Origin: Caminibacter pacificus
GTDB taxonomy: Bacteria; Campylobacterota; Campylobacteria; Campylobacterales; Nautiliaceae
DNA: 64,000 nt
NCBI RefSeq assembly: GCF_003752135.1
Contig: NZ_RJVK01000003.1
Coordinates: forward strand, 1 to 64,000
Reading direction: 5' to 3'
Shown piece by piece: positions 1-64,000 of the stretch. Numbering within the stretch: the first letter of the stretch is position 1; every line of letters starts with the position of its first letter. The translations under genes were made by a program, and so were the position numbers. The notes under the pieces were generated by a model that saw only the letters and a list, made by a program, of their open reading frames with translations, was not told where the DNA came from and searched no databases.

Positions 1-335
1 AGAAGGTTAATTGGAGACTAAATAAAATATAGACAGGTTTATCGTTATAGAATTATCAAGAATTTTCTACCTTCTTGGGTAGAAGGTTAATTGGAAACTT
101 AACGATATTTTGCTTGTTTTGTTAATTTTTCAAATTTTCTACCTTCTTGGGTAGAAGGTTAATTAGAGACATCTCTTCCATCTCTGTAGTCATCGATATA
201 CTCATAATATTTTCTAATTTTCTACCTTTTTAGGTAGAAGGTTAATTGGAAACGACAAGTAATCCATTTCCACGTTCTCGTAGAGATACCTTGTTACAAT
301 TTCCTACCTTACTTGGTAGGAGATAAATTAGAAAC
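1..335 (+). CRISPR. CRISPR array, distal end (5 repeats, first one cut by window edge)
   Basis: Repeats of 38 nt lie at 61-98, 133-170, 216-253 and 298-335, with the end of another at 1-18. Each starts AATTTYCTACC and ends with GAAAC or GAGAC. A 7-bp stem (TTCTACC with GGTAGAA) is visible in the left half. The four spacers are 42, 34, 45 and 44 nt and share no sequence. The last repeat is the most divergent, which places the leader to the left, outside the window, and transcription on the plus strand. No cas gene is present in the 64 kb, so the type cannot be assigned; GAAAC-ending repeats are common in type I-B and type III systems (known from those families). Confidence 0.95.
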
Positions 336-385
336 CCACCGGGATGACCAAGTATTGCACCAATTCCTTCTTCAACTTTTCATAT
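336..385 (+). other. Possible orphan spacer remnant after last CRISPR repeat
   Basis: About 40-50 bp directly after the last repeat have higher GC than the AT-rich run that follows. They could be a last spacer whose closing repeat has been lost. On the reverse strand this stretch has an open frame reading EEGIGAILGHPGG, as expected for a spacer taken from a coding region. There is no second repeat to bound it, so the right edge is arbitrary. Confidence 0.3.
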
Positions 386-459
386 CTTATTTGTTCCTCT
401 TCAAAGTTTTTTTCTTCTTTTCCTTCGTTTTTGATAAAATTCTCATAAAAAGGCCTAAA

Positions 460-1287
460 ATGAAATATACTCTTTTAATCGATTGTGATGACAAAAAAGG
501 GCTTGTATATAAAATCAGCAAGGTTTTATACGAAAACGACTTCAATATAGAAACTCAACAGGAATTCGTTGATAAAGAAAACAACAAATTCTTTTTCCGC
601 GCCGTAATTGCCGGAGAGGTTGATAAAGAAAAATTAAAAGAGCAGATTTTAAAAGAAGTGCCTTGTGCGAATATTAGAATTTTCAAAAAGCGCAAAAAAA
701 GACTCTTTTTAATGGCTACAAAAGAAGCTCACGCTCTTGGAGATATTCTTATTAAACAATATAGTGGCGATTTGGACGTAGAGATTATAGGAGTTATCGC
801 AAATAGAGAAAATCTAAGAGATTTAGTGGAAAAATTCGATATTCCTTTTTATTACATTCCGGCTGAGGGCAAAAGCCGCGTAGAACACGAAAACGAAATG
901 CTTGAAATCATAAAACCTACAAATCCCGATTTTATAATTTTGGCAAAATTTATGAGAATATTGACACCTAATTTCGTAGAAGAGTTCCCGAATAAAATAA
1001 TAAACATACACCATTCGTTTCTTCCGGCATTCATCGGAGCAAACCCTTACAAACAGGCGTATGATAGAGGCGTAAAAATCATAGGAGCAACGGCCCACTT
1101 CGTAAACAACAACCTCGACGACGGACCGATAATCGAACAAGACGTAATCAGAGTCGACCACGAAATGAGCTGGGAAGAGATGAGACTTCAAGGACGTGAT
1201 ATCGAAAAAATAGTGCTCAGCCGCGCGATTAAGCTTGCTATTGAAGATAGGATATTTGTCTATGCAAATAAGACGATAATATTATAA
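460..1287 (+). CDS. purU: Formyltetrahydrofolate deformylase PurU
   Basis: Hydrolyses 10-formyl-tetrahydrofolate to formate and tetrahydrofolate in the cytoplasm, balancing one-carbon pools and supplying formate. The protein is 275 aa, near the family length of about 280. An N-terminal ACT domain (about 1-75) precedes a formyl-transferase fold (about 85-275) containing NIHHSFLPAF, GATAHFV and the DDGPIIEQDV loop, all characteristic of PurU. The open frame extends back into the CRISPR repeat, but the ATG at 460 is chosen because the ACT domain begins there and an AAAAGG sequence lies just upstream. A GATAAAAT sequence at about 431-438 could be its -10 element. The gene stands alone on this strand, flanked by the CRISPR array and a structured repeat. 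Confidence 0.93.
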   Translation: MKYTLLIDCDDKKGLVYKISKVLYENDFNIETQQEFVDKENNKFFFRAVIAGEVDKEKLKEQILKEVPCANIRIFKKRKKRLFLMATKEAHALGDILIKQYSGDLDVEIIGVIANRENLRDLVEKFDIPFYYIPAEGKSRVEHENEMLEIIKPTNPDFIILAKFMRILTPNFVEEFPNKIINIHHSFLPAFIGANPYKQAYDRGVKIIGATAHFVNNNLDDGPIIEQDVIRVDHEMSWEEMRLQGRDIEKIVLSRAIKLAIEDRIFVYANKTIIL

Positions 1288-1332
1288 GTAGTGAAATTAT
1301 GAGTTTGTAAAATTGTAGGAGTTATTTTAAAA

Positions 1333-1465
1333 ATTAAACAACCCGAAATAATTGCAAATTTTAATGGAAAAAAGCGTTAAAAAAAGCACACAAGCGCGCA
1401 GCGGTCCGGGCTTTTTAGCTTTTTTGTAATGGTCGAAATTTGCTCTCTTGTTGAGGGTGGTTAAT
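1333..1465 (+). repeat. Dispersed structured element, copy 1 (ncRNA-like)
   Basis: This 133-bp stretch recurs at 41253-41387. It folds end to end: 1333-1344 pairs with 1455-1465 (one bulge, one mismatch); 1347-1351 with 1448-1452; 1354-1362 with 1435-1443; 1368-1375 with 1418-1425; and 1381-1387 with 1410-1416. Between the first two helices 5'-GA-3' faces 5'-GA-3', which would form tandem G-A pairs. TTTTTT follows the closing helix, so plus-strand transcription with a terminator-like end is the better reading. Similarity to copy 2 fades into AT-rich flanks with GTGAAAT-type words at about 1290-1500. It matches no RNA family I recognise. It could be a small RNA, a 5' leader of the downstream genes, or a MITE-like repeat. 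Confidence 0.75.
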
Positions 1466-1528
1466 TTTTTATATAGTGGATTAGTGAAATAGTGAATTTG
1501 TAAAAAAATAAATTAAAAAGAGGACGAA

Positions 1529-1651
1529 ATGAAAAAAGAGGAGATAAAATCTCAAATAATCAAAGAAAGATTAAGAGAGATTTTTTTTAAAAAACCAAAG
1601 GCGGTAGCTAAAATTTTCGAACATCTGATAAAAAGGCAAAAAAGTGTTTAA
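1529..1651 (+). CDS. Small ORF of 40 codons, overlapping trmL start
   Basis: The frame opens with ATG 5 nt after AAGAGGA, a good ribosome-binding site, and encodes a lysine-rich, probably helical 40-aa peptide beginning MKKEEIKSQI and ending RQKSV. Its TAA stop lies inside the first codons of trmL (overlap of 8 nt at GTGTTTAA), the arrangement expected for translational coupling. The peptide has no signal sequence or cysteines and I do not recognise it. It contains a T8 run that might be prone to slippage. Spacing, ribosome-binding site and overlap favour a real gene, but a leader ORF serving only to couple trmL translation is equally possible. Confidence 0.55.
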   Translation: MKKEEIKSQIIKERLREIFFKKPKAVAKIFEHLIKRQKSV

Positions 1652-2114
1652 TGTCGTACTATTTAATCCTCAAATTCCACCAAATACCGGAAATATCGGA
1701 AGACTTTGCGTAAATGCCGGAGCAAAACTTCATATCGTAAAGCCCATAGGCTTTGATATTAGTGAAAAAGCTGTAAAAAGAGCGGGGCTTGATTATTGGG
1801 ATAAGCTTGATTTGAAAGTATGGGAGAGTGTTGATGAGTTTTTGAAAAACGTAGATACGAGTAGATGTTTTTTTGCCACTACAAAAACGAAAACTCCCTA
1901 TTTTCAAAAAAAATTTAAACCCGGAGATTATCTGATATTCGGAAGCGAAACAAAGGGAATCGACGAAAAAGTCTTAAACGAACATAAAGAAAATTGTATT
2001 ACAATACCTATGACACGAGAGGGAAGAAGTTTAAATTTAGCCGTAAGCGTGGGAATTGTGCTTTATGAAGCGATAAGACAAAATTTTGATGAATTTATTG
2101 ATTTTAGTCAATGA
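1644..2114 (+). CDS. trmL: tRNA (cytidine/uridine-34 2'-O)-methyltransferase TrmL
   Basis: SPOUT-class, SAM-dependent enzyme that methylates the wobble ribose of leucine tRNAs. It has 156 aa, the usual family length. The N-terminal NPQIPPNTGNIGRLC signature, FGSETKGI and the C-terminal knot motif IPMTREGRSLNLAVS are all present. The GTG at 1644 is chosen because the family begins within a few residues of this point; AAAAAGG sits 8 nt upstream. The start overlaps the 40-codon ORF, so translation may be coupled. The gene ends about 60 bp before the YgbA-like gene. Confidence 0.92.
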   Translation: MFNVVLFNPQIPPNTGNIGRLCVNAGAKLHIVKPIGFDISEKAVKRAGLDYWDKLDLKVWESVDEFLKNVDTSRCFFATTKTKTPYFQKKFKPGDYLIFGSETKGIDEKVLNEHKENCITIPMTREGRSLNLAVSVGIVLYEAIRQNFDEFIDFSQ

Positions 2115-2176
2115 AAGAGAAATTTTTTAAAGCTATAATTTTTTCGTCCCCTCTCCTATTCTCTTAAAGGAAAAAA

Positions 2177-2530
2177 ATGACGACTGATAAATTCAAAAGC
2201 GAAATAGAAACTCTAACTAAATTTTTCCAAATATACTGCCACGATAAACATCAAAATCAATACGAAAAAGAGTATATCATTCCCTATAAAGATATAAAAA
2301 TTACAAAAACGATATCACTTTGTGAAGATTGTCATGAGATGCTTAAATATTCGATTTTAAGACTTCAAGAATGCCCTCACGACCCGAAACCGAGATGTAG
2401 AAATTGCGACGAGCCGTGTTATGAAAAATCAAAATACAAACAAATGGCTAAAATGATGAGATATTCGGGGATGAAATTAGGACTTACCAAAGCCGCAAAA
2501 AGAATAAAAAAAATTTTTAAAAGCTCTTAA
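2177..2530 (+). CDS. YgbA-like protein (nitrous oxide-stimulated promoter family)
   Basis: The 117-aa protein carries eight cysteines, including CEDCHE, a CPHDP turn and CRNCDEPCY, followed by MRYSG and a basic C-terminal tail. This layout matches the YgbA family (Pfam nitrous oxide-stimulated promoter), whose E. coli member is induced by nitric oxide and helps recovery from nitrosative stress. The cysteine array suggests metal or Fe-S binding (inference). AAAGG lies 6-7 nt before the ATG, and a TATAAT at about 2136 could be its -10 box. Its last 14 nt overlap the convergent holA gene. Confidence 0.75.
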   Translation: MTTDKFKSEIETLTKFFQIYCHDKHQNQYEKEYIIPYKDIKITKTISLCEDCHEMLKYSILRLQECPHDPKPRCRNCDEPCYEKSKYKQMAKMMRYSGMKLGLTKAAKRIKKIFKSS

Positions 2531-3434
2531 AAGTTTTGAGATAACTCATCGCTTCCCAAAATATGGCTTCTTTGTTTTTTTCACTATTTCTCATTTGAAG
2601 TTCGAAATTTAACAGATGTTTTAAAAGTTCGTAATAATCTTTTTCTTTAAGTCTTACAGCCAAATCCACTCTTTGTTTTTCAATATCAAAAGGAAGCTTA
2701 TACCCCAAAAAACCTTCAAGAGACGAAAGACCGGTTTTTTTGATATATAAATTATACGAATACAAATCTCTGACATATCTGATAGTCGCAGGAATTATTC
2801 TTTTAAAATCCACAATTTCGAGCATGGTGTTTAGTTTTTCAAAAAAATCTTCACCTCTTAAAATCGATACTATCAAATCCTCAAAAGACTCCTCTTTATA
2901 AATAAAAACAAGCTCTTTTACTACGTCAACGTCAATATTATCACTATATAACGATAATTTTTCTATCTCGCTTCTCAAAAAAGACGGCTCTATCGATTTT
3001 GCTAAAAAAAGTTTTGCTTCTTGGGTTATATTTACTTTTTTTTCATTTGCGATTTTATTTATTAATTCGACTTTATCTCTTAAATTAGGCTCGAAAAATC
3101 TAACGAAATTTTTGCCGAAAACTTCCGGTCTTTTATTGCCGTAATAAAAAAAGAAAAGATAAGAGTTTTTCGTATATTTTTTTAATTTATCTATATTCGG
3201 AGGAATTTTATTGTGTTTTATTATCAAAACGCTCTCTCCTCCGAATAAAGAGGTTTCGTTTAGGTGAGTTTTTGCTATCTCAAAATCATACTCGTCATAA
3301 TACATCTTCAAAATATTTGCGTTTTTGAATTTTTCTTGAATTATTTTTTCGTACTCTTGCAGATAAAACTCGTTACCGTAAAACAACAAAAAGTGCGGAT
3401 ATTGTGCCAATTTATCAAAATCTTTTTTATACAT
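2517..3434 (-). CDS. holA: DNA polymerase III delta subunit HolA
   Basis: Clamp-loader subunit that opens the beta sliding clamp during replication. The protein is 305 aa. The N-terminal LLFYGNEFYLQEY segment is the delta-subunit equivalent of an AAA+ nucleotide-binding region with a degenerate P-loop, as expected because delta does not hydrolyse ATP. The middle lid region (EIEKLSLY) and helical C-terminal collar domain are typical of the family. It is divergent from the FadL-family gene across a 47-bp gap and overlaps the YgbA-like gene tail to tail. Confidence 0.88.
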   Translation of the reverse strand: MYKKDFDKLAQYPHFLLFYGNEFYLQEYEKIIQEKFKNANILKMYYDEYDFEIAKTHLNETSLFGGESVLIIKHNKIPPNIDKLKKYTKNSYLFFFYYGNKRPEVFGKNFVRFFEPNLRDKVELINKIANEKKVNITQEAKLFLAKSIEPSFLRSEIEKLSLYSDNIDVDVVKELVFIYKEESFEDLIVSILRGEDFFEKLNTMLEIVDFKRIIPATIRYVRDLYSYNLYIKKTGLSSLEGFLGYKLPFDIEKQRVDLAVRLKEKDYYELLKHLLNFELQMRNSEKNKEAIFWEAMSYLKTFKSF

Positions 3435-3481
3435 AGCAAACTTTTTGTAAAATTATACAATATTAGGAAAAAGGAGGATAT

Positions 3482-4747
3482 ATGAAAAAAACTTTACTAC
3501 TTTCATCTGTTTTAGTTGCAACTCTTTTTGCAAGCGGATATAGAATACCAGAGCAATCTCTAAAAGGTATAGCTCTTAGTGCCGCAAACGTAGCGAATGC
3601 AAGCGGAGCCGATAGCGCTTATTATAACCCTGCGAATATGGTGTTTAATGAAGACAAAAATAGTTTTGAATTATTAACTACAATGATTCATCTTAATAAG
3701 GTCAAATTTCAAAACGATAACGGAGAAGTATATTATTCAAGAAAAGAAGATTTCATCGTACCTCAGTTTCATTTCACTTCAAAAGACCATAACGGTTGGA
3801 GATTCGGATTTTCGGTAACATACCCGGCAGGTCTTTCAAAAAGATGGGACGATACGATACCTGAAGCAGGAGCAAAAGAATTTACTCTTAAAACTATCGA
3901 ACTAAACCCCGTAATTGCAAAAAAAGTAAATGAAAACATTGGTGTTGCATTCGGTATCAGATTCGTAAAAAGCGAAGGTATCGCAAATGTTTTGGGGCTT
4001 AAATCAAACGGAGACGGAACATACACACCTTTATATTCGGAATATCTAAACGGAGACAGTTTCGATAAAGGATGGAACGCGGCAGTTGCTTTTAGAAGCG
4101 ACGACCAAACATTAAGACTTGCGGCGACTTACCGCTCGAAAATAAATCTTTCACTTAGCGGTGATGCAAGCGGATTTTATAATCTGTATCTAATCACGGG
4201 AAATCCGGCGGATGCTGCAAAAGTAGTAGCTTTTAACACTCCGGGGAAAGTAACGGTACCTTTACCGGCTGTTTTAAATTTAGCTATAGCTAAAAAATTC
4301 GGAAAAACAACACTTGAATTCGTATTTGACAGAACATATTGGCATAGTTATAAAAAATTAGACTTCGATTTTAAAGACCCTGCCGTTAATGCAATATTCG
4401 GTACTCCAAAACCGAAAGACTGGAAAGATTCCAATACTTACAGATTCGGTATAACACACCAATGCAGCGAAAAACTAACAGCAATGTTAGGATATGCTTA
4501 TGACGAATCTCCAGTGCCTAACTCTACAATAGATTTCAGTCTGCCGGATAGCGATAAACATATCTTTTCAGGAGGTATAAAATATAAACTTGACGATAGA
4601 ATGAGTGTAGGAATTTCAGCTCTTTATACAAAACAAAAAACAAGAAGAGCAAGCGTATACGACCCGATTACGAAAACATATACAAACGGGGAATTTAAAG
4701 AGGGAGGAGCGGTATTATTCGCCGCCGGATTCGATTATACTTTCTGA
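3482..4747 (+). CDS. FadL/OmpP1/TodX-family outer membrane transport protein
   Basis: Predicted 14-stranded outer-membrane barrel that lets hydrophobic compounds such as long-chain fatty acids cross the outer membrane. The protein is 421 aa with a clear signal peptide (MKKTLLLSSVLVATLFASG). The mature N terminus YRIPEQSLKGIALSAANVA followed by SAYYNPAN is the FadL hatch signature, and the chain ends in an aromatic residue (YTF), as barrel proteins do. AAAGGAGG gives a strong ribosome-binding site. The substrate cannot be read from sequence. The last 33 nt overlap the 3' end of rnr on the other strand. Confidence 0.9.
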   Translation: MKKTLLLSSVLVATLFASGYRIPEQSLKGIALSAANVANASGADSAYYNPANMVFNEDKNSFELLTTMIHLNKVKFQNDNGEVYYSRKEDFIVPQFHFTSKDHNGWRFGFSVTYPAGLSKRWDDTIPEAGAKEFTLKTIELNPVIAKKVNENIGVAFGIRFVKSEGIANVLGLKSNGDGTYTPLYSEYLNGDSFDKGWNAAVAFRSDDQTLRLAATYRSKINLSLSGDASGFYNLYLITGNPADAAKVVAFNTPGKVTVPLPAVLNLAIAKKFGKTTLEFVFDRTYWHSYKKLDFDFKDPAVNAIFGTPKPKDWKDSNTYRFGITHQCSEKLTAMLGYAYDESPVPNSTIDFSLPDSDKHIFSGGIKYKLDDRMSVGISALYTKQKTRRASVYDPITKTYTNGEFKEGGAVLFAAGFDYTF

Positions 4748-6694
4748 TTCCTCTTTTTTTACTTTACCTTTTATTTTTGCAGTTGCAATATTTGCTTTTA
4801 CGATTTCAATATCCACCTTTTCAAAAAGATTAAATTTTTGTTTATCTTTAAGAAATACTCTCGCTCCTAATAATTTATCTTCAAGAATTTTAGCAATAGG
4901 CGGAATTTCGGTGTCTTCGATTATACCTTTATAAACATCTCCGATGTGTAAATCTGCATATCTTGCATATTTTCTGTCATAAAAATCCCACTCGACTTTC
5001 ATAGCTTCTCTCTCAAGCTCGCTTAATTTCACCACAAGAGCTTCGACATTTCTTAAAATATAATCAAGAATCTTCTTCTCACCTTTAATAGTCGCTTTTA
5101 AAATTCTATGAAGCGTAAGATCCGAATATCTTCTAATAGGTGAAGTGAAATGTGTATATCTCTCAAATCCCAAAGCGAAATGCCCCGTATTTGTTGCATC
5201 GTATCTTGCTTGTTGTTGAGAACGGATAATAAGTTTATCGACGAATTTTTTTATACCCATCTCTTTTGCTTGAGATTGAATACCCTCAACAACTTTCGTA
5301 AAATCTTTTTCATCGACATCAACATCAATTCCGAGTGCCCCAAGCTCACTATATAGTTCGTCAAGCGATGTTTGTGACGGTTTGTCATGTACTCTGAAAA
5401 TACCGAAATCAATCATCTTAGCCGCCGCTTTATTTGCAAGAAGCATACAATCTTCTATCAGCTTATGAGACGGCGTCTCTTTTTCAAGAGTAACGTCTTT
5501 AATCATCCCGTTTTCATCAAGAGTCATTTTAATTTCGTCACTCTCAAATTCAAGACCTGTTTTTAGCCTTTGAGCTCTTATATTTTTAACTCTATCCCAT
5601 AGCGGCATCAACCATTCAAGTATCTCTTTATCGGTATCGTCGATATTTTCAAACTTTCCGTCCAAAAACTCATCCACTCTGTCATACGAATATTTTCTAT
5701 GAGAGTTTATAATAGCTTCGAAAAGCTCCTCTTTTACCACTTCGTTTTTTTCATTAAGAGTAATTTTAAAAACAAACGCAAGTCTGTCTTCGTGCTCTTT
5801 TAAAGAACAAATGTTTTCGCTAAGCTCTCTTGGAAGCATCGGTATGGCTTTGTGAGGAAAGTAGATACTAAACCCTCTCTCTTTCGCTTCTCTATCGATG
5901 TTTCCGTTTAGATAAACATATTCGCTAACATCCGCTATAGCTACATAAAGCTCGTTTTTTTCTTTATCGAAATAAATTGCGTCGTCATGGTCTTTTGCAG
6001 TCGGAGGGTCGATTGTACAAAACGGCAAATCGGTCAAATCCATTCTATCCGGATACATCGACTTATCTACATAATCGCCGTATGCTCTTGCCTCTTTAAT
6101 AGCTTTTTTACTAAATTCCTCTTTTTTGTTATACAAAGCAAGAGAAATTTTTTCATCTACCCATGGGTCTTGCAATACACCCAAAACTTCCTCGATTTTC
6201 GCCGTATAATTATTGACCTTAAATACAGCTCCGTCAGGAAGTTTTTTTAATGTTTTTTTCTTTTCGCTAACGAAAATCGGCATATCCGTTTTAATATTTT
6301 TTAATACCGGCTGTTTTTTGCCGTTTTTGAATTCATACGTCAAATACGCCACCGTATAAGCAAAAGCCTTTTCTAAAATATATACGACTTTCGCTTTTGG
6401 TCTTCCTTTTTTGTTAAATAATCTCTCGGCTACTACCAAATCCCCTTTGCTCGCTCCGTTTAGATGATGAGCTTCGATTAGGTAGTCTTTTTCTTTAACA
6501 CCAATAGGAATTAAAAATCCGAATCCCTTTTTTGTTACATCAACTTTTCCGATTCTATATTTCGATTTAAGTTGAATGATTTTCCCGCTTGTAACAATTC
6601 CAAGCGCAATCAAATCGTTTATAATATCACGCTTGTCTCTTGGGATATCTTTTCTATCTATCCCTTTAACAAGCTTATAAGCAAATTCTTTCAT
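4715..6694 (-). CDS. rnr: Ribonuclease R (RNB family)
   Basis: Processive 3'-5' exoribonuclease that degrades structured RNA and takes part in mRNA and rRNA quality control. At 659 aa it is shorter than E. coli RNase R (about 813) but normal for epsilonproteobacterial forms. It has N-terminal cold-shock-type OB folds, the RNB catalytic core with TIDPPTAKDHDDAI (metal-binding aspartates), HFTSPIRRYSDL, and a C-terminal S1-like segment. The gene is 9 nt upstream of the HDOD gene's stop on the same strand, so it follows the trans-envelope operon and may be cotranscribed with it. Confidence 0.93.
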   Translation of the reverse strand: MKEFAYKLVKGIDRKDIPRDKRDIINDLIALGIVTSGKIIQLKSKYRIGKVDVTKKGFGFLIPIGVKEKDYLIEAHHLNGASKGDLVVAERLFNKKGRPKAKVVYILEKAFAYTVAYLTYEFKNGKKQPVLKNIKTDMPIFVSEKKKTLKKLPDGAVFKVNNYTAKIEEVLGVLQDPWVDEKISLALYNKKEEFSKKAIKEARAYGDYVDKSMYPDRMDLTDLPFCTIDPPTAKDHDDAIYFDKEKNELYVAIADVSEYVYLNGNIDREAKERGFSIYFPHKAIPMLPRELSENICSLKEHEDRLAFVFKITLNEKNEVVKEELFEAIINSHRKYSYDRVDEFLDGKFENIDDTDKEILEWLMPLWDRVKNIRAQRLKTGLEFESDEIKMTLDENGMIKDVTLEKETPSHKLIEDCMLLANKAAAKMIDFGIFRVHDKPSQTSLDELYSELGALGIDVDVDEKDFTKVVEGIQSQAKEMGIKKFVDKLIIRSQQQARYDATNTGHFALGFERYTHFTSPIRRYSDLTLHRILKATIKGEKKILDYILRNVEALVVKLSELEREAMKVEWDFYDRKYARYADLHIGDVYKGIIEDTEIPPIAKILEDKLLGARVFLKDKQKFNLFEKVDIEIVKANIATAKIKGKVKKEESESIIESGGE

Positions 6695-6703
6695 AAAATA
6701 CCC

Positions 6704-7498
6704 TTAGTTACTAATTTTTTCCAATGCCTCTTTGAATTGATTTATATCTAAGTTATATTTTTCAATTTTTTCAAAAGCTTTATTTAAATTCTCCTCGTTA
6801 TTAGGGTCTAACAAGTCGTATGTCGTTCTTAAAACATCCAAACTTGCCGCACACTCGTTATATTCAGGCGCATTTTCCGGATTATCGATATATTGTATTG
6901 GTATAATTAAATCTTGTCCGAAATGCCAGCGTTTGAATAGTTCCGCGGTAATTTCCGGTGTAGTCGCACCTACGTATTCTTTTTCGAGTGCATATCTGTT
7001 TTGAGGAGTTAGTTTGTTTCTGAATTCATTGTGTCTGTTTTCAGTAATAAGTATCAAGGAAATGATCACCGCCCCGATATCAATCAAAAAAGCATCGGTT
7101 GCAATTATATCAAGTTTTTGCTTATTTAATCTATACCAATTAAATGCAAGTGCGTTTCTTTTTAACGCAACATCTTGAAATTGGTCTTCACTTATCCCAT
7201 AAGCACTCAAATCGAATTTAAGAGTATTTCTTATCGCAAAAGAAATTACGAAACCTTTTACTGTAGTCATCCCAAAAAGCGCTACGGCTCTATCTACCGT
7301 TTTGATTTGTCTTGCAAATCCATAAAGTGGAGAATTGGCAGCCTTTAACAAATCTGCTTTTAACATAGGGTCTTTTTCAATTATCGGAACTAAATCTTTA
7401 ACTCCGGCATCAGGATTACTGGTAATTTCTTGAATTTTAACTACGCTATCAGGAAGAGGTGGAAGTGATTTGATTTGGGTTAAAATTTTTTCATTCAT
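6704..7498 (-). CDS. HDOD-domain signalling protein
   Basis: The 264-aa protein is almost entirely one HDOD domain (LPPLPDSVVKIQEI at the N terminus, then AANSPLYGF and TVDRAVALFG). HDOD is a degenerate HD-type fold used in regulation, usually without clear catalytic activity. It starts with ATG after TTAAGGAGCC and overlaps the TPR gene by 8 nt, so it is the last gene of the secretin-containing operon. Its placement suggests it regulates or responds to assembly of that machine (inference); the family has also been linked to motility and cell-cycle control elsewhere. No GGDEF, EAL or response-regulator domain is attached. Confidence 0.8.
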   Translation of the reverse strand: MNEKILTQIKSLPPLPDSVVKIQEITSNPDAGVKDLVPIIEKDPMLKADLLKAANSPLYGFARQIKTVDRAVALFGMTTVKGFVISFAIRNTLKFDLSAYGISEDQFQDVALKRNALAFNWYRLNKQKLDIIATDAFLIDIGAVIISLILITENRHNEFRNKLTPQNRYALEKEYVGATTPEITAELFKRWHFGQDLIIPIQYIDNPENAPEYNECAASLDVLRTTYDLLDPNNEENLNKAFEKIEKYNLDINQFKEALEKISN

Positions 7499-8243
7499 TT
7501 AGGCTCCTTAACTTTCGGTTGATTTCATCATTCTCACCATAAGAGTCAATATAAACTCTTAAGATTTGAATGGCTTTATCTTTTTTCCCTTGTTTCAAAA
7601 GTATATCGGCAAATTGGAGCCAACTTTCAACCCTTTCAGGTTCCATTGTATTTGCTTTTAAAGCCCATTTTTGAGCTTCTTTTAAATTACCTCTTTTAAA
7701 AAACTCTTTAGAAATTGTTATAGCCAAATCATAATTCGGATTTTGATTAAAAGAAGCGATAAGTTGTTGTAAATCTACTTTTTCTACTTGTAAATTAAGT
7801 TTTGATGGAAGAGTTTGCTTAGTTATTTCTTTTTCAACTTTTTTAGGTTTAGGTGTCGGTTTTGTTACAGTTTTTGGTTCTGGATTTTTAGTGATTTTTT
7901 TTGATTCTACCGGAGTTTTTACTTCGGCAATATTTGGCAATATAAATTCAAGTTTAGCTACTTTTTTTTCTTTTTTCTCTGTTTTAGAACTATTTTCTTG
8001 GTTAGAAACTTTTATAGAATTATTGTGTGTTGTATTATCATTATTTTTTGGTGAAGTTTTCGCAAGTTTTTCTTTAGTTATATTATTTTCTACTATTTTT
8101 TGAGTTTTTAAACCAGTCTGAATATTTGCATATTCTATTAATTTATAAACTAAAACAAAAAATAGAGCTAATAAAATTATTACAATAATTTGATTTCGTT
8201 TTTTTTTATAATAAAGCTTTTCTAATTCTTCATATCTATGCAT
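7491..8243 (-). CDS. Membrane-anchored TPR protein of the secretin operon (MshN/CtsX-like position)
   Basis: The 250-aa protein has a short basic cytoplasmic N terminus, one transmembrane segment at about 17-37 (IIVIILLALFFVLVYKL), a long Lys/Thr/Pro/Asn-rich linker (about 50-155) and C-terminal TPR-like helices (LKEAQKWALKANTMEPERVE and a following repeat). The topology is bitopic, C-out. The same arrangement is found in MshN-type proteins of MSHA pilus loci; in Campylobacter ctsX occupies the equivalent place after ctsP (known gene order, from memory). It overlaps the ATPase gene by 8 nt. The likely role is a periplasmic scaffold linking the inner-membrane platform to the secretin. Confidence 0.65.
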   Translation of the reverse strand: MHRYEELEKLYYKKKRNQIIVIILLALFFVLVYKLIEYANIQTGLKTQKIVENNITKEKLAKTSPKNNDNTTHNNSIKVSNQENSSKTEKKEKKVAKLEFILPNIAEVKTPVESKKITKNPEPKTVTKPTPKPKKVEKEITKQTLPSKLNLQVEKVDLQQLIASFNQNPNYDLAITISKEFFKRGNLKEAQKWALKANTMEPERVESWLQFADILLKQGKKDKAIQILRVYIDSYGENDEINRKLRSLNE

Positions 8244-8973
8244 CGATAGCCTTTAAGTCCATTATAGCAATTTCTATATATTTATTATCTATTTTGTTTT
8301 TTGAAAACCTACTAGGCTCTTTTTCATAAAAATAATCCACAACGTCAAAAAGTTTAAACATCAACTGATTCGTTGCTCTTAATGAACCTCTTGTATATTT
8401 ATAAATTTTTTTAAAATTTTTTTTAGTTAACATTTCAGCTGTATCGTTGAAGTTATTTTTCAAAAGTTTAGAATAAATAAAGTTTTCCATTTCAGAAAAA
8501 GAAACATTTTTCACAGGAATAATATAGTTAATTCTCGTTTTGAAGTGTTTTTTTTGAAGAAGCTTATTAACATCCGTATCATGAGTGGCAAACACTATAG
8601 TAATATTACCCTTATCAGCGTAAATTCTAAGATTTTCCCATGTTTCAGGAGTAAGAAGTTGAGCTTCGTCAAGTAATAAAATATGATGAGTTTCAAGGCC
8701 TAGAGTTTTTATAAGTTCAAGCACCGAGTCAATTTCCAAATAAGGATTATTAATATAAAAGACATCTGTATTTTGTTTTAATTCTTCATATACGCTTTTT
8801 AAAATCAAACTTTTACCACTACCGGCAGCACCGGTGAGAAGAATCATCTTCTCTTTTTGTTTAATCGCATTTATTAAATCTTGTTTCGTTTTTTCAGAAG
8901 TTTTAAGAGGAATATAATTCCTCAAATCAACTACATCTCTAAACAGCTCCCTAGCGTCCGCGAACTTGCTCAA
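8236..8973 (-). CDS. ExeA/MshM/CtsP-like AAA ATPase
   Basis: The 245-aa ATPase has Walker A GAAGSGKS (residues 48-55), Walker B ILLLDEAQ (D102, E103) and FATHD as a sensor motif. This is the ExeA/GspA/MshM group, which helps assemble secretins or pili and is distinct from the GspE/PilB secretion motors. Campylobacter CtsP, needed for natural transformation, is the nearest functional match I can suggest. It lies between the secretin gene (22-nt overlap) and the TPR gene (8-nt overlap). No PilB, PilT or PilC gene lies in the window, so the motor and platform must be encoded elsewhere. Confidence 0.78.
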   Translation of the reverse strand: MSKFADARELFRDVVDLRNYIPLKTSEKTKQDLINAIKQKEKMILLTGAAGSGKSLILKSVYEELKQNTDVFYINNPYLEIDSVLELIKTLGLETHHILLLDEAQLLTPETWENLRIYADKGNITIVFATHDTDVNKLLQKKHFKTRINYIIPVKNVSFSEMENFIYSKLLKNNFNDTAEMLTKKNFKKIYKYTRGSLRATNQLMFKLFDVVDYFYEKEPSRFSKNKIDNKYIEIAIMDLKAIDA

Positions 8974-10357
8974 ATCCCAAATCCCTTAATGTTTTTTTCT
9001 TTTTTAAATCTATAATATGTGGAGTAATAACAAATACCAATTCTTTTTTTGATGTAATTTGTTCTCTTGATGAGAAAAAGTATTTTAGTAATGGAATTTC
9101 TTTCAAAATAGGTACTCCGTTTACTTTTAAAGTTTTATCATTAGTAATTAACCCACCAAGTACCAATGTTTGATTGTCTTTCATTTTTACGATGCTAAGC
9201 ATTGTAGAGTCTTTAGTATCAGGCGGCATACCTCTATCAGTATTTGTTAATTGAGTTGCATCTCTAAAAGCACTTATTCTTGGTGCGATACTTAAAATTA
9301 TTTCACCGTTATCACTAATTTGAGGAGTAATATCTAATACTACACCTACGAATTTTGAATCAATAGTATATTCTGTTGAAGGGTTTCCATTTTGATCCGT
9401 AACAACTTTTGAAGCATATTTATAATAAATCGTATCACCAACGCTAATAATAGCTTTTTGATTATTTAACGTTACGATTTTAGGATTAGAAATAGAATTA
9501 ACGTTTCCGTTTTGCGCTAAAAAGTTAAGTAATGCACTCGCACTAAAAGTTGCATTATTAAACAATGAAGCACTACCTGCTATATATCTACTTCTTAAAG
9601 GAACCGTACTATCAGGAAGTGCGATTTGTAATTTACTCCAATCAATACCTGTCTTATGAGAAGAACTTAGCTCAACACTATAAATTCTAACATCAATCAA
9701 CACTTCTTTAGTTAAAGCTTTGTATAAGTTTTTCATAAAGTTATCAACCGCTTTAATTTGTTTCATTGTACCTGTTACTACGATAATACCGCTATCTTTA
9801 TCTACAATCGGTTCAAAGTAACCTTCGTTAGCTTTAGTGTTTTTAGCCCCTTTACCTATTACGGATGCTAATGTAATCGAAGTATCAGAATTATTTTTCA
9901 AAATTAAAGTGATTTTTTCTTTAAGATTATCCCAAAAATCAAACTTATAAGTATTTTTTACCGTATTGTCCGTAGCATTTAATTGCGCTTCACCTTCTCT
10001 CGTAGTCGAAATAAAATCAAGTTTGTATGTTTTTGTTTTATAATAACTAATATCAAGTTCATTATTTTTCAAAGTGTAAAAAAGCCCTCTTTTTGCAAGA
10101 ACTAAATCTAAAATTTGAGGTAAAGTATAGTTTTTGATTCTTACAAAAGGCATTTTTTTACTTAATTCAATTTTAGCTTTTCTGTCTTTATAAACTATAT
10201 TGATTCCGCACTGTTGCGTCACCAATAAATTTAAAAATTCTTTCACTGTTAATCTGTCGCTTGGATTAATACTGTTCGCATAATTAAACAGTTTGTTATT
10301 ACAATCATTTGCAAACAACGAGATTGCAAAAAACAAAACTAACACTAACTTTTTCAT
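8951..10357 (-). CDS. Secretin (PulD/MshL/CtsD-like outer membrane channel)
   Basis: The protein is 468 aa with a signal peptide (MKKLVLVLFFAISLFA). N-terminal STN/N0-like and N1 segments are followed by the secretin core containing SNPKIVTLNNQKA and the C-terminal signature VLGGLITNDKTLKVNGVPIL with ITPHII. Secretins form dodecamer-scale outer-membrane gates for type II secretion, type IV pili and DNA uptake. It is 4-nt overlapped by the PilP-like gene upstream. The order PilP-like, secretin, ATPase resembles ctsR-ctsD-ctsP of Campylobacter and the mshL-mshM order of MSHA loci. The size is at the small end for secretins but no core motif is missing. Confidence 0.9.
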   Translation of the reverse strand: MKKLVLVLFFAISLFANDCNNKLFNYANSINPSDRLTVKEFLNLLVTQQCGINIVYKDRKAKIELSKKMPFVRIKNYTLPQILDLVLAKRGLFYTLKNNELDISYYKTKTYKLDFISTTREGEAQLNATDNTVKNTYKFDFWDNLKEKITLILKNNSDTSITLASVIGKGAKNTKANEGYFEPIVDKDSGIIVVTGTMKQIKAVDNFMKNLYKALTKEVLIDVRIYSVELSSSHKTGIDWSKLQIALPDSTVPLRSRYIAGSASLFNNATFSASALLNFLAQNGNVNSISNPKIVTLNNQKAIISVGDTIYYKYASKVVTDQNGNPSTEYTIDSKFVGVVLDITPQISDNGEIILSIAPRISAFRDATQLTNTDRGMPPDTKDSTMLSIVKMKDNQTLVLGGLITNDKTLKVNGVPILKEIPLLKYFFSSREQITSKKELVFVITPHIIDLKKKKTLRDLGFEQVRGR

Positions 10358-10782
10358 TTTGATTCCTTAAAGAATGGGATTTTTTTATTTAAGCTTTTAA
10401 CAATTTTTCTATCTTTGCATCTGATAACCAATTTATCGATTGTAATATTACTTACTACACATTTATCAATTTTATCACCGACTTTAACCCATTTTTTCTT
10501 TACACTAACAAGTTGAGAACCTAAATACTCTTTTAAAACTACATAAGCTTTATTATCAAATATAGAAACTAAATCTACTTTGATAACTCTTCTGATGATT
10601 TTTTTGGTTTTATTATTTTTATAAACCACTTCATTCCTATAAATCTCAAAAGGAGGCGTTATCTTTTCGATATTTTTCAATTTTATTTGATAATTAACTA
10701 ACTTATTCGTATAATTCAAATATTGATCGTTTACTTGAGCGAATAATAGGACTGCCGTTGCAAATAATACTAACTTTTTCAT
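10354..10782 (-). CDS. PilP/GspC-like periplasmic protein of the secretin operon
   Basis: The 142-aa protein has a signal peptide (MKKLVLFATAVLLFA), so it is exported. Its C-terminal half (VGDKIDKCVVSNITIDKLVIRC) reads like the small beta domain of PilP or the GspC homology region, which binds the N0 domain of secretins; the two cysteines there could form a disulfide. It lies between the PilO-like gene and the secretin gene with 4-nt overlaps on both sides. The family assignment comes mainly from position, size and this motif, not from strong sequence identity. CtsR would be the positional equivalent in Campylobacter. Confidence 0.6.
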   Translation of the reverse strand: MKKLVLFATAVLLFAQVNDQYLNYTNKLVNYQIKLKNIEKITPPFEIYRNEVVYKNNKTKKIIRRVIKVDLVSIFDNKAYVVLKEYLGSQLVSVKKKWVKVGDKIDKCVVSNITIDKLVIRCKDRKIVKSLNKKIPFFKESK

Positions 10783-11405
10783 TTTACAAATCCATATATT
10801 GAGATTTTGAGATAATATTTTGTCGGTGAAGTTACGTTGATTTCACTAACCTTAATTAAATCTTTTCGGTTTTCAAAATTATACACATAGAAAATAAAGT
10901 TTTTATAATCTCCTCTTAAATAGATATCCATATCCATCCTCTTTACAAGAAAATCCGTTTTTTTAGTAGCGTTTTGATCGTCATACAAGTTATTACTGAT
11001 TTTTACAACTTTCATACCTTCATTTTTGGCCGCATCCACCGACTCTTTTACAAGTTGAGCCCATTTATATTGATCAAAGTTTGCAAAATTTAAAAGAGAA
11101 GTGAGTTCAGTATAAAAAGTTTTTTGTTTTTTCAAAACTTCCAATTGACTTGTTAGTTCTTTTATCTTTTTATTTAACAAAGTAACTCTTGCTAGTAAAA
11201 CTCTTTGAGTCGTTTCGAGTGAAGATTTTTTTGTCAATAACTCATTATACAAATCATGTTGTTTTTTTGCATACATTTGTGTTTTAGGATAAATAAAATA
11301 AAAAATTACAAAACCGATTAAAATTGCAATTAATAAATAAACATAAACAGCTTCTCTTTTAGTTCTTGTATAAAAATAATTATCAATACTTTTTAACGCT
11401 TTCAT
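10779..11405 (-). CDS. PilO/GspM-like inner-membrane protein
   Basis: The 208-aa protein has a cytoplasmic N terminus, one transmembrane segment at about 20-40 (VYVYLLIAILIGFVIFYFIY), a coiled coil (about 45-100, rich in Lys, Leu and Glu) and a small C-terminal ferredoxin-like fold. This is the PilO/GspM architecture. In type IV pili and type II secretion such proteins pair with PilN/GspL through the coiled coil to form the inner-membrane alignment complex. The neighbouring PilM/PilN fusion (4-nt overlap) is the expected partner. Confidence 0.72.
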   Translation of the reverse strand: MKALKSIDNYFYTRTKREAVYVYLLIAILIGFVIFYFIYPKTQMYAKKQHDLYNELLTKKSSLETTQRVLLARVTLLNKKIKELTSQLEVLKKQKTFYTELTSLLNFANFDQYKWAQLVKESVDAAKNEGMKVVKISNNLYDDQNATKKTDFLVKRMDMDIYLRGDYKNFIFYVYNFENRKDLIKVSEINVTSPTKYYLKISIYGFVK

Positions 11406-12970
11406 TCTTTAATCCTAATTTCAGATTTGTATTTACCGTCTTTTAAAACTACCTCTTTTGCATAAACATCGTATCCGTTTTGTGTTAATGCATTTATCAA
11501 GTCAGGTATATTTGAATTATTATATGCATATACGCTTAAAACATATTCTCCATTAGAATAACTCATATTTTTTAGATATACGTGATATTTATCGAGATAA
11601 TATGTCAAATCTACAATTTCTTGAGATTTAGGCATATAAGAAAACTTAAATTTATAAACTTCATCAATAAATTTTTTAAGAGTCGCAATGTCTTTTTGAT
11701 AATTATTAATTTCGGTTTTTATTTTTTTCTCTTTTTTAGTCAGATTGGCTACTTGTACTTGTAATGAATTTACATTTGCTTGAAGCTTATTTATTTCAGT
11801 TTGTAAGATATTGTTTTTTCTCTCGAAATTCCAGCCTTTTAAAAATTCATACATAGGCCAAGCACCCATTACCAAAATCAATCCTGCTGTAATTAAGAAA
11901 AGTTTACCAGAAGGTCTATAGAAAAACGTCGGTTCTCTTAAAAACGGAGAAAAGTTATATGTTTGGTCTTCGTATTTATAGGCATAATGTGTTTCAAGCA
12001 TTCCTAAGAATAAAAACGGATCAATAGGAAGTCTGTCAAGGTTGTATTTTTCATAAAATTCAAAGTTATAAACTTCCAAGTCAGAATGTTCTTTAAAATA
12101 CTCGTTAGCACCTAATATTTCTCCGTATTCGGACGTAATAAAAAGCCTATCAAAACCTCTAATTTCATATTCACTCGAAATTTTTGTCAATTGCTCGTGA
12201 ATTAGTTTATTAATATTTGAAAATTCTTTTTTAATGATTTCCAATACTGCAAGTTCATTTGAGGCATATTTATCTAAATTGAGCCCTTTTTTTAGTAATA
12301 ATTTTTTAAATAATTCAATATCAAAGTTTTTAATTTGAAGTGATTGAAGAGCTTCATATACCTTATCAAGACCACTACTAAGAGTAGCAATATAAACAAG
12401 TTCGCCTTCACTATAAAAAGTTAAAAAGATTTTATCATACAATAAAACAACAAAAACGTCATTCGCTTTTTTTAAGATTTCTTCAGCATATAACGCCTTA
12501 TACGCAAATGCAGGAAATGAAAGATAGTCGATATAACCCGTTTGTTCCAAAATATCTTTATAATGGGAATTGATTAAACTAGTAGGAACAATAACCGTCT
12601 CGACAACAACATATTTTGGATCTTGATATTTATCTACAAGTTTGTATTTAATGATATACTCTTCGGTCTCTTCTACCCCGGCTTCTTCATAAACTTTGGT
12701 CTCGATATAACTTTCAAGATCAATTTTTTCAAGTACGCTTTTTTCAAGTAAAAAACTAAAAAAAATCGCACTTTCTACAGGAACATATGAACAAAGCAAA
12801 GGAGATGAAGCAAGATTACCTCTATATATTCTTATAAGCTTTTTATCAACATACAAAATATATTTTTCATTACCTTTTACGCCGATAACTTCATCGATAT
12901 TGTAATTATACTTTTTAAATAAACCAAAACCTGAATTTTTTCTTTTAGTGTCAAGTGCATTTTTTTTCAT
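11402..12970 (-). CDS. GspL-like protein: PilM-type actin fold fused to PilN-type membrane segment
   Basis: The 522-aa protein has an N-terminal cytoplasmic region of about 345 residues compatible with the actin-like PilM fold. A transmembrane helix follows at about 350-372 (LFLITAGLILVMGAWPM), then a coiled coil (about 375-430) and a small periplasmic C-terminal domain, together the PilN layout. A fused PilM-PilN chain is the arrangement of type II secretion GspL, whereas type IV pili usually encode them separately. It begins 1 nt after the era stop, so it belongs to the same transcription unit. The actin-like part is divergent; I assign it by architecture and neighbours. Confidence 0.7.
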   Translation of the reverse strand: MKKNALDTKRKNSGFGLFKKYNYNIDEVIGVKGNEKYILYVDKKLIRIYRGNLASSPLLCSYVPVESAIFFSFLLEKSVLEKIDLESYIETKVYEEAGVEETEEYIIKYKLVDKYQDPKYVVVETVIVPTSLINSHYKDILEQTGYIDYLSFPAFAYKALYAEEILKKANDVFVVLLYDKIFLTFYSEGELVYIATLSSGLDKVYEALQSLQIKNFDIELFKKLLLKKGLNLDKYASNELAVLEIIKKEFSNINKLIHEQLTKISSEYEIRGFDRLFITSEYGEILGANEYFKEHSDLEVYNFEFYEKYNLDRLPIDPFLFLGMLETHYAYKYEDQTYNFSPFLREPTFFYRPSGKLFLITAGLILVMGAWPMYEFLKGWNFERKNNILQTEINKLQANVNSLQVQVANLTKKEKKIKTEINNYQKDIATLKKFIDEVYKFKFSYMPKSQEIVDLTYYLDKYHVYLKNMSYSNGEYVLSVYAYNNSNIPDLINALTQNGYDVYAKEVVLKDGKYKSEIRIKE

Positions 12971-13903
12971 TTATTCTACCTCATATCCTAATTCTTCGAG
13001 CATTTTTTTGTTTTTGCTCCAACCCGGGACAACTTTTACATAAAGTTCAAGATAAATCTTTTTACCGCTAAATTGTTCTAAAAGTTTTCTGGCATACATA
13101 CCGATTTCTTTTATCTTTCGACCTTTTTTACCTATTATCATTCCCTTTTGGCTAGGTCGTTCAACTATAATTGTAGCATAAACTTTGTCTAAATTGTCAA
13201 ATTCCTCGATTTTATCTATTAATACGTCTGTTTCATATGGTAACTCGTCACCTAACTTTTCAAACAAAGCTTCCCTAATAAGCTCTTTGTAAATATTCCT
13301 AATATGTTCTGTTGAGATTATTTCAGGATCATAATAATATGGGTGTTCCGGCAAATGTTTTACTATTTCATCAAGAAGTTCGTCTTTTCCTTTACCTTCA
13401 ACCGCGCTAATCGGTACTACGGCTAATGCTTCTCCCAACTTTTCATAAGCTCTTTTTTTATTTTCTATTTCTTCTTGGTTAACAAGATCGGTTTTAGTTA
13501 ATACTACGATATGCGGAATCTTTTTTTTATTAAGTTCCAAAAACCACTTATATCCGTCCAAATCATCTCTTACATCGGCTAAGAAAAGTACTAAATCACT
13601 ATCCCCAAGAGCTTTTAAAGCTTCTTTTAACATAAACTTATTTAAAAGTTTTTCTTTTTCGTGAAGTCCCGGAGTATCAAGTAAAATAATTTGATCGTCT
13701 CCATGCATTACAATTGCATTGACCCTTTTTCTGCTTGCATTAGCTTTTGGAGAAACAAGTGCTATTTTTTCTCCCAAAAGCCAATTTAAAAGTGTGGATT
13801 TTCCGGCATTTGGTTTTCCTAAAATCCCGACAAATCCACTTTTTATTCCCCTACTTTCTTCTTTTTCTTCCATTTTTATTCCTTCTCTCCCATTCTCTTG
13901 CAT
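12971..13903 (-). CDS. era: GTPase Era
   Basis: Essential GTPase that binds 16S rRNA and promotes 30S subunit maturation. The 310-aa chain has G1 GKPNAGKST, G3 DTPG, G4 TKTD and a C-terminal KH domain with GMIIGKKGRKIKEIG. Two in-frame ATG codons, at 13903 and 13873, each have a ribosome-binding site (AGAGGA and GAGAAGGA). The second lies nearer the conserved GTPase core, so the 10-residue extension may or may not be translated. The start follows the hslU stop by 12 nt. Confidence 0.95.
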   Translation of the reverse strand: MQENGREGIKMEEKEESRGIKSGFVGILGKPNAGKSTLLNWLLGEKIALVSPKANASRKRVNAIVMHGDDQIILLDTPGLHEKEKLLNKFMLKEALKALGDSDLVLFLADVRDDLDGYKWFLELNKKKIPHIVVLTKTDLVNQEEIENKKRAYEKLGEALAVVPISAVEGKGKDELLDEIVKHLPEHPYYYDPEIISTEHIRNIYKELIREALFEKLGDELPYETDVLIDKIEEFDNLDKVYATIIVERPSQKGMIIGKKGRKIKEIGMYARKLLEQFSGKKIYLELYVKVVPGWSKNKKMLEELGYEVE

Positions 13904-13915
13904 AATTTTCCTCTT

Positions 13916-15229
13916 TTATAAAATATATTTCGCTATTTCTTCGTTTTCTACGATGTCTTCAAGTCTCTCTTGAACGTAATCTTTTGTTATTTTAAACGTT
14001 TGTCCTTTATACTCATCAGCATTAAAGTTAATATCTTCAAGCACTTTTTCCACAACGGTATGAAGACGTCTTGCTCCTATATCTTCCGTTTTTTCGTTTG
14101 CAAGATAAGCATATTTCGCTATCTCTCTTAACGCCTCTTCATCAAATACAAGCTCGACTCCTTCAACCTCAAGAAGCTTTTGATATTGTTTAATTAATGA
14201 ATGTTTAGGGCGAGTTAATATTTGATATAGCGCTTCTTCATCAAGACTTTGAAGTTCCACTCTTAAAGGGAATCTACCTTGAAGTTCCGGAATCAAATCG
14301 CTCGGCTTACTTACGTGAAAAGCACCCGCTGCAATAAATAAAATATGGTCTGTATTTACATATCCGTATTTAGTATTAACGGTAGAACCTTCCACTATCG
14401 GAAGCAAGTCTCTTTGAACACCCTCTTTGCTCGGGTCTTGGCGAGTATTTCCCGTTGCTGCGATTTTATCGATTTCATCTATAAAGATAATTCCGTTTTC
14501 CGCTCTTTTTAGAGCCTCTTTTTTAAGTTCGTCTTTATTAATAACCTTTTCAGCGGCCTGCTTTCTTAAAAGCTCTTTTGCTTCTTTAACGGTAACTTCT
14601 TTTTTCTTGCTGCTTTTATTAAAAATTCCGATAATTTTTACGATACTTTCTTGAGCTTTTACCATTTCAGGAGGCAAATCATCGCCCATATCCATATCTT
14701 CGTCAATTTCTATTTCGATTTTAGCGTTATCCATAGCTCCCGATTTTACTTTTTCTTTCATTCTCTCAAAAGCGATTTTATATTCTTGCTGTTTTTCTTC
14801 AGGAGCGTTTTTTGGAAGTGGCGGTAGAAGTTTTCTTGTAATTTCGTCAATAACGTTTTCTTCTATCTTTTCTTTACTTGCTTCTTCAAGTTCGGCTCTT
14901 ACTAAATTCATTGAGTTATTTACAAGGTCTCTAATCATACTTTCGACATCACGTCCGACAAATCCGACTTCCGTATATTTACTTGCTTCCACTTTTACAA
15001 ACGGTACTTTCATCATTTTCGCCATTCTTCTGGCAATTTCCGTTTTACCAACCCCTGTCGGACCTATCATTAATATATTTTTTGGCAAAATATCATCTTG
15101 CCACTCTTTTGGAAGTTGCATTCTTCTATATCTGTTTCTAAGAGCGATGGCTATTGTTTTTTTCGCGTCTTTTTGGCCTACGACATATTCGTCAAGATAC
15201 TTTACAATCTCTTTTGGAGTCATTTCCAT
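13916..15229 (-). CDS. hslU: ATP-dependent protease ATPase subunit HslU
   Basis: AAA+ unfoldase that feeds substrates to HslV. The 437-aa protein has Walker A GPTGVGKTE (about residues 54-62), Walker B GIIFIDEIDKIA, the GYVG-type pore loop (EVGFVGRDVE) and a C-terminal end YIL, close to the family tail that inserts into HslV to activate it. The intermediate I-domain (about 110-230) is charged and variable, as is typical. It is separated from hslV by a single base. Confidence 0.97.
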   Translation of the reverse strand: MEMTPKEIVKYLDEYVVGQKDAKKTIAIALRNRYRRMQLPKEWQDDILPKNILMIGPTGVGKTEIARRMAKMMKVPFVKVEASKYTEVGFVGRDVESMIRDLVNNSMNLVRAELEEASKEKIEENVIDEITRKLLPPLPKNAPEEKQQEYKIAFERMKEKVKSGAMDNAKIEIEIDEDMDMGDDLPPEMVKAQESIVKIIGIFNKSSKKKEVTVKEAKELLRKQAAEKVINKDELKKEALKRAENGIIFIDEIDKIAATGNTRQDPSKEGVQRDLLPIVEGSTVNTKYGYVNTDHILFIAAGAFHVSKPSDLIPELQGRFPLRVELQSLDEEALYQILTRPKHSLIKQYQKLLEVEGVELVFDEEALREIAKYAYLANEKTEDIGARRLHTVVEKVLEDINFNADEYKGQTFKITKDYVQERLEDIVENEEIAKYIL

Positions 15230-15230
15230 A

Positions 15231-15785
15231 CTATTTATCCTCCTCTAATTTTAAAATAGTAATATTGGTATTTGTGTATATACATAATTCACCCGCAATT
15301 TGAAGTGATTCTCTTACAAGCTTTTCAGGATCAAGGTTAGCATGTCTATCAAGAGCGCGAGCCGCAGAAATTGCAAAATTCCCACCGCTACCTATTGCCG
15401 CAAGTTTTCCGTCTTCCGGTTCCACTACATCCCCGTTTCCGGATAATATAAAAATATGTTTTGTGTTAAGTACGATCATCATAGCTTCAAGACGTCTTAA
15501 ATATTTATCTTTTCTCCACTCTTTCGCAAAATCGATTACCGCTTTTAAAAGGTCTCCTTTTCTGTTTTGAAGGTGGTTTTCAAACATATCGAAAAGTATA
15601 AAAGCATCGGCCGTACTTCCGGCAAATCCAGCCAAAACTTTTCCATTATAAAGAGTTCTGACTTTTTTCGCGTTGCCTTTTAAAACCGCATGACCGAAAG
15701 TTACCTGTCCGTCTCCTCCGATAACGGCAACGCCGTCTTTTTTATATCCGAGTATCGTGGTGGCTTCCAAATGAATATTACTCAT
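15231..15785 (-). CDS. hslV: ATP-dependent protease subunit HslV
   Basis: Proteasome-like threonine protease forming a double hexamer with HslU. It has 184 aa. The catalytic Thr is expected at the start of [10 protein letters not shown], which here follows an eight-residue N-terminal extension, so removal of a short propeptide is required, as in other epsilonproteobacterial Hsl[20 protein letters not shown] and IGSGGNFA are conserved. It overlaps rplI by one base. The order rplI-hslV-hslU-era is the one I know from Campylobacter. Confidence 0.96.
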
Positions 15786-16225
15786 TATTCGCCTTCAACT
15801 ACCACAGGAAGTTTTGCATGAATTCCGTGAGGGAATTTAATATCCACTTCGTATTCACCAGGTGCTTTAATAGATGTATGTTCAACTTGTTTTTTCTCGA
15901 TTTCAAAACCTAATTCTTTAAGTTTTTCAGCAATTTCTTTATTTGTTACGGCACCTATAAGTTGCCCGTTTGCACCGAGTCTGTGTTTGATAATTACTTT
16001 CGTACTTTCAAGTTTTTCTTTAATTGCATTAATTTTGTCAATTTCGGCTTTTAATTTCGCTTCTTCTTCAGCTTTTTTAGCTTCGAACTCTTTAATTGCT
16101 TCAGGAGTTGCAAGTACAGCTAATTTTCTTGGTAAAAGAAAATTTCTTGCATATCCGTCTTTAACTTCTTTAATGTCTCCTGCTTTTCCTAAGCCTTTAA
16201 CGTCGCTTAAAAGTATTACTTTCAT
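15785..16225 (-). CDS. rplI: 50S ribosomal protein L9
   Basis: Large-subunit protein binding 23S rRNA near the L1 stalk. It has 146 aa, N-terminal [17 protein letters not shown] with [11 protein letters not shown], a long central helix (about 45-75) and a C-terminal domain ending in a Val/Glu-rich tail. The ATG at 16225 is preferred over the GTG six bases upstream because the family starts exactly there and AAGGG sits 5 nt before it. It is the first gene of a long minus-strand operon that probably runs at least to the HDOD gene, giving the secretin genes a housekeeping promoter. Confidence 0.96.
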
Positions 16226-16268
16226 ACTCACCCTTTTTAATTTATATTTAATTTTTTATTAATCATTA

Positions 16269-16296
16269 TTGAATTTTACTCAAAATTGGTTAAAAT
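16269..16296 (+). promoter_or_regulatory. Sigma70-type promoter of the PAS-Hpt-kinase operon
   Basis: TTGAAT at 16269-16274 and TAAAAT at 16291-16296 are 16 bp apart and lie 24 bp before the first start codon of the signalling operon. The boxes are close to consensus but the region is AT-rich, so chance matches are possible. No operator-like inverted repeat was seen around it. Confidence 0.5.
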
Positions 16297-16320
16297 TGCA
16301 AAAGAGGGAAAGGGGTAATT

Positions 16321-16743
16321 ATGAAAATAATCGACCAAGAAGTAAAATTTGACGATGTTGGTATTTCGAATCGTCCCGTAATTTCAAAAACCGATTTAAA
16401 AGGTAATATAACTTTTGTAAATTCGGCATTTTGCAAACTCTCTGGCTACTCAAAAGAGGAGCTAATCAATAAACCCCACAATATTCTCAGGCACCCTGAC
16501 ATGCCAAAAACAATTTTCAAAGAATTATGGGATACGATAGAGAAAAATCAACATTACAGAGGTTTTATAAAAAATCTCAGAAAAGACGGTAGATACTATT
16601 GGGTGGAAGTATTTATAGAGCCGATTTACGATGAAAACGGCAAAAAAATCGGCTATATAAGTATGAACAAATCGGTATCGGATGAAGACAAAAAGAAATA
16701 TTCTCAAATTTATAAAGAATTAAAAGAGAAGGAAACATCATGA
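16321..16743 (+). CDS. Single-PAS sensor protein (CetB/Aer-type PAS)
   Basis: The 140-aa soluble protein consists of one PAS domain (about 15-120) with KTDLKGNITFVNSAF, the [21 protein letters not shown] segment and KDGRYYWVEVF. This subfamily (Aer, CetB) binds FAD and senses redox state or energy level; flavin binding is inference here. It is clearly paralogous to the PAS protein at 37131-37667, which sits beside a chemoreceptor. Here the PAS gene heads a phosphorelay operon instead and overlaps the Hpt gene by ATGA, so it may deliver a redox signal to the kinase. The ribosome-binding site is GAGGGAAAGGGG. Confidence 0.85.
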   Translation: MKIIDQEVKFDDVGISNRPVISKTDLKGNITFVNSAFCKLSGYSKEELINKPHNILRHPDMPKTIFKELWDTIEKNQHYRGFIKNLRKDGRYYWVEVFIEPIYDENGKKIGYISMNKSVSDEDKKKYSQIYKELKEKETS

Positions 16744-17888
16744 TTTTGGTAATGCAAAATAATCAAATTGTCGGTATCGACAAATCTTTATTAAACTTTC
16801 TGAATATCGACTTACACAACCTTTCCGAAACAATTAATAAAATTGAGCTAGAAATAGCAGCTTTACAAAATAAACAAATTTCAATAAACAATAAAAATAT
16901 AAAAGTAATAAAAGTGGACTTGATTACACTTGAGGATTTATCATTATACGAGATAATCCCATCAAATGAAGCTGAAGTAGAAAAAACTTCTGAAGAACCT
17001 CTTATTCAGACTTCTGAAGAATTAGAAACAATCAAACCTATAGAAATAGAAACCCCTCAAATAAATTTAGACGAATACGTACCTATTACACCTGATTTAC
17101 AAAAAGAAGAAATACCGATTATTGAAGAAATAGACCAAAATCAAGAAACTTCTCCAAAAATTGAACTTGAAGAAGAATTATTCAACATTAAACCTGATAT
17201 TAAACCGCAAGAAGAAACAATTTCCGAACTTGAAAGTATTGTTTCTCAAACAAAAGAAACGATTCCGGTACCAGAATCTTCTGAAATATTACCACCAAAA
17301 GAAGAAATTCAAGAACCCGTAACTATCTCTATTTCTTTTGAAGACGAACTTTCAGAAGTTCAAGAAATCTTAAACCTACCTAAAGAAGAGGCTAAAAAAT
17401 TAATAGAAGAAGAAGTTAAACAAGCAGCCAAAGAACTCGGAATAGATGAAAATATGACAAAAGAGCTTTTAGTAGATTTATATAAACAAATTGAAAACGA
17501 AAAAGAAAATTTCCAAAAAGCTCTAAACGAGAAAAATTATGAAGAATTACATAAAGTCGCACACAAACTAAAAGGTGCCGCTTTAAATCTAAGACTTTCA
17601 AAACTCGCTTATATTTTAAAAGTAATAGACGAAAAATCAAAACAAAAAGCGGCAATTGATACGTTAAAAGAATTAGTTAATAAATTTTACGAATTTTTTG
17701 ACAAAATCAACGATAGACCAAAAGTTAATATTTCTCCGGAGATAAGAGAAATTATTATGAAAACGGTTCAAGATTATTTAGAAACACAAAATGAAAAAAA
17801 ATTCAAAAAAGACAAAAAATACATTGAAAAATTACTCAATCAAAAAATTGACTCTATTGATGATTTAAAAAACATCTTAAAAGGTTAA
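16740..17888 (+). CDS. Hpt-domain phosphotransfer protein with long acidic linker
   Basis: The 382-aa protein has three parts. An N-terminal domain of about 75 residues (MILVMQNNQIVGIDKSLLNFL) looks like a partial PAS-type fold. A long Pro/Glu/Ile-rich low-complexity linker spans about 80-210. A C-terminal Hpt four-helix bundle carries the phosphoacceptor motif HKLKGAA (about residue 278) and an extra helical tail. Hpt proteins pass phosphate between receiver domains. The hybrid kinase and lone receiver encoded downstream in the same operon are natural partners. The acidic linker probably acts as a flexible tether. Confidence 0.82.
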   Translation: MILVMQNNQIVGIDKSLLNFLNIDLHNLSETINKIELEIAALQNKQISINNKNIKVIKVDLITLEDLSLYEIIPSNEAEVEKTSEEPLIQTSEELETIKPIEIETPQINLDEYVPITPDLQKEEIPIIEEIDQNQETSPKIELEEELFNIKPDIKPQEETISELESIVSQTKETIPVPESSEILPPKEEIQEPVTISISFEDELSEVQEILNLPKEEAKKLIEEEVKQAAKELGIDENMTKELLVDLYKQIENEKENFQKALNEKNYEELHKVAHKLKGAALNLRLSKLAYILKVIDEKSKQKAAIDTLKELVNKFYEFFDKINDRPKVNISPEIREIIMKTVQDYLETQNEKKFKKDKKYIEKLLNQKIDSIDDLKNILKG

Positions 17889-17891
17889 TGA

Positions 17892-18332
17892 ATGAAAAAA
17901 ATCGTTTTGTTTTTATCGATACTCATAATGTTAAATGCGTTTGATTTTACTTTTACTCAAGCATTTATGGAGTTCAACAAAGGAGTAAAACTCGAAAAAA
18001 CCAATCCTAAAGCGGCTCAAAGACATTTTAAAAAAGCTTTTGAACTAATTAAACAATTAAAAAACAAAGACTCTTCTCAAGTTTATTATTTACTCGGAAG
18101 AATGTATTGTAACGGATGGGGAGTCAAAAAAAATTACAAATTAGCAGAAAAATATTTTTTACGTGCTTTAAAACTCGGAAATAAAAGAGTTCATTGTTGT
18201 ATTGCAAGACTTTATATTAGAGAAGGAAAGCCCGAACTTGCAAAAGAGCATCTAAAATATGCTCTTTCTCATAGTGAAATAGCAAACTATTGTAGTGATA
18301 TAGACCAACAAACACTTAAGGAGATAAAATGA
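17892..18332 (+). CDS. Exported Sel1/TPR-repeat protein
   Basis: The 146-aa protein has a signal peptide (MKKIVLFLSILIMLNAF), then helical repeats of Sel1 type: YYLLGRMYCNGWGVKKNYKLAEKYFLRAL is one complete repeat, followed by a TPR-like hairpin. Four cysteines in the mature part (C121-type CC pair in VHCCIARLY among them) suggest disulfides, similar to Helicobacter cysteine-rich proteins, though this is only a resemblance. It lies between the Hpt and hybrid-kinase genes (4-nt overlap with the latter), so a periplasmic accessory role for the kinase sensor domain is plausible but unproven. Confidence 0.7.
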   Translation: MKKIVLFLSILIMLNAFDFTFTQAFMEFNKGVKLEKTNPKAAQRHFKKAFELIKQLKNKDSSQVYYLLGRMYCNGWGVKKNYKLAEKYFLRALKLGNKRVHCCIARLYIREGKPELAKEHLKYALSHSEIANYCSDIDQQTLKEIK

Positions 18333-21300
18333 AAGGTTCATTACTAAGGCTAATTAGCCTTGCCATTTTCGTACCGACATTAATTCTGATGCTTATTAGT
18401 GGGTACTTTTTGTATCAAAACTTCACTAAGTATCAAAAAGTTCAAGAATCGATTAAATATTTGCAATTAGCTGAAAGATTAGAAAAAATGCTCGTTTACT
18501 TAGGACAAGAGAGGGGTGTTAGTTCTATTTATTCCGTATCAAAAGGACAATATCCTAATTCTAAAAAATTAATTAAACAAAAAAGAATGCTTTTCTCTCA
18601 ATCAATTGAAGAGATGAAAAAATTTATTAATGAAAATCCTGATTTTTATAATATCGTTCAACCTATTTTGAATATGACAAACAGATTACCAATTGTTAGA
18701 AAAAAAATAGATTCTTTTAAAGAAAACTATATTAAAAAATATTTCTTTAATTATTATACGGTACTTGAAAAATTAATTCTTGATACGCAAGCTAAAATTT
18801 TTAAACACTTCCCTGAAGAAATTAAAAAAACTTATGAAATCAAATTCCCGTTTGAAAAAATTATTGCATATTCCGGTATTGTAAGGGGTGTAGGTTCATA
18901 CTACATTACCGCCGATATTCCGATGTCGGAAGATATTTATAAAAAAGTATTTTTAAATTATTATCATTCAAAAAATATATTGCCTATTAAGCTTTTAAGC
19001 GAAAAAGACCAGGCAATGTATAACTCTAAAAATTTCAAAAAGACTGAAAAAGATATTCAAACAATTATTTTCTATTTACAACAAGCAAATAACGAATATT
19101 ATTTAACAGATAACTTTAACGGTTATCCGATAGACTCTATAGACTACTTTAACTTATTTACAAAAAGAATTAACTATTTCCAAAAAACTATTGCCGACTT
19201 GAATACATTAGTAAACCAACAACTTAATCAAATTACAACAAACGCAACTAAAAACTTGATTATAAACCTTGCTATTTTCTTACTTGGCGTATTGATTTTT
19301 ATCATTGGTCTTTATATTCAAAAACTTATCAAAGCTCACATTCAAGAACTTTCAGAACTACTTACTTCATTATCGCCTATCACAGGTGAAACTACAAAAA
19401 TCGACGTCGGTTCCGCCCAAGGTCTTCACAAAGCGGTCGAAACGGTTGAAAATGCAATCAAAATTACGCAAGAATCGATTAAAAAAGCCGAAGAAGCGAC
19501 AAAAGCGAAATCCCTATTCCTTGCAAATATGTCACACGAAATCAGAACACCTCTTAACGGAATTTTAGGTTTCCTTGAAATGTTAAGAACTACTTCTTTA
19601 AGTCCAGAACAAGAAGATTACGTAAACACAATCGAACAAAGTGCGAAAAACCTACTTCAAATCGTTAATAATATTCTTGACGTTTCAAAAATCGAAAGTA
19701 ACAAAGTTACTCTTGAAGAAATCGATTTTAAAGCTATCGACGAATTTGAAAACACACTTGAGCTTTTCTCAACTCCTTGTGCACAAAAAAATATTCAATA
19801 TGTCGCAGAAATATCACCTAATATTCCTAAAACTTTAAAAGGCGACATTTTAAAAATAAAAGAAATATTACAAAACTTAATTAGTAACGCGGTTAAATTT
19901 ACACATCCGGAAGGATTAATTAGTGTAAAAATTAAACTTCAAGATATTGTAAACGATAAAGCGAAAATCTATTTCGAAGTAAAAGACAGCGGTATAGGAC
20001 TAAGTGAAGAACAAAAAGAAAAAATATTCGAAGCATTTGCTCAAGCAGACGAATCCGTTACAAGAAAATACGGCGGTACGGGTCTTGGACTTACAATCGT
20101 AAAAAATTATATTGAAATGATGGGTGGAAAAATCGATGTTGAGAGTGAAATAAATAAAGGAAGTAAATTCTTCTTTACTTTAGAGTTACCTATAGTAGAT
20201 AAAGACCCTAGATACAAAAGAAATACATTTAGCAATCTTACTTTCGCTATTTTAAATACATATAAAGACACACTAAGAAAAGATTATTCACTCGAATATC
20301 TAAATTACTTCGGTGCCGCTAAAATCGGATTTAATAATGCACCAGAACTTAGAAAAATCATGGATAACGAAAAAATAAACGGTATTATCGTTTTCGTAGA
20401 AGAATCTGATAAAGAAGAAATTGAAAAATTAATAAATATCGGTTTACCTATAATTACTATTTCTTCATATTCGCAAAAAGAATTTATCAACACTATTAAA
20501 CCTCAATTTGACGTTTACGATCCGAACGTACCTTCAAAAACATTCAAATTCCTAAGAGACGTCGCGGAAGAAAAATTTGTTAAAACAACTAAAACAACAA
20601 CAAAAGCGACAGAAAAACCTCTATATAAATTAAGAGCTTTAATCGCAGAAGATAACCCTATTAACTTAAAATTACTACAAACAACTCTAAAATCAATGGG
20701 TATACAAACTGATACGGCTGAAAACGGACTTATTGCGTTTAATAAATACTCAATGAATCCTGAAAAATATGACGTTATTTTCATGGACGTCCAAATGCCT
20801 GTAATGGACGGAGTTGAAGCCACTCAAGAAATTTTGGAATTTGAAAAAGAAGAAGGAATCCCTCACACTCCTATTATCGCAGTAACAGCTAACGTGTTAA
20901 AAGGTGATAGAGAAAGATTCCTAGGTGCCGGAATGGACGATTACATTTCAAAACCTATTGAGAAAAAAGAACTTCAAAGAGTACTTGAAAAAATCCAACA
21001 ACATAACTATTCGTTCGAATCACCTGAAAACGAACAAACGGTAGAAACTCAAGAAGAAATTGAAGAAATTAAAGTTGAACCAACAGTTAATCTTCAAACT
21101 ACAGCACCGACAAAAGAAAAAATTATCGTAGCAACGGAAAGTCCGTTTTTAGCAAGTTATTTTAAAAACGTACTAGATTTTGACTTTGAAACTGCTTCAA
21201 ACGTTAAACAATTAACGACAAAATTAGACCCTAATGCTAAAAATATTCTTTTAATTGAAGAAGATTTTAACAATGCCGATTTAAACAATCTATTAAAAAT

Positions 21301-21436
21301 CGTAAAAGCGGAAGTTCCTAATGTTAAAATAATTATCATCGGAGAGACTGAAAATGAGTTTGCAGATGATATAATTTCGGACTTAAATCCAGAAAATATT
21401 AAATCAACTATAAAAAGGTTAAGCAATGCAGAATAA
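18329..21436 (+). CDS. Hybrid histidine kinase with NIT (nitrate/nitrite-sensing) periplasmic domain
   Basis: The 1035-aa protein has transmembrane helices at about 8-30 and 308-328 flanking a periplasmic helical domain whose LGQERGVSSIYSVSKGQ segment is the NIT signature. A coiled coil leads to HisKA (SHEIRTPLNG, phosphoacceptor H403) and HATPase_c with N, G1 (DSGIGL) and G2 (KYGGTGLGL) boxes. A degenerate receiver-like segment follows at about 640-745, then an intact receiver with AEDN and D820 (FMDVQMP). A third receiver-like C-terminal segment (about 935-1035) lacks the usual DD pair. NIT domains bind nitrate or nitrite in known examples; the ligand here is inference. AAGGAG precedes the ATG. 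Confidence 0.88.
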   Translation: MKGSLLRLISLAIFVPTLILMLISGYFLYQNFTKYQKVQESIKYLQLAERLEKMLVYLGQERGVSSIYSVSKGQYPNSKKLIKQKRMLFSQSIEEMKKFINENPDFYNIVQPILNMTNRLPIVRKKIDSFKENYIKKYFFNYYTVLEKLILDTQAKIFKHFPEEIKKTYEIKFPFEKIIAYSGIVRGVGSYYITADIPMSEDIYKKVFLNYYHSKNILPIKLLSEKDQAMYNSKNFKKTEKDIQTIIFYLQQANNEYYLTDNFNGYPIDSIDYFNLFTKRINYFQKTIADLNTLVNQQLNQITTNATKNLIINLAIFLLGVLIFIIGLYIQKLIKAHIQELSELLTSLSPITGETTKIDVGSAQGLHKAVETVENAIKITQESIKKAEEATKAKSLFLANMSHEIRTPLNGILGFLEMLRTTSLSPEQEDYVNTIEQSAKNLLQIVNNILDVSKIESNKVTLEEIDFKAIDEFENTLELFSTPCAQKNIQYVAEISPNIPKTLKGDILKIKEILQNLISNAVKFTHPEGLISVKIKLQDIVNDKAKIYFEVKDSGIGLSEEQKEKIFEAFAQADESVTRKYGGTGLGLTIVKNYIEMMGGKIDVESEINKGSKFFFTLELPIVDKDPRYKRNTFSNLTFAILNTYKDTLRKDYSLEYLNYFGAAKIGFNNAPELRKIMDNEKINGIIVFVEESDKEEIEKLINIGLPIITISSYSQKEFINTIKPQFDVYDPNVPSKTFKFLRDVAEEKFVKTTKTTTKATEKPLYKLRALIAEDNPINLKLLQTTLKSMGIQTDTAENGLIAFNKYSMNPEKYDVIFMDVQMPVMDGVEATQEILEFEKEEGIPHTPIIAVTANVLKGDRERFLGAGMDDYISKPIEKKELQRVLEKIQQHNYSFESPENEQTVETQEEIEEIKVEPTVNLQTTAPTKEKIIVATESPFLASYFKNVLDFDFETASNVKQLTTKLDPNAKNILLIEEDFNNADLNNLLKIVKAEVPNVKIIIIGETENEFADDIISDLNPENIKSTIKRLSNAE

Positions 21437-21788
21437 GAAAATATTAATAGTTGATGATGACGCTATTAATCGTAAACTTTTAAGCGTAACGCTTAAAAAA
21501 ATCGGTTACGAAGTAATAGAAGCGGAAAACGGAGTGGAAGCTTTATCTAAAATCACTCCGGAAGTTTCTTTGGTACTTCTTGATTTAAAAATGCCGGTAA
21601 TGGACGGAATTCAATTTATGCAAGCTCTAAAAAACGAAAAACCTGAGTGTGTAAATATTCCTATTATTGTATTAACAACTGATGATGAAAAAAAAGAAGA
21701 CGCAAGACTGGCAGGAGCTCAAGAAGTACTAATAAAACCTATCAGTCCTATAGAACTTCCCGATAAAATAGCAAGCTATATTAAATAA
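21426..21788 (+). CDS. Single-domain response regulator (CheY-like)
   Basis: The 120-aa protein is one receiver domain with the acidic cluster DDD (10-12), phosphoacceptor D53 in LLDLKMPVMDG, T87-type TTDD and K109-type KP. There is no output domain, so it acts by protein contact or as a phosphate relay to the Hpt protein. It overlaps the hybrid kinase gene by 11 nt and ends the operon, 5 nt from the convergent mqnE stop. Confidence 0.92.
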   Translation: MQNKKILIVDDDAINRKLLSVTLKKIGYEVIEAENGVEALSKITPEVSLVLLDLKMPVMDGIQFMQALKNEKPECVNIPIIVLTTDDEKKEDARLAGAQEVLIKPISPIELPDKIASYIK

Positions 21789-21793
21789 GCTTG

Positions 21794-22846
21794 CTATTTA
21801 TACACTTTCAATTCGTTATACAAACTATCTCTCTCAACCGGTATAAATCCGGCATCTTTAATCTGAAAAATCAACTCTTCCATATCAAGCCCGTTTTTAG
21901 AAGCGGCACCTGCAGATGATTGTATTGATTCTTTTTGTATAGTTCCGTCGATATCATCAGCACCGTATTCTTGAGCGACAAGTGCAAGATTAAGAGTAAA
22001 AGTCGGCCAATAAGCCTTAATATGCGGGATATTATCCAAAATAATCCTGCTAATCGCTACTGTTTTTAATATTTCCACACCTGTTAAAAACTCTCTAACG
22101 TTTAGATAATTGTTTTTAGTTTGATATACAAGAGGAATAAAGGCATTAAAACCTCCCGTTTTTTCCTGAAGACGTCTTAATCTAAGCATATGGTCGATTC
22201 TATGTGCTCTATTTTCTATATGTCCAAAAAGCATTGTGGCGTTACTCTTTTTGCCTCTTTTATGCCAAAGCTCATGGATTTTCAACCAATTTTCACTACT
22301 TACTTTACCTTTGCAAATTCTATTTCTAACTTCTTCATCAAATATTTCAGCTCCACCACCCGGCATAGAATCCACACCGGCTTCAATCATATCATCAAGC
22401 ACCTCATCATAACTTTTACCGCTAAGCTCGCTAAAAAAATTTATCTCGGCCGCAGTAAATGCCTTTACATGAATATCGGGAAGCTCTTTTTTTATCTCTT
22501 TTACGATATTCATATAATAATCATACCCCACTTCCGGATTATGAGCAGATACTACATGAACTTCTTTAGCGCCTTTTTTATGCGCTTCTTTTGCAATCTC
22601 CACACACTCTTCAATCGAAAGGGTATAAGGATTCGGATTTTTTCTATGCGCCGAAAAAGCACAAAATTTACATACGTCTTTGCAGATATTAGAAGGATTT
22701 ATATGACGGTTGATATTAAAAAAAGTTTTTCTTCCGTGATATTTTTCTCTTATTTCGTTTGCTATTTTTCCTATAGTAAAAAGATCTTTTTCATAAAGCT
22801 TAAGACCATCTTCAATTGTAAATTTATCAAAATCGACTCTTTGCAT
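21794..22846 (-). CDS. mqnE: Aminofutalosine synthase MqnE (radical SAM)
   Basis: Radical-SAM enzyme that joins SAM-derived adenosyl to 3-[(1-carboxyvinyl)oxy]benzoate, an early step of the futalosine route to menaquinone. The 350-aa protein has CKDVCKFCAF as the CxxxCxxC [4Fe-4S] motif, NPSNIC just before it and a C-terminal SIQSSAGAAS segment. The ATG at 22846 is chosen: GAAGGGA lies upstream, and the longer frame would start at a GTG inside the glnD ribosome-binding region. The other mqn genes are not here. Menaquinone by this pathway is known in Campylobacterota. Confidence 0.92.
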   Translation of the reverse strand: MQRVDFDKFTIEDGLKLYEKDLFTIGKIANEIREKYHGRKTFFNINRHINPSNICKDVCKFCAFSAHRKNPNPYTLSIEECVEIAKEAHKKGAKEVHVVSAHNPEVGYDYYMNIVKEIKKELPDIHVKAFTAAEINFFSELSGKSYDEVLDDMIEAGVDSMPGGGAEIFDEEVRNRICKGKVSSENWLKIHELWHKRGKKSNATMLFGHIENRAHRIDHMLRLRRLQEKTGGFNAFIPLVYQTKNNYLNVREFLTGVEILKTVAISRIILDNIPHIKAYWPTFTLNLALVAQEYGADDIDGTIQKESIQSSAGAASKNGLDMEELIFQIKDAGFIPVERDSLYNELKVYK

Positions 22847-22895
22847 ATCCGTCCCTTCAAAAATTATGTGATAAAATACCACAAAAGGAGGAAAA

Positions 22896-25343
22896 ATGCA
22901 ACTAAACGAGCTTATTTACTCAAGTAATGACGACTTGCTTATAGCAAAAACGATAAAACAAGAGATAAAAAACTATTTAGAACAGATAAAAGTCGAAGGC
23001 GGAAAAGATTTTTTTGTAAAACATACAAAAAAAATGGACTATTTTTTAACGATTATTTATAAATACATTCTAAAAAAGAATTTTGAAGAGTTCAGACCTC
23101 CTATGAATAATATTCCCATTTCATTGGTAGCTTTGGGAAGCTACGGACGAGAGCAGTTATCGATTTATTCGGATATCGATATTATGATAGTCTATAAAGA
23201 CCTGCCGGGATACAATATTAAAAACATTATAGAAAACTTCATAACGATGCTTTGGGACTTGGGATTAAAAATCGGTCACAGAGTTCATGAACTAAACGAC
23301 CTTTTCCCCGCAAGTAACGAAGATATAACAATCAAAACGGCTATGCTTGAGAGTAGATTTATCACGGGTAGCAAATACTTATGGTACGAAACCGAAAACG
23401 TCTTAAATAAAATAAGAAATCACAATAAAAAAGAGTACATTTTAGCAAAATACGAAGAGATGAAACAAAGACACAAAAAATATCCTATTTCCATGGAGCC
23501 GAATATCAAAGACGGATTCGGCGGAATTAGAGATGCCAATACTCTTTTTTGGATAAACAAAGTAATTTTCAACTACCCTAACAACTCTTATTTGGTACCA
23601 AAATTTGCGGATGAAGAGAGCTTTAAAGAATATAGAAGCGCTCTTGAGTTTTTATTCAAAGTCAGAGTCTATCTACACCTCGTAGCAAAGAAAAAAATAG
23701 ACACCGTAAGACTTCAATACCAAAGAGAAATAGCTCTTAATATGGGATATGAAGACACAAGTAGATTATCGGCCGAGAGAAGATTCATAAAAGATTTATT
23801 AAAAGCGTTATGGAAAGTCAATACGTTTTGTGAAATAACTATCAAAAAATTAATCAAGCCGTATTTATACTCTATGCCTTATAAAACGGCAAAAGAAAAA
23901 AGAGTAGATAAGAATTTATATATTTGCGATGATATATTATATTCGACATTTTACACAAAAGAAGATTTCAAAACATATCTCAATAAAATTTTATCACTTC
24001 CGAAATTTTCAAAATGCGATATCTCAGTAACCGCAAACTTCAAATCAAAAAAAACAAACGCAAAAAAAACGGATATTAAAAAACTTTTTTACTCTCAAAA
24101 CGCTTATGCGATAATGTTCGCTTTATATCGAGCGGATAAGATAGAAGAGCTTATTCCTCCGTTTGAAAAAATCAAATATTTAGCTCAATTTGACGGATAT
24201 CATCAATATCCGGTAGATATTCACTCTTTATATACTCTAAAAGAGATAGAAAACGTTGAAATGTTTCAAAATCTAAAAGAAAAACAAAAAGCGCTTTTAA
24301 GATTTACGGCTTTCTTCCATGATTTAGGAAAAGGCAGAATCGAAGACCACTCTATTGTCGGAGCGAAAATAGCAAAAGAGTTTGCCGAACAGATTAATTT
24401 CGGAAACGAAGAGATAATAGCCAAGCTCATCAAACACCACACTTTAATGTCAAACGTCGCTCAAAGAGAAGATATATTCAACGACAAAGTAATACTTTCA
24501 TTTGCGTCCATTGTAGAAAACAAAGAGTTTTTGGATTATCTGTATATTTTAACAATCGCAGATATTAAAGCGGTAGGTCCGGGAGTGTTTAATGACTTTA
24601 AAGCCAATCTTTTAAAAACTCTTTACGAAAACACCTTAAGAGCCCTTGAAAATAAAGAATTAATCACTGAAACGGCAGCCAGAAAAAGAAAAGAAAAAAT
24701 TTTACAAAACAAAGAAGAGTTCAAAAATCTACCTCTAAAAATAAAAAAAGCGGCTCTAAATTCGCCTTCAACTCAATTTTTCTTGCAAAACTCAACAAAT
24801 GAAATAATAGAAATACTAAAATGGATTAACGACGTAGAAGATTACAAAGTAAAATTCGAAAACGACAAACATCTAATTATCCATTTAATCAAACACGACT
24901 CACTAAATTTTGCAATCGGATGGTTTTTGGAAAAACTGCAAAAACTAAATCTAAACCATCTATCAATCTACAAAATAGGCGAATATAAATATTTCAAAAT
25001 CGAATTCGATACCAAAGTAGACGAATACGATTTGCCTATAATCGAAGAGTATATAAAAAAAGCGTTTTCTCCTCAAAAAATTAAAAATAAAATCAAATTT
25101 AAAAATGAAGAGTTCGAAATCGACTGCAACCACTCTCAAAACTACGCTTTAGTAAAACTCAAAACTGCCGATAAAAAAGGTATAGTATCGACAATAATGG
25201 ATACCTTTGACAGATACGGCGTAAGCGTAGAAGACGTCAAAATTTCCACTCAAAAAAACATCGCAAGAGACCTCTTTATTATTCCTAAAGAGAGCCGATT
25301 TTGCGAAAAGAAAGATGAAATTCTTAAGGAGCTTTGTGAGTGA
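22896..25343 (+). CDS. glnD: [Protein-PII] uridylyltransferase / uridylyl-removing enzyme GlnD
   Basis: Bifunctional nitrogen sensor that uridylylates PII proteins when glutamine is low and removes UMP when it is high. The 815-aa protein has a nucleotidyltransferase motif GSYGRE (81-86) with metal ligands in YSDIDIM (D93, D95). A GlnD helical region follows, then an HD hydrolase motif FFHDLGKG (H475, D476) with KHHT, and at least one ACT domain at the C terminus (KTADKKGIVSTIMDTF). A strong AAAGGAGG site precedes the ATG. It is divergent from mqnE over about 50 bp and overlaps the downstream cyclase gene by GTGA. Confidence 0.9.
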   Translation: MQLNELIYSSNDDLLIAKTIKQEIKNYLEQIKVEGGKDFFVKHTKKMDYFLTIIYKYILKKNFEEFRPPMNNIPISLVALGSYGREQLSIYSDIDIMIVYKDLPGYNIKNIIENFITMLWDLGLKIGHRVHELNDLFPASNEDITIKTAMLESRFITGSKYLWYETENVLNKIRNHNKKEYILAKYEEMKQRHKKYPISMEPNIKDGFGGIRDANTLFWINKVIFNYPNNSYLVPKFADEESFKEYRSALEFLFKVRVYLHLVAKKKIDTVRLQYQREIALNMGYEDTSRLSAERRFIKDLLKALWKVNTFCEITIKKLIKPYLYSMPYKTAKEKRVDKNLYICDDILYSTFYTKEDFKTYLNKILSLPKFSKCDISVTANFKSKKTNAKKTDIKKLFYSQNAYAIMFALYRADKIEELIPPFEKIKYLAQFDGYHQYPVDIHSLYTLKEIENVEMFQNLKEKQKALLRFTAFFHDLGKGRIEDHSIVGAKIAKEFAEQINFGNEEIIAKLIKHHTLMSNVAQREDIFNDKVILSFASIVENKEFLDYLYILTIADIKAVGPGVFNDFKANLLKTLYENTLRALENKELITETAARKRKEKILQNKEEFKNLPLKIKKAALNSPSTQFFLQNSTNEIIEILKWINDVEDYKVKFENDKHLIIHLIKHDSLNFAIGWFLEKLQKLNLNHLSIYKIGEYKYFKIEFDTKVDEYDLPIIEEYIKKAFSPQKIKNKIKFKNEEFEIDCNHSQNYALVKLKTADKKGIVSTIMDTFDRYGVSVEDVKISTQKNIARDLFIIPKESRFCEKKDEILKELCE

Positions 25344-26950
25344 AAAAAAAGATTTTAATCATAATCGCCTTTATTATGATAATCTCCACAATAATAAGAA
25401 CATTTATTGTGGGGGCTTCTTTTCTTAATTATTCAAATTCACTTATAAAAAATCAAACGAATTTAATAGTAGATATTCTAAGAGAAGTAATAGATAAAGA
25501 TAAATTCTTACATATCATCCAAAACTCTCATCCGATAAAAAAAATAGAATTTATAAAAGGTCAAAAAAACGAACTTATATATTCGTTTAAAGACAAAACC
25601 ATCATCTCTATCGTACCTTTTAACGAACTCGAATCATTAAAAATAGTCTTTTCGGCAAAAAACTATTTCGATAAACTTCTTATGGCTATTGCGCAGCTTA
25701 TATTAATAGCTCTAATTTCATTGATTATAATTATTTTACTCGTTAATCACTTCCTAAAACCTTATCTCGAAATTCTTGAAAAGATAGAAGAATCCACAAA
25801 TAATATCCTAAAAGGAAACTTCAATAATAAAATCGAATTAAAACTAAAAGGCGAAGCGAAAGATTTCGTAAATTCTTATAACTATTTCCTTCAAAAACTA
25901 AAAGAAAGCTTCGGAGTTATAGAAGAAAAATATACCGCACTTATCGAAAAAGAAAAATCAAACGACCCTCTAAACGACGCAAAAGAGACAATCGAACAAC
26001 TTGCGAATATCTTCAAATTCAAAAGAATAATCGAAGAAGACAACTCATACGAAACGATACTTGAGAGGCTCGTAGATATTATAAAAGAGTTCGAAATTAA
26101 ACATTTCATAATTATAGGCATAGAAAACAACGAAAATATTGCAAAAATAATACACTCTCAAGGTGATATTTGCTGTAACGTTTTAGAAAACTATAAAGAT
26201 TGCAGAGCCTATAGATTAAAAAAAGAGATAAATTCTCTAAAAATGAAAAAAGAGTGTTTATCACACTATTGCAATACCAATCACATATGTCTTCCGTTTA
26301 GCTCTACCGGTAATTTCACCGGTATCTTAAAAATAATTTTTACCGACGAAGAAAAAAAACACGTACTTAAAGTTTTACCTTATATAAAAGCCTACCTAAA
26401 CGAAATATCGACTATTATCGAATCTAAATATACTCTTGAGCTTTTACACAACCAAAACATAAAAGACCCTCTAACAAGACTTTATAACAGAAGATATCTA
26501 GAAAATATGCTCCCGACTTTAATCGAAGGAGCAAAAAGAAGAAACGGAAAAATCGGATTTATTATGCTCGATATGGACCATTTCAAACAAGTAAACGACA
26601 CATACGGTCATGATGCGGGAGATAGAGTACTTGAAAAATTATCGGAAATAATTTTAGAAAACATTAGAAAAAGCGATATTCCGGTAAGATTAGGAGGAGA
26701 AGAGTTTTTAATTATAGCTACAAACATAAAAACTAAAGAAGATTTAAGAAAAATTGCGGATAAAATAAGATTAGCGGTCAAATCTCAACCGTTTTATTTA
26801 AGCAGCGGTTTATATATTAACAAAACAATCAGTATCGGTGCCGCTCTATTTCCTGATGATTGTGAAGACGGAAACGAATGTATAAAACTTGCCGACAAAG
26901 CTCTGTATGAAGCCAAAAACCAAGGAAGAGATAAAATAGTAATTAATTAG
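25340..26950 (+). CDS. Membrane diguanylate cyclase (GGDEF)
   Basis: Makes cyclic di-GMP from two GTP. The 536-aa protein starts with GTG overlapping the glnD stop. Transmembrane segments lie at about 5-25 and 115-140 with a small periplasmic loop between, followed by a HAMP-like stretch and a GAF-like region (about 230-365, with several cysteines: ICCNV, DCRAY, ECLSHYCNTNHIC). The GGDEF domain has the active site GGEEF and an RKSD inhibitory site five residues before it, so product inhibition is likely. The Cys-rich region might sense redox or bind a metal (inference). Coupling to glnD suggests a link between nitrogen status and c-di-GMP. Confidence 0.88.
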   Translation: MKKKILIIIAFIMIISTIIRTFIVGASFLNYSNSLIKNQTNLIVDILREVIDKDKFLHIIQNSHPIKKIEFIKGQKNELIYSFKDKTIISIVPFNELESLKIVFSAKNYFDKLLMAIAQLILIALISLIIIILLVNHFLKPYLEILEKIEESTNNILKGNFNNKIELKLKGEAKDFVNSYNYFLQKLKESFGVIEEKYTALIEKEKSNDPLNDAKETIEQLANIFKFKRIIEEDNSYETILERLVDIIKEFEIKHFIIIGIENNENIAKIIHSQGDICCNVLENYKDCRAYRLKKEINSLKMKKECLSHYCNTNHICLPFSSTGNFTGILKIIFTDEEKKHVLKVLPYIKAYLNEISTIIESKYTLELLHNQNIKDPLTRLYNRRYLENMLPTLIEGAKRRNGKIGFIMLDMDHFKQVNDTYGHDAGDRVLEKLSEIILENIRKSDIPVRLGGEEFLIIATNIKTKEDLRKIADKIRLAVKSQPFYLSSGLYINKTISIGAALFPDDCEDGNECIKLADKALYEAKNQGRDKIVIN

Positions 26951-27719
26951 ATTTAGTGTTTTTTTTCTTTTTTTTACATTTATTTTTTTTAGGTTGTGCA
27001 AACTCAATCAAATCTTCAGCCGTAATAATATCCTCCGGCAAATTCTCAAGCGCTTTTAAAAATACTCTTGTAGTGGTTCTTGCATCTCCAAGAGCTCTAT
27101 GGTCAACTTCGTTTGGCAGATTCAAAGACTCTTTTAGATATTTAAGACCGTATCTTTGGGCTTCTATTGTTTTTTCGGCAAGCGTAATAGTACATAAATG
27201 CCTATTTAAAAGCTCTCCTAAATTCTCTTTTTCAAACTGCTTGGCTAAAAAATTATAATCAAAATCGGCCGCGTGGGCTACAAAAATAGAATCACCCAAA
27301 AAAAGTCTAAATTTTTTGAGTATCTCTTTTTGAGAAGCTTCGTTTTTTAACATCTCTTCGTCTATCCCCGTTACTTTTGTTACATATTTCGGAATATCGG
27401 TAGCTTTTATCAAAAACGAAAACTCATCTACGGGTTTTAAATTTTTTATTTTTACCGCCCCTATTTCGATAGCCTGACCTTCTTTCGGTTTTGAATTGTT
27501 TACTTCCAAATCGACCACCGTATACTCGGCTTCATCATAAGGTATCAGTGCGGTTTTTAAGTAGATTTTGCCGTTTATTTCAGTAAGAGGAAGACCTTGA
27601 AATTTCATCAAATCGTATATTGCGTTAAAATCAAACCCTTCGTAATGTTCTTTTGTCAGATTATAAAATTCATCCTTGCTTATGCCCTCTTTTAACTTCT
27701 TAATCAGTTTCTCAAACAT
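26943..27719 (-). CDS. DnaQ-like 3'-5' exonuclease (DEDDh family)
   Basis: The 258-aa protein has an N-terminal module of about 65 residues (possible winged-helix) followed by a DEDDh exonuclease domain: Exo I VVDLEVN, Exo II HAADFDYNFL and Exo III HRALGDARTT. The domain is of the DNA polymerase III epsilon type, so proofreading is one possible role, but stand-alone repair exonucleases look the same; I cannot separate these. The C terminus is a lysine-rich tail. It overlaps the convergent cyclase gene by 8 nt. Confidence 0.8.
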   Translation of the reverse strand: MFEKLIKKLKEGISKDEFYNLTKEHYEGFDFNAIYDLMKFQGLPLTEINGKIYLKTALIPYDEAEYTVVDLEVNNSKPKEGQAIEIGAVKIKNLKPVDEFSFLIKATDIPKYVTKVTGIDEEMLKNEASQKEILKKFRLFLGDSIFVAHAADFDYNFLAKQFEKENLGELLNRHLCTITLAEKTIEAQRYGLKYLKESLNLPNEVDHRALGDARTTTRVFLKALENLPEDIITAEDLIEFAQPKKNKCKKKKKNTKSN

Positions 27720-27803
27720 CCCTATTCTTTTTTAAAGAATTATAACGAAAAATTATCAAAAGTATAATTATGGAAAATTTTTATCAATTAATATATATTT
27801 TTA

Positions 27804-27832
27804 TTGCAATACTCTACCAAACTTGATATAAT
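27804..27832 (+). promoter_or_regulatory. Sigma70-type promoter of aroF
   Basis: TTGCAA at 27804-27809 and TATAAT at 27827-27832 are separated by 17 bp. They lie 27 bp before the aroF start, with AAAAGGAC as ribosome-binding site in between. The upstream 60 bp are very AT-rich, resembling an UP element. Confidence 0.7.
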
Positions 27833-27859
27833 ATGTCAAAAATTTAAAAAAGGACAAAA

Positions 27860-28918
27860 ATGGTATTAGTTATGAAAGTGGGGGCGACTCAGGACGAGAT
27901 TAACAAAACCATAGAACAAATCAAAGCCTGGGGTCATGATGTAAGCATTGCACCTGGTGAAAAACAAGTTGTAATAGGTATTATCGGAGATAAAACCGAT
28001 TTGATGGGAAGACCTTTAAGTACGCTTCCCGGTGTTGCAAAAGTACTTGAAGTTTCGGCTCCGTACAAAAGAGCAAGTAGAGAATTTCACCCCGAAGATA
28101 GCGTAATTGACGTAGAAGGCGTAAAAATCGGGGGAGGACACAAAGTAATTATTGCCGGACCTTGTAGTGTTGATAATGTTGAAAACGTAGTATATCTTGC
28201 AAAAGTGGCAAAAGCGAACGGCGCGCATATGCTAAGAGGAGGAGCTTATAAGCCAAGAACTTCTCCGTACACTTTCCAAGGACACGGAGAAGAGGGTCTG
28301 AAAATGCTTATGGAAGCTAAAAAAGAAACGGGACTTCCGATTGTTACAGAGCTTATGAGTATAAGCGATATCGATGTAGTATATAAATACGCGGACGTAA
28401 TCCAAATCGGTGCGAGAAATATGCAAAACTTTCCTCTACTTAAAGAAATCGGAAAACTTGATAAACCGGTAATTCTTAAAAACGGAATCGCTTCGACTGT
28501 AAAAGAGCACTTAATGAGTGCGGAATATATTATGAGTGAAGGAAACGATAAAGTTATTTTATGTCTTAGAGGTACGAGAACTTACGAGCCGAGTGTAAGA
28601 AATACACTTGATGTGACACTTGTGCCTATTATGCAAAAAATGACCCACTTACCTATTATCGTAGACCCGAGCCACGCGGCAGGAAAAAGAGAATTCGTAA
28701 GCGCTCTTGCATATGCGGGAATGGCAGTAGGTGCTGACGGACTTATTATCGAAATGCATAATTGTCCTAAAGAAGCACTAAGTGACGGCGACCAAGCATT
28801 GCTTCCAAGAGATTTCGAATATTTAATGAACAAACTTAAAGAACTTAAACCTTGGAGCCAAAAAGAGTGGTGGGAATTTGACAAACAAAAAGAAACGGAT
28901 TGTATAAAAGTTAAATAA
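27860..28918 (+). CDS. aroF: 3-Deoxy-7-phosphoheptulonate (DAHP) synthase
   Basis: First enzyme of the shikimate pathway, joining phosphoenolpyruvate and erythrose 4-phosphate. The 352-aa protein is of the type I-beta (Thermotoga/Bacillus) kind. An N-terminal ferredoxin-like regulatory domain (about 1-70) precedes the barrel, which has AGPCSVDN, GGAYKPRTSPYTFQG, QIGARNMQN, KNGI and DPSHAAGK. The N-terminal extension mediates feedback inhibition by aromatic amino acids in characterised relatives. It is preceded by its own promoter and followed by the hairpin in front of the KaiC gene. Confidence 0.94.
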   Translation: MVLVMKVGATQDEINKTIEQIKAWGHDVSIAPGEKQVVIGIIGDKTDLMGRPLSTLPGVAKVLEVSAPYKRASREFHPEDSVIDVEGVKIGGGHKVIIAGPCSVDNVENVVYLAKVAKANGAHMLRGGAYKPRTSPYTFQGHGEEGLKMLMEAKKETGLPIVTELMSISDIDVVYKYADVIQIGARNMQNFPLLKEIGKLDKPVILKNGIASTVKEHLMSAEYIMSEGNDKVILCLRGTRTYEPSVRNTLDVTLVPIMQKMTHLPIIVDPSHAAGKREFVSALAYAGMAVGADGLIIEMHNCPKEALSDGDQALLPRDFEYLMNKLKELKPWSQKEWWEFDKQKETDCIKVK

Positions 28919-28946
28919 AAAAACTTGATAAAACCCTTGTCAATTT

Positions 28947-28989
28947 AGCCCCTTTTTAGTTAAAATATAGATAAATCTAAAAAGGGGCT
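28947..28989 (+). promoter_or_regulatory. 13-bp perfect inverted repeat covering the KaiC-gene ribosome-binding site
   Basis: AGCCCCTTTTTAG (28947-28959) and CTAAAAAGGGGCT (28977-28989) are exact inverted repeats with a 17-nt loop. The right arm contains the AAGGGG Shine-Dalgarno sequence, 7 nt before the ATG at 28995. In an mRNA reading through from aroF the hairpin would hide the ribosome-binding site. Alternatively TTGTCA (28937-28942) and TAAAAT (28961-28966) are a promoter and the repeat is a DNA operator over its spacer. No U-run follows, so it is not a plus-strand terminator. Confidence 0.7.
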
Positions 28990-28994
28990 TAAAA

Positions 28995-29846
28995 ATGGAA
29001 AAAGAAATTATTACCGATTCTATAATAACTGCAAAAGAAGCACTAAAAAAAGCTCCTAAACTTGAAGGTATAACTACCGGAATCGAAGGCCTTGACAATC
29101 TCTTTTTCACAGCCGTAATTGAAAACAACAAACCCCAAAAAAAACCTCTTGGCGGAATGCCAAAATACAGCGTATGTAACATAACGGGAATCAACGATAC
29201 CGGAAAAAGCTTAATGGCCGAACAATTCGCAATCCATAGGGCTCAGTACGAAAAAGTGTGTTTCGTAACGGTCGAAACTCCGGCAAATTACGTCGTAGCA
29301 AGTATGAAACTAAGAGCTGCGGCTATGGGAGTCGATGCAAAGGTAATCGATGAAAACATCATCTTTATAGACGCCACAAGTCACTATAAACTAAGAGACG
29401 AAATACCGACATTCTTAAATACCTTAGCTTACGCCATCAAAGAATACGACATAAAAGACGTAGTAATTGACTCCATTACCGGATTTTTCGAAAATAAAGA
29501 AATGATGGCAAGAACGATTGTTAGAATGATTTATAATTTCTTAAAAAAATGGTACCAAACTTCTATTTTGGTATCGCAAAAAAGAAGCGGTCACGATTTA
29601 CTAAGCAGCGAAGCGGCCGGAGGTTATGCCGTCGGGCATATAGTAGACGGAACGATAGTACTTAGCAAAGAAGTGATAGATTCAAGCTACAAAGCCAAAA
29701 TGTACAAAAAACCGATAGGTGAAATAATCAGGCTTTTTAGAATAGACGGGTGTAGAATGAGCGGTCATGATACAAAAGTGAGAACTTTAGAAATAACTGA
29801 CACGGGAATCGTAAAAATAGGAAACCCTATAGGAGGTGAATCATGA
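28995..29846 (+). CDS. KaiC-domain RecA-like ATPase (archaeal-type AF_0351 group)
   Basis: The 283-aa protein has one KaiC/RecA ATPase domain: TTGIEGLDNLF at the N terminus, Walker A GINDTGKS (65-72) and Walker B DVVIDS (D159), plus SQKRSGHDLLSSEAAGG. True circadian KaiC has two such domains; this single-domain form resembles a group described in archaea and a few thermophilic bacteria, generally next to a small regulatory protein, as here (family knowledge from memory). Residues 32-55 contain an insertion relative to typical KaiC. It overlaps the next gene by 4 nt and its ribosome-binding site lies in a hairpin. The function is unknown; signalling or regulation of a neighbour is the usual guess. 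Confidence 0.8.
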   Translation: MEKEIITDSIITAKEALKKAPKLEGITTGIEGLDNLFFTAVIENNKPQKKPLGGMPKYSVCNITGINDTGKSLMAEQFAIHRAQYEKVCFVTVETPANYVVASMKLRAAAMGVDAKVIDENIIFIDATSHYKLRDEIPTFLNTLAYAIKEYDIKDVVIDSITGFFENKEMMARTIVRMIYNFLKKWYQTSILVSQKRSGHDLLSSEAAGGYAVGHIVDGTIVLSKEVIDSSYKAKMYKKPIGEIIRLFRIDGCRMSGHDTKVRTLEITDTGIVKIGNPIGGES

Positions 29847-30490
29847 TACTTGAGATAAAAACAAACGATAACGAAATCAAATATTTAGCCGAAAGAGTCT
29901 TTTTTAAATCGATAGACCTTTTAGGCGGTTTAAATAAACTCGCCGAATATAGAACGCTAACATGGCTTCCGAGTATCGCAAGAGCCGCTTTTGTAATAGT
30001 GTTAAGAGAAGAGTATTTAAAAACGGAAGATGAGATAGCTCAGTTTGTAGGCCTTACAAGAAATACAATCAGACAAATCCTAAGAGCCGACCCGAACGCA
30101 GCACTTTATAAAATAGAACATATCGACGAGCTGACAAGCGAAGAAAAAAAACAACTAAAAGTCCATACGGCAGGCGGAATAGCAAAACTTGCATATAAAT
30201 TGGTAAAAGAAGGAGAAGATTCTCAAACGGTTATGGAGTACTGCCGTATGATTTCTCAAGAAGCCGTATCCCAATGCGACGCACCATGGGCTTATTTGGT
30301 ACTTAAAAACATAAAAGGAATGCACTACCCTATTACCGACGCAGACGAATTGATTGAGAGATTAAAAAACATAGAAATAAAAGGCGTAAAAGCTCAAGAC
30401 ATCATCAAAAACATACATTACCCTATCAAAAACCCTGCAATGCTTTTAAAAGAGATAAAAGAACAACTTCAAATGAAAGGAATTGAATGA
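29843..30490 (+). CDS. KaiC-associated helix-turn-helix regulatory protein
   Basis: The 215-aa protein has an N-terminal region with a helix-turn-helix (TEDEIAQFVGLTRNTIRQIL, about 56-75), then an all-helical C-terminal part with repeated GMHYPITD and NIHYPIKN motifs (about 155-200). It matches my memory of the domain family annotated as a probable regulatory domain found beside archaeal KaiC-like genes. The ATGA overlap with the KaiC gene and a 4-nt overlap with pyk place it in the middle of a three-gene unit. The DNA target is not identifiable; the palindrome upstream of the KaiC gene is one candidate. Confidence 0.75.
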   Translation: MILEIKTNDNEIKYLAERVFFKSIDLLGGLNKLAEYRTLTWLPSIARAAFVIVLREEYLKTEDEIAQFVGLTRNTIRQILRADPNAALYKIEHIDELTSEEKKQLKVHTAGGIAKLAYKLVKEGEDSQTVMEYCRMISQEAVSQCDAPWAYLVLKNIKGMHYPITDADELIERLKNIEIKGVKAQDIIKNIHYPIKNPAMLLKEIKEQLQMKGIE

Positions 30491-31875
30491 AAAAGGCAAA
30501 AATCGTAGCAACTTTAGGACCGAGCAGTATCGATAAGATTGAAGATATGATAAAAGCCGGAGTGGACGTTTTTAGGCTCAATTTCTCTCACGCAGACCAT
30601 AAAACGCACAAAGCTTCTATCAAAAAAATAAGAGAAGCGGCTAAAAAACTAAACTCAAAAACGGCTATTCTTCAAGATATAAGCGGTCCGAAAATCAGAA
30701 TCGGTGAAATAAACGGAATTTTGGAATTAAAAAGAGGCGATAAAATAAGACTTGTCAAAAAAAACCCTAAAAGCGCATATGACCTTACTATCAGCTACCC
30801 TGAAATCATTGACCACGTAAACGAAGGGGAATACGTATTTTTCGCCGACGGCTCAATAAGAACCAAAGTAATTGAAAAAACTCCCGATTATCTTGTTTTG
30901 GAAGTTAAAAACGACGGAGTGTTATCAAGCAGGAAAGGAGTAAATTTTCCTCACTCGAACCTAAAAATATCGGCAATTACACCAAAAGACGAAAAAGATT
31001 TGGCATTCGGTGCTAAAAACGAAGTCGATATCGTAGCTATTTCGTTTGTTAATAGAAAAGAGGATATCTTAAAAGCAAAAGAGATTCTTAAAAACGCACA
31101 CCCTAAACATATGCCGTGGGTAATAGCAAAAATCGAAACGAAACAAGCGGTTGAAAATCTTGACGAAATTTTAGAAGCTGCTGACGGGGTAATGGTGGCA
31201 AGAGGCGATTTGGGTATTGAAGTAGGAATAGAAAAAGTACCCGTAATTCAGAAAAAAATAATACGCCGTGCCAATAAGCTCAAAAAACCGGTAATTACGG
31301 CGACTCAAATGCTACTATCTATGGTAAATTCTCCGTTTCCGACGCGTGCGGAAGTTAGCGACGTAGCAAATGCCGTTATGGACGGAACGGATGCCGTTAT
31401 GCTTAGTGACGAAACTACCGTAGGTAAATATCCTATTAAAGCGGTAGAAGTTTTAGTAAAAATCATTCAAGAAATTCAAAGCATTTATCCTTATTATAAA
31501 AAATACGAAATAGAAGACAAAGACGCAATCGCTGCAAGTGTCGCCGACCTTTGTAAAGGAATCGAGCCAAAAGCGATTATTTCATTCACAAGTAGCGGTA
31601 CTACAGTCAAATCAATCGCAAAATACAGACCTAAATCTCCGATTTTTGCGGTAACTCACAGCAGAGACACAAGCAGAAAATTAAAAGTAGTATGGGGAGT
31701 TGAAGAGATTTTTGAAATGCCGAAAATCAAAGACCCTGAAAAACTTATTCATAAATTTATAGAAATCGCAAAAAAATTAAATATCTTAAAAGAAAAAGAC
31801 AAAGTGATTATCACAATGGGTAGTATCGTCGGAAAAGAAGGTACTACAAATATGATAAGGGTCGTTGAAGTTTAG
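30487..31875 (+). CDS. pyk: Pyruvate kinase
   Basis: Converts phosphoenolpyruvate and ADP to pyruvate and ATP. The 462-aa protein has KIVATLGPSS, RLNFSHADH, the active-site lysine segment IAKIETKQAVENLDEI, MVARGDLGIE, TATQMLLSM and a C-terminal allosteric domain ending in NMIRVVEV. It begins ATGA-coupled to the KaiC-associated regulator, an unusual neighbourhood for pyk. The last 4 nt overlap the DUF503 gene on the other strand. Confidence 0.96.
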   Translation: MKKAKIVATLGPSSIDKIEDMIKAGVDVFRLNFSHADHKTHKASIKKIREAAKKLNSKTAILQDISGPKIRIGEINGILELKRGDKIRLVKKNPKSAYDLTISYPEIIDHVNEGEYVFFADGSIRTKVIEKTPDYLVLEVKNDGVLSSRKGVNFPHSNLKISAITPKDEKDLAFGAKNEVDIVAISFVNRKEDILKAKEILKNAHPKHMPWVIAKIETKQAVENLDEILEAADGVMVARGDLGIEVGIEKVPVIQKKIIRRANKLKKPVITATQMLLSMVNSPFPTRAEVSDVANAVMDGTDAVMLSDETTVGKYPIKAVEVLVKIIQEIQSIYPYYKKYEIEDKDAIAASVADLCKGIEPKAIISFTSSGTTVKSIAKYRPKSPIFAVTHSRDTSRKLKVVWGVEEIFEMPKIKDPEKLIHKFIEIAKKLNILKEKDKVIITMGSIVGKEGTTNMIRVVEV

Positions 31876-32147
31876 ATTATTTCGCTATCAAAGAAAAACT
31901 CTATTTCGGGGAAGTTTTTATACAAAAACTCCTCGATAGTTCTTTGTATTTCTGCGGCTTGCTTTTCGTTGTGAGCCAAAAAGGCTATTGCAATACTTGC
32001 TTCTTTGGGATATTCTCCGGAAATATCAAGTACGCTAACATTGAATTTTTTTAATTTATCTTTTATAGAATTGACAATTTTACGACGTTCTTTTAAAGAG
32101 AAGACAAAAGGAAGCTCGAAATCGACGATAAGATTAACTATTACCAT
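31872..32147 (-). CDS. DUF503 (YlxP-like) protein
   Basis: A small 91-aa protein starting MVIVNLIVDFELPFVFSLKERR, matching the DUF503/YlxP family, in which a beta strand leads to an SLKEKR motif; members are often found near ribosome-maturation factors. The function is not established. I prefer the ATG at 32147 to a GTG at 32162 because the family starts with this strand. Either way the start lies within the last codons of the Fur-family gene, implying coupled translation. Confidence 0.8.
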   Translation of the reverse strand: MVIVNLIVDFELPFVFSLKERRKIVNSIKDKLKKFNVSVLDISGEYPKEASIAIAFLAHNEKQAAEIQRTIEEFLYKNFPEIEFFFDSEII

Positions 32148-32535
32148 CCTTGCATTCTTCACAAATTCCGTAGATATATAATTCTTTTTCGCTATCGGAA
32201 TATTTTTCGTTCATTTCCGGTCTTAATAACTCATCCATAGGGATATCTACTACTTTACCGCATTTTTTACAAATAAAATGAGCGTGAGGATCTTTTGTAA
32301 TTTCGAATTTAGGCTTTTGATGAAGACAAATTTCACTGATAATTTTTTCTTCTTTTAAAGCATTGATATTTTTATAAATCGTAGCAAGAGAAATACTTGG
32401 AAACATCTCTTTAATATCTTCATATATCTCTTCTATACTTGCGTGACCTTTTGAATCGAGCTCTTTTAAAATAGCGAGTCTTTGAGGTGTCGTTTTTAAG
32501 TCACTATTTTCAAGGAGGATTTTATAATTTTTCAT
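32134..32535 (-). CDS. perR: Fur-family metalloregulator, PerR-like
   Basis: DNA-binding repressor of 133 aa with an N-terminal winged helix (TTPQRLAILKEL, SLATIYKNINALKEEKII), the metal-binding region HAHFICKKCGKVVD and a second Cys pair near the C terminus (GICEEC), a structural zinc site. PerR is preferred over Fur or Zur because the neighbouring gene is a peroxiredoxin, and PerR-type regulators of peroxide defence are known in Campylobacterota; this subfamily call is inference. Its promoter lies within a 16-bp inverted repeat, consistent with autoregulation. Confidence 0.8.
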   Translation of the reverse strand: MKNYKILLENSDLKTTPQRLAILKELDSKGHASIEEIYEDIKEMFPSISLATIYKNINALKEEKIISEICLHQKPKFEITKDPHAHFICKKCGKVVDIPMDELLRPEMNEKYSDSEKELYIYGICEECKDGNS

Positions 32536-32548
32536 GTCGGCCTTTCAG

Positions 32549-32596
32549 TTTTTTTCTTTACAATATCCAAAAATTTAGACATTGTAAAGAAAAAAA
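32549..32596. promoter_or_regulatory. 16-bp inverted repeat overlapping the perR promoter
   Basis: TTTTTTTCTTTACAAT (32549-32564) and ATTGTAAAGAAAAAAA (32581-32596) are perfect inverted repeats spaced by 16 bp. On the minus strand the arms contain TTTACA (32583-32588) and TATTGT (32560-32565) exactly 17 bp apart, a plausible promoter for perR. A dimeric regulator bound here would cover both boxes. Its position between the prx stop and perR start also allows a weak terminator, but the stem is AT-rich and no clean U-run follows the hairpin on the minus strand. Confidence 0.6.
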
Positions 32597-32606
32597 AGAA
32601 GAAAGA

Positions 32607-33362
32607 TTAAGAGTTTTTGAAAGCCTTAACCATTTCTTCCATTTCTTTAACGTCGTTTTCGTCGATAAGGTCGTTAAGTGTTACGTAAGCACCAACGTTT
32701 CCTGTCATAGGTTCGATATCTGTATTAACAGGTAATGTTTTTTTACCAGGTTTCCAGTTTGCAGGACAAACTTCACCAGTTTTGTATGCATGTTGATGCG
32801 CGATAATTTGTCTTACGAATTCTTTTACGCTTCTACCTACAGGTGGAGCTTGTACTTCTTGCGCTACAACTTGTCCGTCAGGGTTGATTAAGAATCTACC
32901 TCTTAGAGCAAGTCCCGCACCTTCGATCATTACACCGAATTTTCTTGTAACTTCACCAGTCGGGTCAGCTGCGATTGTAAGTTTTAAATCTTTTAGTAAA
33001 GGCTCAGTTTCAACGAATCTTTTGTGTGAGAATTTTGTGTCAGTTGATACTGCAAGTACTTCCACACCAAGTTCTTTTAATAATGGTAACGCTGCGTTCA
33101 TTGCCGCAATTTCAGTAGGACATACGAATGTAAAGTCCGCCGGATAGAAACATACTACAGTCCATTTTCCTTTATAATCATCGCTGCTAACTTCAGTATA
33201 GTGTCCTGTTGCCGCGTCATATGCTTCCATTTTGAATTCAGGCATTTGTTTTAATACTAATACACCTTCTTGAGTTTTGATTTCTTCCATATTTACCTCC
33301 TTAGTTTCTTGTGTTTTGTTTTCAGCTTGTGCTAATTCTTTTGTGTCTTTTTCGCATGCCAT
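32607..33362 (-). CDS. 2-Cys peroxiredoxin (AhpC/Prx1 type) with two strong start sites
   Basis: Reduces hydrogen peroxide and organic peroxides through paired cysteines. The 251-aa protein has the peroxidatic Cys in DFTFVCPTE (C81) and resolving Cys in GEVCPANW (C199). An ATG at 33362 follows GGAGG. A second in-frame ATG at 33290 follows its own TAAGGAGGTAAAT and gives a 227-aa product of standard Prx size. The first 24 residues (starting MACEKD) are charged, contain a cysteine and are not a normal signal peptide. A perfect sigma70 promoter lies upstream. The PerR-like gene follows on the same strand. Confidence 0.95.
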   Translation of the reverse strand: MACEKDTKELAQAENKTQETKEVNMEEIKTQEGVLVLKQMPEFKMEAYDAATGHYTEVSSDDYKGKWTVVCFYPADFTFVCPTEIAAMNAALPLLKELGVEVLAVSTDTKFSHKRFVETEPLLKDLKLTIAADPTGEVTRKFGVMIEGAGLALRGRFLINPDGQVVAQEVQAPPVGRSVKEFVRQIIAHQHAYKTGEVCPANWKPGKKTLPVNTDIEPMTGNVGAYVTLNDLIDENDVKEMEEMVKAFKNS

Positions 33363-33392
33363 ATGGCACCTCCTAATTTTTTATACAACAAA

Positions 33393-33421
33393 ATTATATT
33401 AAAACTCTTCATTATTGTCAA
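33393..33421 (-). promoter_or_regulatory. Consensus sigma70 promoter of the peroxiredoxin gene
   Basis: On the minus strand TTGACA (33416-33421) and TATAAT (33393-33398) are both exact consensus with a 17-bp spacer, 31 bp before the upstream prx start. This implies very strong expression, which a repressor such as PerR would have to control. An AT-rich stretch precedes the -35 box. Confidence 0.85.
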
Positions 33422-33455
33422 TAGAAAAAAGTAAAAAAAGGAAAAATTTTTTCGT

Positions 33456-33830
33456 TTAGAATAATTTATCCAAGTTTAGATTGTAAAAAAGGTTAGGATG
33501 TTCGGTCTTTACTTTTTGAACTATTTCATAAATCGATTTTTCATCGTCGTTTTTCATCTCTTCCAAAACTACCGCTTTTACGTCGTCATAATCTATAGGA
33601 AATTCGCTTAAAATCGCTTTTTCAAGTTTTAATTCGAAATTTTCTTTCATAATCTGTTTCATACTATCCATTAAGTCGATATATTCATCTACATCCAAAA
33701 CGACTTTTAGTTTTTCATCGGGAGTTATCATAACCCAAAGAGGAGAGTCGATATCTCCTTGGATTATCTCCATATCTTTACATTGAACGATAGTATTGGA
33801 TTTGATTTTTTCAGCTATTTGTTTAGCCAT
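33456..33830 (-). CDS. DUF2603/UPF0763 family protein
   Basis: The 124-aa acidic protein has no signal peptide or transmembrane segment. It begins [15 protein letters not shown], with [26 protein letters not shown] in the middle. Its size and place directly after argF fit the epsilonproteobacterial UPF0763/DUF2603 family, which sits beside argF in Campylobacter (from memory). It overlaps argF by 16 nt. The function is unknown. Confidence 0.7.
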
Positions 33831-34744
33831 ACCATTAAACCTTTTTGTGCATGAAGTCTGTTTTCCGCTTCTTGGAAAATCTCATCCGCATGTGATTCGA
33901 AAACTTCTTCACTCACCTCATATCCTCTGTAAGCCGGCAGACAATGTAAGAAAATAGCATCGCTTTTTGCCAATTTCATAAGTTCGCTATCAACCTCAAA
34001 ACCTCTAAAATCTTTGATTCTTTTTTCTTTTTCTTCTTCTTGCCCCATACTAACCCAAGTATCGGTCGTTACCACATCCGCATCTTTTACAGCGGCTTTA
34101 GGGTCGTATAAAAATTCTAATTTAGCACCGCTTTTTTTAGCAAACTCCAAAGCTTTCTGTTTTATGTTTTCGTCTATTTCATAGCCTTTTGGAGTGGCGA
34201 TTCTTAGATTAAACCCGAGCTTACTTGCAAGAATCGCCCAAGAATTCGCCATATTATTACCATCGCCCACATATGCCACGGTAGTATTTGAAGGATTTTC
34301 AAAATCGAATTTACCAAACTCTATCATAGTCATCAAATCGGCTAACAATTGTACGGGATGACAAAGGTCTGTCAGGCCGTTAATAACAGGGACTTTACTA
34401 TATTTTGCAAACTCTTCGAGTCTATCTTGCCCGAAAGTTCTTATCATAACCATATCTACCATTCTACTAATCACTCTTGCGGTATCCTTAAGAGGTTCAC
34501 CGCGTCCTAATTGTATATCGCGACTACTTAAAAATATTCCGTTACCGCCTAATTGATTAATTCCCACTTCAAAAGAAACTCTCGTTCTTGTAGAGCTCTT
34601 TTCGAAAATCATAGCAAGCTGTTTATATTTCATATATGGCTTGAAAATACCGAGTTTCGTCTCTTTTTTTATCTCAAAACCAAGATCGATAATCTCTTTT
34701 ATCTCTTCTTTGGTATAATCAATAAGCCATAAAAAATGTCTCAC
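33815..34744 (-). CDS. argF: Ornithine carbamoyltransferase
   Basis: Arginine biosynthesis: makes citrulline from ornithine and carbamoyl phosphate. The 309-aa protein has the carbamoyl-phosphate motif [21 protein letters not shown] and the ornithine-side HCLPAYRG. It is divergent from ribA across 54 bp. In Campylobacter hemB lies between argF and ribA as I recall; it is missing here. Confidence 0.96.
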
Positions 34745-34798
34745 TTTAAATCCTTTATTTATAATTAAGGTATAATTTTAGCAAAAAAAGGAGAATTT

Positions 34799-35356
34799 TT
34801 GAAAATATCCGAAATTGCGACTCTTCCTACGAAACACGGAATTTTTAAAATTCAATCTTTTAAAGAAGGAGATAAAGAGCACTTGGTGATTTTCACCGAA
34901 AATATGCCCGAAATCCCGCTTGTGAGAATCCACAGCGAATGTCTAACGGGTGATGCTCTTGGAAGCTTAAAATGCGACTGCGGAGAGCAGCTCGATTTCG
35001 CCTTAAAAGCCATAAACGAAAAGGGTGGTATGGTAATATATCTAAGACAAGAAGGAAGAGGCATCGGACTTTTTAACAAAGTAAACGCATACGCTCTTCA
35101 AGACAAAGGCTTAGATACCGTAGAAGCCAATCATCAGTTGGGATTCGAAGCCGATTTGAGAGATTTTTCGATTGTGGAAAAAATCCTGAATCATTTCGGT
35201 ATTAAAAAAATAAAACTCCTAACAAACAACCCGAGAAAACTTTTTTCATTAAAAAATATCGAAGTTGTTGAGAGAATACCTATAAAAGTGACACCGAATA
35301 AATTCAACGAAAACTACCTAAAAACGAAAAAAGAGAAATTGGGTCACAAATTATAA
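34799..35356 (+). CDS. ribA: GTP cyclohydrolase II
   Basis: First step of riboflavin synthesis from GTP. The 185-aa protein has the zinc-binding set (C-x10-C-x-C in ECLTGDALGSLKCDCGEQ), RQEGRGIGL, and NPRKLFSL near the C terminus. It is a single-function enzyme without a fused RibB domain. Translation starts with TTG at 34799 after AAAGGAG; no ATG is available nearby and the family begins at this position. TATAAT at 34771-34776 is a likely -10 box. Confidence 0.94.
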   Translation: MKISEIATLPTKHGIFKIQSFKEGDKEHLVIFTENMPEIPLVRIHSECLTGDALGSLKCDCGEQLDFALKAINEKGGMVIYLRQEGRGIGLFNKVNAYALQDKGLDTVEANHQLGFEADLRDFSIVEKILNHFGIKKIKLLTNNPRKLFSLKNIEVVERIPIKVTPNKFNENYLKTKKEKLGHKL

Positions 35357-35369
35357 AATAGGAAAAAAA

Positions 35370-36044
35370 ATGAAAAAAATATATATTACATCGGATGGTT
35401 TTTTAGGGTCGTATTTAAAAAATCATTTCAAAAACAACTTAACAAATAATATAGAAAACGCAGATATCGTAATAAATACCGTAGGAATCCTAAAAGAAAA
35501 CAAACACACTTATGAAGAATCTCACGTAGAGTTCGTAAAAAATCTCATCCCTAAAGTAAAAGATAAAAAACTAATCCACATTTCGGCTTTAGGTAGCAAA
35601 AAAAATCACCCTTCCGGCTATAAACACACAAAAGCCCTCGCAGAAGAGCTAATAAAACAAAACGTAAAAAACTACGCAATAATTAAACCTTCGATAATTT
35701 TAGGAGAGGGGCAAAAATTATACGAAGAACTCGAAAAATTCAAAAATATGCCTCTAATCTTCGCTCCGAAAATGAAAGTTCAACCTATTACTATCGAAAA
35801 ACTGACAGCTTTTATCGATAGAGTAATCAAAGACGATTTAAAAGGAGAATTCGAACTTTGCGGCGAAGAAGTGATAAGTATGAAAAAACTCTTCTTAGCA
35901 GTTTTTCAAAGATACGGAAAAAATCCTATAATTTTAGAAATGCCAAAAGCATTTTTTAGAATTATGCTACCTTTTTTATCGGTTGCGGGTATAATGAGCA
36001 AAGACGAATATTTAATGATAGAAGACAATATCTGTAAAGGCTGA
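35370..36044 (+). CDS. NDUFA9-like NAD(P)-binding protein (atypical SDR)
   Basis: A 224-aa Rossmann-fold protein beginning KKIYITSDGFLGSYL, with NTVGIL, HISALGS and a YKHTKALAEE segment that places Tyr and Lys in the SDR arrangement. This is the atypical SDR family called complex I NDUFA9-like, often involved with quinone or lipid cofactors. The N-terminal glycine motif is degenerate (TSDGFLGS rather than GxxGxxG), so cofactor binding may be weak. It starts 13 nt after ribA and ends 2 nt before rsmG. Confidence 0.72.
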   Translation: MKKIYITSDGFLGSYLKNHFKNNLTNNIENADIVINTVGILKENKHTYEESHVEFVKNLIPKVKDKKLIHISALGSKKNHPSGYKHTKALAEELIKQNVKNYAIIKPSIILGEGQKLYEELEKFKNMPLIFAPKMKVQPITIEKLTAFIDRVIKDDLKGEFELCGEEVISMKKLFLAVFQRYGKNPIILEMPKAFFRIMLPFLSVAGIMSKDEYLMIEDNICKG

Positions 36045-36046
36045 AA

Positions 36047-36568
36047 ATGCAAGAAAAACTTGAAAAATTCACAAACGAACTTTTAAAATGGAACAAAACC
36101 CACAAACTAACCAACTACACGACAAAAGAAGAGATTGAAGCTCAGATTCAAGACAGCCTTTATCCGCTTGAGAAAATAAAAGATGCCAAAACAGCGATAG
36201 ATATAGGCACCGGCGCAGGATTTCCGGGACTTATTTTGGCAATTGCCATGCCCGATACCAAATGGTATTTGGTAGAACCTCTAAAAAAAAGATACAGCTT
36301 CCTAAACTACCTAAAAACGATTTTGGGCTTAAAAAACGTAACCGTCGTACCAAAAAGACTCGAAAACGCCGATATAGAACCTGTGGATTTGATAACGAGC
36401 AGAGCCGTTATGCCAACCCCTGAAATTTTAAAAATAGCAAAACCTTATCTAAAAGAAAACTCAACGTTACTTCTTTATAAAGGCTCGAACGTCTTAGACG
36501 AACTAAACGGCATAAAAGCATCAATCATAAGCAAAGACAAAAGAAACTACATCTTCATAAAGGACTGA
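36047..36568 (+). CDS. rsmG: 16S rRNA (guanine-527 N7)-methyltransferase RsmG
   Basis: SAM-dependent methyltransferase acting on 16S rRNA in the small subunit. The 173-aa protein has WNKTHKLTNYT, the SAM motif DIGTGAGFPGLILAIA, LVEPLKKRYSFL and SRAVMPTPE. It is slightly shorter than E. coli RsmG (207), as in other epsilonproteobacteria. It lies two bases after the NDUFA9-like gene and two bases before the PP0621-like gene. Confidence 0.93.
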   Translation: MQEKLEKFTNELLKWNKTHKLTNYTTKEEIEAQIQDSLYPLEKIKDAKTAIDIGTGAGFPGLILAIAMPDTKWYLVEPLKKRYSFLNYLKTILGLKNVTVVPKRLENADIEPVDLITSRAVMPTPEILKIAKPYLKENSTLLLYKGSNVLDELNGIKASIISKDKRNYIFIKD

Positions 36569-36569
36569 T

Positions 36570-36770
36570 ATGGGAAAATTAATACTTTTTTTGATTATTG
36601 CGGGTGCGATTTATTTCTTTTTTATAAAAAAACCTGCGGTTGAAGAAAAACAAAAAGAAGAGAGTGAAGATTTGGTAATGTGCGATAAATGCAAAACCTT
36701 TTATCCTAAAAACGAAATAAAAAAAGTTGACGGAAAAAACATCTGCAAGGATTGCTATGCTAATTCTTGA
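36570..36770 (+). CDS. Small membrane zinc-ribbon protein (PP0621-like)
   Basis: The 66-aa protein has one N-terminal transmembrane helix (ILFLIIAGAIYFFFI), a short acidic linker and a C-terminal zinc ribbon: CDKCKTFYPKNEI followed by CKDCYANS. This layout matches the PP0621 family, of unknown function. The last 14 nt overlap the start of the next gene, so translation is probably coupled. Confidence 0.72.
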   Translation: MGKLILFLIIAGAIYFFFIKKPAVEEKQKEESEDLVMCDKCKTFYPKNEIKKVDGKNICKDCYANS

Positions 36771-37176
36771 AGCTCCTTTTCATAACGAAACGTTTTATTT
36801 TGCAAAAACGATAGAAGACATCAAAAACTCCCCAAGTAACGCTACTTTAATCTTCGAATATTGTGATTCGTCTTTAGAGGTTTATAGCTTTTGCCATCGT
36901 AACGACTTACCTTACGGAGTAATAATTTCTTCGATTAAAGAGTTAATTTTCGTCTCAAGCCTTAATGCTAAATACGTTTTTACCGATATAGTAGAAAATG
37001 CCAAAAAGTTTCAAGAGGTAGCTGAAGAATATTTATTGGATACGAAAATTATCTACTTGGCCGATTCGCTTGACGAAATTGAAAAAATAGCTCCTCTTGG
37101 AATCGACGGCATAAAAGTTAAGGAGAAACGATGGCAAGAGTTAAGGTCACACCAACCCAAAAGGAGATTATCCTAA
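36757..37176 (+). CDS. Conserved-looking protein of unknown function, upstream of CetB/CetA-like pair
   Basis: The 139-aa soluble protein starts MLILEAPFHNETFYFAKT (ATG at 36757, overlapping the preceding gene). It has an alternating alpha/beta pattern (TLIFEYCDSS, YGVIISSIKELIFVSSLNAKYVF, TKIIYLADSLDEIE) reminiscent of a small Rossmann-like or NIF3-like fold, without recognisable catalytic motifs. The final 15 residues overlap the PAS gene by 46 nt in another frame, an unusually long overlap; they are basic ([12 protein letters not shown]) and may be a recent extension. I do not recognise the family. Its position suggests a role with the energy-taxis genes (inference). Confidence 0.6.
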   Translation: MLILEAPFHNETFYFAKTIEDIKNSPSNATLIFEYCDSSLEVYSFCHRNDLPYGVIISSIKELIFVSSLNAKYVFTDIVENAKKFQEVAEEYLLDTKIIYLADSLDEIEKIAPLGIDGIKVKEKRWQELRSHQPKRRLS

Positions 37177-37667
37177 AAGAAGAGGATTTTATCGTCTCCA
37201 AAACGGATTTAAAAAGTAAAATCCTCTACGGAAACGAAATATTCATCCAAATGAGCGGCTACACGGAAGCCGAACTCTTAGGAAAACCTCACAATATCCT
37301 ACGACATCCGGATATGCCTAAATGCGCTTTTAAAGTACTTTACGACCATATCCAACAAGAAAACAAAGAGTGGTTCGGATTTGTTAAAAATCTAAGAAAA
37401 GACGGCGGTTATTATTGGGTATTTGCAAACATCTCTCCTACTTTTGACGCTTCCGGTCAAAAGGTGGGATACTATTCCGTCAGACGTAAACCAAGAGAAG
37501 GATTCAAAAACATAATAGAGCCTCTTTATCAAGAACTCAAAAGAATCGAAGAGAGCGGAGGAATGCAAGCTTCACTTAAAGCCGTAGAAGATTTACTAAA
37601 CTCAAAAGGCTTAACATTCAACGAACTCATGATAAAAATTCAAAAAGGAATTATCAATGAACTCTAA
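37131..37667 (+). CDS. PAS-domain energy-taxis sensor (CetB-like)
   Basis: The 178-aa soluble protein has an FAD-type PAS domain (about 20-130) with [21 protein letters not shown] and [12 protein letters not shown], then a helical tail. In Campylobacter, CetB is a cytoplasmic PAS protein that passes a redox signal to the membrane protein CetA. Here the next gene encodes a chemoreceptor, overlapping by 11 nt, so the same bipartite energy-taxis arrangement is likely. It is a close paralogue of the PAS protein at 16321-16743. The ribosome-binding site is AAGGAGAAACG. Confidence 0.87.
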
Positions 37668-39090
37668 AATCATAGGAACAATCACGGCCCTGCTCTTTTT
37701 GATAGTAGCGGGATACGGCGGATTTAAAGGAGATTTCGTAACCTTAGGACTCGGAGTTTTAGGTATTTTAGCCTCTGCTGCTCTATTTTTTCAAAAGAGC
37801 CAAACCACATCTTCTACAAAAAGCTCTTTAATTAAAAAAATCTCAAAAACGATCGAAAGAGCGAGTGAGGGGGATTTTAACAAAAGAATTACAAATATCG
37901 ACCCGAACGACCCTTTAAACTCTTTAGCGTGGGATGTTAATAACCTGCTTGACCAACTTGAAGCGTTTGAAAGAGACATAAAAGAATCAATCAGCGCCGC
38001 AAAACAAGGAATCGATTATAGAGATATATCTCCTCAAGGATACAAAGGTAGATTCAGAGCTACGGTAGAAATCGTAAACGAAGCGATTCAAGCAATTTCA
38101 ACGGCTTTGAAAGAACAAGCAAGAAGCGAACTATTTATTACACTTAACGACCTCGGCGGCGGAACAAAAACCGAAATTCAAGAAATTAAAAAATCTTTTG
38201 ACGAAAAACTTAGAGAATTTATGATGAAAATCGACGAACTTTCTACCGAAATTTTCGAAGGTGCGGATGAATCGGCTCAAAAAATCGAAAACCTATCTAT
38301 CGTACTTAACGAGCTTATCGACTTTATCGCTCATACAAACGAAGCGATTAATATGCTCTCACAAAGAGCCGAAGAAATCGGTAAAATCGTTGAGCTAATC
38401 ACAGATATCGCGGACCAAACAAACCTACTTGCTTTAAATGCGGCTATCGAAGCGGCAAGAGCGGGAGAACACGGAAGAGGATTTGCGGTAGTTGCGGATG
38501 AAATTAGAAAACTTGCCGAAAGAACCCAAAAAGCTACAAGCGAAATTTCAATTACCATTAAAACATTACAACAAGAAACAAGCGACATTCAAGCCAACTC
38601 CGAAAAAATCACTTCAATGGCAACTACAAGCAGAGAAGATGTTGATAGCGTAAACGAAATGATTATCGGATTTAGAGACAAATCATTAGAAAACAAAAAG
38701 AATGTCGATTTTGCTCTTACAAGAATGCTTATCGACCTTGCAAAACTATCTCATCTTGTTTATAAACTCAACGCATTCGAAGCGGTTGTGGAAGAAAAAG
38801 AGATTCCTCAAACAAAAGACAACGAATGTGAATTCGGAAAATGGCTCAGAAGCGAAGAAACAATACACAGAATCGGTTGTCTTAAAGAATACAAAGAAAT
38901 CAAAGACGTTATCCACAAAAATATTCACAACTTTACAAATGCGGCTCTTGAATGTACAAAAGATAAAAGTTGCATTAAAAGAAAAGACGAAATTATTGAC
39001 ATATTCAAAAAAGTTGAAGATAATTCTAAAAAACTATCTCACAAACTTGACGAGATGTTTGAGCATTATACAAAGGAGCCGTGTAGTTGA
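37657..39090 (+). CDS. Methyl-accepting chemotaxis protein with CZB domain (CetA-like)
   Basis: The 477-aa protein has two transmembrane helices near the N terminus (about 5-22 and 28-45) with almost no periplasmic loop. A HAMP-like region and a methyl-accepting signalling domain follow, with the conserved hairpin tip [21 protein letters not shown]. The C-terminal CZB zinc-binding domain (about 350-470) carries [17 protein letters not shown] and HKNIHN, covering the His and Cys ligands. Lack of a ligand-binding domain plus the PAS partner gene is the CetA/CetB arrangement for energy taxis. The CZB domain suggests added sensing of zinc or oxidants such as hypochlorous acid, as known for other CZB receptors. 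Confidence 0.9.
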
Positions 39091-40157
39091 GGAAATTCGA
39101 TTTTTTATTAATTCTCCTTCTCCTTCCTTTTATTTTTGTAAGTTTATATCTTGTTAATGAAATTTCTCATAAACTTTTTATAAAAGAGCTGATTTATATC
39201 TCAATAGGTATTGTGGTATTTATTGCGGTGTATTTCATACCTATTCGGAAACTTCTTTGGGTAATTCCGATAGTTTATTGGATTAATATCATTCTTTTAT
39301 TATTGGTGGATTTGGTCGGAATTAAAATTTTAGGAGCACAGCGGTGGCTTAAAATACCTATTATCAACCTTACCATTCAACCTTCGGAATTTATGAAAAC
39401 TACCCTGCTTTTAATGCTCGGATACCTCATATATCGCTATCCTCCGCGACCCACATATACGCTTAAAGAATTTTTAAGACTAAGTATTTATATTATAATC
39501 CCGTTTTTATTAATCGCAAAAGAGCCTGATTTAGGTACCGCTTTAATTTTATTAATTATCGGATTCGGGGTTTTATTTATTGTTGGAGTGGATAAAAAAA
39601 TATGGATTACGTTGATTATAGGAGGCGTACTTTTTGCTCCCGTGGCATACAAATATCTACTAAAAGACTATCAAAAAAAGAGAATCGAAAATTTCCTAAC
39701 TCATCCGAGCTATCACGTAAAACAATCGATGATTGCCATCGGAAGCGGAGGTTTTAGCGGAAAAAGCAAAAACGAAGCCACCCAAACCCAACTAAAATTC
39801 CTGCCTATCGCAAGTAGTGATTTTATTTTTGCATATTTGGTGGAAAGATTCGGATTTTTAGGGGCTATTGGAATAATATTTTTGTATTTCGTTTTGATAC
39901 TTCATTTGCTAAACGTCGCGGAAAAACTAAAAGACGACTATTTTGCAAAAGTAATGTTTGCCGGAGTCGCTCTTATGATTTTTGTCTATTCATACATAAA
40001 TATAGCAATGACAATGAATTTAGGCCCGGTTGTGGGAGTACCTTTGCCTTTGCTTAGTCACGGAGGTACGAGTTTTATTAACTTTATGATTTTATTTGCT
40101 ATTTTGGAGAATCTGATAAGCAGAAAAGATTTTTTACATACTCACGGAGTAAAATAG
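39087..40157 (+). CDS. rodA: Peptidoglycan polymerase RodA (SEDS family)
   Basis: Glycosyltransferase that elongates the side wall in rod-shaped cells with PBP2. The 356-aa polytopic protein has about ten transmembrane helices, [21 protein letters not shown] (catalytic Asp region) and the C-terminal [10 protein letters not shown]. It starts with TTG overlapping the chemoreceptor stop (TTGA), with AAAGGAG 9 nt upstream. Its placement behind a taxis operon implies expression from that operon or a promoter within the chemoreceptor gene. Confidence 0.92.
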
Positions 40158-40183
40158 GAGCCTTATTTAGACTCCTCTTTTTT
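40156..40183 (+). terminator. Probable rho-independent terminator after rodA
   Basis: AGGAG (40156-40160) pairs with CTCCT (40172-40176) with an extra C-G pair inside, followed by CTTTTTT. It starts at the rodA stop codon and lies inside the 3' end of the convergent yfdX gene, so it would act on the plus strand only. The stem is short, so the call is moderate. Confidence 0.5.
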
Positions 40184-41038
40184 ATCTTCCGCTTTTGGCA
40201 TTTGAGTAGGTGCTTTAGGTTTATTGAATTTAGCCATAATTCCTGAAAGTTTTTCTTTAAGTGTTTCGAAAATATCTTTTGTAGATTCTTCACCTTCAAG
40301 AATTTTTTCAAGTTTAGAAATTTCAACATACAAGTCTTTGTAATCGATTTCAACTTTTCCGTATCCTAAAGCTTCACCAAGTTCCAATTGCTCTTTTGCA
40401 TAAGCTAAAAGCTCTTTTAATTCATCTTTATTCGGATTTTCTTTGTTTGCAAGCTCATTTGCTCTAATAATAGCTTGCTCAGCTCTTAGAATAGGTAACG
40501 GAATTACTATTTTTTCAATTACTAACGTTTCAAGCGCTTCTACCAAAAGTTTTTTCGCTTCTTCGAATTTTTCTTGTTCGATTAACGGAATAATAGCTTT
40601 CATAACTACAGGATACGTACCTATCGGTAATGCAGTTACGTAAATATCAAGCTCGCTTGCAAGATTTAGCATAATATCTCTTGCCGCTTGTACTTCGCTC
40701 GCTTTAATAAGCGCTACAACTTCCGCTTTTGCAGCTTCAACGTCATCAACTGTGCCAGGAAAATCTACGATACTTTGTTTAACATCAACAGGTACCACTT
40801 GTAAATTCGGGTCTCTTGCGATTAATACTTCAAGTTTTCCAAGAACGTTTGCGATTTCTTCAAGCGCTTTGTCTTTTTCTTTTTTGTCTAAAAGCTCGAT
40901 TACTTTTGCAACCATATTGATTGCATCTACAGCTTCTTGAGTTACTTTTTTCACTCTTTCATCTACATAATTGTCTTGAGCGTTTTCAACTTTTTTTGTA
41001 ACTTCTTTGTTTTCTTCCATTCTTTTTTTATCTGCCAT
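40163..41038 (-). CDS. YfdX-family protein
   Basis: The 291-aa protein is almost wholly helical and charged, with VDERVKKVTQEAVDAIN, a run of paired helices of the form ALEEIANVLGKLEVLIA, and LPIGTYPVVMKAIIPLIEQ. This matches the YfdX family (Pfam), whose enterobacterial members are linked to acid and multidrug stress. No signal peptide is visible, unlike the exported forms, and the C terminus is Lys/Pro-rich. A perfect consensus promoter and GGAGGGG ribosome-binding site precede it, so the protein should be abundant. The function in this organism is unknown. Confidence 0.8.
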   Translation of the reverse strand: MADKKRMEENKEVTKKVENAQDNYVDERVKKVTQEAVDAINMVAKVIELLDKKEKDKALEEIANVLGKLEVLIARDPNLQVVPVDVKQSIVDFPGTVDDVEAAKAEVVALIKASEVQAARDIMLNLASELDIYVTALPIGTYPVVMKAIIPLIEQEKFEEAKKLLVEALETLVIEKIVIPLPILRAEQAIIRANELANKENPNKDELKELLAYAKEQLELGEALGYGKVEIDYKDLYVEISKLEKILEGEESTKDIFETLKEKLSGIMAKFNKPKAPTQMPKAEDKKEESK

Positions 41039-41069
41039 TTTCCCCTCCTTTTGTTTTAGTTACGATGAA

Positions 41070-41098
41070 ATTATACAACTTTATACGGTTATTGTCAA
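41070..41098 (-). promoter_or_regulatory. Consensus sigma70 promoter of yfdX
   Basis: On the minus strand TTGACA (41093-41098) and TATAAT (41070-41075) are exact consensus with a 17-bp spacer, 31 bp before the yfdX ATG. The arrangement and distance are the same as at the peroxiredoxin gene. Confidence 0.85.
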
Positions 41099-41252
41099 GA
41101 TAATTGATTATGTAAAGTAATATTTTCTTATTCATAAACGCTAAAGTGATGAAATAGGTAAAGAAGAGGAAGAGATGGGGAAAAGATATGATAACTATGA
41201 TGAAATAGTGAAATTTTGAGTTTGTGAATCAGTAAAATTAAAGATTTGTAAA

Positions 41253-41387
41253 ATTAAACAACCCGAAACAATTGCGAATTTCAATGGAAAAAAAGCGTTA
41301 AAAAAAAGCACTCAAGCTTGAAAAGGTCTGGGCTTTTTAGATTTTTTGTAATGGTCGAAATTTGCTCTCTTGTTGAGGGTGGTTAAT
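41253..41387 (+). repeat. Dispersed structured element, copy 2 (ncRNA-like)
   Basis: Second copy of the element at 1333-1465, in the roughly 420-bp gap between yfdX and the formate-dehydrogenase-like gene. Helices pair 41253-41264 with 41377-41387, AACAA with TTGTT, and 41274-41282 with 41357-41365. The poly-A/poly-U apical stem is kept, though one base next to it (C to A) loosens the outer part. The apical loop is quite different from copy 1 and contains a CAAGCTTG palindrome. TTTTTTT follows the closing helix. AT-rich flanks at about 41195-41250 and 41390-41440 have the same GTGAAAT-type words as copy 1. The rest of the gap (41099-41195) holds nothing else I can identify. Confidence 0.75.
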
Positions 41388-41460
41388 TTTTTTATATGAT
41401 GAATTAGTGAAATGGTAGGTTTATGAAATTACTACCGGAAAAAAAATGAAACCAAAGAAG

Positions 41461-43497
41461 TTAAAGGTTTATAATCTCCACTTCCACAGCTTTAAACCTT
41501 GCTGTTTTTACTTTGTGGTCCGCTTCGTCTCCGAATAGATAGTTGATTTTGTTTTTTGCAAAATGAAAAGTAGTATAAAGTGTGTATGGTCTTACTTTGT
41601 CTGTAAATTTTACCTTAAGCTCGGCACTTTCCCCGTATTTTGACCTTAATTTCACTTTTTGGGAAATTTCGTTTTTATGAATCTCGTTTACAAGAAGTAT
41701 ATCGTCGTCATATTTTGAAGTTAGTTTTTCACTCGGTTTTGTTTGAGCGGAGTTGTTATATTGAGGAAGTGCCCTTCCGGTATTTAACCACCAGCGTTTT
41801 TTTCCTTTCAATATATCCTCTACTTCGCCTCTTAAATGATATTTGTGGTAATGAAAATGTCCTTTTCCGTCACTTGTTGAGAATTTCTCAAGATGAAGTA
41901 CGGGCGAATCGCTTCCGTCTTCTTTTATTGGCCATTGAAGAGGCTTTTGTTTCAATCTCTCATAACTCGCACCCCTAAAACGCCCCACTTCTTTTTTACA
42001 ATCCTCAAATACATCTTCACTTTTTTCGTATTTTAAAGTGCTTCCGAATCTATTTGCAAGTTCTTTAACAACCTCCCAATCATCCGGAAGAGAGCTTTTT
42101 ACAAGAGGAGTACTTAAATGAAGTCTTCTTTCGGCATTTACATAAACACCGCTTTTTTCATAAGCGCTTTTTACCGCAAAAACGATATCGGCTCTTTTCG
42201 TTATCTCATTTGGCATCACTTCCATAACCATTAAAAACTCAAGCTCCTCAAAAGCTTTATGAATTTTGTTTTGATTCGGATGTATATGTAAAATATCCTC
42301 GCCCATATTAATAATCGCTTTTATATTGCCATTTAAAATCTCATCTATCACATCAGGTGTCATAAGCCCGATATGCTCTTCATCAGGTCGTATATAATCC
42401 GGTAAAAAGTATGGCAAACACCCCACATCACAAGCACCCTGAACGTTGTTTTGACCTCTAAGAGGCAATACCCCCGCACCTTTTGCAAAATTTCCGCTCA
42501 TCATGGCAAGATTGCTTATCGCATTTACAGCTTCGGTTCCGTCTATATGTTCCGTAACTCCAAGCCCCCAGGCAAATATCGTTTTTTTTGTTATTAGTTT
42601 TGCAATTTCTTCGATTTGCTCTTTTATCTTCTCAAAACCTTTTAATTTTTCAAAAAAACGTTTATCGTATTTGTCATTTAACATCAACTCTTTATATTCG
42701 TCAAATTTCACACATCTTTTGTTGATAAAATCTTTATCTATCAAATCCCTCTCAATCATCTCTTTTGCAATAGCGTTTAAAAACAAAAGATTGGATTCAA
42801 ACGGCAAAATTACCGAAATATCGGCAAATTTCATAAGAGGAATTTCTCTAACGTCAACGACAATCAGTTTTGCGCCTCTTTTTTTTGCTTTTATGATTCT
42901 GCTTGCAACCATCGGGTGAGCTTCGGTGGTATTGGAGCCTATTACAAAAATCGTCTCGGCATCGAAAATCGAATCGAAATCTACACTGCTCGCCCCCTCA
43001 CCTATACTCATCTTAAGCCCTGAGAGACTTGGAGAGTGGCAAACTCTTGCGCAGTTATCGACATGAGGAGTTTTTAAAATATTTCTTGCAAAATGCTGAA
43101 AAAGCCAAGCACTCTCGATATTGGTTCTCGCACCTCCTATTGCGGCTATAGATTTAGGGGAGTGTTTTTCAATAATATATTTTAATTTCCATGCCGCAAT
43201 ATCCAAAGCCAAATTTAAAGGAGCTTTATAAAATCTTTCGTCCCACTCATATAAATTCGCAAGTCTCACTTGCAATTCAAAAGGCATTTTTTCTGCGTTT
43301 TTTTTGATAAATTCATAACTTATCAAATGCTCTTTTAATCTGTTATTTAAAAACTCAAATCCGTATCTGCCTTTTATGCACAACTCACCGCCGCTTGAAA
43401 TTCCGTTTTTTACCGGCTTTATTTTCGTAACTCGGTTATTCTCAACAATAGCCTCTATTTCACACCCCACCCCGCAATAAGTGCAAACAGACGTCAT
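41461..43497 (-). CDS. Formate dehydrogenase-like molybdopterin oxidoreductase (Cys type)
   Basis: The 678-aa catalytic subunit of the FdhF/FdhA group has an N-terminal [4Fe-4S] motif CTYCGVGC with C40, the active-site loop NCARVCHSPSLSGL in which C153 takes the place of selenocysteine, GSNTTEAHP, GQNNVQGACDVGC and a C-terminal molybdopterin-binding domain. It contains no extra ferredoxin or NAD domains. Such stand-alone alpha subunits work with separate electron-transfer partners, none of which is adjacent. Formate oxidation is likely but related enzymes (assimilatory nitrate reductase, other oxidoreductases) share this fold. No tat-type signal is visible, so the protein should be cytoplasmic. 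AAAAGGG lies before the ATG. Confidence 0.85.
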   Translation of the reverse strand: MTSVCTYCGVGCEIEAIVENNRVTKIKPVKNGISSGGELCIKGRYGFEFLNNRLKEHLISYEFIKKNAEKMPFELQVRLANLYEWDERFYKAPLNLALDIAAWKLKYIIEKHSPKSIAAIGGARTNIESAWLFQHFARNILKTPHVDNCARVCHSPSLSGLKMSIGEGASSVDFDSIFDAETIFVIGSNTTEAHPMVASRIIKAKKRGAKLIVVDVREIPLMKFADISVILPFESNLLFLNAIAKEMIERDLIDKDFINKRCVKFDEYKELMLNDKYDKRFFEKLKGFEKIKEQIEEIAKLITKKTIFAWGLGVTEHIDGTEAVNAISNLAMMSGNFAKGAGVLPLRGQNNVQGACDVGCLPYFLPDYIRPDEEHIGLMTPDVIDEILNGNIKAIINMGEDILHIHPNQNKIHKAFEELEFLMVMEVMPNEITKRADIVFAVKSAYEKSGVYVNAERRLHLSTPLVKSSLPDDWEVVKELANRFGSTLKYEKSEDVFEDCKKEVGRFRGASYERLKQKPLQWPIKEDGSDSPVLHLEKFSTSDGKGHFHYHKYHLRGEVEDILKGKKRWWLNTGRALPQYNNSAQTKPSEKLTSKYDDDILLVNEIHKNEISQKVKLRSKYGESAELKVKFTDKVRPYTLYTTFHFAKNKINYLFGDEADHKVKTARFKAVEVEIINL

Positions 43498-43524
43498 TAA
43501 TGCCCTTTTTTGACTAAATATATC

Positions 43525-44229
43525 TTATTTTGCCACTTTTTGCAATAGTTTGTCTTTTAAACTTAAAGGTAAGAGATTAAAAAGTTTAATAAAGTAATAA
43601 AAACGTTTAGGAAAGGCGTACTCTTTTTTGTTTTTTTCTATCGCATACTCAATTCTATCCACACCGCTTTTCAAATCCATTAAAAATGGCATATAAAAAT
43701 CGTTTTTTGCCGTCATATCCGTTTTTATAAACCCGGGAAGTATATTTATTACCTTGATATTCGGAGCTAAGAGGTTTCTTAGAGATTCGGCGTAAGAATT
43801 AAGAGCTCTTTTGCTTGCACTATAAGGCATGGAAGTCGGCGCTCCAACAAGTGAAGCAAGAGAAGAAATTAAAACGATTTTTCCGCTTTTCATATTAGGT
43901 ACTATTTCACTCAAAAGTGCGTGAATGCTTAAAAAATTGATATCGATAGTCTTTTTAAAATCTTCAAACGGAGTAAATGAGGGAGAATGAGGCAAAGAAA
44001 TTGCGGCATTACAAATAACGACATCAATTTTTTTATCGCTTAGATACTTAGAAACTCTCAAAACTTCATCCAAATCGGCAAGGTCAAGAGAAATCGCCTC
44101 GACATTTGGTATATTTTTTAGATTTTGAACATTTCTTGCTATTGCATAAACTTTATAGCCTTTCTTAAGGTATCTTTGAAGAAGCTCATATCCTATACCT
44201 CTACTTGCACCCGTTATAACTACATTCAC
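43525..44229 (-). CDS. Short-chain dehydrogenase/reductase
   Basis: The 234-aa classical SDR has the cofactor motif TGASRGIGYEL, NAAISLP (NAG-type), the catalytic Ser in ISSLAS and YSASK carrying Tyr and Lys. The substrate cannot be deduced. It starts with GTG immediately after the stop of the ModA-like gene and lies 27 bp before the formate-dehydrogenase-like gene, so all three probably form one transcript. Confidence 0.88.
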   Translation of the reverse strand: MNVVITGASRGIGYELLQRYLKKGYKVYAIARNVQNLKNIPNVEAISLDLADLDEVLRVSKYLSDKKIDVVICNAAISLPHSPSFTPFEDFKKTIDINFLSIHALLSEIVPNMKSGKIVLISSLASLVGAPTSMPYSASKRALNSYAESLRNLLAPNIKVINILPGFIKTDMTAKNDFYMPFLMDLKSGVDRIEYAIEKNKKEYAFPKRFYYFIKLFNLLPLSLKDKLLQKVAK

Positions 44230-44946
44230 CTAAAATCCCCATTTCCTCATTATTTTTTGTCCTTCATACGATTTTGCAAATTTCAAAAATCTTTTCGCCA
44301 TAATCATATTCGGCGCAAATTGAGTCACTCCCATTACAAGGTCGCTTGAAGGAGAGTATTTTTTATCTATCGGAATTATATCAACATATTGTTTATAATT
44401 TTTCCAAAAAACGACACCTTTCCAATTAAGCCCGCTATCGGCATTGCTTATTACATTAGCAACGATTTCATTGGAAGTATACGCCACAATTGCCTTATTC
44501 GATAAAATTTCATAAAATCTTTTACCTTTTTTGCTTAAAACCTCTTTAGTTTTAACTCCGACCGAAGAATTAGGAGAACCTATTACGACACTTATTTCCG
44601 GATTTATTAAAGAATCTAAACTTTTAATCTTTTTAGGATTTCCTTTTTTTACAATAATAACAAGTGTGTTTTCACCTATTTTTGCGGTTTCTAAAAATAT
44701 TTTCGGATTTTTGTTTATAAATTTAACACTCCCCGGAAAATAGATATCGCATTTTTTCATTGCCGTCATTTTTTTATAAAGAGCACCGCTTTTACCAAAA
44801 AGCGTTTTAACTTTAAGTCCCGGATACATCTTCTCAAACTTAGCCGCCATCTCTTTAATCGGATATTTCATCGTAATACCGCTATATATGATAAGTGTTT
44901 GAGCAAAAACTATCTTAGCCAACAAAATCAAAAATAATTTTTTCAT
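44230..44946 (-). CDS. ModA-like periplasmic binding protein
   Basis: The 238-aa protein has a signal peptide (MKKLFLILLAKIVFA), then a class II solute-binding fold of the molybdate/tungstate ModA type (IIYSGITMKYPIKEMAAKFEK, FGKSGALYKKM, DIYFPGS). The ATG at 44946 follows AAGGAGAGAGG directly; an upstream ATG in frame overlaps this ribosome-binding site and is rejected. No ModB or ModC lies nearby. Its position before the molybdoenzyme gene suggests molybdate or tungstate supply to that enzyme, but binding specificity is inference. Confidence 0.75.
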   Translation of the reverse strand: MKKLFLILLAKIVFAQTLIIYSGITMKYPIKEMAAKFEKMYPGLKVKTLFGKSGALYKKMTAMKKCDIYFPGSVKFINKNPKIFLETAKIGENTLVIIVKKGNPKKIKSLDSLINPEISVVIGSPNSSVGVKTKEVLSKKGKRFYEILSNKAIVAYTSNEIVANVISNADSGLNWKGVVFWKNYKQYVDIIPIDKKYSPSSDLVMGVTQFAPNMIMAKRFLKFAKSYEGQKIMRKWGF

Positions 44947-44984
44947 CCTCTCTCCTTGATATAATTTCATAAAAAAGGTTTTTT

Positions 44985-45707
44985 ATGTTTAATTTGGTTT
45001 CAAAACTTTTTACAGGGTTTTTATTACCGCCGGGACTCTTCATCACAATTTTTATAATTATTGCCGTACTTAGTAAAAAAGTTAGAAAAATAGCAATTTT
45101 TAGTGCCGTTTTATTATATTTAATATCGACAAAACCTATCGCAAATTTACTTCTAACGCCTCTTGAAAATGATATTACAATAATACAACACGAAAATGAC
45201 GCGAAATATACAATTCTACTCGGCGGAGGATTTAATTTCAAAGATATTTTCAAATTTTCACCTCACGCTTTTAAAAGAGAAGTTTACGCTTTTATGATTT
45301 CAAAAGAGACAAACACCCCTTTAATCTTTTGCGGAGCGAAAAAAGAGATGAAAGCATTCTTAGATGATTTAAGACTTTTTGAAAAACGATTTAATTTTAA
45401 AATCACTTATTATTTTCCAAAACCTTCCCTAAACACTTACCAAAACGCCGAAACTGCAAGCGAGCTTTTTGAAGAAAAAGGATGGAAGAAAAAAATATAT
45501 CTCATCACCAGCGCTTATCATATGAAAAGAGCGATAATGCTCTATAAACATTTCGGATTCGAAGTAGTACCGAAACCTGTAGATTTTTTAAGAGATTATA
45601 ATTACGATTATTGGGATTTTCTGCCGAATGCCGGAAGTTTTCTTAAAAGCTATGCGGCAATTCACGAATATTTCGGAATTTTAAGTTTAAAACTTAGAGG
45701 TATTTAG
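44985..45707 (+). CDS. YdcF/ElyC-like DUF218 membrane protein
   Basis: The 240-aa protein has two N-terminal transmembrane helices (about 12-28 and 34-52), then a DUF218 domain: LLGGGFN, a short ICGAKK strand, NTYQNAETASELF and TSAYHMKRAIMLYKHFGF. ElyC/SanA/YdcF proteins are linked to envelope integrity and peptidoglycan or undecaprenyl-phosphate handling in enterobacteria. It is divergent from the ModA-like gene over 38 bp, and its last 21 nt overlap the convergent GGDEF-EAL gene. Confidence 0.83.
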   Translation: MFNLVSKLFTGFLLPPGLFITIFIIIAVLSKKVRKIAIFSAVLLYLISTKPIANLLLTPLENDITIIQHENDAKYTILLGGGFNFKDIFKFSPHAFKREVYAFMISKETNTPLIFCGAKKEMKAFLDDLRLFEKRFNFKITYYFPKPSLNTYQNAETASELFEEKGWKKKIYLITSAYHMKRAIMLYKHFGFEVVPKPVDFLRDYNYDYWDFLPNAGSFLKSYAAIHEYFGILSLKLRGI

Positions 45708-47663
45708 TTTTTTTACGAACTCTTCAAATTCCTCTTTTTTTAAAGGCTTAGCAAAAAGATACCCTTGAAAATAATCGACTCCCAGCTCTTTTAAAACTTC
45801 AAACTGCTCTTGATATTCAACTCCCTCCGCAACGGTTAAAAGATTTAGATTTTTAGACATATCGATTATCGTTTTTACATAAACTCTTCCTTCTTTACTC
45901 AACACCTCATCAACAAACGATTTATCTATTTTTAAAATATCTATTTTAAACTCTTTTAAAACGGAAATAGAAGAATACCCCGTACCGAAATCGTCAAGAT
46001 TTATTTTAAAGCCCATTCTTTTCAAAAGCTCTAAAAGATGAAGCGCTCTTTGTTTGTTTTCGATAAATACGGATTCGGTAATTTCTATTTCCAAATTAGA
46101 AACGTTAGGTTTTATTTTTGAAATAATATTTCTTACATCATTCAAAAAACCTTCTCTTCTCATCTGCACAACCGAGACGTTAAAAGCCAAAGATATCTCT
46201 TTTAAAATCTCATCACTCTCCCACTCTTGCACTCTTTTTGCAGATTCTTCTATAACCCATTTACCTATTTCATAAATAAGACCGCTTTTCTCCGCTACCG
46301 GTATAAACTCTCCCGGAGGCACTACTTTTCCGTCTTTAATCCACCTAATAAGAGCCTCACAACCCACCACTCTTTTATTTCTATCGAGTTTGGGCTGATA
46401 AAAAAGCTCGAATTCTTCATTTTCTATAGCTTTTTGAAGCATTGTTTTTATCGTATATTCTTTACTTATTTTCTCTTTAACGTCAGTATTAAAAATTACA
46501 TATTTATTTCTACCTCTATGTTTTGCTTCATACATGGCAATATCCGCGTTTTTAAGTAACTCATCAAAGCTTTTTCCGTCATGAGGATAAATAGCCACAC
46601 CCACACTTGCGGAAGTGGAAAGTTCGTAGTTTCTTATAATCCATTTTTTATCAAGCCTTTTTAAAAGCTCGTTTAATCTTTTATTTAACTCGATAGTATC
46701 GCAGTCATTCAAAAGCAAAATAAACTCATCCCCGCCTATTCTCGTTATAACTTCATCCGACTTTACAAAATTCTTCAATTCGTTTGCGACTTCTATAATT
46801 AACGCATCTCCGACACTATGTCCGTAAAAATCGTTAATTTCTTTGAAGTTATCCAAATCCAAAAACAACAAACAAAATTTTTGACCTTTTTTTATTCTCT
46901 TTTCAACCTCTTTAAGTAATAATTTTTTATTCCCAAGTCCCGTTAAAAAATCCGTAATAGAGCTTTTGTAAAGATTGTTGATAATAGTATCAAGCTCTTT
47001 AAAACTTTGAGTTAATGCGTTTTTTATATCGTTTATCTCTTTTATAGGAATAAATTTCGGCTCGAAATCTTTTTTTTCAGCATAAAGTTTCAATCTCAAA
47101 AGAGGATTTATCAAATAATATTGAACCATATAGTTCAAAATAAAAAATATTGCACTTATAATCATAAAATAAAAAACCAAATATTTTACTTTCAAATCAA
47201 CAAACATACTTTTTAATTTGTCTTTATTTAAAAATACGTAAAGGTCATAAACCTTTTGCTTGTTTTGTTTATAAAACTTTATCGGTATTACAAACGCTTT
47301 TTTTTCAAGTAAATCTTTTAATGTTATATCGTTAATATTTTTTTTGACATTATTTTCAGGTACTTTCAAATCGACATCACCCGAAACGAAAAGTTTTTTA
47401 TTTCCATCAGCTAATACGAATCCTCTAATAAGATCGTTTTTCGCAACTTTTCTATCAAGTACCGGCCTTAAAAAATATACGTCATTATTTTTATTTAATA
47501 TTTTTGAAGCTATATAACTGCTATCTTGAAGGTCTTTTTTTATATTTTCGATTATAACCGCAACGGTTTTACTTTGTTGTTCGGTATAAATAAAATATAT
47601 AAAAAGGCTCAAAATACCTACAATACCTAAATTAAGTAAAAAAATAAACGTCTTAATTCTCAT
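45687..47663 (-). CDS. GGDEF-EAL membrane protein (c-di-GMP turnover)
   Basis: The 658-aa protein has transmembrane helices at about 5-25 and 163-185 enclosing a periplasmic domain, then a GGDEF domain with an intact IGGDEF active site but no RxxD inhibitory site, and an EAL domain with EALIRW, DDFGTGYSS and KIDKSF. Both catalytic halves look complete, so it could make or degrade cyclic di-GMP; many such proteins act mainly as phosphodiesterases. The ATG at 47663 is preferred to TTG at 47666; AAGGAT lies upstream. The start overlaps the lipoprotein gene by 11 nt, implying the two work together. Confidence 0.9.
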   Translation of the reverse strand: MRIKTFIFLLNLGIVGILSLFIYFIYTEQQSKTVAVIIENIKKDLQDSSYIASKILNKNNDVYFLRPVLDRKVAKNDLIRGFVLADGNKKLFVSGDVDLKVPENNVKKNINDITLKDLLEKKAFVIPIKFYKQNKQKVYDLYVFLNKDKLKSMFVDLKVKYLVFYFMIISAIFFILNYMVQYYLINPLLRLKLYAEKKDFEPKFIPIKEINDIKNALTQSFKELDTIINNLYKSSITDFLTGLGNKKLLLKEVEKRIKKGQKFCLLFLDLDNFKEINDFYGHSVGDALIIEVANELKNFVKSDEVITRIGGDEFILLLNDCDTIELNKRLNELLKRLDKKWIIRNYELSTSASVGVAIYPHDGKSFDELLKNADIAMYEAKHRGRNKYVIFNTDVKEKISKEYTIKTMLQKAIENEEFELFYQPKLDRNKRVVGCEALIRWIKDGKVVPPGEFIPVAEKSGLIYEIGKWVIEESAKRVQEWESDEILKEISLAFNVSVVQMRREGFLNDVRNIISKIKPNVSNLEIEITESVFIENKQRALHLLELLKRMGFKINLDDFGTGYSSISVLKEFKIDILKIDKSFVDEVLSKEGRVYVKTIIDMSKNLNLLTVAEGVEYQEQFEVLKELGVDYFQGYLFAKPLKKEEFEEFVKKLNTSKF

Positions 47664-48513
47664 CAATCAAATCCTTGGTATCAAAACCTATTTTTTTAAG
47701 CCTCAAAAGTAAATCTTTATCGGGATTATTAATCCATTTTATTTTCCCAAGAGCCTTTTTAAAATCTTCGTACGAATAATCCGGAAAATAATTTTTTATA
47801 ACTTCATAAGCCGATTTCGGATTTTTTTTAATAACCTCCACAGCCATGTCTATTTGTTTTTTAAAGTTTTTAAATCTTTGCCTATTCTCGCAATGTTTAT
47901 GAATAAATATCGCATCAATAACCAATAAATCTTTGTCGTTACGTGTAGAATCTATAACTTTAAAACCTTTTTTAATAAAAAGCTTGTCATAAGGAGAGTA
48001 TGTAACTATCAAAATATTTTTTTTCATATCGAAAGATTGCTGAGATAATTGTTCTTGATCGTTACTATGAAAATTCATTTTAGTTAGAGGAATGTTATAT
48101 TTTTTTGCGAAATATTGTAAAAGCAGATAATTAACGGACCCCATTTCAAGATATACGTCTATTTTTTTAGCTTTTTTAAGCTCTTCAATGCTTCTATTGG
48201 ATAAAATCATATCGCCGCCGTATGATTTATCAAGCAAAATAATAGGTTTTACTTCTTTTTTTATTTGAAAATATTCATATTGCGTAGCGGCAAGACCGTT
48301 TACAAGACCGCTCTCGTAAAGTTTTACGCTCTCCGCAAGAGAAACTGTTCTTATTACCCTGATTTTGTCTTTTTTTAGCCACCCTTTTTCGTTTGCATAA
48401 AAAATAGGAGCATACCCTATCCACTCGTTAGCGGCTATACTTATCTCTTTAGTTTTTTCACATCCCGTAAAAATCAAGAACAAAACCAAAGAGACAAGCA
48501 TACCTTTTTTCAT
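47653..48513 (-). CDS. Solute-binding lipoprotein (SsuA/ThiY/NMT1-like), likely sensor partner of GGDEF-EAL protein
   Basis: The 286-aa protein has a lipoprotein signal ending FTGC, then an NMT1/SsuA-type fold (ISIAANEWIGYAPIFYANEKGWL, VNGLAATQYEYF). These proteins normally bind nitrate, sulfonates, taurine or thiamine precursors for ABC importers, but no permease or ATPase is nearby. Overlap with the membrane GGDEF-EAL gene suggests it reports its ligand to the periplasmic domain of that protein (inference). AAGGAGGG precedes the ATG. The -3 residue of the lipobox is Phe, a little unusual. Confidence 0.8.
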   Translation of the reverse strand: MKKGMLVSLVLFLIFTGCEKTKEISIAANEWIGYAPIFYANEKGWLKKDKIRVIRTVSLAESVKLYESGLVNGLAATQYEYFQIKKEVKPIILLDKSYGGDMILSNRSIEELKKAKKIDVYLEMGSVNYLLLQYFAKKYNIPLTKMNFHSNDQEQLSQQSFDMKKNILIVTYSPYDKLFIKKGFKVIDSTRNDKDLLVIDAIFIHKHCENRQRFKNFKKQIDMAVEVIKKNPKSAYEVIKNYFPDYSYEDFKKALGKIKWINNPDKDLLLRLKKIGFDTKDLIDEN

Positions 48514-48522
48514 AATCCCTCC

Positions 48523-49401
48523 TTATAAAAATATCATAATCACCCCTATAAATAAAATTGACGTCAAAATAACCAAATACGCAACTTTTTGCGGATATAA
48601 GTTAAATAACGCCGCTAAATTTACATTCGTCACCGCCAAAGGCGTCAGCACTTCAAGCAAAACGGCCTGGTGAAATATCGGCTTTAAATGACAGAACTTT
48701 AACAGAATAAATGAAATTAAAGGAAAAACTAAAAATTTATTAATAGTAGTCACTAAACTTAATTTAAAGCTAACTTCTTTAGCTTTAATCTCAGCCACGT
48801 AAATACCGAAAATCAAAAGTTGAACCACAATAGAAGCAAAAGCTCCCATTTGCAATATTTTCATAATATCCGCAGGAAATCTAACCCCGCCGATATTTAA
48901 AATTAACGCCAAAATCCCAAACCACATAACAGGAATTTTGACTATTTTTTTAAAAGCGTCTTTAAAAGAGTATTCACCTTTTGCAAAGAAAAAAATCCCG
49001 AAAGAATAGATAAAAAAGATATTTGCCAAATTTACCATAGTAGCGATACTCGCTCCTATATCTCCAAAAAGAGCATATGACAAAGGAATTCCCAAATTTC
49101 CGGTATTTCCGATAAGAGGAGTTAAAGAAGCTATAATTTTTTCTTTTTTATCTTTCAAAAACAAAAAGGCTAAAAGTGCGGTAAATATCAAGGAAATAAA
49201 AACAGCACCCAAATAAACAACGGGAGAAATTATCAAATCGAAATTCAAAGGCACAAGCATAATACCCCAAAGGGTCAAGAAAGGTTGAAGAAAATAGGTG
49301 GAGAGAATAACTAATGTTTTTCCCTCAATCTCTTCTTTAAAAATTTTTTTTGCAAAAAATCCTATTACGATAAAAATATAAATTCCGATAACGGTTATCA
49401 A
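48523..49401 (-). CDS. AEC-family transporter
   Basis: The 292-aa integral membrane protein has about ten transmembrane segments, NTGNLGIPLSYALFG in the middle (the conserved AEC/PIN motif) and a mirror-symmetric second half. Family members export auxin, malate or other organic acids, or act as putative permeases; the substrate is unknown. The start codon is TTG at 49401, 3 nt after the thrC stop, so the two genes are probably cotranscribed. Confidence 0.85.
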   Translation of the reverse strand: MITVIGIYIFIVIGFFAKKIFKEEIEGKTLVILSTYFLQPFLTLWGIMLVPLNFDLIISPVVYLGAVFISLIFTALLAFLFLKDKKEKIIASLTPLIGNTGNLGIPLSYALFGDIGASIATMVNLANIFFIYSFGIFFFAKGEYSFKDAFKKIVKIPVMWFGILALILNIGGVRFPADIMKILQMGAFASIVVQLLIFGIYVAEIKAKEVSFKLSLVTTINKFLVFPLISFILLKFCHLKPIFHQAVLLEVLTPLAVTNVNLAALFNLYPQKVAYLVILTSILFIGVIMIFL

Positions 49402-49404
49402 AAC

Positions 49405-50925
49405 TTAGCTTTTAATAAATTTGATTATTTCGTCTTTAATTGCGTTTTTGTTAATAATATTTTCGTTTACGATATCTTTTTCAAAAAGCTCTCTTATCAT
49501 ATCCGGAGCTTTTACGTCATAATGTGTTTCGATATAAGCGATTGCGTCTTTATCGGATATCGTTTGCTCTTCAAGTTCGGCAATTTCTCTATTTACGTCT
49601 TCACCTGTGAGAGCATAATAGATACTCGGTGCGAATTTAGTCCACTCGGCCGTAGAATATGCCACTACGTAATTATTAAGTTTTCCTTTTTCTTTTAGAT
49701 ATTCATAAGCTTTTATCGCCGTAGCAGTATGAGGGTCCATTAAATAGTTTTCCTTATTTGCATATCTTCTGATAATTTCTTCACATTCTCCGTCAGTTGC
49801 AAAATCAGCGTCGAAATCTTCTTGGATTTTCGCCAATTCCTCTTTTGTAAGTTCGAAATATCCGTTTTCTTCAAGTGAAGTCATAAGCTCTTTTGTTCTC
49901 TCTTCACCGAATTTATCAAAAATCATTCTCTCTACGTTACTTGATTTTAAAATATCCATAGCCGGTGAAATGGTTTTTATCAGTTTTTTATCTCTCAAAT
50001 CATATCTTCCGAATTTGATAAGTTCGTAAAGTACGTTATTTTTATTTGAGGCGATAACGATTTTATCTATAGGAAGCCCCATTCTTTTAGCATAATAAGC
50101 TCCAAGAGCGTTTCCGAAATTTCCACTTGGAATAATAACGTCGAATTTTTGTCCCAACAACACTTCGCCGTTTTCAAGAAGCTTTAGATAACTCCAAAAA
50201 TGATATATGATTTGGAAAATAATTCTTCCGAAGTTCACGCTGTTTGCAGCTGAGAGCTTAATACCCTCTTCATCAAGAGTTTTTCTAAAATCTTCATCTT
50301 TCAAAAGAGCTTTCAGAGTGGTTTGAGCATCGTCAAAGTCTCCTAAAATACCTAAAACTTTTTCGTTTTTAGCATCAGTAGTTACCATTTGAAGTTTTTG
50401 TACTTCACTTGTCCCTTCATGAGGATAAATACATACTACTTTTATATTTTCTCTATTTTCAAACGTTTTTAGGGTAGCCGGACCGGTATCTCCCGAAGTT
50501 GCCGCCATAATCAAATAATTTTCATCTCTTTTTTTAGCAAGGTCAGATAAAATAACCCCGAAAGGTTGCAGCGCCATATCTTTAAAAGCCCTCGTAGGTC
50601 CGTGCCAAAGCTCCGCAACGCTTAAATCTCTTTTAACTTTTACAACCGGTACCACTTCAGGATCGTCAAAATTTCTAAGATAAGTATACAAAGCCTCTTC
50701 TATAAGATCTTTATCGATATCGATTTTAAAAAGCTTTAAAATACCTCTTGCAATATGTCTATATGTCGTCTCATCTCTGTCGTCATAATATCTGATAATA
50801 AATCTTTCATCAATTTTAGGCAATTTTTCAGGTACGAAAAGCCCTCCGTTCGGGGCTGCCGGGTTTAAAATCACCTCACTAAAACTCTTCTTCTCATCCG
50901 TTCCGCGAGTTCCGATAAATTTCAT
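49405..50925 (-). CDS. thrC: Threonine synthase
   Basis: PLP enzyme converting phosphohomoserine to threonine. The 506-aa protein is of the longer gamma-proteobacterial/yeast type, with ELWHGPTRAFKDMALQP (PLP lysine), AATSGDTGPA, PSGNFGNALGA and SAANSVNFGR. Homoserine dehydrogenase is encoded at 59907 but homoserine kinase is not in the window. Confidence 0.95.
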   Translation of the reverse strand: MKFIGTRGTDEKKSFSEVILNPAAPNGGLFVPEKLPKIDERFIIRYYDDRDETTYRHIARGILKLFKIDIDKDLIEEALYTYLRNFDDPEVVPVVKVKRDLSVAELWHGPTRAFKDMALQPFGVILSDLAKKRDENYLIMAATSGDTGPATLKTFENRENIKVVCIYPHEGTSEVQKLQMVTTDAKNEKVLGILGDFDDAQTTLKALLKDEDFRKTLDEEGIKLSAANSVNFGRIIFQIIYHFWSYLKLLENGEVLLGQKFDVIIPSGNFGNALGAYYAKRMGLPIDKIVIASNKNNVLYELIKFGRYDLRDKKLIKTISPAMDILKSSNVERMIFDKFGEERTKELMTSLEENGYFELTKEELAKIQEDFDADFATDGECEEIIRRYANKENYLMDPHTATAIKAYEYLKEKGKLNNYVVAYSTAEWTKFAPSIYYALTGEDVNREIAELEEQTISDKDAIAYIETHYDVKAPDMIRELFEKDIVNENIINKNAIKDEIIKFIKS

Positions 50926-50996
50926 TAATACCTCCGTTAATTTAAAAAACTTTCTCTTTTAATTATGAAATTATAGTAAAATTTCAACAAAAAGGG

Positions 50997-53900
50997 TTGG
51001 ATTTGGTTCCTTTTCATATTCATAGCGACTATTCACTGCTTCACTCTTCTTTAAAAATAAAAGATTTAGTCAATAAAGCAAAAGAGCTCGGCTACAAGAC
51101 GCTTGGAATCAGCGAACTTGACAATATGTTCAGCGCCATCGAATTTTATGAAACGTGCAAAAAAAACGAAATAAAACCTATTATAGGCACGGACGTTTTG
51201 GTAGATATCGAGGGTAATCTTCATAGAATGGTATTAATTGCCAAAAACTACCAAGGCTATAAAAACCTTATGTATCTAAGCTCTATAAGTTATCTTTATC
51301 ACCAAAAAGGCCACCAAGCTATAGTACCTTTTGAAGAGCTTGTCAATCACCAAGAAGGCGTGGCGGTAGTGCTTCCTATGACGGAGAGTTTAGTCGGGTT
51401 TCATCTTAATATTCTAAACGAAGAAAACATTCTAAAAGGAGCCAAAGGAAAAGCCCAAGCCAAATATTCGGCACTATTTTTAAAAGAAAAAATCAACGAC
51501 TTATATCTCGAAATAAGACGCGACAGTTTTAAAGAATCCCTCATCGAAAAAGACCTGATAGAAATAAGCGAAGAGTGCGACATTCCCCTAATCGCTTCGA
51601 GTAATATCTATTATCTCGAAAAACTCGATTATATCTACAAAGACGCCCTTGAATGTATTGAGAGCAACAAACAATTCGACGACGTTCACAGAGATTTCGA
51701 CATAGGAGAATATTATCTAAAATCTCCCGAAGAATACGAAAACCTTTTTAGCGACATTCCTAAGGCACTTGAAAACAACAAAAAGCTTTTTGAAAGTATA
51801 GACCTTGAAATTCCTCTTGGAAATCCTACTCCTCCGACATTTAAATTTACAAAAGAGTACGCGCAAAAAGAGGGTCTTGATATAGAAAGCGACGTAGAAT
51901 ATTTCGAATACAAATGCTGGGAAGGATTAAACAAAAGACTCCAAAAAATCCCGAAATCCGAACACGAAACTTACAAAAAAAGACTCGAGCACGAAATAAA
52001 TATCATTAAAAAAATGAAATTCCCGGGATATATGCTTATAGTTTGGGATTTTATCAACTACGCAAAAGACCCGAGCCGCCACCTAAGAGGAGACGGAAAC
52101 AAAATCCCGGTAGGTCCGGGACGGGGAAGTGCTGCCGGGAGTTTGGTGGCGTATGCTTTAGAAATTACTAATATCGACCCTATAAAATACGGACTACTTT
52201 TTGAGAGATTTTTGAATCCCGAGAGGGTGAGTATGCCCGATATCGACGTCGATTTTTGTCAGGACAGACGTGATGAGGTGATAGAATACGTAAAAGAAAA
52301 ATACGGAAGCGAAAACGTAGCGCAAGTGGTGACATTCGGTTCTTTGCTTGCAAAAGGTGTTTTAAGAGACGTAGCGAGAATATTCGGTATCGACTACTCA
52401 GAAGCCGACAGATTCGTAAAACTTATCCCCGACCAACTCGGAATTACTCTACAAAAAGCAAAAGAATTGGAACCGAAAATCGTAGAAATCACACAAGAAG
52501 ACCCTCTTTATAACAGACTCTATTCATTCGGCGAATCGCTTGAAGGACTAAAAAGAAACACAGGAAAACACGCAGCCGGAGTCGTAATAAGCGATGAAAA
52601 ACTCTGGAACAAATCCCCTCTATACAAACAAGACGAGCACGACGAATTCCACACAACTCAATATTCTCTAAACTACCTTGAACCGGTCGATTTGATTAAA
52701 TTCGACTTTTTGGGATTAAAAACGCTAACGGTTATAGACAAAGCCGTAAAAAACATAAAACTAAATAAAAACGAAGACGTTAATATCGACGACTTATCAC
52801 TCAGCGACCCTAAAGTTTTCGAGCTTATCCAAAGCGGAAAAACATTAGGTCTATTCCAAATAGAATCGGACGGAATGCAGGATTTGGCAAAAAGATTAAA
52901 ACCATCAACCTTCGAAGACGTAATTGCGATGCTCGCACTCTACCGCCCGGGACCTATGGATGCCGGAATGCTTGATGACTACATCGAAAGAAAACACGGA
53001 AGAAAACCTATCAGTTATTTCTACGACGAATTCGAAGAAGTGCTAAAACCTATTTTGGAGCCGACTTACGGGGTTATCGTTTATCAAGAACAGGTAATGC
53101 AGATAGTTCAGGCAATCGGGGGATTCTCTCTTGGTGAAGCGGATATCATAAGACGGGCTATGGGTAAGAAAAAAGCCGATTTGATGGCGAAATACGCAGA
53201 AGAATTCGCTCAAAGAGCCCAAAAACAAGGCTTTTCGTATGAAAACGCAAAAGCACTCTTTAACTTAATCGAGAAATTCGCCGGATACGGATTCAATAAA
53301 TCCCACTCGGCGGCTTATGCAATGATTACATATCAAACGGCATGGCTAAAAAAATACTACCCTACCGAATTTTTAAGCGCCTTGCTTACATACGAGGCCG
53401 ACAATACCGACAAAATCGCAAAATATATAGACGAAGCCAAATCCTTGGGAATAGAAGTACTTCCGCCTGACGTTAATAAATCAAACGCTGAATTCACTCC
53501 TATGGGTGAAAAGATACTTTTCGGACTTAGCGCGATTAAAGGAGTCGGTAGCAAAGCAATAGAGAGTATCGTAGCAAACAGACCTTTTAAAGATTTGGAA
53601 GATTTTATTTTAAGAGTAGATACTTCAAAAGTAAACAAAAAAGTATTAGAACAACTCATAAAATCCGGAGCTATGGATTGTTTCGGATTATCGAGAAAAG
53701 CGATGCTTCAAAACGTGGAAAATATATTAGAATTCAAAAAACGCGTAGAAGACAAAAAAAACGCAATCAACCACGAGCACTCTTTATTTGCTGATATGGC
53801 GGATGAAAGTGATGATTATCGAGAAAAATTAGAAATTCACGATATGCCTGAATTCGATACGAAAACATTGCTTGAGGGCGAATACGAAACGTTAGGATTT

Positions 53901-54431
53901 TACGTCTCCGCTCATCCTCTTGACCCTTACAAAGAAAAAATAGAAAAACTAAACTACAACCTCTCAAGCGAAGTTGAAGAAATTATCGGACAAGAAGCTC
54001 TTTTTGTCGGAAAAATAGAGGGAATGAAAGTAAGAATCTCCAAAAAAGGAAACAAATTCGCAATAGCGAATCTTATGGATTATCACGGCAAAATAGATAT
54101 TATGATTTTCGAAAGAGACTTAAACAAACTCCAAGAATACAACCTTGACGAGCCTTTGGCGATAAAAGCTGCGGTAGATAAAGTCGGAGAGTTTTTAAGA
54201 GTAACGTGTAGAAAAGTTATGAGTTTGGAAGAAGCGGCAAACGAAAAAGCCGCGGTAAAAGACGAAATTACGATAATACAAAGAGAAATTTCAGAAAATT
54301 ACGAAGAGGATTTGATGAAAATCTATAACGAAATCTCAAAAAATCCGGGAAATAAAAGAGCGATTTTACAAATAAAAACGCCTTTTGGGTTTACCTTAAA
54401 AGTAGAAACCAATCTAAGAACCTCTATTTAA
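50997..54431 (+). CDS. dnaE: DNA polymerase III alpha subunit
   Basis: Replicative DNA polymerase. The 1144-aa protein has an N-terminal PHP domain (PFHIHSDYSLLHSSLK), the polymerase core with GPGRGSAAGSLVAYAL and PDIDVDF (catalytic aspartates), RPGPMDAGM, tandem helix-hairpin-helix, and an OB fold near the C terminus (LFVGKIEGMKVRISKKG). The start is a TTG: 50997 gives the longest frame, but TTG at 51003 has better spacing to AAAGGG. No separate promoter is evident besides AT-rich sequence between thrC and dnaE. It overlaps the convergent small gene by 8 nt. Confidence 0.97.
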   Translation: MDLVPFHIHSDYSLLHSSLKIKDLVNKAKELGYKTLGISELDNMFSAIEFYETCKKNEIKPIIGTDVLVDIEGNLHRMVLIAKNYQGYKNLMYLSSISYLYHQKGHQAIVPFEELVNHQEGVAVVLPMTESLVGFHLNILNEENILKGAKGKAQAKYSALFLKEKINDLYLEIRRDSFKESLIEKDLIEISEECDIPLIASSNIYYLEKLDYIYKDALECIESNKQFDDVHRDFDIGEYYLKSPEEYENLFSDIPKALENNKKLFESIDLEIPLGNPTPPTFKFTKEYAQKEGLDIESDVEYFEYKCWEGLNKRLQKIPKSEHETYKKRLEHEINIIKKMKFPGYMLIVWDFINYAKDPSRHLRGDGNKIPVGPGRGSAAGSLVAYALEITNIDPIKYGLLFERFLNPERVSMPDIDVDFCQDRRDEVIEYVKEKYGSENVAQVVTFGSLLAKGVLRDVARIFGIDYSEADRFVKLIPDQLGITLQKAKELEPKIVEITQEDPLYNRLYSFGESLEGLKRNTGKHAAGVVISDEKLWNKSPLYKQDEHDEFHTTQYSLNYLEPVDLIKFDFLGLKTLTVIDKAVKNIKLNKNEDVNIDDLSLSDPKVFELIQSGKTLGLFQIESDGMQDLAKRLKPSTFEDVIAMLALYRPGPMDAGMLDDYIERKHGRKPISYFYDEFEEVLKPILEPTYGVIVYQEQVMQIVQAIGGFSLGEADIIRRAMGKKKADLMAKYAEEFAQRAQKQGFSYENAKALFNLIEKFAGYGFNKSHSAAYAMITYQTAWLKKYYPTEFLSALLTYEADNTDKIAKYIDEAKSLGIEVLPPDVNKSNAEFTPMGEKILFGLSAIKGVGSKAIESIVANRPFKDLEDFILRVDTSKVNKKVLEQLIKSGAMDCFGLSRKAMLQNVENILEFKKRVEDKKNAINHEHSLFADMADESDDYREKLEIHDMPEFDTKTLLEGEYETLGFYVSAHPLDPYKEKIEKLNYNLSSEVEEIIGQEALFVGKIEGMKVRISKKGNKFAIANLMDYHGKIDIMIFERDLNKLQEYNLDEPLAIKAAVDKVGEFLRVTCRKVMSLEEAANEKAAVKDEITIIQREISENYEEDLMKIYNEISKNPGNKRAILQIKTPFGFTLKVETNLRTSI

Positions 54432-54855
54432 TCAGCTCTTTTATCTTTTCTTTGAAATTACATAAAAACTGAGGATATTCCTCATCAATTTTGCTTAAAT
54501 CGACATATTCTCTCATAAAAGTATCCAAATCTATTCCGGATTGCATACCTAAAGAAAAACCTTTAAACATCTCTTTGATTTTTGGAGAATCGACCAAATC
54601 GACCATACTTTCGGCAAAAGGAATAGCCTCTTCAAACATCCCTTCTCTCCACATTCCGACCATATTATCAAATAACGTCACAACTGCAAAAAGCTCTTCG
54701 TCGTTTTTCAAATCGAATTTTTCGTTATTCGTTAGTTTATGTTGATACATTATAAAAGCTTCGTTAAACGCTTTTTCGAATTCTTCTTCCGCTTTTTGAG
54801 TATCTCCCTTTGTTAAGGCGTTTCTAAACTCATAATAGTGCTCTTTTACGCTCAT
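54424..54855 (-). CDS. Small helical protein of unknown function
   Basis: The 143-aa protein starts MSVKEHYYEFRNALTKGD; the ATG at 54855 has AAAGGA 7 nt upstream, so the longer frame beginning at 54885 is rejected. It is all-helical and acidic with no signal peptide or transmembrane helix, resembling TPR-like helical hairpins (KAEEEFEKAFNEAFIMYQHK; FEEAIPFAESMVDLV), but no motif identifies a family. It is convergent with dnaE. Confidence 0.7.
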   Translation of the reverse strand: MSVKEHYYEFRNALTKGDTQKAEEEFEKAFNEAFIMYQHKLTNNEKFDLKNDEELFAVVTLFDNMVGMWREGMFEEAIPFAESMVDLVDSPKIKEMFKGFSLGMQSGIDLDTFMREYVDLSKIDEEYPQFLCNFKEKIKELIK

Positions 54856-54890
54856 ACCAATCCTTTTTTTCGGAAATTTTAACATTTTAT

Positions 54891-54919
54891 TTGCTTTTTA
54901 TAAAATATACGGCTATAAT
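54891..54919 (+). promoter_or_regulatory. Sigma70-type promoter of the RRM gene
   Basis: TTGCTT (54891-54896) and TATAAT (54914-54919) are 17 bp apart, 32 bp before the start codon. A GGAATCACA ribosome-binding region follows. Confidence 0.7.
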
Positions 54920-54951
54920 GTCAATGCAAATTTAATTTTTTAGGAATCACA

Positions 54952-55206
54952 ATGAAAACAATTTATGTAGGAAACATCAACTACGACGCTACTGCGGAAG
55001 ACTTAAAACCAATCTTCGCTGAATACGGAGAAGTTCTATCGGTAAAAATCATCAATGACAGAGAAACAGGAAGAAGCAAAGGTTTCGGATTTGTTGAAAT
55101 GGAAAGCGGTGCAGAAACTGCTATTGAAGAACTTGACGGTAAAGAATTTTTAGGTAGAAGATTAAGAGTTAACGAAGCAAGACCAAGAGCTCCGAGAGAG
55201 TCTTAA
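54952..55206 (+). CDS. RRM-domain RNA-binding protein
   Basis: The 84-aa protein is a single RNA recognition motif with RNP2 IYVGNI (4-9), RNP1 KGFGFVEM and a short basic tail (ARPRAPRES). Similar one-domain RRM proteins are abundant in cyanobacteria, where several are cold-induced, and occur in many epsilonproteobacteria including Helicobacter. The natural RNA target is unknown. It has its own promoter and is separated by 135 bp from rpmE; that gap holds a likely rpmE promoter (TGTAAAAT at about 55306) and nothing else seen. Confidence 0.93.
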   Translation: MKTIYVGNINYDATAEDLKPIFAEYGEVLSVKIINDRETGRSKGFGFVEMESGAETAIEELDGKEFLGRRLRVNEARPRAPRES

Positions 55207-55341
55207 TCTCTTGCTTTTTATAATAGATATTTTAGTGTCTGCCACTTTATACTCTCGCTTTTTTCTTAAAAGTTACTTAATTTAAGCAAACTTTAAGCTT
55301 AGACTTGTAAAATTCCACACCAAATCACAAAAAGGATTAAT

Positions 55342-55542
55342 ATGAAAAAAGGTATCCATCCTGAATATGTTGAATGCAAAGTAAGTTGTACTTGCGGTCA
55401 TACTTTTACTATTTTATCAACTAAACCTGAATTAAGAATTGAAGTATGCGACCAATGTCATCCATTCTACACAGGAAAAGAAAGAACTATCGATAGAGGC
55501 GGAAAAGTAGATAAATTTAAGAAAAAATACGGTCTTGCGTAA
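55342..55542 (+). CDS. rpmE: 50S ribosomal protein L31
   Basis: The 66-aa protein starts [16 protein letters not shown]. It keeps the zinc-type cysteines: C in [10 protein letters not shown] and [11 protein letters not shown], so it is the C+ (zinc-binding) form. AAAGGA precedes the ATG. The gene heads a plus-strand operon whose order (rpmE, rsmI, rlmB, membrane protein, periplasmic protein, aminotransferase, hom) is the one I remember from Campylobacter jejuni. Confidence 0.96.
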
Positions 55543-56331
55543 TTGGTTACATTCACACCCACACCAATTGGCAATTTAGACGACATATCAAAAAGGGCTC
55601 TTTTAGCCCTGCAAAATGCTGAAATTATCTTCTGCGAAGATACAAGAGTCACAAAAAAACTCCTAAACTTACTAAATATTCCCCTAAACAAAGAATTTAT
55701 ATCAATGCACTCTCATAATGAAGATAAAGTTTTATCAAAAATAGACCCTCAAACGTTAAAATCAAAAGAAGTCGTTTATGTTAGCGATGCCGGAATGCCT
55801 GCAATAAGCGACCCGGGAAGCAAGCTCGTAAAATTTTGCCAAAAACACGATATTCCATATACGGTAATCCCTGGAGCGAATGCGGCACTGACCGCGTTTG
55901 TCGCAAGCGGATTTGAAGGAGAGTTTTGTTTTCATGCTTTTTTGCCGCACAAAGGTAACGAAAGAAATGAAAAACTAAAAGAAATTATAAATTCAAATAA
56001 AATAGCGATTCTTTACGAATCTCCTCATAGAATCGAAAAACTCTTAAACGAATTAAAAGAATTAATCCCTGATAGAGAAATTTTCCTCGCAAAAGAACTG
56101 ACAAAAATCCACGAAACCTACATCAAAGGAAAAGCCAAAGATATTGAACTTAAAAACACCAAAGGCGAATGGGTCGTAGTGATAGATAAAGGCGAAAATA
56201 AGAAAACTTTAGAGCTCTCGTATGATGAAATTTCGGCTTTGCCTATACCTCCGAAAGAAAAAAGCAAACTCCTTGCAAAAATTTCCGAAAAAAGTGCAAA
56301 AGAAATCTACAAAGAATTAATCAATCAATAA
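55543..56331 (+). CDS. rsmI: 16S rRNA (cytidine-1402 2'-O)-methyltransferase RsmI
   Basis: SAM-dependent enzyme modifying C1402 in the ribosomal P site. The 262-aa protein begins VTFTPTPIGNLDDI, with CEDTRVTKKLL, SDAGMPAISDPG and YESPHRIEKLL, all family signatures. It starts at TTG directly after the rpmE stop, with no independent ribosome-binding site of note, so translation is probably coupled to rpmE. Confidence 0.95.
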   Translation: MVTFTPTPIGNLDDISKRALLALQNAEIIFCEDTRVTKKLLNLLNIPLNKEFISMHSHNEDKVLSKIDPQTLKSKEVVYVSDAGMPAISDPGSKLVKFCQKHDIPYTVIPGANAALTAFVASGFEGEFCFHAFLPHKGNERNEKLKEIINSNKIAILYESPHRIEKLLNELKELIPDREIFLAKELTKIHETYIKGKAKDIELKNTKGEWVVVIDKGENKKTLELSYDEISALPIPPKEKSKLLAKISEKSAKEIYKELINQ

Positions 56332-56354
56332 CACTTTTTTGATAAAATACTGAT

Positions 56355-57020
56355 ATGATAGTTTACGGAAAAAGAATAGTCGAATATATTATTCAAAAAC
56401 ACCCTGATATTGTTAAAGAAATTTTAATTGCAAAAAAGCTAAGCAAAAACGAACTGAAAAAATTTAATAAATTCAAAGTAAAATTTATAGATAACAAAAC
56501 GGCTCAAAAACTTAGCAAAAACGGAAATCATCAAGGCTTTTTTGCAAAAATAGATTTTACCCCTCAAGAATGGGATATAACCGGTGATAAAATATTAGTA
56601 CTCGAAAACGTAACCGATATGGGTAATATAGGCGCAATCACAAGAACCGCCTATGCCCTTGGAATCGATTTATTGATTATAACCGGAATAAAAGAACTAA
56701 AATGGGACAGAGTAATCCGAACAAGTTCGGGTGCGGCTTTGGATATGAAAATTTTACCTTTTAAAAACATTTTGGAACTTTTAAATATCCTAAAAACAAA
56801 AAAATACCATTTAATAGGTGCGGATTTGGGAGGAAAGTGCAAACCTTCGAAAAAAGAAAAGATAGCGCTTATTATGGGAAATGAAGGTGAAGGTTTGAGC
56901 AAAAGAGTAAAAGAAAAACTTGATGAAATTCTAACGATCGAAATGAAAAGAGAGTTCGATTCGCTAAACGTATCGGTTGCGGCTGGAATTTTAATAGATA
57001 GGATTACAAATGAGTGCTAA
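56355..57020 (+). CDS. rlmB: SPOUT 23S rRNA 2'-O-methyltransferase, RlmB-like
   Basis: TrmH-family enzyme predicted to methylate G2251 of 23S rRNA. The 221-aa protein has an N-terminal substrate-binding domain (about 1-70), then the knotted domain with NVTDMGNIGAITRTAYALG, ALIMGNEGEGL and DSLNVSVAAGILI. Other TrmH-type enzymes share these motifs, so the exact target is by family and gene order rather than proof. It ends overlapping the next gene by 11 nt. Confidence 0.85.
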   Translation: MIVYGKRIVEYIIQKHPDIVKEILIAKKLSKNELKKFNKFKVKFIDNKTAQKLSKNGNHQGFFAKIDFTPQEWDITGDKILVLENVTDMGNIGAITRTAYALGIDLLIITGIKELKWDRVIRTSSGAALDMKILPFKNILELLNILKTKKYHLIGADLGGKCKPSKKEKIALIMGNEGEGLSKRVKEKLDEILTIEMKREFDSLNVSVAAGILIDRITNEC

Positions 57021-57930
57021 TATATTCGAACAGTATTCGATTGAGGAAATTTCGAAGAGAACGAAAATATCGCCTATCTCTTTAAGATTTATCAAAAACA
57101 AAGAATACGAAAAAATTCCGAGAGTGAAGTTTATAGGTTTTATTAAAATTATCGAAAGAGAGTTTAAAGTTGATTTAAGCGATTTGATTGAAGAATTCGA
57201 CCAAGCAAACAACACTCCTACAAAAAAAGAAAAAAACCAAAAAACAATAGAAGAAACACCAAAAACCACACAACATCAAACTTCCGAAATAAAAGAAAAA
57301 AAATCATATCTCGTTATTATTTTAGCGGTGATAATTTTAATAATAGCAGGAGCCATACTTTATAATTTCTCAAAAACAAAACAACCTCCGGTTGAGAATA
57401 ACATTACTCAAAATGAGATTCAACAACCAAAACCTCAAAACGATAATAAAACAAACATCATCCAAGAACAACCTCAAAAAGAAACTGCAAACGAAATCCA
57501 AAAACCCGTTTCAACGAACACTCAAAACATAGTGCAACCCACTCCTCAAAATAACGAACAAAATATCGGAACTACAAACAACAAAAACACTACACCAAGT
57601 ACCAATAACGTTTCAACAACTCAGAAAATTACAACTCCTAAAACAGCACCTCAAAAAGTACAAACAACATATAGCGTAACTATTATCCCGCAAAAAAGAG
57701 TTTGGTATAGAGCGATTAATCTCGATACGAACAAAACTATCGAATACCTCACAAGCAACCTTAAAACCCTGCCAAAAGGCAACTATTACATAAAATTCGG
57801 ACACGGACTTGTAACAATCGAATATGCAAACCAACAAATCAACCCGGATACAAAAAAAATCGTTAGAATAATCCTAAAAAACGGAAAATACGAATATATT
57901 AAAAATCCACCGGCAGGATATCCGAAATGA
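57010..57930 (+). CDS. RodZ-like membrane protein with N-terminal helix-turn-helix
   Basis: The 306-aa protein has a cytoplasmic helix-turn-helix region (about 8-62: YSIEEISKRTKISPISLRFI), a Lys/Thr-rich linker, one transmembrane helix (about 99-118: LVIILAVIILIIAGAILY), a long Gln/Asn/Thr-rich low-complexity periplasmic stalk (about 120-225) and a small C-terminal beta domain (YSVTIIPQKRVWYRAI). This is the RodZ plan, although classical RodZ signatures are weak. A cell-shape role with the MreB system is inference. The stalk codons are AT-rich and repetitive. Confidence 0.65.
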   Translation: MSANIFEQYSIEEISKRTKISPISLRFIKNKEYEKIPRVKFIGFIKIIEREFKVDLSDLIEEFDQANNTPTKKEKNQKTIEETPKTTQHQTSEIKEKKSYLVIILAVIILIIAGAILYNFSKTKQPPVENNITQNEIQQPKPQNDNKTNIIQEQPQKETANEIQKPVSTNTQNIVQPTPQNNEQNIGTTNNKNTTPSTNNVSTTQKITTPKTAPQKVQTTYSVTIIPQKRVWYRAINLDTNKTIEYLTSNLKTLPKGNYYIKFGHGLVTIEYANQQINPDTKKIVRIILKNGKYEYIKNPPAGYPK

Positions 57931-58706
57931 AAAAGTTAATAATTTTAGTATCGATAATAAGCGCTCTTTTTGCTCTTGACGTTCAAAGTTTCGTAAAAAA
58001 TCTAATAGGAGAGCAGAAATATCAGACCTATAAAAACCTAATTTCTCAAACGATAAACGAAAACAATGCCACAATAGAATCCATAATAGTTTCTTTAAAA
58101 GAAAACGGACTTATCGACTTATTTTTCGATAAACCCAAGATTTTCGAAACTTCTTTTGTTTTTAAAGACAACAATCCCGAACTTGACACTAAAATATTAA
58201 ACGACAGTCTTAAGAATTTAGGATATTTTTATTTCTACCCGAGCGAAATAAAAACAAACGGAACATATGACATAACAATAGAAATGAATTCGGGACAATT
58301 TATCGATCCTCTTTTGTTTTTAAGAGAGATGAAAAACCATAACTGTATTATCCTAAATATTAAAAAAGACGAATATTACACCTATACAATCGACTGTAGC
58401 GATGCCGATTTAAATGTAACAAAACTAACTGATAACGTTCAAAACCTTACAAACACTCAAGGTGAATACTGGGTCGATACGAACGGATACTCAAAAGTGG
58501 TAATAAAAACATCAAAATATGATAAATGGTATCCATACGTTGTTTTTTATGACAAAAATTTGAATATTCTTAATATAATTACATCTAAAAATATTCAGAG
58601 AATCGTTACGGCAAAAATACCGGATGATTGTAAATACATAAAAATAAGAGACAACTACTCGAAAGAAAACATAAAAAGAGGAATATTCATTAAAGGAATA
58701 AAATGA
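57927..58706 (+). CDS. Exported periplasmic protein of unknown function
   Basis: The 259-aa protein has a signal peptide ([18 protein letters not shown]), a helical N-terminal portion and a C-terminal beta-rich half with two cysteines (NCIILN and DCSDAD). The RodZ-like gene upstream and aminotransferase downstream overlap it by 4 nt each. The equivalent position in Campylobacter is also a periplasmic protein of unknown role (from memory). No catalytic motif is seen. Confidence 0.75.
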
Positions 58707-59914
58707 ACCATTTTGAAAGAATAGAAAGACTTCCTAATTACATTTTTGCGGTTATAAACGACTTAAAACTTCAAGCAAGAAGAGCGGGAGAAGATATTAT
58801 AGATTTTTCTATGGGAAATCCGGACGGCCCGACACCCAAACCAATAGTAGATAAACTCATAGAAGCGGCACAAAAGCCGAAAAATCACAGATATTCAGTA
58901 AGTAAAGGTATTTATAAATTAAGAGAGGCGATTTGTAATTGGTACGCAAGAAGATACGGTGTAACATTCGACCCTGAAACAGAAGCCGTCGTAACTATGG
59001 GTAGCAAAGAGGGATACGTTCACTTAACTCAAGCAATTACGAACGTAGGAGATGTGGCAATCGTACCCGATCCTACCTATCCTATTCACTCATACGCTTT
59101 TATGTTGGCGGGTGCAAGCGTTAGAAAAGTAAAACTTACTTATAATGAAAAATACGAACTTATCGAAGATGAGTTTTTCGAGCAATTAAAACAAGCGATG
59201 ATAGAAGCCGTTCCTAAACCTAAATTTTTAGTCCTAAATTTCCCGCACAATCCGACAACCGTTACGGTAACAAAAGACTTTTATCAAAGAGCTGTGGATT
59301 TCGCAAAAGAAGAAGGACTTTATATCATAAGCGATATAGCATATGCCGATATAACTTTTGAAGGATACAAAACTCCGAGTATTTTTGAAGCAAAAGGCGC
59401 AAAAGAAGTAGCGGTTGAGAGTTTTACACTTAGCAAAAGCTACAATATGGCCGGATGGAGAGTTGGATTTTTAGTAGGGAATCCTGAATTAATAGGAGCT
59501 CTTCAAAAATATAAGTCTTGGATAGATTACGGAATGTTTACACCTATTCAAGTTGCGGCAACCGTTGCACTTAGAGAATATAAAGATTTACCAAAAGAAA
59601 TTGCAAAAACATATGAAAAAAGAAGAGACGTATTAATAGAAAGTTTCGCAAATGCCGGATGGGAAATAGAAAAGCCAAAAGCCACAATGTTCGTATGGGC
59701 AAAAATCCCTGAAGTCGCAAGACACTTAGGAAGTCTTGAATTTTCAAAAAGATTATTAACGGAAGCTCATATTGCGGTAAGTCCGGGAATCGGATTTGGA
59801 GCGTACGGAGATGATTATGTCAGAATCGCTTTGATTGAAAACGAAAAAAGAATTCGTCAAGCGGCAAAAAACGTAAAATATTTCTTAAAGAATCTAAAGG
59901 AAAACAATGGTTAA
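58703..59914 (+). CDS. PLP-dependent aminotransferase, class I/II (AlaC/DapL-like)
   Basis: The 403-aa protein is a fold-type I aminotransferase with [11 protein letters not shown] near the N terminus, the PLP lysine in [22 protein letters not shown] (PLP-ring Asn/Asp region) and SPGIGFG with [13 protein letters not shown] at the C terminus. It groups by motif with AlaC-type alanine/aspartate and LL-diaminopimelate aminotransferases. Sitting before hom suggests aspartate-family amino acid synthesis. Specificity is uncertain. Confidence 0.87.
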
Positions 59915-61160
59915 GGTCGGAATAGTCGGAGTCGGAACTGTTGGTGTTAGTGTTGTAAAAAACCTTGAAAAAAACAGAGAAATAATAAAATCAAGAGCAG
60001 GAAAAGAGATAAAAGTAATAAAAGGCGTTGTTAGAGACCCGAGCAAAAAAAGAGATGTTAATATTGAACTCGTAACGGATTATAAAGAAGTGACAAGAGA
60101 CCCTCAAATTGATATAGTAGTGGAATTAATGGGCGGTGTGGATAAAGCGTATGAAGTGGTAAAAGACGCACTAAACCACGGAAAAGCTGTAGTTACCGCA
60201 AATAAAGCACTTTTGGCTTATCATAGATTCGAGCTACAAAAAATAGCAAACACGCCTTTTGAATACGAAGCGAGTGTCGCCGGAGGAATACCTGTAATTA
60301 AAGCATTAAGAGACGGATTAAGCGCAAATCATATTGAAGAGATTAAAGGTATTATTAACGGGACATGTAATTATATTTTGACAGAAATGAAAAAAGGCAG
60401 AGACTACGAAGAAGTTTTAAAAGAAGCTCAAGAAAAAGGTTACGCAGAAGCGGACCCGACTTTTGACGTGGGCGGGTTTGATGCGGCTCATAAACTTTTG
60501 ATATTAGCAAGTATCGCTTATAATATCGATGCTAAACCTGAAGAAATTTTAATTGAAGGTATCGAAAATATAAATTTAACTGATATAGAATTCGCAAAAG
60601 AGTTCGGATATGAAATTAAACTATTAGGTATCGCTAAAAAAATAGGAAACGAAATTGAGCTGAGAGTCCACCCTACTTTAATCAAAAAAGAAGAGATGAT
60701 AGCGAAAGTCGACGGTGTTATGAATGCCGTAAGTGTAATCGGAGATGTGGTTGGTGAAACGATGTATTATGGTCCCGGAGCCGGAGGAGATGCAACGGCA
60801 AGCGCCGTTATAAGTGATATTATAGAAATAGCAAGAGGCTGTATCAAACCGATGCTCGGATTTAAAATACCTCTTGAACTTGATAATGTTACATTAAAAC
60901 CTATAGATGAAATAGAAAGCAAATATTATTTAAGAGTAGCCGTTAACGATGAAGTGGGCGTACTTGAAAAAATAGCTCATATTTTAGCTAAAAACAACAT
61001 CTCAATAGAAAGTTTTCTACAGAAACCGAGAAACGGATATGTTAAACTTCTATTTTCAACTCATAAATGTAAAGAAAAAGAGATAAAAAAAGCTATTAAA
61101 GAGATTCAAGAACTAAGCTTCGTATTAAAACCAATCAACTACATAAGAATAGAAGAGTGA
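59907..61160 (+). CDS. hom: Homoserine dehydrogenase
   Basis: NAD(P)-dependent reduction of aspartate semialdehyde to homoserine for threonine and methionine. The 417-aa protein has the nucleotide motif [17 protein letters not shown], the catalytic region [12 protein letters not shown] with [15 protein letters not shown], and a C-terminal ACT domain (about 345-417) for threonine feedback. It overlaps the aminotransferase gene by 8 nt and the regulator gene by 4. Confidence 0.95.
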
Positions 61161-61792
61161 TAGAAAAACTAAAAAAAATATCTCTATTTTTCAATATCGA
61201 AGACAAAATTTTAGAGGAAATTTCCTCTTTTTCACACCTTAAAAAATACAATCCTGATGAGATTATCTTTTATGAGGGTGAAAAAGATAAATATTTTTAC
61301 GGAATAGTTACCGGTAGTGTTTTAATGTATGATATCGACCTAAAAGGCAATATCATTCCTAAAAATCAATTCGGATGCGGTGATATTTTCGGTCTTATAT
61401 CTCAAATACAAAATAGAGAATATTGTCTTAGCGCAAAAAGCGAAAGTGATAGCGAGATTATTCGAATAGATTATACTAAATTTCAAAAATTTATCTCAAA
61501 CCCTCCGTTTAGCGACAGAATAATCAAAATGCTTAGCAACCAAATCTTACAAGAGATGGAATTTAACAAACTCCAAAAATACGACGCTACAAAAAGACTC
61601 GTATATGCTTTACTAAACTTTCCTAAAAAATTCATAAGAAAGAAAAAATATCTTTTAGCAAAAGAGCTTAATATGTCTCCGGAAACATTAAGCAGAATTT
61701 TAAGTAAATTAAGAAACGAAGAAATTATTTGCTACTGTGAAAAATCTATAAAAGTAATTGATGAAGAAAAACTAAAGAATTTACTAAATTAA
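61157..61792 (+). CDS. Crp/Fnr-family transcription regulator
   Basis: The 211-aa protein has a cyclic-nucleotide-binding-type beta barrel (about 20-115: [27 protein letters not shown]) and a C-terminal winged helix ([21 protein letters not shown], about 160-185). It lacks the N-terminal cysteine cluster of FNR, so it is not a classical oxygen-sensing Fe-S form, and cAMP contacts are not obvious. Similar regulators in Campylobacterota respond to nitrosative stress or respiration state (inference). It starts with GTG in GTGA overlap with hom, so it is cotranscribed with it. Confidence 0.85.
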
Positions 61793-61882
61793 TAAAGAAA
61801 AGCTAAAACTATAGATAATATCAAATAAAATTCAAAATAAATATATGTCACTCATTAGGTGTCTGTCTCTATTTGTTTAACT

Positions 61883-61900
61883 AAAAAGGGCAAAGCCCAA
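61883..61900 (-). terminator. Rho-independent terminator of the porin gene
   Basis: On the minus strand GGGC (61895-61898), loop TTT and GCCC (61888-61891) form a short GC-rich hairpin followed directly by TTTTT (61883-61887). It lies 10 bp after the porin stop codon. Confidence 0.8.
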
Positions 61901-61909
61901 AGAAGAAGA

Positions 61910-63046
61910 TTAGAAGCTGTATTTAGCTTCGAATCTGAATTCGTTTTGATCTACTAAACCGTTTTTAGCTGTAGCATCGCTTGAGTAGTTTAGATAGTCA
62001 TAGTATGCACTAAATGCAAGTTTTTTAGTCATTTGATAGCTTGCACCACCAATGTATTCAGCACTGTTTTCTTTTGCTGCGTTATGAATGTTAGTTGCAC
62101 CTACGTATACGCTTGTTTTAGGATCAACTTTCATTCCAACTTTTGCATATACTGCTGTAGCGTCAGTCATATTAGCAATTGAATATCTCAATGCTGTAGG
62201 AGCGATTGCTGCGATTGGTGAATCAACACTTAGTTCTACAACACCAGGTTTGTCGTTTGTTTGAGCGAAACCGATTTTTCCGCAGAATTGATCCATTTGA
62301 CCTTTTACGCTTACATGGTAGTAATTATGTGCATCACTAGCACCGTCAAGTTTACCAGTTGCAGCATCTACATGTAATGCTAAACCGTAATCTTTAAGAA
62401 CATTGAAGTCTCCAACGAATACCCAGTCATAATCTAATAGGCTAGTAGCGTTGAAGTACCATACTTGTGCAGTTCCAAATGCATCGTTGCTATAAATAGC
62501 AGCTGCAGTATAGATATCATTAGAAATAGTTTTTCCAAGTGGAGTATCATCAACGTTTGTTAATGCATCAACATATCCAGCAGCTACAGTTAACCCGTTA
62601 CCTACATTGTAAGTAGCGATTGCACCAGCACCGTGAGCTGTTGTTTGAGGATCAGCACTTGTAATTGGTGTTAATACAGGAATTTTACCAACGATAGCGT
62701 TTAATCCGTTGTTGCTATATTTTAAGAAGAATAAGTTATCAAGTAATGTAACATCTACATCAGCTTTAATGTTTGAAGTTGATCTATCTCTTACGTCAGT
62801 TTGATCACTTACTCTCCATACGAAGCTTAAGTTTTCAGCAACAGGAATATTGAATACGAATTTAGCATTCGTTCTCCATCTGTTGTAGTCTTGATTTCCG
62901 CTATGGAAATGTTCATTATAGAATCTTAATCTTAAATATCCGCTTACGCTTACGTTTTTAATAGCTTGTTCAAGTGGAGTAGCTGCGCTTGCAATACTCA
63001 TTGAACCCATAGCTACTAATGCTGCTAAAGATAGTTTTTTTAGCAT
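61910..63046 (-). CDS. Major outer membrane porin (epsilonproteobacterial MOMP/OprD-like)
   Basis: The 378-aa protein has a signal peptide (MLKKLSLAALVAMGSMSIASA), then NVSVSGYLRLRFYNEHF, many alternating beta strands and a final YSF aromatic terminus, as in outer-membrane barrels. It is the Campylobacter MOMP-type porin family. Strong signals (GGAGAGAG ribosome-binding site, near-consensus promoter, terminator) and more GC-rich, biased codons than its neighbours fit a highly expressed protein. Confidence 0.88.
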   Translation of the reverse strand: MLKKLSLAALVAMGSMSIASAATPLEQAIKNVSVSGYLRLRFYNEHFHSGNQDYNRWRTNAKFVFNIPVAENLSFVWRVSDQTDVRDRSTSNIKADVDVTLLDNLFFLKYSNNGLNAIVGKIPVLTPITSADPQTTAHGAGAIATYNVGNGLTVAAGYVDALTNVDDTPLGKTISNDIYTAAAIYSNDAFGTAQVWYFNATSLLDYDWVFVGDFNVLKDYGLALHVDAATGKLDGASDAHNYYHVSVKGQMDQFCGKIGFAQTNDKPGVVELSVDSPIAAIAPTALRYSIANMTDATAVYAKVGMKVDPKTSVYVGATNIHNAAKENSAEYIGGASYQMTKKLAFSAYYDYLNYSSDATAKNGLVDQNEFRFEAKYSF

Positions 63047-63077
63047 TCTCTCTCCTTTTTTTTAATTTTGTCTCATT

Positions 63078-63106
63078 ATTATAACTACAAATTTTTTAAA
63101 AATCAA
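63078..63106 (-). promoter_or_regulatory. Sigma70-type promoter of the porin gene
   Basis: On the minus strand TTGATT (63101-63106) and TATAAT (63078-63083) are 17 bp apart and lie 31 bp before the porin ATG. The sequence upstream is A/T-rich in phased runs, typical of strong promoters in this phylum. Confidence 0.75.
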
Positions 63107-63156
63107 ATATTTTGTGCTATTTTTGTGTTTTTTTATAGTTTTTTGTTAATTTTTGA

Positions 63157-64000
<844 letters not shown>

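Follow-up and report, generated by a model that had tools for sequence, protein, structure and literature searches.

Small non-coding elements with a covarying folded core, probably moved by an IS1-family transposase, in Nautiliaceae and related bacteria

The element at positions 1328-1470 and its copies in the Caminibacter pacificus genome

The window considered here, namely the 64,000 nucleotides that begin contig NZ_RJVK01000003.1 of Caminibacter pacificus, opens with the end of a CRISPR-like array (positions 1-336) of 36-bp repeats like TTTTCTACCTTCTTGGGTAGAAGGTTAATTGGAAAC, the last of which is degenerate, that runs off the start of the contig. Further on lies a plus-strand element at positions 1328-1470, with the stop codon of purU before it and a small reading frame followed by trmL after it. 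It comprises a core hairpin and the degenerate ends typical of copies in this genome. The element was recognized both by its BLAST copies and by a covariance-model match (G000:C3:1328-1470, E 1.3e-26, where G000 is the genome of the window).

Examination of the element from the outside inward reveals an outer arm, P1, formed by AAATTAAACAACCC (1328-1344), which stands where relatives have the terminal inverted repeat GGYACTGACTAAATAAAGYG, and by GGGTGGTTAATTTTTT (1455-1470). Next come the GA half of a tandem G.A/A.G internal loop (1345-1346, partner 1453-1454), a short helix (1347-1351 paired with 1448-1452) that reads AATAA in the window copy and AACAA in most copies, and helix P2, in which GCAAATTTT (1354-1362) pairs with AAATTTGC (1435-1443). 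Helix P3 (1369-1375) pairs with about 1418-1425 and covaries, with the pairings AAAAGC/GCTTTT, AAAGGC/GCCTTT and AAAGAC/GTCTTT being found in relatives. There follow a conserved asymmetric loop, GTTNA (1376-1380), which lies opposite a single A at 1417 and is identical in four bacterial families, and helix P4, in which AAAAAGCACA (1381-1390) pairs with about 1407-1416, combining an A-tract/T-tract with a covarying G-C part. All of these features are on the plus strand. An earlier, sequence-only reading of this DNA had described four nested helices together with opposed GA/GA dinucleotides. These are indeed present in the sequence, and their pairing is borne out comparatively, as detailed below. 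The innermost of the four (1368-1387/1410-1425) does pair, but not as one helix, since the consensus splits it into P3 and P4, with the GUUNA versus A loop between them. Folding of the window element as a single sequence yielded -36.1 kcal/mol (z -1.9), modestly better than shuffles. A search of the window against Rfam returned no matches above the gathering threshold, the best sub-threshold E being 2.2, in agreement with the earlier remark that no Rfam-type family has this layout.

A second copy of the element is found in the window at 41248-41392 on the plus strand (E 1e-50 and 91% identity by BLAST; coordinates from the covariance model), confirming the repeat that had been noticed 40 kb away. 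That description understated the extent of the repetition, with BLAST revealing 17 sites in the genome (E 1.8e-74 to 2.5e-7) and the covariance model adding an 18th, diverged copy (C5:125860). All of the copies in this genome lie between genes.

Most of these copies sit inside strand-specific arrays of an 8-bp unit, GTGAAATT. In the window, plus-strand tandem arrays of this type separate the element from the purU stop codon (1288-1312), lie on its other side (1476-1504) and accompany the second copy (41208-41227). The arrays, which are degenerate and contain TGA in all three frames, are located mostly between co-directional genes and, at about 17 of 20 loci (our own count), start a few to about 40 bases past a gene's stop codon, on that gene's strand. 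Arrays are also seen where no element is present, and they are nearly private to this genome (67 pattern hits, as compared to 0-1 in most relatives), with a GTGAAGTT version being found in one relative (G019).

Distribution among relatives and marks of mobility

Using a consensus query, the element was detected in 18 of 21 Nautiliaceae genomes, representing four of the five genera, while in the public genome collection, matches were found in contigs named Nautiliaceae and in one Campylobacterales MAG. A covariance model built from 39 copies was also run on 150 sampled genomes of the class. Strong matches, with E down to 1e-31, were obtained for a second family (in G031, G046, G048 and G053), along with 17 weaker copies in a genome of a third family (G159) and isolated copies or pairs in a fourth. 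Copies are hence found outside the genome of the window, both in its own family and in other Campylobacterota families. All 49 unique family copies for which both neighbors could be scored are intergenic, with the neighboring genes being oriented -- in 16 cases, ++ in 14, -+ in ten and +- in nine. Across the family, the copies share no common neighbor gene and assume no fixed orientation. No earlier description of the element, or of MITEs in Nautilia or Epsilonproteobacteria, was found in the open-access literature searched, and typical transposons were not reported in the N. profundicola genome paper (PMC2628731).

Outside the genome of the window, the ends of the element correspond to GGYACTGACTAAATA inverted repeats (n = 35 elements). 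Exact 8-bp target duplications flank 14 of these 35 elements, a count that rises to 16 when up to one mismatch is allowed. In a control in which the left and right flanks of different copies were compared, the exact 8-bp fraction was 0.0017 (0.17%). No exact duplications of 7 or 9 bp were found among the 35 elements. Most elements measure 137-160 bp, with deletion derivatives and size variants of 60-245 bp presenting the same ends.

A matching transposon was identified in G001, a genome from the same genus as that of the window. Here, six identical IS1-family elements (PF03400 over cut-off) end in GGCACTGACCTAAAA (GGCACTGAC...), with 8-bp duplications being seen in the five copies checked (AGTTACTG, AGAGTTAT, ATAATTTT, TATTAATA and GAGATGAG). 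These elements (L185, L189, L191, L193, L195 and L197) are 684 bp long, with two short reading frames that overlap at an A9 run; the group is otherwise poor in transposons, and these elements seem to have been active recently. The intact IS1 has only the first 9 bp of the MITE ends and the same duplication length. Also in G001, a broken copy of IS1 (L198) ends in TATTTAGTCAGTGCC, exactly the 15-bp end of the MITE. Unlike IS1, the element encodes no transposase, and no IS1 sequence was noticed in its interior. In G224, from another family, several insertion-sequence ends GGCACTGACTAAATA are found near contig ends.

The family thus presents terminal inverted repeats, a duplication of fixed length, the ends of an autonomous element and short, non-coding, dispersed intergenic copies, all features of MITEs. 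Given the GGYACTGACTAAATA ends, the 8-bp duplications and the IS1 end matches, the elements can be considered a MITE family, with an IS1-family transposase probably serving as the mobilizing partner. Of the three readings proposed from the sequence alone, the MITE-like hairpin is the one that these marks favor. Other partners were also considered. IS1595 was rejected, as none of the 21 family genomes contains PF12762. IS701/ISAba11 was considered in view of a fragment in G224 (L174) that initially scored as IS701, and was rejected as partner of the Nautiliaceae form, given the misfit of ISAba11-group ends and 5-bp duplications; the part of the L174 reading frame adjoining the end weakly resembles the IS1 C-terminus (E 0.04).

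In the genome of the window itself, no canonical end GGNACTGACTAAATA was found at one mismatch, nor was an IS1 transposase (PF03400), and no 8-bp target duplication was found at the window copies. Most copies in this genome end in AAAATTAAGC.../...GGTTAATTTT (ends also given as TGTAAAATTAAGC/GGTTAATTTT), without clear duplication. The window copy by itself thus presents neither canonical ends nor a duplication of its own, and is assigned to the MITEs through its relatives. The absence of canonical ends, clear duplications and IS1 counts against the IS1 explanation, which does not account for the amplification of the copies in this genome, as does the short 9-bp match of the intact IS1 of G001. 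Considering the family as a whole, it is likely that these sequences represent previously undescribed small non-coding mobile elements of vent bacteria, namely Nautiliaceae and their relatives, that are moved by borrowed transposases.

Covariation, conserved loops and a core found with other ends

When a structure of 51 pairs was considered over 39 distinct copies, 92% of the cells corresponded to standard pairs and 24 of the 51 pairs were seen to change on both sides. In total, 196 cells were changed on both sides, as compared to 69 +/- 7 upon shuffling (with none of 500 shuffles reaching 196) and 16-54 in slid controls. The arms therefore covary rather than change without regard to pairing, and the fold is real. 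Between subfamilies, the outer arm is rewritten with pairing being kept, as reflected in the combinations AATTAAGCAACCC/GGGTGGTTAATT, TAAATAAAGC/GCTTATTTA, ACAACAGATTAAAT/ATTTAATCTGTTGT and GACTAAATA/TATTTAGTC. At the same time, the tandem G.A/A.G mismatch is kept in 35 of the 39 copies and is never converted to standard pairs. A kink-turn was considered in view of the tandem G.A and rejected, as the consensus lacks a three-base bulge next to it. Two copies found in different genera (L071 and L056) have TTGCCCAG in place of TTGTTGAG on the 3' strand, such that pairing with GAAACAA is broken on one side only.

The strongest alternative to a selected fold is that the element is a palindromic MITE in which the arms are complementary only via DNA-level processes, such as template switching or cruciform-linked correction, with the fold having no function. 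Long imperfect palindromes in bacteria are known to be corrected in this manner, and the outer arms of the element indeed change fully between subfamilies yet always pair. The same process should, however, also erase internal loops, yet these are preserved, with the tandem G.A being kept as noted above and the GUUNA/A loop being kept across four families. Such passive upkeep of the palindrome is accordingly rated as rather unlikely.

The core of the element is also found with different ends. Copies in G159 present ACTGACCTTACGCAA ends and 5-bp duplications, exact in 6 of 13 cases (control 1.9%). Judging by end sequence and duplication length, these ends would be of the IS701/ISAba11 type. ISAba11 has 5-bp repeats (PMC7885321), and L184, an element of the ISAba11 group, ends in ACTCACCTTACGCA; the resemblance to the IS701 family and the ISAba11 group concerns the G159 MITE and not the window copy. 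The inner part of the G159 copies is homologous to the Nautiliaceae/G053 core, with a local alignment score of 33 versus 8 +/- 2 (0 of 3000) for shuffles that preserve structure and pair content. A homologous core is also present in G148 and G141 (z 7-10 versus the best references; for G159, G148 and G141 together, z 7-15 with the best references when compared to structure-preserving shuffles). When each group was folded separately, two helices and a five-base loop (GUUNA/GUUAA) opposite a single A were obtained. The tips of the core are exchangeable, with TTTGAGCGAAGCGAG, CCCGTAGGGCGC and AAGCGAAGCGG types being seen. Because a homologous core sits in MITE families with unrelated ends, the core looks to be under selection. 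Together with the covariation, this common core shows that folding of the single strand matters, and the fold itself is probably useful. Directly beside a MITE copy in G159, a second element (L227) has the ISAba11-like ends ACTGATGTTACGCAA.

Orthologous copies were also compared. At one site, the copies in the genome of the window (L015) and in G002 (L022) are 96% identical, as compared to 83.5% for the adjacent, mostly coding DNA (p 3e-5). Other orthologous pairs, including the cross-genus pair L014/L035, change at about the rate of neighboring coding DNA. Overall, this comparison offers moderate evidence for function.

The same observations bear on the possibility that the element is a structured non-coding RNA gene, encoding a trans-acting small RNA or a ribozyme-like molecule, that is multi-copy by chance and for which mobility is incidental. 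The strong covariation, the conserved internal loops, the core conserved between families and different ends, and the slow change at the one orthologous site would all be expected of such a gene. Still, exact 8-bp duplications and transposon ends argue otherwise, as do the absence of a common neighbor gene and of a fixed orientation, the pace of change of the other orthologous pairs and the lack of an Rfam match. Moreover, no promoter-like site was found above chance at the element, leaving the free-standing small RNA that had been proposed without promoter support. Such a gene is thus improbable. Of the earlier RNA proposal, what stands is that folding of the single strand matters, as covariation and the common core attest, whereas a dedicated small-RNA gene is unsupported.

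A conserved hairpin within a short, palindromic repeat between genes would similarly fit a REP/RAYT-type element, which a Y1 transposase moves in single-stranded form; such movement, however, leaves neither target duplications nor long terminal inverted repeats, both of which are present here, and this origin is very improbable. Most doubtful is a cis-regulatory role as leader of the trmL operon, as the plus-strand position upstream of the small reading frame and trmL had suggested, since other copies are found before or after unrelated genes, in every orientation and on either strand, the copy at 41.2 kb in the window has an unrelated context, and the dispersed copies refute this as a general function.

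A possible role for the core and a proposed mechanism

Between positions 1250 and 1560, two terminator-like sites (stem plus U-run) were detected, one per strand, as compared to 0.1 in shuffles, these being consensus matches only. In the main subfamily of the genome of the window, 10 of 12 copies follow a same-strand gene. Were the element purely a terminator, an excess of convergent neighbors would be expected. No such excess over the family is seen (10 -+ and 9 +- of 49), which argues against a pure terminator, and the orientation data alone lend that assignment no support.

A MITE moved by an IS1-type transposase and containing a selected folded core is likely to be the best explanation of the findings as a whole. 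In its full form, the element would be a non-autonomous MITE, about 140-155 bp in length, for which an IS1-family transposase acting in trans would recognize the GGYACTGACTAAATA terminal inverted repeats, move the element and leave 8-bp target duplications. Because the body is nearly all imperfect palindrome, either strand or a read-through transcript would fold into a single long hairpin in which the internal loops, namely the tandem G.A and GUUNA/A, are fixed. The central hairpin (P3, the loop, P4 and a U-tract on either strand) would be maintained by selection for folding, with the A-tract on one side and the T-tract on the other offering a terminator-like form on both strands. The core would most likely act as RNA, serving as a terminator-like or processing hairpin in read-through transcripts crossing the element, a role that would render intergenic insertions tolerable or useful. 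MITE transcripts that are cut by RNase III or RNase E, or that carry terminator-like sequences, are known (PMC10969869). In the genome of the window, where the IS1 partner and the canonical ends are gone, the surviving copies would have multiplied under new ends, for the most part within GTGAAATT arrays.

Bacterial MITEs, such as QMITE1 and QMITE2 of Coxiella burnetii (PMC5896051), MITEAba12 (PMC6382973) and others reviewed in PMC10969869, have much in common with this element, being small, AT-rich and intergenic, with inverted and direct repeats, no transposase and stem-loop transcripts. Indeed, some copies of QMITE1/QMITE2 are transcribed as small RNAs, and QMITE2 direct repeats are 7-9 bp long (PMC5896051). 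Unlike those MITEs, with which the comparison is by description only, the present element has helices that covary over many species, fixed loops and a core found with the ends of two transposase families. ERIC, Correia/NEMIS and BOX are also intergenic imperfect palindromes with RNase-cut transcripts, terminator- or riboswitch-like motifs having been discussed for some (PMC10969869). These are work-alikes only, set apart, according to their descriptions, by other hosts, ends and duplication length.

MITEs are usually taken to consist of two ends and the filler between them. In this family, it is the filler that is conserved, with a fold that covaries across species, such that one can ask by experiment whether selection acts on a bacterial MITE through its RNA. 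The covariance model and the probable transposase partner are, moreover, provided for a group with no such element in the literature searched. A bolder reading, offered tentatively and judged somewhat less than probable, is that the core (P3, GUUNA/A, an A/U-rich P4 and tips that can be exchanged) represents a novel structured module of nucleic acid with a function of its own, which it would probably exert as RNA. At least two unrelated sets of transposon ends (IS1-type with 8-bp and IS701-type with 5-bp duplications) would have carried this module in several Campylobacterota families, making it a passenger RNA that changes vehicles.

Two minor observations concern the wider set of loci. At several pairs of loci (L043/L067, L046/L085, L015/L052 and L007/L020), the same intergenic gap was apparently hit by independent insertions in different species, often in opposite orientation. 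In-place inversion at orthologous sites was considered for the first three pairs and rejected, as the insertion points seem to differ and independent insertions are simpler. Finally, L098, L103, L104, L115 and L117 are longer relatives, of about 145-215 bp, that share the ends but have another interior (ACAGCGTTGCGAAATTTAACGAAAATTTTGCG...), apparently representing a second MITE type with IS1-type ends.

Follow-up and report, generated by a model that had tools for sequence, protein, structure and literature searches.

What kind of object is the long hairpin repeat that occurs twice in one window of Caminibacter pacificus DNA (the window being the whole stretch analysed, 64,000 nt), and does selection act on its RNA, on its DNA, or on both? 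The original prediction rested on a comparison of the two copies and held that copy 2 differs from copy 1 only where pairing is kept, a pattern attributed to selection on RNA structure. Our answer, with a probability of roughly 0.6, is that copy 2 is a short gene-less derivative of a DNA transposon, MITE-like, with an RNA-like core and a terminator-like apex. The larger family to which the two copies belong supplies most of the argument, and its outer and inner parts have to be considered separately.

The two copies in the window

Copy 2 sits between a YfdX-family gene (Pfam) and a molybdopterin oxidoreductase gene. The parts of the locus, together with those of copy 1, are listed by position in the window.

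1325-1475, + strand: copy 1 of the repeat (match to model R1 of 138.1 bits, E 7.1e-30; blastn alignment)
1379-1416, + strand: apex of copy 1 (A-tract, stem-loop, T-tract), from sequence and alignment
41070-41098, - strand: perfect sigma-70-type promoter (TTGACA-17-TATAAT, 12/12 consensus match) before the YfdX-family gene adjoining copy 2
41196-41228, + strand: degenerate GTGAAATN octamer array left of copy 2 (wider tract about 41190-41240)
41245-41397, + strand: copy 2, whole modelled unit (match to model R1 of 136.7 bits, E 1.6e-29)
41248-41264, + strand: left outer arm of copy 2 (terminal inverted repeat region), pairing with 41375-41392; covaries, with no excess of G-U over A-C
41267-41296, + strand: 5' side of the rod formed by the conserved core (AACAA; GCGAATTTC; AAAAAGC); its internal loops are conserved
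41300-41338, + strand: apex of copy 2, terminator-like (A-tract 41300-41307, stem-loop, T-tract 41334-41338)
41340-41374, + strand: 3' side of the conserved core rod; an A at 41341 breaks one pair
41375-41392, + strand: right outer arm of copy 2, pairing with the left arm; covaries, with no excess of G-U over A-C
41395-41427, + strand: degenerate GTGAAATN octamer array right of copy 2 (wider tract about 41395-41430)

The claimed repeat is real: copy 1 (1325-1475) aligns with copy 2 (41245-41397), which is also ~90% identical to other copies in the genome. All three substitutions described between the two copies are present and keep pairing (1349 T/41269 C, 1356 A/41276 G and 1362 T/41282 C), and the A-tracts do differ in length. 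The 3' arms share an identical run as predicted, although the 46 nt given for it was too short and the run extends over 51 nt (1420-1470 = 41342-41392). Two other statements did not survive the alignment. The copies differ at a site where pairing is lost, since position 41341 is A in copy 2 and C in copy 1, so that one G-C pair in the inner helix becomes G/A; this broken pair is the single 'GA' cell, columns 51-113, of the alignment. The apical loops, described as unrelated, can be aligned (AAGCGCGCAGCGGTCC and AAGCTTGAAAAGGTCT) and are homologous, and across the copies in the C. pacificus genome three base pairs of this loop alternate jointly (CGC/GCG, CTC/GAG, CTT/AAG). On their own, three transitions that preserve pairing, seen in two copies, carry little weight, and the folding z-scores of the single copies against shuffles are modest (-2.1 and -1.7). 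The strength of the case for selection on the fold comes from the larger family, not from these two copies.

Other repeats occur in the same window. Degenerate GTGAAATN octamer arrays lie beside copy 1 too (1286-1320 and 1472-1510), with a period equal to the length of the 8-bp target duplications described below; the octamer pattern has 48 occurrences in the genome versus 1 for a reversed control, mostly away from the repeat. At 1-340, regularly spaced repeats (TCTACCTTCTTGGGTAGAAGGTTAATTGGAAAC and variants, with a ~66-nt period) resemble the end of a CRISPR array.

A family dispersed through the Nautiliaceae

A search of the genome of C. pacificus, a deep-sea-vent-type bacterium, recovered numerous copies, of which about ten match copy 2 at 89-92% identity, and a covariance model of the repeat built from 39 copies identified 16 distinct copies there (17 matches, one being the reverse strand of the same place). 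The same model found family copies in 20 of 21 Nautiliaceae genomes and, among 397 genomes, in a few other Campylobacterota genera, with matches in two other families of the class (f8 and f11); Nautiliaceae MAGs are the named records that carry the core. With a unit of ~150 nt that has no coding capacity and is present in many dispersed copies, the family has the makeup of a MITE. Against Rfam, the window gave 0 matches at the gathering score, and a set of six loci, with several copy types among them, gave none at E<=1; 6S RNA or another known RNA was rejected on this ground. The repeat family is absent from Rfam, and would otherwise pass for a regulatory RNA. Plasmid, phage and viral collections also contained no match to the repeat, and carriage by any of these was rejected as an identity. 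An integron attC site was rejected as well, the copies being dispersed over chromosome contigs with no cassette array. A literature search on such repeats in these bacteria found no papers.

Evidence for mobility

There is little doubt that the repeat is a mobile element. In copies of the ACTGACTAAATA type, the flanks match at 7 or more of 8 positions at one fixed offset in 13 of 26 cases, 11 of them exactly, against an expectation of 0.12 derived from mismatched flank pairs; these are 8-bp target-site duplications (TSDs). Type D copies in one genome, G159, have 7-bp target duplications. Such duplications belong to related subfamilies, with a length of 8 bp in types A/B and 7 bp in type D; the recent subfamily of C. 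pacificus itself, which includes both copies in the window, yielded no clear one. The locus of copy 2 has an empty site in five of six congeners (G002-G006), with 57-100 nt between the same two genes. This intergenic interval measures 354 nt with the element in C. pacificus and 260 nt in G001, which has its own version of the element. The copies of G000 and G001 have place and orientation in common and differ in their outer arms, which in each case resemble other copies of the same genome. Together the outer arms form the outer helix; they pair and covary as the terminal inverted repeats of a mobile element, and the copies are transposition products.

The distribution of copies also bears on whether the repeat is instead an RNA maintained by host selection (a dispersed small RNA or a cis-regulatory one), for which mobility would be incidental or ancient. 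Strong conservation of the fold would be expected of such an RNA, and some positions are indeed common to species, such as the one upstream of uvrA in G000 and G002, where the flanks are similar. However, copy number ranges from 1 to ~16 per genome, the copies lie in mixed orientation and many at non-shared places, five congeners are empty at the copy 2 locus, and no conserved promoter was seen. We therefore consider this explanation improbable.

Several variants of the element were observed in other genomes. On contig C1 of G159 the type D end is matched 65 times in forward and 62 times in reverse orientation, with many of the matches paired as 164-nt elements, which amounts to a heavy expansion; among the type D end matches listed for this genome there was no parent element and no obvious 1-3 kb pair. 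Genome G004 contains a minimal copy consisting of the two outer arms only (ACTGACTAAATAAAGTGCATTTAGTCAGT; L254 near 2629, - strand) and a hybrid element that joins a type A left end to a type B right half (L253:3779 onward).

Two candidate parents were considered and rejected. An IS1595-type parent (PF12762) is absent from the 21 genomes of the Nautiliaceae set, as is an IS6-type parent (PF13610), which had been suggested by the 8-bp duplications and the GG-ACTG ends. Around extra ACTGACTAAATAA or ACTAACTAAATAA sites, inspection of 20 stretches revealed no full-length elements with shared ends, and no ACTGACTAAATAA end pair bracketed a gene in the stretches inspected. The genome of Nautilia profundicola was reported to have no typical transposons and one potential transposase (PMC2628731). 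The Nautiliaceae are apparently transposon-poor, and because nearly every genome searched carries the repeats, some agent must mobilise them; relatives that have the same fold show no sign of a matching transposase in the searches for PF12762 and PF13610.

Selection on the fold

A covariation analysis was performed with our own R-scape-like script, not R-scape itself, on 39 copies aligned by sequence only, with a null simulated along the tree of the copies in 300 runs. Summed covariation over the core pairs was 416 versus a phylogenetic null of 102 +/- 30 (maximum 215 in 300), and over the outer arms it was 285 versus 105 +/- 27. When partners were slid by 1-2 columns as a control, the values fell within the range of their own nulls. 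A screen of all column pairs against each other, which has low power, gave one individually significant pair, located in the helix. In the hand-named structure, double changes were found in 29 of 48 pairs. The claim of structural selection was thus not refuted by this check, since covariation goes far beyond the phylogenetic null. An explanation by chance, in which two repeats happened to keep pairing at three sites, could appeal to the weakness of the two-copy evidence, with its folding z of about -2, but it is already refuted at the level of the family, where the observed covariation was reached in none of 500 shuffles and in none of 300 phylogenetic simulations; its probability is negligible. 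In statistical terms, the fold of the inner ~110 nt is what selection maintains. Selection on RNA structure, as originally claimed, is supported for the core by way of the larger family and is not needed for the outer helix, where terminal inverted repeats can covary without RNA.

Which strand and which molecule

If only double-stranded ends mattered, changes from Watson-Crick to G-U and to A-C should be equally frequent. In the core, 75 events to G-U versus 41 to A-C were counted (p=0.002) in alignment A2, which is fitted to the model and to that extent favours G-U over A-C; the sequence-only alignment gives 31 versus 16 (p=0.04). The outer arms have no G-U excess in either alignment (22 versus 34 model-fitted, 8 versus 10 sequence-only). 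The fold of the + strand is stabler than that of its complement in 75 of 80 copies, by a mean difference of 6.2 kcal/mol. About half of the family A copies were first oriented by sequence, and the preference for the + strand in 28 of 28 copies of families B-D is weaker evidence than that of family A, because orientation in B-D was assigned by the model. Together, the G-U excess and the strand-biased stability indicate that the selected object in the core is one folded strand. The outer arms thus have the behaviour expected of DNA ends, whereas the core has that of a single strand that folds.

These results weigh on a plain MITE, one with no RNA function, in which the arms are alike either because a transposase binds both ends or because template switching corrects quasi-palindromes. 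Such an element would have outer arms that covary with no G-U excess, as well as TSDs and empty sites, all of which are found. It would not account for the excess of G-U over A-C in the core or for the strand-specific excess in stability. The internal loops, moreover, are fixed and persist across genera, which argues against simple palindrome correction, a process that would erase them. A plain MITE is consequently an unlikely description of the family.

In folded single-stranded DNA, a G-T pair is better tolerated than A-C. Strand-specific folding is also expected if what folds is single-stranded DNA, the target of a recombinase or an HUH-type transposase in the manner of attC sites or REP elements. 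The 8-bp and 7-bp target duplications point instead to double-strand insertion at a staggered cut, and the copies are dispersed, not arrayed with cassettes, so we give this reading a very low probability. The selected folded strand is most likely RNA, and RNA-level selection on the core is probable.

The apex as a candidate terminator

Repeat types A-D have a common tip composed of an A-tract, a short covarying stem, a CCCGNNAGGG hairpin, a second small hairpin and a T-tract; the tip in the C. pacificus copies is simpler. The T-tract is intact in 69 and the A-tract in 68 of 75 complete copies, with neighbouring stem pairs that change freely, and even in type D, which is GC-rich, the two tracts hardly vary next to stem pairs that covary. 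A stem followed by a T-tract is what an intrinsic terminator has. The copies show no bias in placement toward gene 3' ends, occurring in all gene arrangements with about six between divergent genes, and a simple terminator scan of both window copies left the apex on the + strand unflagged, called another stem, and found a - strand site in copy 1 only. Judged by its sequence, the apex looks like an intrinsic terminator, a role that we propose tentatively.

Elements whose arms are unrelated have this same apex. A model built on the tip matched 13 of 397 genomes, namely the relatives already found plus G089, whose copies form a further type. It is conceivable, if rather doubtful, that a conserved branched RNA module, made up of an A-tract, a stem, a CCCGNNAGGG hairpin, a further hairpin and a T-tract, was taken up again and again as the tip of mobile repeats, several in number, that differ in their ends and TSD lengths (8 bp in A/B, 7 bp in D) in vent-type Campylobacterota, where it would serve a shared function, for instance by terminating transcription or recruiting a host factor. 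In G019 and G015 (L087:3594-3802 and L256 near 2918), the apex is ~90 nt longer, and the added stretch includes an inverted copy of the A-tract/T-tract hairpin motif.

For copy 2 as a MITE-like element with an RNA-like core, we propose the following account. The outer arms, as terminal inverted repeats, would be used as double-stranded DNA, with insertion resembling that of the related subfamilies and their 8-bp target duplications. Once transcribed from the + strand, the inner ~110 nt would take the form of a long rod whose internal loops are fixed, and the core would act as RNA rather than as single-stranded DNA. The apex, with its A-tract, short stem with a small top and T-tract, may act as an intrinsic terminator, strongest on the + strand and possibly bidirectional. 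Termination there might halt read-through across the insertion and leave the element harmless in intergenic DNA.

Comparison with known systems

Bidirectional intrinsic terminators consist of an A-tract, a GC-containing stem and a T-tract. The apex has these same parts and differs in being embedded in a mobile long rod that has no gene-end placement bias. ERIC, BOX and Correia/NEMIS are short mobile or repeated palindromic elements that occupy intergenic DNA in either orientation and whose transcripts fold. The Nautiliaceae repeat resembles them as a short, intergenic, folding repeat found in either orientation, but its hosts are different, its TSDs are 8 bp long, or 7 bp for type D, and its apex is distinct. 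REP elements share with it the character of a dispersed extragenic palindrome, but they measure 20-40 bp (PMC3733652) as compared with a Nautiliaceae unit of ~150 nt that has 8-bp TSDs in related subfamilies, and a REP element was rejected as its identity on grounds of size. The bcr1-bcr3 repeats of the Bacillus cereus group are intergenic and MITE-like, bcr1 being about 150 nt long with a conserved stem structure (PMC3446304, PMC2267715), and in one study 40-51% of all bcr copies lay within transcripts (PMC3446304). Our repeat is like bcr1 in being intergenic, ~150 nt long and MITE-like with a conserved stem structure, a likeness in size and form to the repeats of an unrelated organism. It differs from bcr1-bcr3 in that the Nautiliaceae apex module recurs in elements with different ends and across genera. 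Its strand-specific fold makes it a concrete example, open to experiment, of a mobile element that carries no gene and is selected for the action of its transcript, and as a MITE-like mobile element with an RNA-like core it is comparable to bcr1 or ERIC.
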